Shown here: positions 1 to 34,892 of the stretch, piece by piece
Position numbering within the stretch: position 1 is the stretch's first letter
Layout: each line of letters begins with the position of its first letter
Made by a program: the position numbers and the translations under genes
The notes under the pieces: model-generated
Seen by the model: the letters and a program-made list of their open reading frames with translations, nothing else
Databases searched by the model: none
What the model was told of the DNA's origin: nothing
DNA from: Pseudomonadota bacterium
GTDB lineage: Bacteria; Pseudomonadota; Gammaproteobacteria; Xanthomonadales; Ahniellaceae
Reading direction: 5' to 3'
NCBI GenBank assembly: GCA_022705045.1
Contig: JAKJFE010000017.1
Location: forward strand, 1 to 34,892
DNA length: 34,892 bases

Positions 1-208
1 TCAGCTGGTTCAAGCGCCGCACGTTCGCCGCGTCGAGCCCGATCACGCTGCCATCGTCGCCCGCGCCCAGAAGCAGCATCCCGCCGCCGCTGTTGGCGAA
101 CGCAGCCAATTCGGCCGCGATGCTGTCGGCGCTGGTCTCATCGCGCTTGAACTGGTTGCGACTGTCTTCGCCGCGCGCGAGGATCTGCAGGAGATCGGTT
201 TCGTTCAT
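1..208 (-). CDS. AlbA_2 (Schlafen-type) DNA-binding domain protein, N-terminal part
   Basis: Reading on the minus strand from an ATG at 208 gives 69 codons open to the window edge, so the gene is cut at its 3' end. The product has the pattern EDSRNQFKRDET at residues 14-25, then AAELAAFANSGGGMLLLGAGDDGSVIGL (in two pieces: AAELAAFANSGGGMLL and LGAGDDGSVIGL). This is typical of the AlbA_2 domain found at the N-terminus of RecG-like and Schlafen-like ATP-binding proteins. Such proteins are usually 350-550 residues and often sit beside restriction systems; their biochemical role is poorly known. The start lies 10 bases after the stop of the truncated rhuM fragment, so the two are probably co-transcribed with the upstream restriction-modification gene. 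The C-terminal half, which would tell the subfamily, is outside the window. The domain call is firm; the function is unknown. Confidence 0.8.
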   Translation of the reverse strand, partial: MNETDLLQILARGEDSRNQFKRDETSADSIAAELAAFANSGGGMLLLGAGDDGSVIGLDAANVRRLNQL

Positions 209-218
209 GGTCCAGGTC

Positions 219-551
219 TCATCGCCATCGCGTCGAGCCCACGGCGATGATGGCCGGCAGCTTGTAGTGAAGCGTGTCGTAACTCTTGCCGTCGACGGCA
301 GTTATTCGAAAATTTCGAATAACTGAATCTTCCTGCAACTCGCTGTCGCCAAAAACTTTTTTCAGGTGGTAGTTGATGGTGTGGGTCTCCACGTCGTACA
401 GCACGCCCATCATTTTCTGGCTCAGCCAGATGCTTTCATCGGCATACACGGCTTCCACGCCGCCGTGGCCGCTGGCGGCGACGAAGGTGAGATATTCGGC
501 CGCCGAGGAGCGGATGAGGGAGACTTCGTTGTTTGTCTTCTTCCGGCTCAT
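219..551 (-). pseudogene. RhuM-family protein, truncated after its N-terminal domain
   Basis: This 110-residue product matches the N-terminal domain of the RhuM family (named from a Salmonella pathogenicity-island gene). Key pieces are ESIWLSQKMMGVLYDVETHTI, which reads as a helix-turn-helix, then LKKVFGDSELQEDSV, TAVDGKSYDTLHYKL and AIIAVG. In full-length relatives AIIAVG is followed by a Gly-Tyr-x-Val stretch and about 200 more residues. Here the frame reads GSTRWR and stops, and the next gene starts 10 bases later. I therefore read it as a remnant left by a deletion. A short functional version cannot be excluded, because a GGAAAGG ribosome site lies about 10 bases before the ATG and the reading frame is clean. 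RhuM genes often occur inside restriction-modification loci; their role is not established. It follows the MmeI-like gene by 40 bases on the same strand. Confidence 0.75.
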
Positions 552-591
552 GTCTGTACTGCCTTTCCGGTAGGTGGACCGAATCGCCCGC

Positions 592-3387
592 TCAGCTCTT
601 TTTGATCCGCGTCTTCTTCGGTTTGTCCGCAGGGAGCAGGCTGGTCAGTGCCTGGTAGCGCTCGAACAGGAAGGCGACGCGTTCTGCGTCGGTGCCGAGC
701 CTGGGCTTCTTGCGGCCGGCGCGTTGTTCGCCTTCGATGTAGGCGGCGTCGACGGCGCGGTCGAGGTGCTGGTGCGCCTTGACGAGGGCGGGCGGCATGG
801 TGAGCGGGTCGTAGAGATCGGCGAGCGTGGCGTCGGGAAACTGCGCACGCGCATCGAGCACTTCCTGCGCGGCGTCTTCGATGGCCATGCGTGCCTTGTC
901 GCTGGGCGCGTCGGGCCAGGGGAAGTTGTTGTAAACCATGGAGGCCGAATACTGGAATCGACTTTCCAGTCGCCCCGCAATCGTCGCAAGCCATGCCATG
1001 TGCATTGCAGCTTGCAGCAATCCAAAGATGTAACGATTGGCTTCCGCGATCAGGTAGTTCTTGTTGCTCGAAACGACCGAAGCGGGCATCCATCCGATCG
1101 GAACATAGCGACGCCGTTCTGACGACACCTCAGGGACGAGGATGTAATCGGTGTCCGGTTGGGAATTGAAGAAGAATCGCGAGGGCGTTTCGGCGGCCGC
1201 TCTCGTGGGTGCGGCAGTGCTTGATGACCGGAATCGCCGAACGTTCTCGATGCGATCAATTACTGGTTTGATTTGGCGAAGCTCTGCTGGTTGCGCGTCA
1301 GCTAGCCAAAGGCACCATCGGTCGCCACCGTTGATGAACTCTTCTGATCCAATGAATGGTCGAATCCAGTGCGACGTCTGCGGAAACTCCGCAATCAACT
1401 TGTCGCGTTCGTCCTCAGAGAGGATCAGGTTTCCGTCGTCGGTCGGCTTGCTTCCGCATCTCATGATCGGTCTGCCATCGATCGGAGTGCTGCGTTTTGA
1501 AACGACTACTGTAGGGCCTTCGGCCAAGTAGGCATTGATTGAAATTGTCGATACCTCATGCGGATCGCCCGATGGATCGTTGTAGTCAAACAGTCGGCAA
1601 CTGCGGACTGGCTTTTGCGTGAGACCAACGATGATGCAATGCACCGCCGCTTGGCCTCGGGCTTCGTTTCTCCAGCGGAAGGTGCGATGTGCGAAATGAA
1701 TCTTCCAACCCAGTCTTCCCAAGAGGTAAGGCCACAGCAGCGGAACTTGTTCTCCTTGGGCGAGGGAGTTGGTGGCGACAAAAGCGAATTCGACTTCCGT
1801 GTCGTTGGCGTAGCTTGCGGCCTTGACGAACCAATTCGCGACAAAGTCCAGGTCTGATCCGGATTTGATCTCCTGCATGACTAACAGTTGATCCTCGCGC
1901 TGCTCGCGACTTTGGTAGTGCTTCCCGCCAAATGGCGGGTTGCCGAGGATGTAGCTGAGTTTTTCGGGCGGCACCACGGAGTGCCAGTCGAGGCGCAGGG
2001 CGTTGCCGTGCACGATGGTCGGCGACTTCACCAGCGGCAGGCGCGCGAAATAGTTGCCGAACTGTTCGCTCACCAGCATGTTCATCTGGTGATCCATCAG
2101 CCACAACGCCACCTGCGCGATCTGCGCCGGAAACTCCTCGATCTCGATGCCATAGAACTGGTCCACGTCCACCTGCACCGCCTCCGCCACCCACAGCGAC
2201 TGTGACGACAGGTTGGCCGGAAACAGGCGCCGCAACACTTCCAGTTCGATCAGGCGCAACTCGCGATAGGCGATCACGAGGAAATTGCCGCAGCCGCAGG
2301 CCGGATCGAGGAAGCGCAGGTTGGCGAGTTTCTGGTGGAACGATTTCAGCTTGCCCTCGTGCGTGCCGACGCGTTCCAGCTCCGCCTTCAGATCATCCAG
2401 AAACAGCGGCCCGATCAGCTTCAGGATGTTCTTTTCCGACGTGTAATGCGCGCCCAGATTGCGCCGCGCCTTCGCGTCCATCACCGACTGGAACATCGAA
2501 CCGAAGATCGCCGGACTGATGCGACTCCAGTCCAGCGTCGACGCATCCAGCAACAGACCGCGCATGGTCGCGTCGAATGACGCCAACGGCAGCGGCTCCT
2601 CGAACAGCCGCCCGTTCACGTAGGGGAATTCGGCGAGCTGAGCGTCCAGCGTCGTCTGTCGCTTCGGCGGCGGCGTGTTCAGCACCTGGAACAACTGCGC
2701 CAGTTGCGGACCGAGGTCGGTGCCATCGATGTTCGTGCGCTGCGCGACGAATTCGTGGAAGGCGTGGCGCGGAAAGATGCCGGTGTCGTCGCCGAACAGG
2801 CAGAACAGCAGGCGCACCAGCAGCACTTCCAGCGCATGGCCGTCGTAACCGGCGGCCTTCAGCGCATCGTGCAGCTTGCCCATGCGTTCGGCGGCCTGCA
2901 CGTTGACCGGGTCTTCCTCCTTGAACGCACGCGGCTGATAGCCGGCGATGAAACCGAAGCGCCGCACTTGCTTGTGCAGGTCGGCGAGCGCGAACTCGAC
3001 GGGTTCCTCACCCGATTCGAGGTCGTACAGCCGGAAGCGCGCGAAGTCCGACACCAGCAGGTATTTCGGCAGTTCGGCGTCGCTCAGGCCGTGGAAGTAA
3101 TCGCGCGCTTGTGCATGGGCTCGATCAAGGTTCTTGCCGCGCGACTTGTGCTCGATCAGCAGCACGCCCTTCCAGAGCAGGTCGATGTAGCCGTCGCGGC
3201 CGTCGAGCTTCTTGACCTTGCGTTCAAAGGTCGCGACACGCTTGCGGCTGACGCCGAACACGTCGAAGAACGCGTCCCAGAAGGTCTTGGCCTCGGCGTG
3301 CTCGTTGCTGTCGGCCGCGAATTCGCGCGAGAAGCGCAGGGCACGGTCCTTGATTTCGTTCCATGACAAGGGCACGGCGTCGTCCAT
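592..3387 (-). CDS. Type IIL (MmeI-family) restriction-modification enzyme, single chain
   Basis: This 931-residue protein should both methylate and cut DNA, using S-adenosylmethionine. MmeI itself has 919 residues. The N-terminus has the MmeI-type nuclease signature Asp69-x9-Glu79-x-Lys81 (IDLLWKGVLLIEHKS). A helical spacer with the GAHYTS motif follows at 312-317. The methyltransferase core carries motif I DPACGCGNF at 361-369 and motif IV NPPF at 483-486, which points to adenine-N6 methylation. The region from about 620 to 830 should be the target-recognition domain, and the C-terminus is a short helical tail. All catalytic residues I can check are intact. The start at 3387 fits the family N-terminus (PLSWNEIKDRALRFSRE), although no clear ribosome site precedes it. 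A GATACT -10-like box at 3408-3413 lies just outside the ssrA terminator. BREX PglX is the main alternative and is less likely given the length and the nuclease motif. Recognition sequence cannot be read from the protein by eye. Confidence 0.9.
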   Translation of the reverse strand: MDDAVPLSWNEIKDRALRFSREFAADSNEHAEAKTFWDAFFDVFGVSRKRVATFERKVKKLDGRDGYIDLLWKGVLLIEHKSRGKNLDRAHAQARDYFHGLSDAELPKYLLVSDFARFRLYDLESGEEPVEFALADLHKQVRRFGFIAGYQPRAFKEEDPVNVQAAERMGKLHDALKAAGYDGHALEVLLVRLLFCLFGDDTGIFPRHAFHEFVAQRTNIDGTDLGPQLAQLFQVLNTPPPKRQTTLDAQLAEFPYVNGRLFEEPLPLASFDATMRGLLLDASTLDWSRISPAIFGSMFQSVMDAKARRNLGAHYTSEKNILKLIGPLFLDDLKAELERVGTHEGKLKSFHQKLANLRFLDPACGCGNFLVIAYRELRLIELEVLRRLFPANLSSQSLWVAEAVQVDVDQFYGIEIEEFPAQIAQVALWLMDHQMNMLVSEQFGNYFARLPLVKSPTIVHGNALRLDWHSVVPPEKLSYILGNPPFGGKHYQSREQREDQLLVMQEIKSGSDLDFVANWFVKAASYANDTEVEFAFVATNSLAQGEQVPLLWPYLLGRLGWKIHFAHRTFRWRNEARGQAAVHCIIVGLTQKPVRSCRLFDYNDPSGDPHEVSTISINAYLAEGPTVVVSKRSTPIDGRPIMRCGSKPTDDGNLILSEDERDKLIAEFPQTSHWIRPFIGSEEFINGGDRWCLWLADAQPAELRQIKPVIDRIENVRRFRSSSTAAPTRAAAETPSRFFFNSQPDTDYILVPEVSSERRRYVPIGWMPASVVSSNKNYLIAEANRYIFGLLQAAMHMAWLATIAGRLESRFQYSASMVYNNFPWPDAPSDKARMAIEDAAQEVLDARAQFPDATLADLYDPLTMPPALVKAHQHLDRAVDAAYIEGEQRAGRKKPRLGTDAERVAFLFERYQALTSLLPADKPKKTRIKKS

Positions 3388-3421
3388 CCGCGGCGGGGAA
3401 GGGCGACAGTATCCGGCGCCG

Positions 3422-3457
3422 AAAAGAAAAAACCCAGCCGGGTCGCGGCTGGGTTTT
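3422..3457 (-). terminator. Rho-independent terminator of ssrA
   Basis: Minus-strand reading gives a perfect 12-bp stem, AAAACCCAGCCG and CGGCTGGGTTTT, with a 5-base loop, followed by TTTTTTCTTTTC. It begins five bases after the CCA end of the tmRNA. The arms also allow weaker termination from the other strand. Confidence 0.9.
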
Positions 3458-3461
3458 GGAT

Positions 3462-3810
3462 TGGTGGAGATGGCGGGAATTGAACCCGCGTCCGAAAGTG
3501 ATCCATCCCAAGTACTACATGCTTATCCCTTCTTTGGTCTCGTACCCGGCATGCCGAAGGGCGCGCTTATCCGTGTACCAGCCCGTTGGTTTTCGTCGCT
3601 GACACCCAGGCACAGGCAGCGCTTATCCGATGATCATGACTCAACCTTTGCGAGCATCGGCAATCGCGCGGTCGAGGCTTAGGCCTTAAGCGGCCAGAGC
3701 GTAGTTGTCGTCGTTGGCAACTAAGTGTTTGCAGCTGGATTAACGAGGAAAGCTACCCCCTCGGCATGCACCCGGTAACTTCACGACTCCCGTCGAAGCC
3801 GATCATCCCC
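3462..3810 (-). ncRNA. ssrA: tmRNA (transfer-messenger RNA)
   Basis: The 349-base RNA starts with GGGGATG at 3810 and ends with CATCTCCACCA at 3462, so the two ends pair as a seven-base acceptor stem including one G-U pair. The TPsiC-like arm reads GGGTTCAATTCCC. The open frame at 3689-3718 codes the tag ANDDNYALAA, the usual proteobacterial form, and is followed by TAA at 3686-3688. The internal segment GCATGCCGAGGGGGTAGC is the conserved tmRNA 5' region. With SmpB, whose gene lies upstream on the same strand, it frees stalled ribosomes and marks the unfinished protein for degradation. The 3' end faces the accessory block, the usual orientation when an island has inserted at ssrA. Confidence 0.97.
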
Positions 3811-3830
3811 GTTGTGTTACGACGGAACGG

Positions 3831-3859
3831 AGTATGGGTGCCGGGGATGCGGGATTCAA
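3831..3859 (-). promoter_or_regulatory. Sigma-70-type promoter of ssrA
   Basis: On the minus strand TTGAAT (3854-3859) and CATACT (3831-3836) are separated by 17 bases. The mature tmRNA begins 20 bases after the -10 box, which leaves room for a 5' leader of about 13 bases that RNase P would remove. The repeat array starts about 18 bases further upstream of the -35 box. Confidence 0.6.
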
Positions 3860-3876
3860 GGCACGGCGCGCGGATG

Positions 3877-4098
3877 CGGTTCAGGAATCGACTGCGCCCT
3901 TCGACAGGCTCAGGGCGAACGGTGTGGTGAATCGAGTGCGCCCTTCGACAGGCTCAGGGCGAACGGTGTGGGGAAGCGGGTACGCCCTTCGACAGGCTCA
4001 GGGCGAACGGTGTCGGGAATCGCGTGCGCCCTTCGACAGGCTCAGGGCGAACGGTTTCGGGAATCGAGTACGCCCTTCGACAGGCTCAGGGCGAACGG
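3877..4098. repeat. Five tandem copies of a 44-bp palindromic repeat
   Basis: The 28-base core CGCCCTTCGACAGGCTCAGG-GCGAACGG occurs at 3895-3922, 3939-3966, 3983-4010, 4027-4054 and 4071-4098, an exact period of 44. The cores are identical. The 16-base linkers resemble each other (TGTGGTGAATCGAGTG type), and a partial linker precedes copy 1. Each core has arms CGCCCT and AGGGCG that can form a hairpin. From memory, single copies of this core are common between genes in GC-rich Proteobacteria. The array ends three bases before the smpB stop codon and lies just upstream of the ssrA promoter. The 3811-4101 interval contains no gene. Confidence 0.95.
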
Positions 4099-4101
4099 GG
4101 C

Positions 4102-4596
4102 TCAGGCGTCGCGGTTCTTCGCGCGCATCGCGCGCTGCTTCTCGATCTGCCACTCGCGCTCCTTGATGGTGTCGCGCTTGTCGTGTTCCTTCTTGCCAAG
4201 CGCGAGTCCGAGTTCGACCTTGGCGAGGTTGTGCTTCCAGTACAGCGCGGTCGGCACCAGTGTGTAGCCCTTGCGTTCGATCTGGCCGGTCAGGCGATCG
4301 ATCTCCTCGCGGTTCAGCAGCAGCTTGCGCGTGCGCCGTTCCTCTGGCACCACGTGCGTCGAGGCGCTGCCGAGCGGAATGATCTGTGCGCCGAACAGGA
4401 ACATCTCGCCGTGGCGGATGATGGCGTAGGCGTCGGTGATGTTGGCGCGGCCGGCGCGCAGCGACTTCACTTCCCAGCCCTGCAGCGCCAGGCCGGCTTC
4501 GATGCGCTGGTCGAACTTGTATTCGTGCTTCGCACGCTTGTTCAACGCGATCGTGCCGGTGTGGCTGTCGTCCTTGTCTTTCTTCGATTTGCTCAT
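4102..4596 (-). CDS. smpB: SsrA-binding protein
   Basis: SmpB binds the tRNA-like part of tmRNA and brings it to stalled ribosomes. The 164-residue product has the family pattern throughout: [20 protein letters not shown] near residue 19, then [14 protein letters not shown], a central [25 protein letters not shown], and a basic C-terminal tail ([19 protein letters not shown]-like) that inserts into the ribosomal mRNA channel. Length is normal. The gene lies on the same strand as ssrA and about 290 bases upstream of it, the two being separated by the 44-bp repeat array. It diverges from ratA. A basic N-terminus ([10 protein letters not shown]) and the family length support the start at 4596. 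Confidence 0.97.
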
Positions 4597-4664
4597 GGCG
4601 CAAGTGTAGCGGTGGCGGCGCGCCGGTTAGAATGCGCGTCTTGTCTGGATGGAATGGAAGGGCC

Positions 4665-5111
4665 GTGAGCCGGATAGATCGCAGCAGCCTGATCGCGCGG
4701 CCGGCCGCCGTGGTGTTCGATCTCGTCAACGAAGTGGCGGCATATCCCGGTGCATTCAACTGGTGCCGCAGCGCCACCGTGCTCGAACGCGACGACTACG
4801 CGATGCTGGCGCGCCTTGACCTCACCTATGCGGGCTTCCAGTCCTCGTTCACGACCCGCAATCGCTTCCTGCGTCCGGAACGCATCGACCTCGAACTCGT
4901 CGAAGGCCCGTTCAGCGCCTTGCGTGGCGCCTGGACGTTCACGCCCCTTGGCGATCACGGCTGTCGCGTCAACCTGCATCTCGATTTTGAAATGGCGGGC
5001 CGGTTCGTCGGTTCTGCACTCGCGATCGGTTTCCAGGGCTTGGCCGACCGCATGGTCGACGACTTCGCGCGTGCCGCGCGCGCCATGGTGGAACCCGGCG
5101 ATGCGCGTTGA
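4665..5111 (+). CDS. ratA: RatA/Coq10-family START-domain protein
   Basis: The 148-residue product belongs to the polyketide-cyclase/START family that includes E. coli RatA and mitochondrial Coq10. Recognisable segments are ARPAAVVFDLVNEVAAYPGAF, then WC, FTTRNRF, and GPFSALRGAWTF, with a long amphipathic C-terminal helix. Coq10 proteins bind ubiquinone; E. coli RatA has been reported to block 70S ribosome association, and which role applies here is not visible. I chose GTG at 4665 because GGAAGGG precedes it and because a -10-like TAGAAT at 4628-4633 overlaps the in-frame ATG at 4632. The ATG would add 11 residues that do not look like the family. The stop overlaps the rnfH start by 11 bases. 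Confidence 0.88.
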   Translation: MSRIDRSSLIARPAAVVFDLVNEVAAYPGAFNWCRSATVLERDDYAMLARLDLTYAGFQSSFTTRNRFLRPERIDLELVEGPFSALRGAWTFTPLGDHGCRVNLHLDFEMAGRFVGSALAIGFQGLADRMVDDFARAARAMVEPGDAR

Positions 5112-5397
5112 AGTCGTCTTCGCGCTGCCCGACACGCAGCAGTGCATCGTGCTGGATCTGCCCGAGGGCGCAACCGTGGCCGATGCGATTGCGGCAGCGG
5201 GAATCGATGCTGCGGCATTCGATGATGAACACGTCGGGATCTGGAATCGCCGCGTCACGCGGGCGACGGTGTTGCGCGAAGCGGATCGCGTCGAACTCTA
5301 CCGCCCGATCACGGCCGACCCGAAGCAGGCGCGGCGCACGCGCGCCGAACGCAACCCGGTCGGCGTGCAGGCGAAGCGGCGGATCAACCGTTCTTGA
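5101..5397 (+). CDS. rnfH: RnfH-family ubiquitin-like protein
   Basis: This small 98-residue protein has the beta-grasp pattern of RnfH (MRVEVVFALPDTQQ, LDLPEGATVADAI, GIWNRRVTRATVLREADRVELYRP). It ends in the basic tail DPKQARRTRAERN that is characteristic of the family. RnfH is a conserved partner of ratA; its biochemical function is not settled. The ATG at 5101 lies inside the 3' end of ratA, so the two are probably translationally coupled. The 3' end overlaps the 3' end of the convergent bamE gene by 14 bases, leaving no space for a separate terminator between them. Confidence 0.92.
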   Translation: MRVEVVFALPDTQQCIVLDLPEGATVADAIAAAGIDAAAFDDEHVGIWNRRVTRATVLREADRVELYRPITADPKQARRTRAERNPVGVQAKRRINRS

Positions 5398-5770
5398 TCT
5401 TGCGGTTGTCTTCCGGAATGTTGCGCTGCAGTTCCTGGCTTTCTTCCAGCAGTTCGTCGCCGGACTTCGGCAGCCAGTCGCCTTCGATCTTGCTCAGCGT
5501 GCCGCTCTCGAAATGCAGCGTCAGCGTCTTGATCTCGGGATCCTTGCGACGGTGACTGTTGCTGGTGACGTATTCCCAGCGATCCTGATTGAACGGCGAG
5601 GCCACCTGCGGCGTGCCCATGACCAGTTCGACCTGACGCATCGTCATACCCGGCTTCAGTTGATCGACCATCTTCTGGTCGACCAGATTGCCCTGGCGCA
5701 TGTCCATCTTGTAGATCAGGGCGCAACCATTGAGCAGGACCAGGGCAAGCAGCAGGACAGTACGCAGCAT
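5384..5770 (-). CDS. bamE: Outer membrane assembly lipoprotein BamE (OmlA/SmpA)
   Basis: BamE is a lipoprotein of the BAM complex that inserts beta-barrel proteins into the outer membrane. The 128-residue precursor has a signal peptide with lipobox LLNGC, Cys16 being the lipidated residue. It continues with YKMDMRQGNLVDQKMV, then LKPGMTMRQVELVMGTP and the FNQDRWEYV strand, which together form the BamE fold. I took ATG at 5770 because an upstream in-frame ATG (5842) would bury the signal peptide. Divergence from fur with close promoters is a known omlA-fur arrangement in Xanthomonas. The C-terminus overlaps rnfH. Confidence 0.95.
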   Translation of the reverse strand: MLRTVLLLALVLLNGCALIYKMDMRQGNLVDQKMVDQLKPGMTMRQVELVMGTPQVASPFNQDRWEYVTSNSHRRKDPEIKTLTLHFESGTLSKIEGDWLPKSGDELLEESQELQRNIPEDNRKIKNG

Positions 5771-5799
5771 CGTCGATTCACCGGGAAAACGAAGCGGCG

Positions 5800-5826
5800 A
5801 TGATACACTGCCGGCCTGAATCGCAA
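5800..5826 (-). promoter_or_regulatory. Probable bamE promoter, overlapping the fur promoter region
   Basis: On the minus strand an extended -10 box TG-TATCAT lies at 5800-5805 (TG just upstream), with TTGCGA at 5821-5826 as a possible -35 at a short 15-base spacing. A plus-strand TACACT at 5804-5809 could be the -10 of fur, so the two promoters would overlap. The assignments are by eye. Confidence 0.45.
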
Positions 5827-5847
5827 CCGTTCCGGAGCCCACCCCGC

Positions 5848-6255
5848 ATGGAAACGCAGGATCTGCGCAAAGCCGGCCTGAAAGTCACGCTGCCGCGCGT
5901 GCGCATCCTCGAGATCCTCGAGGAGAAGCAGGGCACGCACATGACGGCGGAAGACGTCTACAAGGAATTGCTCAAGCACAACGACGACATCGGCCTGGCC
6001 ACGGTCTATCGCGTGCTCACCCAGTTCGAAGCCGCCGGCATTGTGTCCAAGCACAATTTCGAGGGCGGCCAGGCCGTCTTCGAACTGGATCGCGGCGAGC
6101 ACCACGACCACATGGTCTGCATCGAGACCGGCAAGGTCATCGAATTCGTCGATCCCGAGATCGAGAAGCGCCAGCACGAAATCGCGGCGCGCCACGGTTA
6201 TGAACTCGAAGAGCACAGCCTCGTGCTCTACGTCCGCCCGAAGCGGAAGAAATAA
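5848..6255 (+). CDS. fur: Ferric uptake regulator
   Basis: Fur is the iron-responsive repressor. The 135-residue protein has the winged helix with GLATVYRVLTQFEAAGIV at about 49-66 and the metal-binding loop GEHHDHMVC at 83-91, with His85, His86, Asp87 and His88. Where E. coli Fur has a Cys-x2-Cys zinc pair, this protein keeps Cys91 but has Thr94 in the second place, so a structural zinc bound by that pair is not expected. I recall similar losses in Pseudomonas. The start at 5848 follows GGAG by 10 bases and gives the usual N-terminus METQDLRKAGLKVTLPR. It is divergent from bamE. No convincing 19-bp Fur box was found by eye upstream. Confidence 0.96.
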   Translation: METQDLRKAGLKVTLPRVRILEILEEKQGTHMTAEDVYKELLKHNDDIGLATVYRVLTQFEAAGIVSKHNFEGGQAVFELDRGEHHDHMVCIETGKVIEFVDPEIEKRQHEIAARHGYELEEHSLVLYVRPKRKK

Positions 6256-6309
6256 GCCAAGGATGCGGTTGCGCTTCGGGCGACACCGCCGAACCCACTG
6301 GGGAATGAG

Positions 6310-8025
6310 ATGAAGAAGCTGCTGATTGCCAGCGCGGTGCTGGTTGCCGCGGGTGTTGGTTACTACGTGATGAAGCCGGGTGCACCGGGTTCGGGCGCAT
6401 CGTTGCTGTCTGCCAAGTCGGGTCCGCTCGACCATGTGCCGGCCGATACCGCCTTCGTGTTCGCGAATGTCGAGCCGATGCCGAAGGCAGTGACCCAGGC
6501 CTGGATGGAACAGTTCGCCCAAGTCTCGGGCATCTACGCCATGCAGGCGAAGATGGCCGAAGAGGCACTGGCCAAGGAAGACCCGAACGGCCAGGGCGTG
6601 AAGTGGATGCGTGCGCTTGCCGCCGAAGCCAAGGACCGCACGGCCGAACAGATCATGACCGAGCTCGGCATCGACATGCAGATGCGTTATGCGATGTACG
6701 AAGTCGCGGCGCGTCCGGTGTTGCGTTTCGAGCTGGCCGATCCGGCCAAGACCCGCGCCTTCATCGCCCGCGTCGAGCAGAACGCCGGCGACAAGGTGCC
6801 GACCGCCAAAATCGACGCGCTCGACTACTGGAACTTCGCCGACCCGAAAGGTGAGGGGCGCCTGGTCGCGGCCATCGACGGCTCGCAACTGGTCGTGGCC
6901 TTCCTGACCAGCACCCAGGACGACGCGGCGCTGCGTGATGCGCTCGGTTTGAATCCGCTGAAGCAGTCGCTGGCGGCCTCGGGCAAGCTGGTCGCGCTGA
7001 ACAAGGAATTCGGCTACACGCCGTACTCCAGCGGTTATGTCGACACGCGCAAGGTCATCGCGCTGTTCGACGACGCCCAGCCCGCCGCCGATGCTCCGGA
7101 TGCCGCGGCGCTCAAGGCCACCTGCGCGAAGGATTACGACGCCATCGCCCAGGCCATGCCGCGCCTCGTCTTCGGTTACACCAAGCTCGAGCCGAAGGCG
7201 ATGGAAGCGAAGATGCTGCTGGAGCTTCGCGCCGATATCGCCAAGGATCTGCAGCCGCTGCCGGCACCGCTGCCGGGTGCGAACGCGACCGCAGGCAGCG
7301 CGCTCAGCTTCGGCTTCGCGATGAACCTGGAAGCCCTCGCGAATTTCGCCAACAAGCAGGCCGACGCCATCATCGCGGCACCGTATGCCTGCCCGGCGCT
7401 GGCCGATCTGAACGAAGGTGCCACGAAGGCCAAGGAACAGTTCGCCAATCCGGGCCTGTACATGGCTGCGAGCGCCTTCAACGCGGTGCACGTGATCGCG
7501 ACCAAGTTCACGATGCCGCAGCCGGGTCTCGAAGCGGCGCCGGCCGAACCGGAATTCGCTGGCAAGCTGCTGATCGGCTCGAAGAGCCCAGCTGGCCTGA
7601 TCGGCATGCTCGGCGGTTTCGCGCCGCAGGTGGCCGCGTTGAACCTGCAGCCGAATGGCGAACTCAAGGAAGTGCCGGCTGACCCGTCGATGCCGGTGAA
7701 GGGCCCGATGCATGCACTGATGACCGATTCTGCAGTCGGCGTCAGCATCGGCGAAGGCGAATCGGCGACGCTGAAGGATGCGCTCGCGGTCGATGCCGGC
7801 AACAAGACCCTGCTGTCGATCGGTTATGGCGGCGAGTTCTTCAAGACCATCTTCGCCCAGGCCGCGGCGGATGCCGCGAAGTCGGATGATCCGGCGGCCG
7901 CCGAGCTGCAGAAGACGATGTCCGACTTGCAGAAGATGTATGCCGAATCGATCGAGCACATCGATCTCGACGTCAATGTCGCCGACCGCGGCATCGAGTT
8001 TGTGCAGGAAGCACGGATGAAGTAA
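6310..8025 (+). CDS. Membrane-anchored protein of unknown function
   Basis: I do not recognise this 571-residue protein. It starts with a lysine pair and a single hydrophobic helix (about 4-21), with no lipobox, so it is probably anchored in the inner membrane with the bulk in the periplasm. After the helix comes VPADTAFVFANVEPMPKA, a pattern shared by several uncharacterised periplasmic families such as DUF3352, but I cannot place it in one. The rest is an alanine-rich mix of helices and strands with no enzyme motif that I know. Two cysteines, in KATCAKDY and APYACPAL, could form a disulfide. A GGGG ribosome site precedes the ATG. It follows fur by 54 bases on the same strand with no clear terminator, so co-transcription with fur is possible. 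It converges on recN. Confidence 0.85.
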   Translation: MKKLLIASAVLVAAGVGYYVMKPGAPGSGASLLSAKSGPLDHVPADTAFVFANVEPMPKAVTQAWMEQFAQVSGIYAMQAKMAEEALAKEDPNGQGVKWMRALAAEAKDRTAEQIMTELGIDMQMRYAMYEVAARPVLRFELADPAKTRAFIARVEQNAGDKVPTAKIDALDYWNFADPKGEGRLVAAIDGSQLVVAFLTSTQDDAALRDALGLNPLKQSLAASGKLVALNKEFGYTPYSSGYVDTRKVIALFDDAQPAADAPDAAALKATCAKDYDAIAQAMPRLVFGYTKLEPKAMEAKMLLELRADIAKDLQPLPAPLPGANATAGSALSFGFAMNLEALANFANKQADAIIAAPYACPALADLNEGATKAKEQFANPGLYMAASAFNAVHVIATKFTMPQPGLEAAPAEPEFAGKLLIGSKSPAGLIGMLGGFAPQVAALNLQPNGELKEVPADPSMPVKGPMHALMTDSAVGVSIGEGESATLKDALAVDAGNKTLLSIGYGGEFFKTIFAQAAADAAKSDDPAAAELQKTMSDLQKMYAESIEHIDLDVNVADRGIEFVQEARMK

Positions 8026-8038
8026 GGCTTTCGTCTTT

Positions 8039-8063
8039 CCCCTCTCCCTTGACGGGAGAGGGG
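8039..8063. repeat. Perfect 10-bp hairpin between convergent genes
   Basis: CCCCTCTCCC at 8039-8048 and GGGAGAGGGG at 8054-8063 enclose TTGAC. It lies between the convergent stops of the unknown 571-residue gene and recN. There is no T-run on either side, so it is not a classic intrinsic terminator. It resembles the dispersed CCCTCTCCC palindromes I know from Xanthomonas relatives. Confidence 0.8.
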
Positions 8064-8094
8064 CAGGGCGGAGAGAGAAGGGCGGCGGTGAGGG

Positions 8095-9762
8095 TTATCG
8101 CGCTGCCGCGATCATTTCCTTCGCAGCCGAACGCGTGGCCGTGGTGATTTCGACGCCACCGAGCATGCGCGCGATTTCGTCGACACGAGGTTTCGCGTCG
8201 AGTGCCTCGATGGCGGTGCGGGTCTGTCCGTCCTGCACCGACTTGCGTACCGCGAAATGCTGATGCCCTTGCGCGGCAACCTGCGCCAGATGGGTGACGC
8301 ACAACACCTGTCGCGTCGAACCGAGTTCGCGCAACTTGCGACCGACCACTTCGGCGGTCGCGCCACCGATACCCGAATCGACTTCGTCGAAGACCATCAC
8401 CGGCACGTCGTCGGAACCGATGGCCGCCACTTCGATGGCCAGGCTGACGCGCGCCAGTTCGCCGCCCGACGCGATCTTGCGCAAGGGTCGTCCCGGCTGG
8501 CCCGGATTCGGGCTCACCACGAATTCGACGGCATCGCGACCGGAGAGCGGGAACGCGTGCTCGTCCGCCGCTTCGATCTGGATCTCGAAGGCGCCAGCGA
8601 TCGACAGCTCGCGCAGCAGTCCGGTCACGCGCGTCGCCAGCGTCGTCGCGGCGAAGCGACGCGACTCCGACAACGCTTTCGACGCGCGTGTGTAGTCTGC
8701 GCTCGCGGCCTCGCGCTCGCGACGCAATACCTCGATCTTCTCGCCGGCGTGTTGCAGGCGATCGATCTCGTCGGCCAGCTCGCCGAGTCGCAGCCCGAGA
8801 TCCTGGGCCGGCACACGGTGCTTGCGCGACAACTCGTGCAGTTTCGCGAGCTGGGCATCGAGTTCGCCGTAACGCTCGGGATCGAGGTCCTGGGCGGATC
8901 GATAGCGTTCGAGTTCGTTGATCGCCTCGACCAGCTGGATGCCGGCCGATTCGAGCAGCTCGGCCACCGGCGCCAGGGCCGGATCGAGCTGGGCCAGCTT
9001 GCGTGCATCGGTGGCACTGTGCGCGAGCGAAGACGTGGCCGAATGTTCGTCGTCGCTGTCGAGTGCGTCGATCAGTTGCTGACTGCCCTGCAGCAGCGTG
9101 GCGGCATGCGCCAGGCGGCGATGGTCGTCGACGAGGCGCGCATACGTCTCGCCGGACAGGGCATGTTTCTTCAGTTCCTGATGCTGGAAACGCAGGTAGT
9201 CGAGGCGGTCCGGATCGCCTTTTTCGGCGCCGGCCAGTTCGGCGATGCCGCGGTCGAGATCGGCGATGCGGCGCGCGGCGCGGGCCACGCCCTCGATGCG
9301 GTCCGGATGCTGGGCGAAGGCGTCGAGCAGGGCGAGCTGGTGCTTGCGCGACAGCAGGGCCTGATGCTCGTGCTGACCATGGATCTCGACCAGGAAGCCG
9401 GCGGCTTCGCGCAGCACCGACAGCGACACCGGACGGTCGTTGAGCCAGGCGCGCGAGCTGCCGTCGCTGCGCACGACACGGCGCAGACGCAGTTGTTCCT
9501 CGTCATCCAGTTCCTGTTCGCGCAGCCAGGCGCGGGCCAGGGGCAGGGCGCGCAGGTCGAACTCCGCCGACATCTCGGCGCGATCGGCACCATGGCGGAC
9601 CACGCCGGCATCGCCGCGTGCGCCCGCCAGCAGCATCAGGGCATCGACCAGCAAGGACTTGCCGGCACCGGTCTCGCCGGTGAGCACAGTCAGGCCGGGC
9701 GCGAAATTCACGTCGGCGCCATCGATGATGGCGAAATCTTTGACGAACAGGGAACGCAGCAT
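8095..9762 (-). CDS. recN: DNA repair protein RecN
   Basis: RecN is an SMC-like ATPase that handles double-strand breaks. The 555-residue product has Walker A GETGAGKS at 29-36, a central coiled-coil region rich in Arg, Glu and Leu (about 150-370), and the C-terminal half-site ASGGELARVSLA, VMVFDEVDSGIGG (Walker B) and CVTHLAQVAA. The start is ATG at 9762 (MLRSLFVKDFAI). A TTG two codons upstream is less likely. No ribosome site is visible, and a TAGCCT -10-like box lies only six bases before the ATG, which suggests a leaderless transcript. I saw no LexA-type operator. The diguanylate cyclase gene ends 50 bases upstream on the same strand. Confidence 0.97.
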   Translation of the reverse strand: MLRSLFVKDFAIIDGADVNFAPGLTVLTGETGAGKSLLVDALMLLAGARGDAGVVRHGADRAEMSAEFDLRALPLARAWLREQELDDEEQLRLRRVVRSDGSSRAWLNDRPVSLSVLREAAGFLVEIHGQHEHQALLSRKHQLALLDAFAQHPDRIEGVARAARRIADLDRGIAELAGAEKGDPDRLDYLRFQHQELKKHALSGETYARLVDDHRRLAHAATLLQGSQQLIDALDSDDEHSATSSLAHSATDARKLAQLDPALAPVAELLESAGIQLVEAINELERYRSAQDLDPERYGELDAQLAKLHELSRKHRVPAQDLGLRLGELADEIDRLQHAGEKIEVLRREREAASADYTRASKALSESRRFAATTLATRVTGLLRELSIAGAFEIQIEAADEHAFPLSGRDAVEFVVSPNPGQPGRPLRKIASGGELARVSLAIEVAAIGSDDVPVMVFDEVDSGIGGATAEVVGRKLRELGSTRQVLCVTHLAQVAAQGHQHFAVRKSVQDGQTRTAIEALDAKPRVDEIARMLGGVEITTATRSAAKEMIAAAR

Positions 9763-9768
9763 TCGCAA

Positions 9769-9774
9769 AGGCTA
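9769..9774 (-). promoter_or_regulatory. Possible -10 box of recN
   Basis: TAGCCT on the minus strand, preceded by GC, ends six bases before the recN ATG. With no ribosome site visible this would give a leaderless message. No good -35 box was found. Confidence 0.3.
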
Positions 9775-9812
9775 GCAAAGCCGATGCCATGCGTCATCGC
9801 GCGACGGCAGTC

Positions 9813-10916
9813 TCAGCCCTCGACGCAGCGGTCGCGGCCTGCGGCCTTGGCCTGGTACAGAGCCTGGTCGGCGCGATGCAGCGCGGCTTCCAGCGATTCG
9901 CCCGGACGATGGCGGATCGCACCCATCGAGGCCGTGGTCGACACGCTGGCGGCGGTGCTGGCCGCGCGCGACAGCGCCACGCGCAGCGCGTCGGCATCGG
10001 CGCCGTTCGCCGGCCAGAGCACGGCGAATTCCTCGCCACCGAGGCGCCCGACCATGCCGTGCCCATCGAGCAGGTCCAGCAACTCGCCAACGCCGGCCTG
10101 AAGTGCGGCATCGCCGCTGCGATGCCCGTGGCGGTCGTTCAATTGCTTGAAGTGGTCGAAGTCGAGCATCGCGATCCGATGGCCCTCGGCGTCCGACAGC
10201 CGCAACGCGGCCTGTTCGAAGAAGGCGCGCCGGTTGAGCGCGCCGGTGAGGTCGTCGCGTTCGGCCTGGCGCCGCCAGGCGGCGTGTGTGCGCGAGTTGA
10301 CGACCATCATCGTGGTGATCATGGCGATCACCGAGATCAGCGCGATCGCCAGCGCGACCGCGCCCTGGCGCTGGGTCCGCAGCGCCGTCTCGGGGTCGAT
10401 CACCAGGTCGGCCAAGTTGGCCGCGGACAGCAGCGCATTGAGGCCAAGCACCGCGCACATCAGCAGCACCGGCCCGCGTTCCTCGCGATGATGGCGGCGT
10501 AGCGCGACGACGATGCGCACGCCCACCGAGATCAATACCGCGATCAGCACCAGACCGTAGCGGAAGGGTTCTCCGGACGGGCCGGCCGGCATCAGGAACT
10601 GCAGCAGCACGATCAGCGCGATCACCGACAGCAGCGAGCGCCAGCCGGCGGCCAGGCCGAACACGCGCAGCACCGCGCCGGCGAGGGTTAGCACGCCGAG
10701 TGCGAGCAGGCTGTTGCTGACCGTGGTCGGCGGCAGTTGCGGCAGCAGGTCGCGAAACGCCAGCAGCAGCAAAGCCAGTCCGCACAGTCCCAGTCCGGCT
10801 GCATATTCGAACAGGCTGCGCCGATACAGGCTGGCCGGCGCCAGTGCCGCCAGGGTCGCGGCATTGGTCAGCAGGATCAGCGCGCTGGCAAACCAGAGCA
10901 GGTCGGACGGGTTCAT
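9813..10916 (-). CDS. Membrane-bound diguanylate cyclase (GGDEF)
   Basis: The 367-residue protein should make cyclic di-GMP from GTP. Seven hydrophobic segments fill residues 5-206. The GGDEF domain then begins at DDLTGALNRRAFF (221), has the metal site DFDHFKQLNDRHGH (252-265) and the active-site loop RLGGEEF (291-297). In the place where cyclases carry the RxxD inhibitory site, this one reads DGHG, so product inhibition through that site is not expected. The N-terminal membrane part is not a named sensor domain that I recognise, and the ligand is unknown. Start ATG at 10916 gives the first membrane helix directly; longer readings add unrelated residues and overlap hrcA. It is divergent from hrcA and upstream of recN. 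Confidence 0.92.
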   Translation of the reverse strand: MNPSDLLWFASALILLTNAATLAALAPASLYRRSLFEYAAGLGLCGLALLLLAFRDLLPQLPPTTVSNSLLALGVLTLAGAVLRVFGLAAGWRSLLSVIALIVLLQFLMPAGPSGEPFRYGLVLIAVLISVGVRIVVALRRHHREERGPVLLMCAVLGLNALLSAANLADLVIDPETALRTQRQGAVALAIALISVIAMITTMMVVNSRTHAAWRRQAERDDLTGALNRRAFFEQAALRLSDAEGHRIAMLDFDHFKQLNDRHGHRSGDAALQAGVGELLDLLDGHGMVGRLGGEEFAVLWPANGADADALRVALSRAASTAASVSTTASMGAIRHRPGESLEAALHRADQALYQAKAAGRDRCVEG

Positions 10917-10923
10917 CCGGCCG

Positions 10924-10929
10924 ATGGTA
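10924..10929 (-). promoter_or_regulatory. Possible -10 box of the diguanylate cyclase gene
   Basis: TACCAT preceded by GTG on the minus strand (an extended -10 form) ends seven bases before the ATG, again pointing to a leaderless message. No -35 box is obvious. Confidence 0.3.
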
Positions 10930-11004
10930 CACGTCGCCGCAGCCGCATTGACCTGAGCCGAGACGCATTGATAGCGTGCTGCGGATCCCCACATTGCACG
11001 AACC

Positions 11005-12057
11005 ATGCGCCGCCACGCCGACCACCTTGATGCCCGCGCCCGCCACCTGTTGCGGACGCTGATCGCGCAATACATCCGCGATGGCGAGCCCGTGGGGTCG
11101 CGCACGCTGGCGAAGCAGAGCGGCCTCGATCTCAGCCCGGCGACCATCCGCAATGTGCTGTCGGATCTCGAGGAAGTCGGGCTGATCTCGGCGCCGCACA
11201 CCTCGGCCGGCCGCATTCCGACCGCGCAGGGCTACCGATTGTTCGTCGATTCGCTGCTGCAGTTGCAGGCGCCGCGTCCGGACGAAATGGACGCGATGCA
11301 GCGCGAGATTCCGGCCGGTGCCAGTACCCATGAAGTGCTGGGCCGCGTGTCCGGCGTGCTCAGCCAGCTGACGCATTTCGTCGGTCTGGTGACGGTGCCG
11401 AAACGCGAGCAGTTCGCGTTTCGGCAGATCGATTTCGTGCAGTTGGGCCCGAACCGCGTGCTGGTGATCCTGGTGTTCACCGACAACGAAGTGCAGAACC
11501 GCGTGCTCGACCTGCCGCGCGCCTATCTGCCCGGGGAACTGGAACAGGTCGCGAACTACCTGAACCAGAATTTCTCCGGCCTGCCGCTGGACGAAATCCG
11601 CCGCCGCATCGTGTCGGAAATGGAAGCGGCGCGCGATTCCATCGACCGCGTGCTGCGCTCGGCGATCGAACTCGCGAATGCGTCGTTCCGTTGCGAATCG
11701 CGCGAGGACGTGGTGGTCAGCGGCCAGACCAATCTGATGGGTGTCAGCGAACTCGCCAGCATGGAACGGCTGCGCGACCTGTTCGAGGCCTTCAACCGCA
11801 AACGTGAACTGGCGCGCCTGCTCGAAGGTTGCGTGCATGCCGAAGGCGTGCGCCTGTTCATTGGCGAAGAGTCCGGTTACGCGCCACTCGGTTCCTGCAG
11901 CGTCGTGACGGCGCCCTACGGTGCCGACAACCGGGTGCTGGGCGTGATCGGCGTGATCGGCCCGACCCGCATGGACTACGACCGCGTCATCCCGGTCGTG
12001 CAGACCACAGCGCGCATCCTGTCGGGTGCCTTGAAGAACGCCGGACTGGCCCCATAA
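11005..12057 (+). CDS. hrcA: Heat-inducible transcription repressor HrcA
   Basis: HrcA represses heat-shock operons by binding the CIRCE inverted repeat, with GroESL as its usual cofactor. The 350-residue protein has the N-terminal winged helix (LLRTLIAQYIRDGEPVGSR, then SPATIRNVLSDLEEVGLI and HTSAGRIPTAQGYR) and the C-terminal sensor region ending in GVIGPTRMDYDRVIPVV. Length is normal. It heads the hrcA-grpE-dnaK-dnaJ cluster. I found no CIRCE element (TTAGCACTC-N9-GAGTGCTAA) upstream of hrcA, grpE, dnaK or dnaJ, so its target here is probably groESL elsewhere. The start lacks a clear ribosome site. TTGATA at 10968-10973 with CCCCACATT from 10987 is a faint heat-shock-promoter likeness. Confidence 0.96.
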   Translation: MRRHADHLDARARHLLRTLIAQYIRDGEPVGSRTLAKQSGLDLSPATIRNVLSDLEEVGLISAPHTSAGRIPTAQGYRLFVDSLLQLQAPRPDEMDAMQREIPAGASTHEVLGRVSGVLSQLTHFVGLVTVPKREQFAFRQIDFVQLGPNRVLVILVFTDNEVQNRVLDLPRAYLPGELEQVANYLNQNFSGLPLDEIRRRIVSEMEAARDSIDRVLRSAIELANASFRCESREDVVVSGQTNLMGVSELASMERLRDLFEAFNRKRELARLLEGCVHAEGVRLFIGEESGYAPLGSCSVVTAPYGADNRVLGVIGVIGPTRMDYDRVIPVVQTTARILSGALKNAGLAP

Positions 12058-12109
12058 GCCGGGCGGGGCAATTCGGCCGCTGGGCGGCCCGCAGATCTTG
12101 GAGAATCCG

Positions 12110-12640
12110 ATGAATCAGGACACGACGCCGGTCGACGGCGACGATTTCGGCACGTTGCCGGCCGAACAGCTGGAAGCGCGCATCCATGAACTGGAAAACC
12201 AGTTGGGTGCGGCCAGGGACGAGCAGGTGCGCCTGCTGGCCGAGATGGACAACCAGCGCAAGCGCGCCGTGCGCGATGTCGACACCGCGCGCAAGTTCGG
12301 TGTGGAGAAACTGCTGAACGACCTGATGCCGGTCTGCGACGGCCTGGAAATGGGCCTGAACCAGGGCGGCAACGATGCCGCCAAGTTGCGCGAAGGCATG
12401 GAACTGACGCTGAAGCTGCTGCTTAAGGCCACCGAGACCCATGGCCTGCATCGCCTGAAGCCGGTCGGCGAGGCCTTCAACCCGGAATGGCACCAGGCCA
12501 TGGCCATGATCCCGAGCAGCGACAAGGTCGCCGGCACAATCATCGACGTGTTCCAGACCGGCTACCGCCTGCACGAGCGGCTGATCCGCCCGGCCATGGT
12601 CACGATCGCCACCGATCCGCTGCCACCTGAAGACGCGTAA
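12110..12640 (+). CDS. grpE: Nucleotide exchange factor GrpE
   Basis: GrpE releases ADP from DnaK. The 176-residue product has an acidic N-terminus, a long helix (LEARIHELENQLGAARDEQV, then EMDNQRKRAVRDV) and the C-terminal beta domain with GEAFNPEWHQAM and the final YRLHERLIRPAMVTIA. I chose ATG at 12110 because TTGGAG ends six bases before it; a TTG at 12098 would sit inside that ribosome site. The gene follows hrcA by 52 bases and precedes dnaK by 81, so it is probably in the same operon. Confidence 0.97.
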   Translation: MNQDTTPVDGDDFGTLPAEQLEARIHELENQLGAARDEQVRLLAEMDNQRKRAVRDVDTARKFGVEKLLNDLMPVCDGLEMGLNQGGNDAAKLREGMELTLKLLLKATETHGLHRLKPVGEAFNPEWHQAMAMIPSSDKVAGTIIDVFQTGYRLHERLIRPAMVTIATDPLPPEDA

Positions 12641-12648
12641 GCCGCCTT

Positions 12649-12676
12649 CTTGAATCCCGAATTCACAACCTCATAA
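12649..12676 (+). promoter_or_regulatory. Sigma-32-like heat-shock promoter of dnaK
   Basis: CTTGAA at 12649-12654 and CCTCATAA at 12669-12676, 14 bases apart, match the heat-shock sigma consensus (CTTGAAA, CCCCATNT) well. The predicted start is about 37 bases upstream of the dnaK ATG at 12722, and a GGAGAG ribosome site lies between. Confidence 0.5.
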
Positions 12677-12721
12677 CAGCGCCATCCGCCGCAAGGCATT
12701 CAAGTTTTCCGGAGAGAAATC

Positions 12722-14641
<1,920 letters not shown>

Positions 14642-14666
14642 GTCGTTCGATGTGATGCGAACCCGC

Positions 14667-14700
14667 AACCCGGATTGTGCGAGCAGTCCGGGTTTGCGTT
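14667..14700 (+). terminator. Probable terminator after dnaK
   Basis: AACCCGGA (14667-14674) and TCCGGGTT (14687-14694) form an eight-base stem with a 12-base loop, followed by the weak T-tract TGCGTTTCT. It would stop or attenuate transcription between dnaK and dnaJ. Confidence 0.5.
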
Positions 14701-14717
14701 TCTAGGCAACGCAACGA

Positions 14718-14799
14718 CGTAGGCTGGGTTGAGCGCAGCGAAACCCGGCAACATCGATTCCAAACAAGCTGGGTTTCATTGCATTCAACCCAGCCTACG
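14718..14799. repeat. Long palindromic element in the dnaK-dnaJ gap
   Basis: CGTAGGCTGGGTTGA (14718-14732) and its exact reverse complement (14785-14799) enclose 52 bases. Within these, GCA..GAAACCC and GGGTTTC..GC extend the pairing, making an imperfect arm of about 29 bases on each side. The motif CGTAGGCTGGGTTGAGCGCA is familiar to me as a dispersed element in several proteobacterial genomes. Here it ends 29 bases before the dnaJ start. Confidence 0.85.
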
Positions 14800-14827
14800 C
14801 GGCAACTCATCCAGACTGGTCAACGCG

Positions 14828-15943
14828 ATGTCCAAACGCGACTACTACGAAGTGCTCGGTGTCGAGAAATCGGCGTCGGAGGACGATCTGAAGAGGGCTT
14901 ATCGCCGGCTGGCGATGAAGTACCACCCGGATCGCAACGACGGCGACAAGGACGCCGAGGCCAAGTTCAAGGAAGCGAAGGAAGCTTGGGAAGTCCTGTC
15001 GGACCCGACCAAGCGGCGCGCCTATGACCAGCACGGTCACGCGGCGTTCGAGCAGGGCATGGGCGGCGGTGGCGGTTATTCCGATGTCGGCGACATCTTC
15101 GGCGACATCTTCAGCGACCTGTTCGGCGGCGGTCGTCGTGGCGGCGGCCAGCCGCGCCGTGGCGCCGACGCACGTATCGTGGTCGAACTCGATCTCGAAG
15201 AAGCGGTGTTCGGGACCACCAAGGAAATCGACGTACCCGCGGTCGTCAATTGCGACGACTGCGAAGGCACCGGTTCGCAGGACAAGAAGACCAGTACCTG
15301 TTCGATGTGCCGCGGTCGTGGTCGCGTCGTCGCGCAGCGCGGCATCTTCCACGTCGAACAGGCCTGCCCGACCTGCAGCGGCAGCGGCAAGCAGATCGAG
15401 AAGCCCTGCAAGAGTTGCCGCGGTCACGGCCGCATCCAGAAGGAGAAGACGCTGGCGGTGAAGATTCCCGCAGGCGTCGATACCGGCGACCGCGTGCGAC
15501 TCGGCGGTGAAGGCCATGCCGGCCCACCGGGCACGCCGAATGGCGACCTGTTCGTCGAGATGATGGTGCGCGAACACAAGATCTTCCAGCGCGAAGGCAA
15601 CGACCTCTATTGCGAAGTGCCGATCCGCTTCTCGCAGGCCGCACTCGGCGGCGAACTGGTCATTCCGACTTTGGATGGCGACGCCAAGATCAAGGTCCCG
15701 GCCGAAACCCAGACCGGCAAACTCTTCCGCCTGCGCGGCAAGGGCGTGAAGTCGGTGCGTGGCCACGACCAGGGCGACCTGCTGTGTCGCGTCGTCGTCG
15801 AAACCCCGGTGCGCCTGAGCAAACGCCAGCGCGAACTGCTCGAGGAATTCGAATCGACGTTCGATGACGGCAAGGATCACATGCCGCGCCAGACGTCCTG
15901 GGTCGACGGCGTGAAGTCGTTCTGGGATCGCATGACCTCCTGA
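14828..15943 (+). CDS. dnaJ: Co-chaperone DnaJ (Hsp40)
   Basis: The 371-residue protein is a full class-I DnaJ. The J domain has His33-Pro34-Asp35, followed by a Gly/Phe-rich linker (about 76-110). Four CxxCxGxG zinc repeats have their cysteines at 142/145, 158/161, 180/183 and 194/197. The C-terminal client-binding domains contain [22 protein letters not shown] and end near residue 371. It delivers clients to DnaK and triggers ATP hydrolysis. The start at 14828 ([11 protein letters not shown]) is certain from the family; the longer reading from 14729 translates the palindromic element. No good ribosome site precedes the ATG. Confidence 0.98.
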
Positions 15944-16050
15944 GCAGGTGCTTGACCCGGACCGTGACGGCCGCGGGACTGGCTGCCGTTCGGGAGATGG
16001 CAGGCCGCGGCGGCGCTGCTAGTCTGCGCTCCCGTTTTTCGGAGCCCGTG

Positions 16051-17859
16051 ATGTCCGCCACCCGTCTTGCCTTCGCGATCGCCCTCATCATGGGCCTGCC
16101 CCTGATCTCCGCCTGCTCGAAACCGCCCGAACCTGTGGCGGAAGCGCCGAAGCCGGCGGCGGTGAATCACGACCAGCAATTCGAGGCGCTCAGTCGCTCG
16201 TGGCTGAGCAGCTGGTTCCGACTCAATCCGGTGTCGGCGACGCAGATCGGCAGCCATATCGTCGATGGCGAACTCGACGACCTGAGCCTGAAAGGTCGCA
16301 CCGCGGCGCTCGCGCTGGCGCGCGATACGCTGTCGCAACTCGAATCCATGGATCGAAGCACCTTGTCGCGCGAGAACCAGATCGACTACGCCATCCTGCG
16401 CAACCAGTTGCAGAGCGAGGTCTGGACGATCGAGACGCTGCAGAGCTGGGCCTGGGATCCGCAGGTCTACAGCCAGCTCGCCGGCAGCGCGATCTATTCG
16501 CTGATGGCGCGCGACTTCGCGCCGCTGCCGGAGCGCCTGAAGGCCGCGACGCTGCGCATGGAAAAGCTGCCGGTGCTGTTCGCGCAGGCGCGCGAGAATC
16601 TCGATCCCGCCCGCGTGCCGTCGATCCACGCCGAAACCGTGGCCAAGCAGCACAACGGCGTGCTTGGCCTGGTCGAACAGTTCATCACGCCGAACCTCGA
16701 CCAGTTGGGTGAGGAAGATCGCGAGCGCGCCGACAATGCCATCGGCAACCTCAAGCTCGCGGTTGCCGAACATCAGAAATGGCTGGATGAAACCCTGGTG
16801 CCGAATGCCAAGGGTGATTTCCGCATCGGTGCGGACCTGTACGACAAAAAGCTCGGGTTCGCGCTGGATTCACCGCTCGGTCGCGCCGAAATCAAGCAGC
16901 GTGCGGAGGCGGAGCTGCAACGCGTACGCGCCGAGATGTACGACATCGCCCGTGGTGTGCTGGCCGACCAGCCGAAAGCGCCGGAGATGCCCGATGCGCC
17001 GACGCCGGAACAGCAGCAGGCCGCCATCGCCGCGGCGCTGGAGTTGGCCTATGCCGATCGCCCGGCGCGCGACAAGGTGGTCGAACTCGCCACCGCCAGC
17101 ACCGAACGCGCCACCGCCTTCGTGCGCGAGAAAGGTCTGATCACCTTGCCGGAGTCGCCGGTCAAGATCATCCTGATGCCGGAATTCCAGCGCGGCGTGT
17201 CGGTGGCGTACTGCGATTCGCCGGGTCCGCTCGACAAGCATCTCGACACCTTCTACGCGGTGTCGCCGATTCCGGACGACTGGAACGACGAACAGGTCGA
17301 TTCCTTCCTGCGCGAATACAACACGCGCTCGATCGAGGAACTCAGCATCCACGAGGCGATGCCGGGCCATTTCCTGCAGATCGCGCACTCGAACAAGCAT
17401 CCGTCGACGCTGCGTGCCGTGCTCTCGTCCGGTTCCTTCGTCGAAGGCTGGGCAGTGTTCTCCGAGAAGCTGATGGTCGATGCCGGTTACCTCGACAACG
17501 ATCCGCTGTTCAAGCTGATCAACCTGAAGTGGTACCTGCGCGTCATCACCAACGCCATCATCGACCAGGGCATCCATGTCGACGGCATGACCCGCGAACA
17601 GGCGATGGCGCTGATGACCGAACAGGGTTTCCAGCAGGAACGCGAAGCCGCCGGCAAATGGGTGCGCGCGCAGCTCACCTCGGCGCAGCTGCCGACCTAT
17701 TTCGTCGGCTTCCAGGAACACCTGGATCTGGAGAAGGCCGTGCGTGAGCGCGACGGCGAACAGTTCGACCTGCGCAAGTACAACGACACCGCGCTCTCCT
17801 ACGGCTCGCCCCCGGTCCGCTACGTCCGCCAGATGATGCTGGAACAGCCGATCGATTGA
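16051..17859 (+). CDS. DUF885-family lipoprotein, putative zinc hydrolase
   Basis: The 602-residue precursor has a signal peptide with lipobox LISAC (Cys22), so it should be a membrane-anchored lipoprotein on the periplasmic side. The rest is a DUF885 protein: helical N-terminal region with WLSSWFRLNPVSATQIG, then the motif HEAMPGH (His434, Glu435, His439) and EGWAVFSE with Glu465. This is a gluzincin-like zinc site, suggesting a peptidase. Substrates of the family are mostly unknown. ATG at 16051 is chosen because GGAG lies six bases upstream and because it starts the signal peptide; an earlier start at 15952 would bury it. It stands alone between dnaJ and a strong terminator. Confidence 0.88.
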   Translation: MSATRLAFAIALIMGLPLISACSKPPEPVAEAPKPAAVNHDQQFEALSRSWLSSWFRLNPVSATQIGSHIVDGELDDLSLKGRTAALALARDTLSQLESMDRSTLSRENQIDYAILRNQLQSEVWTIETLQSWAWDPQVYSQLAGSAIYSLMARDFAPLPERLKAATLRMEKLPVLFAQARENLDPARVPSIHAETVAKQHNGVLGLVEQFITPNLDQLGEEDRERADNAIGNLKLAVAEHQKWLDETLVPNAKGDFRIGADLYDKKLGFALDSPLGRAEIKQRAEAELQRVRAEMYDIARGVLADQPKAPEMPDAPTPEQQQAAIAAALELAYADRPARDKVVELATASTERATAFVREKGLITLPESPVKIILMPEFQRGVSVAYCDSPGPLDKHLDTFYAVSPIPDDWNDEQVDSFLREYNTRSIEELSIHEAMPGHFLQIAHSNKHPSTLRAVLSSGSFVEGWAVFSEKLMVDAGYLDNDPLFKLINLKWYLRVITNAIIDQGIHVDGMTREQAMALMTEQGFQQEREAAGKWVRAQLTSAQLPTYFVGFQEHLDLEKAVRERDGEQFDLRKYNDTALSYGSPPVRYVRQMMLEQPID

Positions 17860-17882
17860 TTCGCTCGACATCGCTCGAAGTC

Positions 17883-17919
17883 ACGACGGCCGCGCGCAAG
17901 CGTGGCCGTTGTCGTTTTT
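17883..17919 (+). terminator. Rho-independent terminator of the DUF885 gene
   Basis: A 13-base stem with two G-U pairs (17883-17895 with 17900-17912) closes on the tetraloop GCAA and is followed by CG and TTTTT (17915-17919). It starts 24 bases after the stop codon. Confidence 0.8.
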
Positions 17920-17977
17920 GCGGCCGGGCAACTGGCCTTGTGCGTCGCCAAGTGCGCGAGCGCGGTGGCCGCGGGCG

Positions 17978-18916
17978 TCAGGACGACTGCGGTCCTGCGT
18001 CGGCTTTCGACCACGGAAAGAAACGCGGTACGCGGCGCTGATAGTCGGCGTAGCCGGGGCGTTTTTGGCGTGAGTAGAACTCGGCGGGCACGGCGCCGGA
18101 GTAATGCACGAGCACCTGAAACATCAGATAGGGCAGGTAGGCGAGGCCGGCCGCAAGCAGGACGAACTGAATCCAAGGTGCTTCCGCGGACAGCGCGATC
18201 AGCGACGGCAACGACGAGACCGTCAGGCCAAGCCAGACCATCCACTCGCCGAGGTAGTTGGGGTGGCGGCTGTAGCGCCACAGGCCGGCTTCGCAATGGG
18301 CGAGTCGGCGTTGTGCATGGGGTGTCTGGCGCAGGAAGCGTTGTTTTTGCCAGTCGGCAGTGGTTTCGAACACGAAACCGAAGACCCAGAGCGCGTAGCC
18401 GGCGATTTCGATCGGGCTCAAGGCTGCGGCCGGATTCGCGGCCTGCAGCAGCGCCGGCAACGCGAGCACACTCATGTTCGCGAGACCTTGGGTTGCGGCC
18501 TCGAACAGCAGGGCCGGTCGTTCGCGCCAGCCGCGTCGCTGCCAGCGCCGACGCTGGTACTCGTAACGCGGGAGTTCGCGCTTGAAGTGACCGTAGCGCC
18601 AGCCGATCAGGGCCATCAGACCCATGCGGCCGCCAGCGAGCAGGTACAGGCTGGCGATGATGGCGCTGCGTGCCGTCGCTTCTCCGAGGCTGAAGACGAT
18701 CACGCCGAGCACGGCCAATCCCCAGGGCCAGCCGATATCGACATAACTCATCCGCCCCGTGAGCACTGCCGGCAGCAGGACGACCGCGCCGAACAGGAGC
18801 GATTGCGCGACCGCGTTGACCAGGGCCATCTCCGCGAACGGTGCGGCGGCGAGCAGCACCGCCAGCGCGGCGAGATAGGGCAGCGACTGCAGCAGATGCG
18901 ACCCGGCCTGCTTCAT
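17978..18916 (-). CDS. DUF1295-family integral membrane protein
   Basis: The 312-residue protein has about seven membrane segments and the C-terminal signature GLWRYSRHPNYLGEWMVWLG, followed by a last membrane pair and a soluble tail (GYADYQRRVPRFFPW). This is the pattern of DUF1295, relatives of steroid 5-alpha reductases and isoprenylcysteine methyltransferases. Most family members have no proven reaction; a reductase or methyltransferase acting on a lipid is a guess from the fold. The ATG at 18916 gives a normal N-terminus; earlier in-frame codons add 48 unlikely residues. The gene converges on the DUF885 gene and diverges from map. Confidence 0.85.
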   Translation of the reverse strand: MKQAGSHLLQSLPYLAALAVLLAAAPFAEMALVNAVAQSLLFGAVVLLPAVLTGRMSYVDIGWPWGLAVLGVIVFSLGEATARSAIIASLYLLAGGRMGLMALIGWRYGHFKRELPRYEYQRRRWQRRGWRERPALLFEAATQGLANMSVLALPALLQAANPAAALSPIEIAGYALWVFGFVFETTADWQKQRFLRQTPHAQRRLAHCEAGLWRYSRHPNYLGEWMVWLGLTVSSLPSLIALSAEAPWIQFVLLAAGLAYLPYLMFQVLVHYSGAVPAEFYSRQKRPGYADYQRRVPRFFPWSKADAGPQSS

Positions 18917-19105
18917 CGGGTCCGCCCATGGGACATGCCAATGGCAGGTTTCATCGATATCCGTGACATTCCGAGCGCTCCGATGGCGTAAAGACCGCAC
19001 CTGTACAACGAAATACCCGGAGCGGCCAGCGTCGTCACCGTATCGGCACTGAACCGACATTCATTCCTGTCATGTGCATGGCGCGCAGGGCGCGTTCCGC
19101 TTCGC

Positions 19106-19111
19106 TAAACT
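19106..19111 (+). promoter_or_regulatory. Possible -10 box of map
   Basis: TAAACT preceded by GC ends six bases before the map ATG, and no ribosome site is present, so the operon message may be leaderless. No -35 match is visible at the usual spacing. Confidence 0.35.
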
Positions 19112-19117
19112 TGCGGC

Positions 19118-19915
19118 ATGGAAACGCCCGCACGCAGCACGAAATTCACCCTGAAGTCGGCCGCCGACATCGCCCAGATGCGCGAGGCCGGCCGGTTGGC
19201 CGCCGACGTGCTCGACATGATCGGCGAACACGTGAAACCCGGCATCAGCACCGAGGAACTCGACCGCATCTGCCACGAGTACATCGTGAACGTGCAGAAG
19301 GCGGTGCCGGCCAACCTCGGCTACAAGGGGTTCCCGAAGGTCATCTGCACCTCGGTCAACAATGTCATCTGCCACGGTATCCCGAGCGCGTCGAAGGTGC
19401 TCAAGGATGGCGACATCATCAACATCGACGTCACCGTGATCAAGGACGGCTGGCACGGCGACACCAGCCGCATGTACTACGCCGGCACGCCGCCGGTGCT
19501 GGCGAAGCGCTTGGTCGACGTGACCTTCGAGGCGATGTGGCGCGGCATCCGCACCGTCAAGCCGGGCAGCACGCTCGGCGACATCGGCCATGCCATCCAG
19601 AGCTTCGCCGAAGCCCAGCGTTTTTCCGTCGTGCGCGAATACTGCGGCCACGGCATCGGGCAGGTCTATCACGAAGATCCGCAGGTCCTGCATTACGGCA
19701 AACCCGCGAGCGGCCCGGTGCTGCGCGAGGGCATGACCTTCACGATCGAACCGATGATCAATGCAGGCAGCGCAGGCACACGGCTGATGCCGGACGGCTG
19801 GACCGTGGTCACGCGTGACCGCTCGCTGTCGGCACAGTGGGAACACACCATCGCCGTGACATCGGATGGCTACGAGGTGCTGACCCTCGGCGCCGCGGAC
19901 CGGGCGGCGGCATGA
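19118..19915 (+). CDS. map: Methionine aminopeptidase, type I
   Basis: The 265-residue enzyme removes the N-terminal Met from new proteins. Metal and active-site motifs are all present: NNVICHGIPS, DIINIDVTVIKDGWHGDTSRM (two Asp ligands), CGHGIGQVYHEDP (His), FTIEPMI (Glu) and QWEHTIAV (Glu). Length is normal for the type I enzyme without an N-terminal zinc-finger extension. It begins an operon in which the next four starts overlap the preceding stops. The start at 19118 is supported by the family N-terminus and the absence of in-frame room upstream. Confidence 0.97.
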   Translation: METPARSTKFTLKSAADIAQMREAGRLAADVLDMIGEHVKPGISTEELDRICHEYIVNVQKAVPANLGYKGFPKVICTSVNNVICHGIPSASKVLKDGDIINIDVTVIKDGWHGDTSRMYYAGTPPVLAKRLVDVTFEAMWRGIRTVKPGSTLGDIGHAIQSFAEAQRFSVVREYCGHGIGQVYHEDPQVLHYGKPASGPVLREGMTFTIEPMINAGSAGTRLMPDGWTVVTRDRSLSAQWEHTIAVTSDGYEVLTLGAADRAAA

Positions 19916-22524
19916 GCGACGCGCGCGGCAACGATCCTGCCGCGCCTGCGGCCTTCATCGCCTCGCAATGGCGCGAGCGCCTGCGCCGCAAGCAATTCGA
20001 AGACGAAGCTGCGTTCGCGCTCGGGACACCGGCCGAACAGCTGATTGCCGCGCGTGCCGCCCGCGTCGACGAAGCGTTGTGTGTCGCCTACACCGCCGAA
20101 TTGGCGAATCGCGACGGCGTCGTGCTCGCCGCCACCGGGGGTTATGGTCGCGGCGAGTTGTATCCGCAGTCCGACATCGACCTGCTGCTGATCATCGACC
20201 GCGACGATGCCGAGACACAGACGGCGATCGAGCGTTTCCTCGCCGCCATCTGGAACATCGGCCTGACGGTCAGCCACATCACCCGCACGCCCGAGCAATG
20301 CGTGCGTATCGGTGGCGAAGACCTGTCCTCGGCCACGGCGATGTTCGAGTCGCGCTATCTGGTCGGCGACGCGCCGCTGCTTGCGCGCACGCTGTCCGCG
20401 CTCGACACGCATCAGGTGTGGCCGGCGCGTCCATTCTTCGACGCCAAGCGCGACGAACTGCGCGCGCGCCACGCCCGCTTCAACGACACCTCGTTCAATC
20501 TCGAACCGAATCTCAAGGAAGGCCCGGGCGCCATCCGCGACCTCGACACGCTGGGCTGGATGGCGCGGCGCTGCTTCGGCATCGCGCGCGTGCAAGACCT
20601 GGCAGCGGGTGCACTCGCCAGCGCGGCCGATCAGACCGCGCTCGACCAGGCGCGGTCGGTGCTCGCGCGGCTGCGTTACGGCCTGCATCGGCTGGTGCAG
20701 CGCAAGGAGGAACGGCTGCTGTTCGACCATCAGCGCGAACTCGCCAAACTGTTCGGTTATGCCGACCAGCATCGCGAGAACCTGGCCGTCGAGCAGTTGA
20801 TGCAGGGCTTCTTCCGCGCCGCGTCGAGCGTGCGCCGCATCACCCAGCGCCTGTTGCTCGACTGGGAGGAACGGCTGGCGGCCGAGCCGTCGCCGACGCT
20901 CTGGTACGACGACGATTTCGGGCTGCGCCGTGGTCGCCTCGCACATCGTGATCCGGTCGCGATCGCGGCCAAACTGGCCGGCGCCTTGCAGGTCTGCGAA
21001 CGACTGGCGCGCACGCCGGCCGCGGATGGCTTGAATCCCGAATTGGCCGCAGCCATCCAGGCGGCCGCGCCGACCTATGCGCGCGATGTCGATACCGATG
21101 CCTGCGTCGCGCATTTTCGCGGCATCCTGAAGCAGCCGCTGCGCGCCGTGCGCGTGCTGCGCACGATGGCGGATCTGGATCTGCTCGGTCGTCTCGTACC
21201 CGCCTTCGAACGCGTGACCGGGCGCATGCAGTACGACATGTTCCATGCCTACACGGTCGACCAGCACACGCTGCGTGTGCTCGATCACCTCGCGCGCTTC
21301 GCCGACCCGGCGACCGCGGAAACCTTGCCGCTCGCCGTCGAAGTGCGTGCACGCCTGCGCAAGCCCGAGCTGCTGCTGCTCGCCGGCCTGTTCCATGACA
21401 TCGCCAAGGGTCGGGGCGGCGACCATTCCGAACTCGGCGAACGCGATGCGCGCGAATTCGTGCGCTGGCTCGGCCTGTCGCAGACCGATGCCGACCTCGT
21501 CGCGTGGCTGGTGCGACACCATCTCGACATGTCGATCACCGCGCAGAAGCAAGACATCGGCGATCCCGCGGTCGTACACAAGTTCGCGACGCTCGTGGCC
21601 GATTGGGAACGCCTCGACTACCTCTATCTGCTCACCGTCGCCGACATCTCCGGTACCAGCCCGAAGCTCTGGAATACCTGGAAGGACCGGCTGCTGGTCG
21701 ATCTCTACAACGCCACACGTTTCGCGTTGCGCCGCGGTCTGGAACATCCGGTGCACAGCCGCGAACGTGTCGCCGAAACGCTGGGTCACGCGCGCGAGAT
21801 GTTGCAGGCGGGCGGTGGCGATGTCGCCGCGGCCGAGCAGGTCTGGGCCGACTATCCCGAAGACAGCGTGCTGCGGTTTTCGCCGGCACAGCTGGCTTGG
21901 CAGGCTGAACAAGTGCTCGCGCACGGCGGGGAGGATTCGGCGCGTGTCGCCATGCGCAGCGACGAGGGCGGCAGCGAACTGCTGGTGATCTCGCGCGATC
22001 GCGACGGCCTGTTCGCGACGATCACGGCCGTGCTCGACCGCATGCAGATCAATGTGCACGACGCGCGCATCGTCACCACCCGCGATGGCCGCGTGCTCGA
22101 CACCTTCCAGATCCTCGACGCGCAAGGCCAGCCGCTGGCCGATGCCGCACGCAGCGAGGATCTGTGCCGACGCCTGACCGACGAACTCGGCAAGCCCGAA
22201 TTGAATCTGACGCCGGCGCGCCGCGCCTGGTCGCGGCAGCAGAAACATTTCCACGTGCCCCTGCGGGTCGAATTCGGCGAACGCGACGGCGGCGCACGCA
22301 CGCAGCTGGCCCTGGTCTGCTCCGATCGCCCCGGCTTGCTCGCGCATGTCGCCCAGGCCTTCCGTGCCTGCGGCGTGCGCGTGCACGATGCCCGCATCGC
22401 CACCTTCGGCGAACGCGTCGAAGACTTCTTCGTGCTGTCCGACGAACATGACCGCGCGCTCGATGCCGCGGCCACGCAGGCGCTGGAACGCACACTCGCC
22501 CATGAACTGGCACCCCTGAGATGA
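19912..22524 (+). CDS. glnD: Bifunctional uridylyltransferase/uridylyl-removing enzyme GlnD
   Basis: GlnD senses glutamine and adds or removes UMP on the PII proteins, so setting nitrogen metabolism. The 870-residue protein has the nucleotidyltransferase site [15 protein letters not shown] at 76-90, a helical linker, the HD-domain site with His495-Asp496 ([15 protein letters not shown]) for UMP removal, and two C-terminal ACT domains (about 685-760 and 798-868) for glutamine. Both catalytic sites look intact. ATG at 19912 overlaps the map stop as ATGA; a longer reading from 19837 lies inside map. In the window no glnB or glnK target gene is present. Confidence 0.97.
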
Positions 22525-23345
22525 CCACACTGCAAGCCACGATCGACGCCGCCTTCGAGCGGCGCATGGAACTCACGTCGGCCGAGATCGACACCACCGT
22601 CCGTCCCGCGGTCAATCACGTGATCGCGCAACTCGAAGCCGGCACGCTGCGTGTCGCCGAACCGACCGACGCCGGCTGGGTCGTGCACCAGTGGGTGAAG
22701 AAAGCCGTCCTGCTGTCCTTCCGCATCGAAGGCAATCGGGTCATGGACGGCGCTCCTGCGCCGTATTTCGACAAGGTGCCGCTGCGTTACGAGGGTTATG
22801 ACGACGCGGCCTTCCGCAATGCCGGATCGCGTGTGGTGCCGGGCGCCATCGTGCGTCGCGGTGCACACATCGCGAGGGACGTGGTGCTGATGCCGAGCTT
22901 CGTCAACATCGGCGCACACGTTGGCGCCGGCACCATGGTCGATACCTGGGCCACCGTCGGCTCCTGCGCCCAGGTCGGTACGAACGTGCATCTGTCGGGC
23001 GGCGCCGGCATCGGTGGCGTGCTCGAACCGCTGCAGGCGAATCCGACCATCATCGAGGACGACTGCTTCATCGGCGCACGTTCGGAAGTGGTCGAAGGCG
23101 TCATCGTCGAGCGCGGCTCGGTGATCGGCATGGGCGTGTTCCTCGGATCGAGCACGCGCATCTACGACCGCGAGACCGGCGAAATCCATTACGGGCGCGT
23201 GCCGGCGGGCAGTGTCGTGGTGTCCGGCTCGTTGCCAGCTAAAGACGGCACGCACAGCCTGTACGCCGCCGTCATCGTCAAGAAGGTCGATGCGAAGACG
23301 CGATCCAAGACCAGCCTCAACGATCTGCTGCGCGGCATCGATTGA
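22521..23345 (+). CDS. dapD: Tetrahydrodipicolinate N-succinyltransferase
   Basis: This 274-residue enzyme uses succinyl-CoA on tetrahydrodipicolinate in the succinylase branch of lysine and diaminopimelate synthesis. The N-terminal helical domain is followed by the left-handed beta-helix, seen as [39 protein letters not shown] and [21 protein letters not shown], all characteristic of DapD. Length matches the family. The ATG overlaps the glnD stop by four bases (ATGA). dapE, for a later step of the same pathway, lies two genes downstream. Confidence 0.98.
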
Positions 23346-23713
23346 TGGCAGCGCCCATCCTCTACGGACTGACGAATTGCGACACCTGCAAGAAGGCGCG
23401 CAAGTGGCTGGAACGCGAAGGCGTGGCGCATCAGTTCATCGACTACAAGCTCAACCCCATCCCGGGTGATGCCTTGAAGGCCTGGGCCAAGCAGGTCGGT
23501 TGGGACAAGCTGATCAATCGCTCGGGAACGACCTGGCGCGGCCTGCCGCCGAATCGCAAGGATCCGCAGAGTGATGCCGAATATGTGTTGCTAGTGCGCG
23601 AATACCCGAGCCTGGTGCGGCGCCCGGTCGCGTTGATCGATGGCGAAGTGATGGTTGGCTTCACCGGTGGTCTCTACGAAAAGCGCTTTCTCACGACGAA
23701 GGTGGCGACGTGA
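23345..23713 (+). CDS. ArsC/Spx-family thioredoxin-fold protein (YffB-like)
   Basis: The 122-residue protein starts ILYGLTNCDTCKKARKWLE, with the redox-type pair Cys12-x2-Cys15, and continues with the HQFIDYK strand and the NRSGTTWRGLP segment seen in the YffB/Spx branch of the ArsC fold. These proteins are not true arsenate reductases; YffB interacts with glutathione and its role is uncertain. It overlaps the dapD stop (TGATG) and its own stop overlaps the dapE start, so it is co-translated with lysine-pathway genes. That position is conserved in Xanthomonas relatives, but the reason is not known. Confidence 0.9.
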   Translation: MAAPILYGLTNCDTCKKARKWLEREGVAHQFIDYKLNPIPGDALKAWAKQVGWDKLINRSGTTWRGLPPNRKDPQSDAEYVLLVREYPSLVRRPVALIDGEVMVGFTGGLYEKRFLTTKVAT

Positions 23714-24849
23714 GCACGATGTCGGACATCGCGGCGCTGACGATCGACCTGTGTCGGCGTGCCTCGGTAACGCCGGACGATGCCGGCTGCCAGGACCTGA
23801 TCGCGTCGCGCCTGCAGCATGCCGGTTTCGTCGTTGAGCCGATCGACGCTGGCGGCGTGCGCAACCTGTGGGCTTGGCACGGCAGCGTCGGCCCGGTGCT
23901 CACCTTCCTCGGTCATACCGACGTGGTACCGACCGGCGACTTGTCCGCCTGGACCTCGCCGCCGTTCGAACCGCAATTGCGCGACGGGTTGCTGTACGCG
24001 CGTGGTGCGGCCGACATGAAAGGCAGTGTCGCCGCGATGGTGGTGGCGCTGGAGCGATTCGTCGCCGCGCATCCGGCGCATCCAGGCGTGATCGGCCTGC
24101 TGCTGACCAGTGACGAGGAAGGCGAGGCCGTGCACGGCATCCGCCATGTCGTCGACGAATTCCTGCGCCGCGGCCAGCGCATCGATCATTGTGTGGTCGG
24201 TGAACCGTCGAGCGAACACACGCTGGGTGATCGTATCCGCATCGGCCGTCGCGGTTCGTTGCACGGGCATTTGCGCGTGCGCGGCGTGCAGGGTCACGTT
24301 GCCTTTCCGGAGAAGGCGCTGAACCCGATCCACGCCGCTGCGCCGGCACTCGCCGAACTCGCGGCGATGCGCTGGGACGAGGGCAATGCGCATTTCCCGC
24401 CGACCGGTTTCCAGATCTCGAACATGCACGGCGGCACCGGTGCCTACAACGTGATCCCGGGCGAAGTCCGCATCGATTTCAATTTCCGCTTCGGCACCGC
24501 GTCCAGCACCGAAAGCCTGATGCAGCGCACCGAAGCCGTGCTCGCGAGACATGGCCTCGACTACCGCATCGTCTGGGAAATCTCCGGCGCGCCGTTCCTG
24601 ACCGCAGACGGCCCATTGCGCGACGCCACGCATGCGGCGCTGCAGTCGCATGGCATCGCGCACACCGTCGCCGATACCGGTGGCGGCACGTCCGATGGTC
24701 GTTTCATCGCCGCGCTCGGCAGCCAGATCGTCGAACTCGGCCCGGTCAACGCGACCATCCACAAGGTCGACGAACACGTCCGCCTCGCCGACCTCGACAC
24801 CCTCGGTGCGCTGTATCAGGGCATCGCCGAGCGGGTGTTGCTGGCCTGA
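23710..24849 (+). CDS. dapE: Succinyl-diaminopimelate desuccinylase
   Basis: DapE is a di-zinc hydrolase that releases diaminopimelate. The 379-residue protein has His69 and Asp71 (FLGHTDVVPTGD), Asp102 (GAADMKGS), Glu136 and Glu137 (TSDEEGEA), and the C-terminal GGTSDGRF and LGPVNATIHKVDE. All zinc and catalytic residues are present. GTG at 23710 overlaps the previous stop (GTGA); an ATG at 23719, three codons in, is an alternative. It ends the operon 12 bases before the convergent lipoprotein gene. Confidence 0.97.
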   Translation: MSTMSDIAALTIDLCRRASVTPDDAGCQDLIASRLQHAGFVVEPIDAGGVRNLWAWHGSVGPVLTFLGHTDVVPTGDLSAWTSPPFEPQLRDGLLYARGAADMKGSVAAMVVALERFVAAHPAHPGVIGLLLTSDEEGEAVHGIRHVVDEFLRRGQRIDHCVVGEPSSEHTLGDRIRIGRRGSLHGHLRVRGVQGHVAFPEKALNPIHAAAPALAELAAMRWDEGNAHFPPTGFQISNMHGGTGAYNVIPGEVRIDFNFRFGTASSTESLMQRTEAVLARHGLDYRIVWEISGAPFLTADGPLRDATHAALQSHGIAHTVADTGGGTSDGRFIAALGSQIVELGPVNATIHKVDEHVRLADLDTLGALYQGIAERVLLA

Positions 24850-24861
24850 GCGGGATTTGCC

Positions 24862-25305
24862 TCAGCGTGAATTCGGCAAGTCGGTTGCCGGATCGCCCAA
24901 CAACAGGGTTTCGGGTCCGACCTCGCCGGTCGAAGTCGATGCGTCCGGCCTGAAGCTCAGGAACACGCCCTGCGGTGCCGAGGCTTCGGTGACATCGGTT
25001 TGCGTGGCATCGTCGCGGATGGCGATGATCGTGACCGGAGTGGGTGACGAATTCTTGGCGCGCAGGAACACGCGGTCACCAACACGCAGCGTACCGCTTT
25101 CGAGTACGGCGCCGGCCATCCACGGGTCGGTGTCGGTGAAGACCATGCCGACGCGGGCGCGCAGGGTCGGATCGGCGGCGGGTGCGGGCGTCGTGTCTGA
25201 TGCCTCGGCGCCGGCCATTGCGGCTGGCGGATGGGCTGCATCGTCCGAACACCCCGCGAGCGTGAGCGCGAGGACGAGCAGGGCGAAGCGGAAGCGGCTC
25301 TTCAT
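24862..25305 (-). CDS. Lipoprotein with an EF-Tu-domain-2-like segment
   Basis: The 147-residue precursor has a signal peptide and lipobox TLAGC (Cys19), then an Ala/Pro-rich linker (20-47). The mature core reads RARVGMVFTDTDPWMAGAVL, then ESGTLRVGDRVFL and PVTIIAIRDDATQTDV. This strand order and the pattern G-x-V-x-x-G-x-L-x-V-G-D-x-V resemble the beta-barrel domain 2 of translation GTPases. There is no GTPase domain. I infer a shared fold, not a translation role; function is unknown. It lies 57 bases downstream of the TonB-like lipoprotein gene on the same strand and is probably co-transcribed with it. The ATG at 25305 is the first residue of the signal peptide. Confidence 0.8.
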   Translation of the reverse strand: MKSRFRFALLVLALTLAGCSDDAAHPPAAMAGAEASDTTPAPAADPTLRARVGMVFTDTDPWMAGAVLESGTLRVGDRVFLRAKNSSPTPVTIIAIRDDATQTDVTEASAPQGVFLSFRPDASTSTGEVGPETLLLGDPATDLPNSR

Positions 25306-25362
25306 CGGTGGCAGCGTAGCGCGGATGCGACGCTGGCCGAGATGGGGTGTCCGCCGCGCCAA

Positions 25363-26358
25363 TCAACTCTGGCGGAAGTTCATCGTCGTGCGCGTGGTTG
25401 CCGCTTCCGGCACGCCGTTGCGTTCGGCCGGCTTGAACTTCCAGCGCATCAATGCGCGCACCGCATTGCGGTCGAACAGGCCTTCGGGTTCGCTGCGCAA
25501 CACGCGGATGTCCTCGGCGTTGCCGTTCGTGGCGACACGGAACTCGAGTTCGACGAAGCCTTCGACCTTGCGGCTGCGTGCCTGCGGCGGATAGTCGGGC
25601 GCGATCTTGCTGATCGGTTGCGGGGCCGTCATCGCGGCAGCGGCGTCGGTCGCTGCGGCGATCCGGGCCGATGCAGACGGCGGCGCGCTCGCCGGTGCCG
25701 GTGCGCGCTCAGATGGCGCCGCGGCAACGACAGGATGCGATGGCGTCCTTGCGACCGTGGTTGCGCGCGTCGGCGCGGCGGCAGAAGCCGTCGCCACGGC
25801 TGGCGACGCAGCCGCCGGTTGCGGACGCGTGCGCGCTTCAACCGCGCTCGCGACGGATGCCGCTGCAAGGCGTTCGGCTTCGGCCAGCGCTGACGCCTGC
25901 CGCGCACGCAGATCCGCGACGCGTTCGCTGGCGCTGCGCGTGATCGCCGAATCTGCATCGATGCGTGCAATCAGGCCGTGCAGCCGTTCGGCTTCGGCGA
26001 GGTCGTCATTGCGTACCGCGGCCTCGAACGCGAACTGCGCCAGCGGCATGATTTCGACCAGGGCGTCGGCGAGTCCGGGATGATCCGGATCGCGATCGCG
26101 CGCGGCGAGGAACAGTTCGGTCGCATTGTCGCCAGACGGATCGACGATGCGATTCTCGCGGAAGGCCTGGTTCGCGCGGCGCATCAGTTCGGCCGCGCTT
26201 TCCTCGGTGGCGACCGGCGCCGTCGCGGTCGGCGCAGCAACCTCAGCGGTGGCGCGCTCCGTCGTGGTCGATTGCGGCGCATCGCCGCAGGCGGACAACG
26301 TCGCCAACAGCGACAGGATCAGGACGCGGCGATAGGTGTGGCGGGGAGCTGTGGACAT
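25363..26358 (-). CDS. Lipoprotein with a TonB C-terminal domain
   Basis: The 331-residue precursor starts with a signal peptide and lipobox TLSAC (Cys24). A Thr/Ala/Glu-rich stretch is followed by a helical region (about 50-170, with two helices rich in Glu, Arg and Ala) and a long Ala/Pro-rich linker (170-245). The end is a typical TonB C-terminal domain: ISKIAPDYPPQARSRKVEGF, VELEFRVATNGNAEDIRVL, FDRNAVRALMRWKFKPA. TonB normally uses a membrane helix that contacts ExbB/ExbD; here a lipid anchor replaces it, so classic energy coupling is doubtful. The helical part has a TPR-like feel that I cannot confirm. No exbB or exbD gene is nearby. Confidence 0.85.
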   Translation of the reverse strand: MSTAPRHTYRRVLILSLLATLSACGDAPQSTTTERATAEVAAPTATAPVATEESAAELMRRANQAFRENRIVDPSGDNATELFLAARDRDPDHPGLADALVEIMPLAQFAFEAAVRNDDLAEAERLHGLIARIDADSAITRSASERVADLRARQASALAEAERLAAASVASAVEARTRPQPAAASPAVATASAAAPTRATTVARTPSHPVVAAAPSERAPAPASAPPSASARIAAATDAAAAMTAPQPISKIAPDYPPQARSRKVEGFVELEFRVATNGNAEDIRVLRSEPEGLFDRNAVRALMRWKFKPAERNGVPEAATTRTTMNFRQS

Positions 26359-26408
26359 GGCGACCTCGGTGGCGGCATCGAATGCCGCGCACCGTAGTCT
26401 TCATCGAT

Positions 26409-26433
26409 GACAGCGCCGTGTCGTGGCGCTGTC
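26409..26433. terminator. Hairpin after parC, possible terminator
   Basis: GACAGCGCC (26409-26417) and GGCGCTGTC (26425-26433) form a perfect nine-base stem with a seven-base loop, 24 bases after the parC stop. The minus-strand side lacks a T-run, so termination is uncertain. Confidence 0.4.
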
Positions 26434-26456
26434 GCTTTGTCACAACGTGCGCTGGA

Positions 26457-28706
26457 TCACGCGCGCGCGATCGCCTCGACCTTCTGGTAGCCGCGCGGCA
26501 GCAAGGCACCACGAGTGGCGCGGGCGGCCGCGATCTCGACGAGATCGGACCAGGAACGCTTGAGCGGACGACCGCCGGCAGTGACGATCACGTCCGCGCC
26601 TTCCGGGATCACGACCAGATCGATCAGGCGTTCGCCGGTCGCGAAACTCTTCTTCGGGATGTCGATCAGCTTGTTGCCCTTGCCGCCCTTGTCGAGTTCC
26701 GGCAGTTCCGCGACCGAACACATCAGGATGTAGCCGGCGCTCGTCACCGCGACGATGCGATCACGCGCCGAGTCGCTGCACACCGACACCGCGGATACCT
26801 TCGCGCCATCGGAAAGCGACACCAGCGCCTTGCCGGCCTTGTTGCGCGAGATCACGGCGTCGAATTTGGTGACGAAGCCGTAACCGAAGTTCGTCGCGAT
26901 CACGAGTTTCTGCTCGGCATCGGCGATCGCGACCGCGTCGAAGCGCGCGCCGGCCGGCGGCGTGAAGCGACCGGTCAGCGGTTCGCCATTGCCGCGCGCC
27001 GACGGCAGGGTATGCGCCGGGGTGGTGTAGGCACGGCCTTCGGAGTCGATGAACACGACCTGCTGGTTCGACTTGCCGCGCGCATAGGCGAGCAGGCTGT
27101 CGCCTTCGCGATACGAGAGGTTCGCCGCATCGACTTCATGCCCCTTGGCCGAACGCGCCCAACCCTTTTCCGACAGCACGATGGTGACGGCTTCGGCCGC
27201 GACGAGATCGGATTCCGACAGCGCCTGCGCGGCGCCGCGTTCGATCAGCGGCGAGCGACGCTTGTCGCCGAAGGTCTCGGCGTCCTTCTTCAGTTCGTCC
27301 TTGACCAGGGCGCGCAGGCGATCCTTCGATTTCAGCGTGCTGACGATGCGTGCACGTTCTTCCTCGAGTTCGTCCATCTCGCCGCGGATCTTCATCTCTT
27401 CGAGGCGCGCCAGTTGTTTCAGGCGCGTATCGAGGATGTAGTCGGCCTGCGTTTCGCTGAGCTTGAAGCGCGCCATCAGCACCGATCGCGGCTCGTCCTC
27501 GGTGCGGATGATGCGGATCACCTCGTCGAGATTGAGATAGGCGATGCGCAGACCTTCGAGCAGGTGCAGGCGCTTTTCGACCTTGTCGAGGCGGTACTGC
27601 AGGCGCCGGCGCACAGTGTCGGTGCGGAAGCTCAGCCACTCGCTCAGGATGGTCTTCAGCGGCTTCAACTGCGGCCGGCCATCGAGGCCGATCACGTTCA
27701 TGTTGATGCGGAAGCTCTTCTCGAGATCCGTGGTCGCGAACAGATGGCCCATCAGCTCTTCCGCATCGACGCGGTTCGAGCGCGGCACGATGACCAGTCG
27801 CACCGGGTTCTGGTGGTCGGACTCGTCGCGCAGGTCCTCGACCAGCGGCAGCTTCTTGGCGCGCATCTGGTTCGCGATCTGTTCCAGCACCTTGGCCGGC
27901 GAGACCTGATGTGGCAGCGCGGTGATGACGATGTTGCCGTCCTCGCGCGTGTACACGGCGCGGGCCCGCACCGCACCGTTGCCGGTTTCGTACATGGCGA
28001 TCATCTCGTTGCGCGAGGTGATGATCTCGGCTTCGGTCGGATAGTCCGGGCCCTTGATGTGTTCGCAGAGGTCGCGCGTCGTCGCCTCCGGATCATCGAT
28101 CAGGCGCATGCACGCCGCAGCGACCTCGCGCAGGTTGTGCGGCGGGATGTCGGTGGCGAGGCCGACGGCGATGCCGGTGGTGCCATTCAGCAGCACGTGC
28201 GGCAGGCGCGCCGGCAGCCAGTTCGGTTCTTCCAGGGTGCCGTCGAAGTTCGGGCCCCAGTCGACCGTGCCCTGGCCGATTTCGTCGAGCAGGACCGCCG
28301 AAAGCTTAGTCAGCTTGGCTTCGGTGTAACGCATCGCCGCGAAGCTCTTGGGGTCGTCCGGCGAGCCGAAATTGCCCTGGCCCTCGATCAGCGGATAGCG
28401 GAACGAGAACGGCTGCGCCATCAGCACCATCGCTTCATAGGCCGCGGAATCGCCATGCGGATGGAACTTGCCGATCACGTCGCCGATGGTGCGCGCCGAT
28501 TTCTTCGGCTTGGACCCGGCATCCAGCCCGAGTTCGCTCATCGCGTAGATGATGCGGCGCTGCACCGGCTTCAGGCCGTCGCCGACGAAGGGCAGGGCGC
28601 GGTCGAGCACGACATACATCGAATAGTCGAGGTAGGCGCGTTCGGCGTAGTCCTTCAGCGGGATCTGTTCGAAGCCGGGGAAGCTGGGGCGGGCGGGGTC
28701 GGTCAT
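26457..28706 (-). CDS. parC: DNA topoisomerase IV subunit A
   Basis: ParC cuts and rejoins DNA to unlink daughter chromosomes, with ParE (not in the window). The 749-residue protein begins [24 protein letters not shown], carries [26 protein letters not shown] and the catalytic Tyr127 in [11 protein letters not shown]. Ser87 and Glu91, the positions equivalent to E. coli Ser80 and Glu84, have the quinolone-sensitive form. The C-terminal half has the degenerate beta-pinwheel repeats typical of ParC. Its length fits ParC and not GyrA (about 870), which has a GyrA-box here absent. It follows a promoter at 28733-28760. Confidence 0.96.
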
Positions 28707-28732
28707 GCGCGGGGTCCTTCGGGAAGCCGGCC

Positions 28733-28760
28733 ATTATGCGGGCTGGGTGGGCGAGGGCAA
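28733..28760 (-). promoter_or_regulatory. Probable parC promoter
   Basis: Minus-strand TTGCCC (28755-28760) and CATAAT (28733-28738) are 16 bases apart. The predicted start is about 20 bases before the parC ATG. The gap 28707-28864 otherwise holds only the upstream region of the divergent secreted-protein gene. Confidence 0.5.
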
Positions 28761-28864
28761 GCTGCGGTGTCGATGCGGCCGAAACGATCTGTCACAGCGC
28801 AAAAGTGTGAACTGAAGCACATTTTGTCCAAGCGATCCGCATCGTCAGCCATCCCGGGGAAACC

Positions 28865-31399
28865 ATGCTGCTTCGTCATCCGGTGCTCGCCGCCGCTGTC
28901 CTGCTGTCTTGCGCCTCCGGCGCCTTTGCCTGCACCAGTGCCGGTGACCTCTGTCTCAATGAAGTCCAGACCTATGGCACTGGCAGTCCGAGCGCGCGTC
29001 GTGCGACCCAGTATCTGGAGCTGCGCGGCCCCGCCGGTGCCAGCATCGCCAGCGGCACCTATCTGGTCGCCGTGGATGGCGACCGCAACCAGAATCCCGG
29101 AACGATCGACGTGGTGATCGATCTGTCCGGCAAGAGCTTGGGCAGCAACGGATTCCTGGTGTTGCTCGCGCAGGGCAACGGCTACACCGTCGACGCCGGC
29201 GCCAGCAGCCTCGTCAGTACCGCCAGCGGGTTCTCCGGCATCAGCGGCTGGTCGGGCAACACCGGCGCGGTGGCGTTCGAACGACCCAGCACCTCGTTCT
29301 TCCTCGTCAGTGCGGCATCGGCCCCGACGCCTGGCACCGACATCGACACCGTCGGAAGCAATGACGGCGTGCCGGACGGCAGCGTCTTCGCGGGCTGGAG
29401 CGTGCTCGATTCGGTGGCCATTGCCGACAACAGCAGTGACAAGACCTATGCGGCACTGAACTTCCGGCCGAATGCCGGCAGCACCGGCACGACGGTCGTG
29501 TTGTCCGGGCGGACGTGGTACGCAGGCCGGTTCGGCGACTCCTTCGGTTCGACCGCCGGCGCCTGGGTTGCGAGTTCGAACCTAGGCGGCAGCAATCCGA
29601 ATTACCTGTTGTCGACCACGGCGGTCAGTCCCGTGGGCGTCGGCGGCAAGCCGCTCAACCATGTGGGCGCGACCAACCTCTGGGCCAATCTGGCGCCGGT
29701 GAATGTGCTGCCGAGCGCCCCCGGAACGAACGAGGACCAGAGCCTGATGCTGACGCTTGGCGTCTCCGATGGCGACGCCGGCACGGCGAGCCTGACCCAG
29801 CAGTTGTCCGTCGATGTCGGCACCTTGTCGCTTGGCGGCACGGCCGGACTCACGTTCGATGCCGGTGCAGACCACAGCGCCTCGATGACGATCACTGGCA
29901 GTCTGGCGGCGCTCAACAATGCGCTGAACGGATTGACTTTCGTACCGCCGGCCAACTTCAACGGCAGCGCGACGCTGTCGATCAGCACGAACGACAACGG
30001 CAACACCGGTAGCGATGGCGCGAAGAGCGACAGCGACACGATCGCGCTGACGATCACGGCAGTGAACGATGCGCCTTCGTTCTCCGTCGGTGCAAACCAG
30101 ACGGTAGCGTCGGATGCAGGCGCGCAATCGGTGCCGATGTTCGCGACGGCCCTGTCGGCCGGGCCGGCCGACGAGAGCGGCCAGCCCCTCGATTTCATCG
30201 TCAGCAACGACGCGAACGGCTTGTTCACCACGCAGCCGGCCATCGCCGCCGACGGCAGCTTGAGTTACACGCCAGCGGCCAGTTTCACCGGCACCGCGAC
30301 CGTGACGGTGCAGATCCACGATGGCGGCGGCACCGGCAATGGTGGCGTCGACACGTCGGCGAGCCAGACCTTCACGATCACGACCACGGCACCCTCGACG
30401 CCGGCGACGGTGACGTCGATCGTCGACAACGACGCCGACGACCTGTTGCCGCTGAACGGTACCGTCACGTTCGACGTGAACTTCTCGCGCAATGTCGACG
30501 GCGCCAGTGCAGCGGCCGGCGACTTCTCGTTCACCGGCACCGCTACCGCAACCATCGACAGCGTGACCATCGTCGACAGCGACACCGTACAGGTTGGCGC
30601 GACCGCGACCGCCGGCGGCACGCTGGTGCTGAGCCTGAGCGGTGAAGTGCTCGACACCTTCGCGATGGCCGTGACGACGGCCGCCGACGACACGACGCTG
30701 ACCGTCGACGCGATTGCGCCAACCCTGGGCAGCGTGGTGCGCGAAACGGCGAGTCCGACCAATGCCGCGACCGTCGATTTCACCTTCACCTTCTCGGAAG
30801 ATGTGGGCACCGTCGACTTCAGCGACTTTGAACTCGGCAGCACCGGTGTGACCGGTGCATTCATCGGCTCGCTCAACGGCTTGGGCTCGGTCTGGACGGT
30901 CAATGTCAATACCGGCACCGGCGACGGTGCCGTCGCCGTCGGCCTGGCCGCAGGCATGACCCTGCAGGACAACGCAGGCAATGTTCTGGTGCCATCGACG
31001 CTGTCCGCCATGTACACGATCGATCGCACCGCGCCGCTGCCGGTCGGCATCACCAAGCTTGATTCGGACAACCCGACGATTCCTTACGTGCGCTGGCAGA
31101 TCGAATTCGATGAAGCGGTGACCGGTGTCGGACTCGGCGACTTCGGTCTGATCATGTCCGGTGGCATCGACGACGCGATGATCATCGGCGTCAGCGGCGC
31201 CGGCACGACCTGGGTGGTCGACGTGTACACCGGCCTCCACAGCGGCACGCTCAGTTTGCGCCTGTTCAACGACGACGCAATCATCGACATCGCCGGCAAC
31301 GTCCTCGGTGCGGGCCTCGATAGCCCGACCTATACGATCGACGCGCAGGCGCTGATCCCGGTCTTCAAGGACGGATTCGAAACGCCACCGGGCCCCTGA
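28865..31399 (+). CDS. Large secreted multi-domain protein (lamin-tail-like, Ig/cadherin-like repeats)
   Basis: The 844-residue protein has a signal peptide (cleavage near AFA-C at about 22-23). Next comes a region from about 30 to 270 that resembles a lamin-tail domain: LCLNEVQTYG, QYLELRGPAG, GTYLVAVDGDRNQNPGTIDV. From about 280 on there are at least four Ig/cadherin-like units, marked by NEDQSLMLTLGVSDGD, NDAPSFSVGANQTV, NDADDLLPLNGTVTF and DFTFTFSEDVGTVDF. The C-terminus ends IPVFKDGFETPPGP. The domains suggest binding or structure outside the cell; no catalytic motif was seen. A GGGGAAACC sequence precedes the ATG. I recall the end motif F-x-DGFE from many exported proteins of Lysobacterales, but its role is not established. 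The gene is divergent from parC. Confidence 0.85.
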   Translation: MLLRHPVLAAAVLLSCASGAFACTSAGDLCLNEVQTYGTGSPSARRATQYLELRGPAGASIASGTYLVAVDGDRNQNPGTIDVVIDLSGKSLGSNGFLVLLAQGNGYTVDAGASSLVSTASGFSGISGWSGNTGAVAFERPSTSFFLVSAASAPTPGTDIDTVGSNDGVPDGSVFAGWSVLDSVAIADNSSDKTYAALNFRPNAGSTGTTVVLSGRTWYAGRFGDSFGSTAGAWVASSNLGGSNPNYLLSTTAVSPVGVGGKPLNHVGATNLWANLAPVNVLPSAPGTNEDQSLMLTLGVSDGDAGTASLTQQLSVDVGTLSLGGTAGLTFDAGADHSASMTITGSLAALNNALNGLTFVPPANFNGSATLSISTNDNGNTGSDGAKSDSDTIALTITAVNDAPSFSVGANQTVASDAGAQSVPMFATALSAGPADESGQPLDFIVSNDANGLFTTQPAIAADGSLSYTPAASFTGTATVTVQIHDGGGTGNGGVDTSASQTFTITTTAPSTPATVTSIVDNDADDLLPLNGTVTFDVNFSRNVDGASAAAGDFSFTGTATATIDSVTIVDSDTVQVGATATAGGTLVLSLSGEVLDTFAMAVTTAADDTTLTVDAIAPTLGSVVRETASPTNAATVDFTFTFSEDVGTVDFSDFELGSTGVTGAFIGSLNGLGSVWTVNVNTGTGDGAVAVGLAAGMTLQDNAGNVLVPSTLSAMYTIDRTAPLPVGITKLDSDNPTIPYVRWQIEFDEAVTGVGLGDFGLIMSGGIDDAMIIGVSGAGTTWVVDVYTGLHSGTLSLRLFNDDAIIDIAGNVLGAGLDSPTYTIDAQALIPVFKDGFETPPGP

Positions 31400-31460
31400 T
31401 GCCGTGGTCGCCGCCTCCGGTGTCGGGCGTTATGCTCGACATCGGAGTTGAAGCGACTGC

Positions 31461-32714
31461 ATGAGCCCACCTGACATCGCATTGCGACCGCGCGCGGTCG
31501 TTCCCCTGCTCGCCGCCCTGGCGATGTTCGGGCCGTTCACGATCGATACGTTCTTCCCGGCCTTCGCCGAAGTGGCCGCGAGCCTGCATGCCAATCCGTG
31601 GCAGATGCAGCAGACCATCAGCGCCTATCTGCTCGGTTATGCGCTGATGTCCTTCGTGCACGGACCGATGTCGGACGCGCACGGGCGACGCATCGTCATC
31701 CTGTTCGGCGTGACCAGCTACATCGTCGCGTCGATCGTCTGCACGGTCGCGCCGAACATCGAAACCCTGCTGGCGGCGCGCTTCTGGCAGGGCTGTTCGA
31801 CCGGCGCAGGCATGATTGTCGGTCGCGCCATCATCCGCGACCGCTTCCATGGCGGCGACGCGCAGCGGGTCATGGCCTGGGTGTCGATGCTGTTCGGCAT
31901 CGCGCCGGCGCTGGCACCGCTGGTCGGCGCGCTGATCCACAGTGTCGCGAGCTGGCGCGCGATCTTCGCCTTCATGGTCGTCTACGGCGCGCTGATGCTG
32001 TGGGCCTGCCTGCGCGTGCTGCCGGAAACACATCCGCCGGAACGGCGCGTGCCGCTGCGCCCGCGATCCCTGGTTGCGACCTATCGGCGTATCGCGATGG
32101 ATCGCGCTTTCGTGCTCTGGGTCGGGGCCACCGGCCTGTTCTTTGGCGGGCAATTCATCTACATCAGTTCGGCACCGGTGTTCATCGAACGGTTTCTCCA
32201 GCTCGGCGACTTCGGATACGCGTGGTACTTCGTGCCGACGATCGCCGGCATGACCGCGGGGTCGGCGCTGTCGGCGCGCCTGGCGGCTGAAACCAGCCCG
32301 GCACGGTGCGCGAATATCGGACTGCTGGTGATGGTCGCGGGGCAGGTGATCAACCTCGCCTACAACGCCGTGACTGCGCATCCACAAGTGCCCTGGGCGG
32401 TGTTGCCGTTCGCGCTCTACGGCTGCGGCGTGTCGTTGGCGACGCCGCCGATCAATGTCGCCACGCTCGATCGTCATCCGCTGCATCGCGGCGCTGCGGC
32501 CTCGGTGCAGTCGGCGATGTGGAGTCTGATGATGGTGCTGGTTTCCGGCTTCGCGGCACCGCTCGCCCATGACACGCCGATGCACCTGGCGCTCGGTTCA
32601 TTCGCGTTCTGGATCGCTGGCGCGCTTTGCCTGTGGCTCGGTCCGCACATCGTTTTCCTGCATGCGCCGACACGCGAGGATGCGGCAGAATCTGAGCTCG
32701 AGGAGCCGGTCTGA
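31461..32714 (+). CDS. Bcr/CflA-type MFS drug exporter
   Basis: The 417-residue membrane protein has 12 likely membrane helices. The family marks are FGPFTIDTFFPAF in helix 1, QQTISAYLLGYALMSFVHGPMSD, the MFS motif DAHGRR after helix 2, and ARFWQGCSTGAGMIVGRAIIRD in helix 4. Bcr/CflA carriers export drugs and amino-acid-like compounds using the proton gradient; the substrate here is unknown. A TATGCT -10-like box is at 31431-31436, 24 bases before the ATG, without a clear -35. The stop is nine bases before the pirin start, so the two are probably co-transcribed with the following permease. Confidence 0.88.
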   Translation: MSPPDIALRPRAVVPLLAALAMFGPFTIDTFFPAFAEVAASLHANPWQMQQTISAYLLGYALMSFVHGPMSDAHGRRIVILFGVTSYIVASIVCTVAPNIETLLAARFWQGCSTGAGMIVGRAIIRDRFHGGDAQRVMAWVSMLFGIAPALAPLVGALIHSVASWRAIFAFMVVYGALMLWACLRVLPETHPPERRVPLRPRSLVATYRRIAMDRAFVLWVGATGLFFGGQFIYISSAPVFIERFLQLGDFGYAWYFVPTIAGMTAGSALSARLAAETSPARCANIGLLVMVAGQVINLAYNAVTAHPQVPWAVLPFALYGCGVSLATPPINVATLDRHPLHRGAAASVQSAMWSLMMVLVSGFAAPLAHDTPMHLALGSFAFWIAGALCLWLGPHIVFLHAPTREDAAESELEEPV

Positions 32715-32723
32715 GGCGCAGCG

Positions 32724-33614
32724 ATGACGGATGCCCTGAAGTTGATCGAACCGAAGCGCAGCGAGATCGCGCCTGGCGTGGCCGTGTTGCGCGCCTTGCC
32801 GACGCGAGTGCGTCGGCTGGTCGGCGCCTGGTGCTTCCTCGATCACTTCGGTCCGGTGGAAGGCGAGGCGATGCAGGCCTTCGATGTCGGTGTGCACCCG
32901 CATATCGGTCTGCAGACCGCGACCTGGTTGTTCGACGGCGCCTTGCTGCATCGTGATTCGCTGGGCTCGGTGCAACCGGTCCGGGCCGGCGAATTGAACC
33001 TGATGACCGCGGGGCAGGGCATTGCGCACAGCGAACATCTCGGTACCGAGTGCACGCGCCTGCACGGACTGCAGTTCTGGATCGCGCTGCCCGACGCCGT
33101 GCGCGACATCGCACCACGCTTCGAACACCATGCTGATCTGCCGCAGTGGCGTGATGGCGATGTGTCACTGCGATTGTTCATCGGCGAATTCGCGGGCTAT
33201 CGTTCGTCGGCGCGGGTGCACTCGCCGCTGCTCGGACTGGAACTGCACGCACCCACGGCGCAGGCGTTGACACTGTCGCTCGATCCCGGATTCGAACACG
33301 CGCTGTACGTGGCCTCGGGCCATGTGCGTAGCGGTGAGATCGATGTGCCGGCGATGCGTCTGCTGGTGCTGCCCGCCGGCGCGGACGTGCTGCAACTCGA
33401 ACTGGCGGCCGCGACCTGCGCCGTGCTGATCGGCGGTGCACCGTTCGACGAAGCGCCGCTGATGTGGTGGAACTTCGTCGCGCGCCGCAACGACGAGATC
33501 GCGGCCGCGCGCGAGGATTGGCAGGCGCATCGCCGGTTTGGCACTGTCGCGGACGGTGGCGTGCGTATCCCGGTGCCGCCGTTCGATCTGCATTTGCGTG
33601 CTGCAGGCCGGTGA
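32724..33614 (+). CDS. Pirin family protein
   Basis: The 296-residue protein is a bicupin. The metal ligands of pirin are present as His58 and His60 (GVHPHIGLQTATWL) and His102 with Glu104 (AGQGIAHSEH). The N-terminal cupin also has the family stretch WCFLDHFGP, and the second cupin ends before a C-terminal tail of about 30 residues. Some bacterial pirins are quercetin dioxygenases and others bind regulators or pyruvate dehydrogenase; which applies here is not visible. A GAGGCG site lies before the ATG. The gene lies between an MFS exporter and a MacB-type permease. Confidence 0.92.
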   Translation: MTDALKLIEPKRSEIAPGVAVLRALPTRVRRLVGAWCFLDHFGPVEGEAMQAFDVGVHPHIGLQTATWLFDGALLHRDSLGSVQPVRAGELNLMTAGQGIAHSEHLGTECTRLHGLQFWIALPDAVRDIAPRFEHHADLPQWRDGDVSLRLFIGEFAGYRSSARVHSPLLGLELHAPTAQALTLSLDPGFEHALYVASGHVRSGEIDVPAMRLLVLPAGADVLQLELAAATCAVLIGGAPFDEAPLMWWNFVARRNDEIAAAREDWQAHRRFGTVADGGVRIPVPPFDLHLRAAGR

Positions 33615-33616
33615 CG

Positions 33617-34892
33617 ATGAGCGAGCGGTTCGAGCAAGGGTGGTCGCTGTTGCGCCAAGCGCTTCGATCGTTGCGGCGCGCTCCGGTATTCACCGTGTCC
33701 GCACTCGTTGCGCTCGTGCTCGGCCTGACTTCGGCCGGCACGATCTTCGCCATCGTGCACGGCGTATTGCTGGCGCCGTTGCCTTATGGCGAACCGGATC
33801 GGCTCGTCGATGTCGCGATGAAGTCGGCCGACGGGCAACGCATCCAGCAGCCGCCTGCGGCTTATTTGACTTATCGGGCGTTGGCGGATCGTCTCGACGG
33901 CATCGGTTTCCACCGCACCGGCAACGCCATCATCGGTGATGAAGGCGAGTCGGTCGAACGTGTCACCGCGACCTGGGTGACGGCGTCGACCCTGCCCTTG
34001 CTGCAGGTGAATCCGCTCTTCGGGCGCAGCTTCACGGCGGACGAGGAACGTCGTGACGGTCCGCAGGCCGTGATCCTGAGCGCGTCCGAGTGGCGCATCC
34101 GTTTTCGCGGCGCGCGCGATGTGATCGGCCGGACGCTCGTGGTCAACAGTGTGCCGCGCGTGATCGTGGGCGTGATGCCCGAGGGATTTGCATTTCCGTT
34201 CGCGGACGTGCGGATCTGGCTGCCGGTGCGCACCCATGGCGATGCGCTCGTGGGCGAGTTCCTGTTCTCGGGCGTGGCGCGACTCGCGCCGAATGTCTCC
34301 GTGGACGAAGCTCAAGCGCAGCTCGCGGTCGTATTGCCGCAGATGGCGGTGTCTTCGCCGCGCCTTGCGTCTGGCGGTTCGACTGCCACTTGGTTCGACG
34401 AAGTGCGACCGACGCCGCTGGTGACGCCGCTGCGCGAGCACCTTACAAGTCGCTTCGCGAACACGCTGCGGATCGCGGCTGCTGCGGCGGCGCTGGTATT
34501 GCTGGTTGCGTGGGCGAATGTCGCGAATCTCGTGCTGATTCGAGCCGACGCGCGTGCCGCCGAGTTCGGATTGCGTGCCGCGCTCGGTGCCGGTCGTCTG
34601 CGTGCGGCCGCGCATTTCCTGGCCGAATCGTTCTGGCTCGGTCTGGCGGCGGGTGTCGTTGCGCTGGTGCTGATCGCGGCAGCATTGCGTCTGTTCGTGG
34701 CGATGGGACCGCAAGGATTCCCGCGGTTGGCCGAGCTCGGTCTGGGCGGGCCGACCTTCGGATTCGTCGTTCTGACCACAGCCTTGGGAGCGCTGTCGTG
34801 CGCCGTCGTATCGACGCTTCGTGTTCAAAGCGCAGGTGTGTCGCTCGATCTGCGCGGTGGTATGCGGGCTGCGTCGGCGGGGCGTGCCCGGC
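33617..34892 (+). CDS. MacB/FtsX-type (ADOP) ABC permease, N-terminal part
   Basis: An open frame of 425 codons runs from ATG 33617 to the window edge, so the 3' end is missing. It starts LRQALRSLRRAPVFTVSALV, then LGLTSAGTIFAIVHGVLLAPLPYGEPDRLV, the N-terminal helix and periplasmic entry of the MacB_PCD domain. It continues with FGRSFTADEERRDGPQAVIL, RDVIGRTLVVN and IVGVMP, then the FtsX helices with ANVANLVLIRADARAAEFGL and RAALGAGR. This is the pattern of the ADOP family (duplicated permeases of about 800 residues), so roughly half is missing. No ATPase gene is visible on this side. A GTG at 33611, two codons earlier, is also possible; it overlaps the pirin stop. Confidence 0.88.
   Translation, partial: MSERFEQGWSLLRQALRSLRRAPVFTVSALVALVLGLTSAGTIFAIVHGVLLAPLPYGEPDRLVDVAMKSADGQRIQQPPAAYLTYRALADRLDGIGFHRTGNAIIGDEGESVERVTATWVTASTLPLLQVNPLFGRSFTADEERRDGPQAVILSASEWRIRFRGARDVIGRTLVVNSVPRVIVGVMPEGFAFPFADVRIWLPVRTHGDALVGEFLFSGVARLAPNVSVDEAQAQLAVVLPQMAVSSPRLASGGSTATWFDEVRPTPLVTPLREHLTSRFANTLRIAAAAAALVLLVAWANVANLVLIRADARAAEFGLRAALGAGRLRAAAHFLAESFWLGLAAGVVALVLIAAALRLFVAMGPQGFPRLAELGLGGPTFGFVVLTTALGALSCAVVSTLRVQSAGVSLDLRGGMRAASAGRAR

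Follow-up and report, generated by a model that had tools for sequence, protein, structure and literature searches.

A short DGFE tag on exported proteins of Lysobacterales co-occurs with a second type II secretion system

The window, by which we mean the whole stretch of 34,892 nucleotides that was analysed, is contig C90 of a 3.35-Mb genome that consists of 242 contigs and is 86% complete. Positions 28865 to 31399 of its forward strand form an open reading frame (ORF) whose translation is an exported repeat protein of 844 amino acids. The protein begins with a predicted Sec signal peptide of about 22 residues (MLLRHPVLAAAVLLSCASGAFA; 28865 to 28930, +), which scored 3.95 with our crude scorer and whose cleavage site was placed by eye. 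A Pfam profile match to Big_9, an Ig-like or cadherin-like repeat, covers residues 401-504 (30065 to 30376, +; 4.1e-06) and passes the Pfam cut-off, and a match to the NCBIfam tandem-95 family (7e-09) falls under the NCBIfam cut-off. At the C-terminus (PVFKDGFETPPGP), the residues VFKDGFE (31361 to 31381, +), recognised from the sequence and from the genome-wide and cross-genome pattern, constitute what we call the tag, and they are followed by TPPGP (31382 to 31396, +), which sequence and tail comparison identify as a variable extension. This confirms the F-x-DGFE end after Ig-like repeats proposed in the initial annotation. When the sequence was read directly, no membrane helix or basic tail was present after the motif. 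The genes beside the tagged gene, which by eye are topoisomerase IV subunit A-like (26457-28706, -) and MFS transporter-like (31461-32714, +), have no visible link to the tag.

DGFE is encoded 84 times in the window's genome and the reversed-pattern control 10 times, and its abundance is therefore not due to chance. The window site and the surroundings of the other 83 sites were screened for nearby stop codons; in 41 of the 84, a stop follows the D within 12 codons. We judged 36 of these 41 by eye to be tag-like, that is, to follow [ILVM]-[FLYM]-x-DGFE-x0-5 or nearly so, with at most five residues beyond the tag; the other five are in L033, L054, L055, L063 and L070. Patterns that include the stop were matched 24 times (F-x-D-[G/S]-F-E-stop) and 26 times (F-x-D-x-F-E-stop), versus 0 in each control. 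In the stop-containing patterns, the stop was written as TRR, which also admits TGG (Trp); a few matches of the wider pattern in the 80-genome search described below are of this kind.

At 20 of these 24 F-x-D-[G/S]-F-E-stop sites, all in fetched stretches, GAA and GAG are each used 10 times, GGC, GGA, GGG, GGT and AGC all occur, as do all three stop codons, and the 30 bases after the stop have no sequence in common. Because synonymous codons vary freely and the 3' flanks are unrelated, selection acts on the tag peptide and not on a DNA repeat, and a DNA repeat was ruled out as the source of the tag. An origin of the tag as a relic without function, or from a DNA element that spreads and terminates genes with identical codons, would agree with its patchy distribution described below, but it is largely excluded by this codon pattern and by flanking DNA that is not shared. 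Reversed controls giving 0 or 1 match per strand, and the retention of the tag, or of a sequence close to it, at M36-like ends from different families (8/10, see below), also speak against such an origin, which we regard as extremely improbable.

Among the ORFs of the same stretches, 25 of 26 tagged and 98 of 283 untagged ones scored for a signal peptide (Fisher p 3e-10) with a single scorer that is our own, crude and lenient, as the 98 untagged ORFs that pass its threshold illustrate. Since the scorer is lenient, the evidence lies in the fraction and in no single score. A score of at least 3.0 was reached by 29 of the 36 tag-like proteins of the window's genome; of the other seven, those of L016, L053 and L068 are cut by a contig end, that of L079 has only 55 aa and no usable start, and both L066 proteins and that of L077 score 2.4-2.9. 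Hence, DGFE endings do occur on many exported Lysobacterales proteins, as had been suggested in the initial annotation, and the motif is neither rare (84 versus 10) nor common outside signal-peptide proteins, to which it is nearly confined according to this crude scorer.

Apart from the tag, these proteins are unrelated. When 32 of them were aligned, only the D, G, F and E of the tag, the start methionine and two scattered glycines were invariant. Their Pfam contents, with 25 of 29 families listed, include FG-GAP, subtilase, M28, M36 (one of the 32 proteins), DUF11, Ig-like, Calx-beta and glucose dehydrogenase-like domains, among others. The NCBIfam matches, with 25 of 34 families listed, include 'rhombosortase-', 'myxosortase-' and 'T9SS-dependent' M36 peptidases, a LapA-type aminopeptidase family (two members) and choice-of-anchor families, whose relatives, by their names, bear other surface-sorting tails. 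No stand-alone sorting-signal model was among these 25 of 34 families for the 32 whole proteins, and 10 tails of 40 aa from the window's genome gave 0 NCBIfam matches at E values up to 10. Searches of open-licence PMC texts yielded no description of the tag, in agreement with the earlier view that it is undescribed.

In the M36-like peptidases and the choice-of-anchor families, the tag takes the position of known surface-sorting signals. It might thus be a surface-sorting or anchoring tag with its own dedicated receptor or enzyme, in which case the second type II system described below (type A) would merely be lost together with it, or would carry tagged and untagged proteins alike. A docking peptide would suit placement at either end of a protein, and the Acidobacteriota form of the tag occurs without a GspD over the cut-off (see below). 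However, in the parts of genomes that were covered, no recurrent untagged neighbour resembles a processing enzyme, and we consider this reading rather unlikely. Clustering of the neighbour ORFs in the fetched stretches, some of them from tag-poor genomes, revealed no adjacent partner gene near the tags. By eye, the recurrent untagged neighbours resemble TPR-bearing Ser/Thr kinases, ECF sigma factors, ABC proteins and dehydrogenases, and none of them has the look of a processing enzyme. ECF sigma factor-, TPR Ser/Thr kinase- and winged-helix regulator-like genes recur near tagged genes (e.g. in L239, L116, L199 and L249), an observation made in tag neighbourhoods only. Thus, of the shared signal peptide and partner gene that had been suggested for the motif-ending proteins, the former was found and no adjacent gene of the latter kind was seen, the best candidate partner being the second type II system.

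C-terminal signals on signal-peptide proteins that cross the outer membrane are also known from type IX secretion in Bacteroidota, where they are folded domains of about 80 residues, whereas the conserved part of the DGFE tag comprises about 7 residues directly after unrelated domains. The tag resembles the PEP-CTERM/exosortase, LPXTG/sortase and MYXO-CTERM/myxosortase systems in being a genome-wide C-terminal signature on exported proteins. These signals are reported to be tripartite and to consist of a motif, a helix and a basic end (PMC3237569 for LPXTG and PEP-CTERM; PMC11980579 for MYXO-CTERM), whereas the DGFE tag ends the protein or precedes a short variable extension. We read 40 tail candidates of the window's genome by eye and saw no helix or basic cluster after the tag; the tag-like ends among them stop at FE or at most five residues beyond. 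The distinction from PEP-CTERM-like and LPXTG-like signals drawn in the initial annotation is therefore borne out. With GlyGly-CTERM/rhombosortase, the tag shares the presence of one short C-terminal signature on many unrelated signal-peptide proteins per genome and a sporadic distribution, with some families swapping tails (Haft and Varghese 2011, PMC3237569); PMC13393428 ties GlyGly-CTERM to type II secretion in Vibrio. The DGFE tag differs from it in having no membrane helix or basic cluster and in not always being terminal; moreover, a rhomboid partner was not seen for it, and its candidate partner is a secretion machine.

The Lysobacterales tag can be written as [ILVM]-F-x-D-G-F-E, followed by a stop or a short variable extension. 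Tails end at the E in 21 of 32 cases in the window's genome and in 53 of 83 from other fetched loci, and P is the commonest last residue of the extended ones. A D stands three residues before the F in 50 of these 83 tails, a set that comes from loci nearly all, though not certainly all, of Lysobacterales and that was partly picked by FADGFE/FGDGFE, which biases its x position. The 38 tails of a Thermoanaerobaculia genome (L100, G625; Acidobacteriota) have a long form, about FxDGFE-SG-[DN]-T-xx-W-S-A-T-V-P, with the W at the seventh place after the E in 34 of them. Three consecutive tagged genes of this Thermoanaerobaculia genome (L223:2863-7250, +) all end in the long form cut at W. The pattern F-x-D-[G/S]-F-E-x-G matched in 29 of 80 genomes, mostly alongside the short form; G010, G057 and G037 have single long matches without a short one, and G064 has one of each.

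The motif is also found soon after the signal peptide (L221, L228, L213, L214, L222, L198 and, in the window's own genome, L029) and between domains (L216, L207 and, in the own genome, L060). In L060 (7118-9112, +), it sits in the linker that connects a part with weak similarity to esterases to a GH18 chitinase-like domain. In view of these placements and of the variable residues after FE, the C-terminal sorting or capping tag suggested in the initial annotation is supported as a shared tag, and not as a strictly C-terminal one or a cap. A simple cap is disfavoured because the internal and N-proximal motifs show that a free C-terminus is not required. Prolines, which end 24 of 38 Acidobacteriota tails and 4 of 11 (window's genome) and 10 of 30 (other loci) extended tails, would fit a stabilising cap against periplasmic or secreted carboxypeptidases, but the tag is far more specific than a cap requires, occurs internally and after signal peptides, and is limited to certain lineages, and we regard this function as quite improbable.

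Matches to TTYNNNGAYRGNTTYGARTRR were present in 101 of 299 sampled genomes of the order Lysobacterales, with up to 39 per genome; some of the 198 genomes without a match use a variant. Reversed-pattern controls gave the low counts cited above. All 10 genomes of the window's family contain the tag, and its distribution is patchy inside families f2, f7, f9 and f12. Bearers include Chiayiivirga flava, Pseudofulvimonas gallinarii, Dokdonella, Tahibacter, Aquimonas and MAGs. In the rest of the class, FxDGFE is near background, with no more than 7 copies in any of 317 genomes (the class-wide set comprised 321, 4 of them from Lysobacterales). Among 199 Acidobacteriota genomes, three are rich in the long form and hold 81, 95 and 95 copies, and the others 0-11. 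The attribution of the tag to Lysobacterales hence holds for its many members there, and not as a confinement to that order, many of whose genomes are without a match.

The small exported proteins of the tag-rich Acidobacteriota bear on a further possibility, namely that the tag might be the lone first beta-strand of a jelly-roll that docks into a partner jelly-roll devoid of that strand. By eye, the L198 and L312 motifs (FADGFETGDTSAW, FADDFETGDTSAW) open a domain resembling a jelly-roll, and small exported relatives begin right after the strand in L309 (G656) and L310 (G793), which belong to tag-rich Acidobacteriota; none of 15 tag-negative Acidobacteriota matched the jelly-roll query. However, among 25 tag-positive Lysobacterales the same query matched in G018 and G019 alone, its sole match in the third tag-rich Acidobacteriota genome, G625, was the motif only, the stretches fetched from the window's genome contained no relative, and Pfam gave no match for the domain. 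With matches in only 5 of 68 genomes, a jelly-roll receptor was rejected as the universal partner, and the sequence comparisons make the strand-docking reading as a whole appear unlikely. L309:1396-2100 (+), L310:1351-2106 (+) and L316:1399-2199 (-) encode small L198-like proteins with signal peptides in tag-positive genomes; they start just after the FxDGFESGxxxW place and are candidate strand-accepting partners.

The M36-like peptidases allow the same kind of C-terminus to be followed across genomes. Of 20 loci examined, 17 yielded an ORF with an HExxH-like site, and we inspected the C-terminal ends of these ORFs. In G004 and G017 the ORF is truncated at the edge of the stretch, and the G649 match lies outside the catalytic part. 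The tag or a near variant ends 8 of the 10 closed M36-like ORFs of tag-positive genomes, across families: FTDGFE in the window's genome, FRDGFETLTQ (G236), FADGFESD (G090), FADSFDLVP (G041), FADRFESGR (G162), HIDGFES (G043), FRDSFE (G003) and FSSSFGHGDFAHWSTSVP (G625). The two exceptions are G018, which ends in FFIGNFE, and G280, which has no tag and whose frame contains an internal stop. The M36-like ORFs of the tag-negative Acidobacteriota G667, G692 and G704 have no tag. The M36-like end HFDRFEELL of G123, a genome then counted as negative, led us to the DRFE variant.

We ran the wider pattern F-x-D-x-F-E-stop over 80 genomes. In genus g14 (family f9), 15 of 19 matches have DRFE, the other four having S, Q, A and F, and in G037 (f12), 5 of 7 have DDFE, with R and P once each. 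Our first pattern missed DRFE with its R encoded as CGN and made g14 look mostly negative, and the genus was positive with the wider one. From 20 fetched stretches, five g14 genomes yielded 15 distinct proteins ending in DRFE or DRFEQ, 12 of which have a signal-peptide score of at least 3.3. Such a concerted change of one residue across unrelated proteins of a lineage suggests that each genome has a single reader, the alternative being that the tag was copied from gene to gene. Other lineages may have further variants. Together, these data give good support to the view that the tag is a portable recognition peptide. Some of the Lysobacterales bear it on between a few and about 40 unrelated Sec-exported proteins in each genome.

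The strongest partner signal came from a test of type II secretion that we had begun as a check on a rival explanation. The tag-positive and tag-negative genome sets were fixed ahead of the secretin search. Among the matches listed (E to about 1e-51), all 25 tag-positive Lysobacterales have two copies of GspD over the TIGR02517 cut-off, and of 25 tag-negative ones, 22 have one, G063 two, G074 three and G010 none. At least two GspD are thus present in 25/25 versus 2/25 genomes (Fisher p 5.6e-12, uncorrected for kinship). The contrast between tag-positive and tag-negative genomes recurs within families f2 (2/2 versus 1/11), f12 (5/5 versus 1/10) and f7 (1/1 versus 0/4). With the wider F-x-D-x-F-E-stop pattern, 24 of the tag-negative genomes have no match and G068 has one, and the tag-negative G010 and G057 have the one long-form match each given above; weak positives are G018, with one short tag plus long forms, and G060, with two DRFE sites. 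None of the three tag-rich Acidobacteriota has a GspD over the TIGR02517 cut-off among the matches listed; they may have a diverged secretin.

A tree of 40 fetched GspD sequences, which holds a minority of the single copies from tag-negative genomes, falls into two deep groups, Xps-like and what we call type A. All 19 fetched second copies from tag-positive genomes are in the type A clade (100/99, 21 rows); six further tag-positive genomes stand outside the tree and are known by GspD copy number alone. The Xps-like clade has 18 rows, 10 from tag-positive and 8 from tag-negative genomes, and a below-cut-off GspD of G075, whose branch is very long, is placed next to it. The type A side also holds the long-branched GspD of the tag-negative G063 (L353) and G229 (L339), which group together and whose systems possibly form a separate, Xcs-like lineage. 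Gene order, with names assigned by eye, is E-F-...-D in Xps-like loci and gspC-D-E-F in type A loci. Since type A sequences group by family, tag and system seem to have been passed on jointly and to have disappeared jointly from most of f2, f12 and f7, and we infer about three independent losses behind the co-occurrence.

From this co-occurrence, the type A system is the most likely reader of the tag. We tentatively favour, at somewhat less than even odds and on comparative sequence evidence, the interpretation that [ILV]-F-x-D-[G/S/R/D]-F-E is a portable recognition signal for this second, PDZ-bearing type II system. A tagged protein would cross the inner membrane by means of its signal peptide and then fold; an extracytoplasmic component of the type A machine, perhaps the GspC PDZ domain, would bind the exposed tag at the chain end or in a linker, and the protein would leave through the type A secretin. 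The cargo fits type A secretion, as it consists of folded exported enzymes, including an M36 protease and matches to LapA-type aminopeptidases, LapA being a type II-secreted protein according to the title of PMC5904407. Against a type A reader, co-occurrence is not mechanism and would reflect few independent losses, the three tag-rich Acidobacteriota lack a GspD over the cut-off, and the tag-negative G063 and G229 have a related system. The tag bears on substrate choice in type II secretion, and it offers a natural experiment, with two type II systems in one cell and one tag tracking one of the two secretin types. If the type A reading is true, some of the proteins that these little-studied bacteria secrete would be recognisable from sequence alone, and the tag could possibly serve as a compact export tag in biotechnology.

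Within the type A machine, we infer that the PDZ domain of GspC is the best single candidate reader. According to PMC12369372, which deals with signals such as the VesB Ig fold, GspC PDZ domains are required for some type II substrates and the information is graftable; there, the signals are held to be structural and not linear, whereas a short linear tag is proposed here. Were such a tag read by the GspC PDZ, it would contradict the view of type II signals as structural only. That a short linear peptide is a transferable type II signal, read by this domain and co-evolving with it by lineage (DGFE, DRFE, DDFE), strikes us as possible but doubtful, and tags after signal peptides or between domains misfit the ordinary binding of PDZ domains to a free C-terminus.

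Matches to both T2SSC and PDZ were found in 12 of 12 aligned type A GspC members, with PDZ_2 above the Pfam cut-off in that of the window's genome; in the other seven type A loci, gspC was found via tblastn and a PDZ-like end was read by eye. The protein before gspD in Xps-like loci matched neither T2SSC nor PDZ in the seven of seven tried, and the GspC proteins of the tag-negative G063 and G229 gave weak PDZ matches (E about 2e-5) under the Pfam cut-offs. In a post hoc comparison of charge where the PDZ groove helix begins, as placed by eye, four acids are present in both DRFE genomes and none in the DDFE genome; the DGFE genome G116 (four) and G016 (none) are counter-cases, and the acids did not track the tag cleanly. 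The predicted structure of the window genome's GspC (mean pLDDT 72.7, pTM 0.34) has two well-predicted parts, and the model matches structures of the EpsC and PulC PDZ domains as well as of GspC homology regions. By eye, the type A locus often lies near thioredoxin- and FtsX-like genes.
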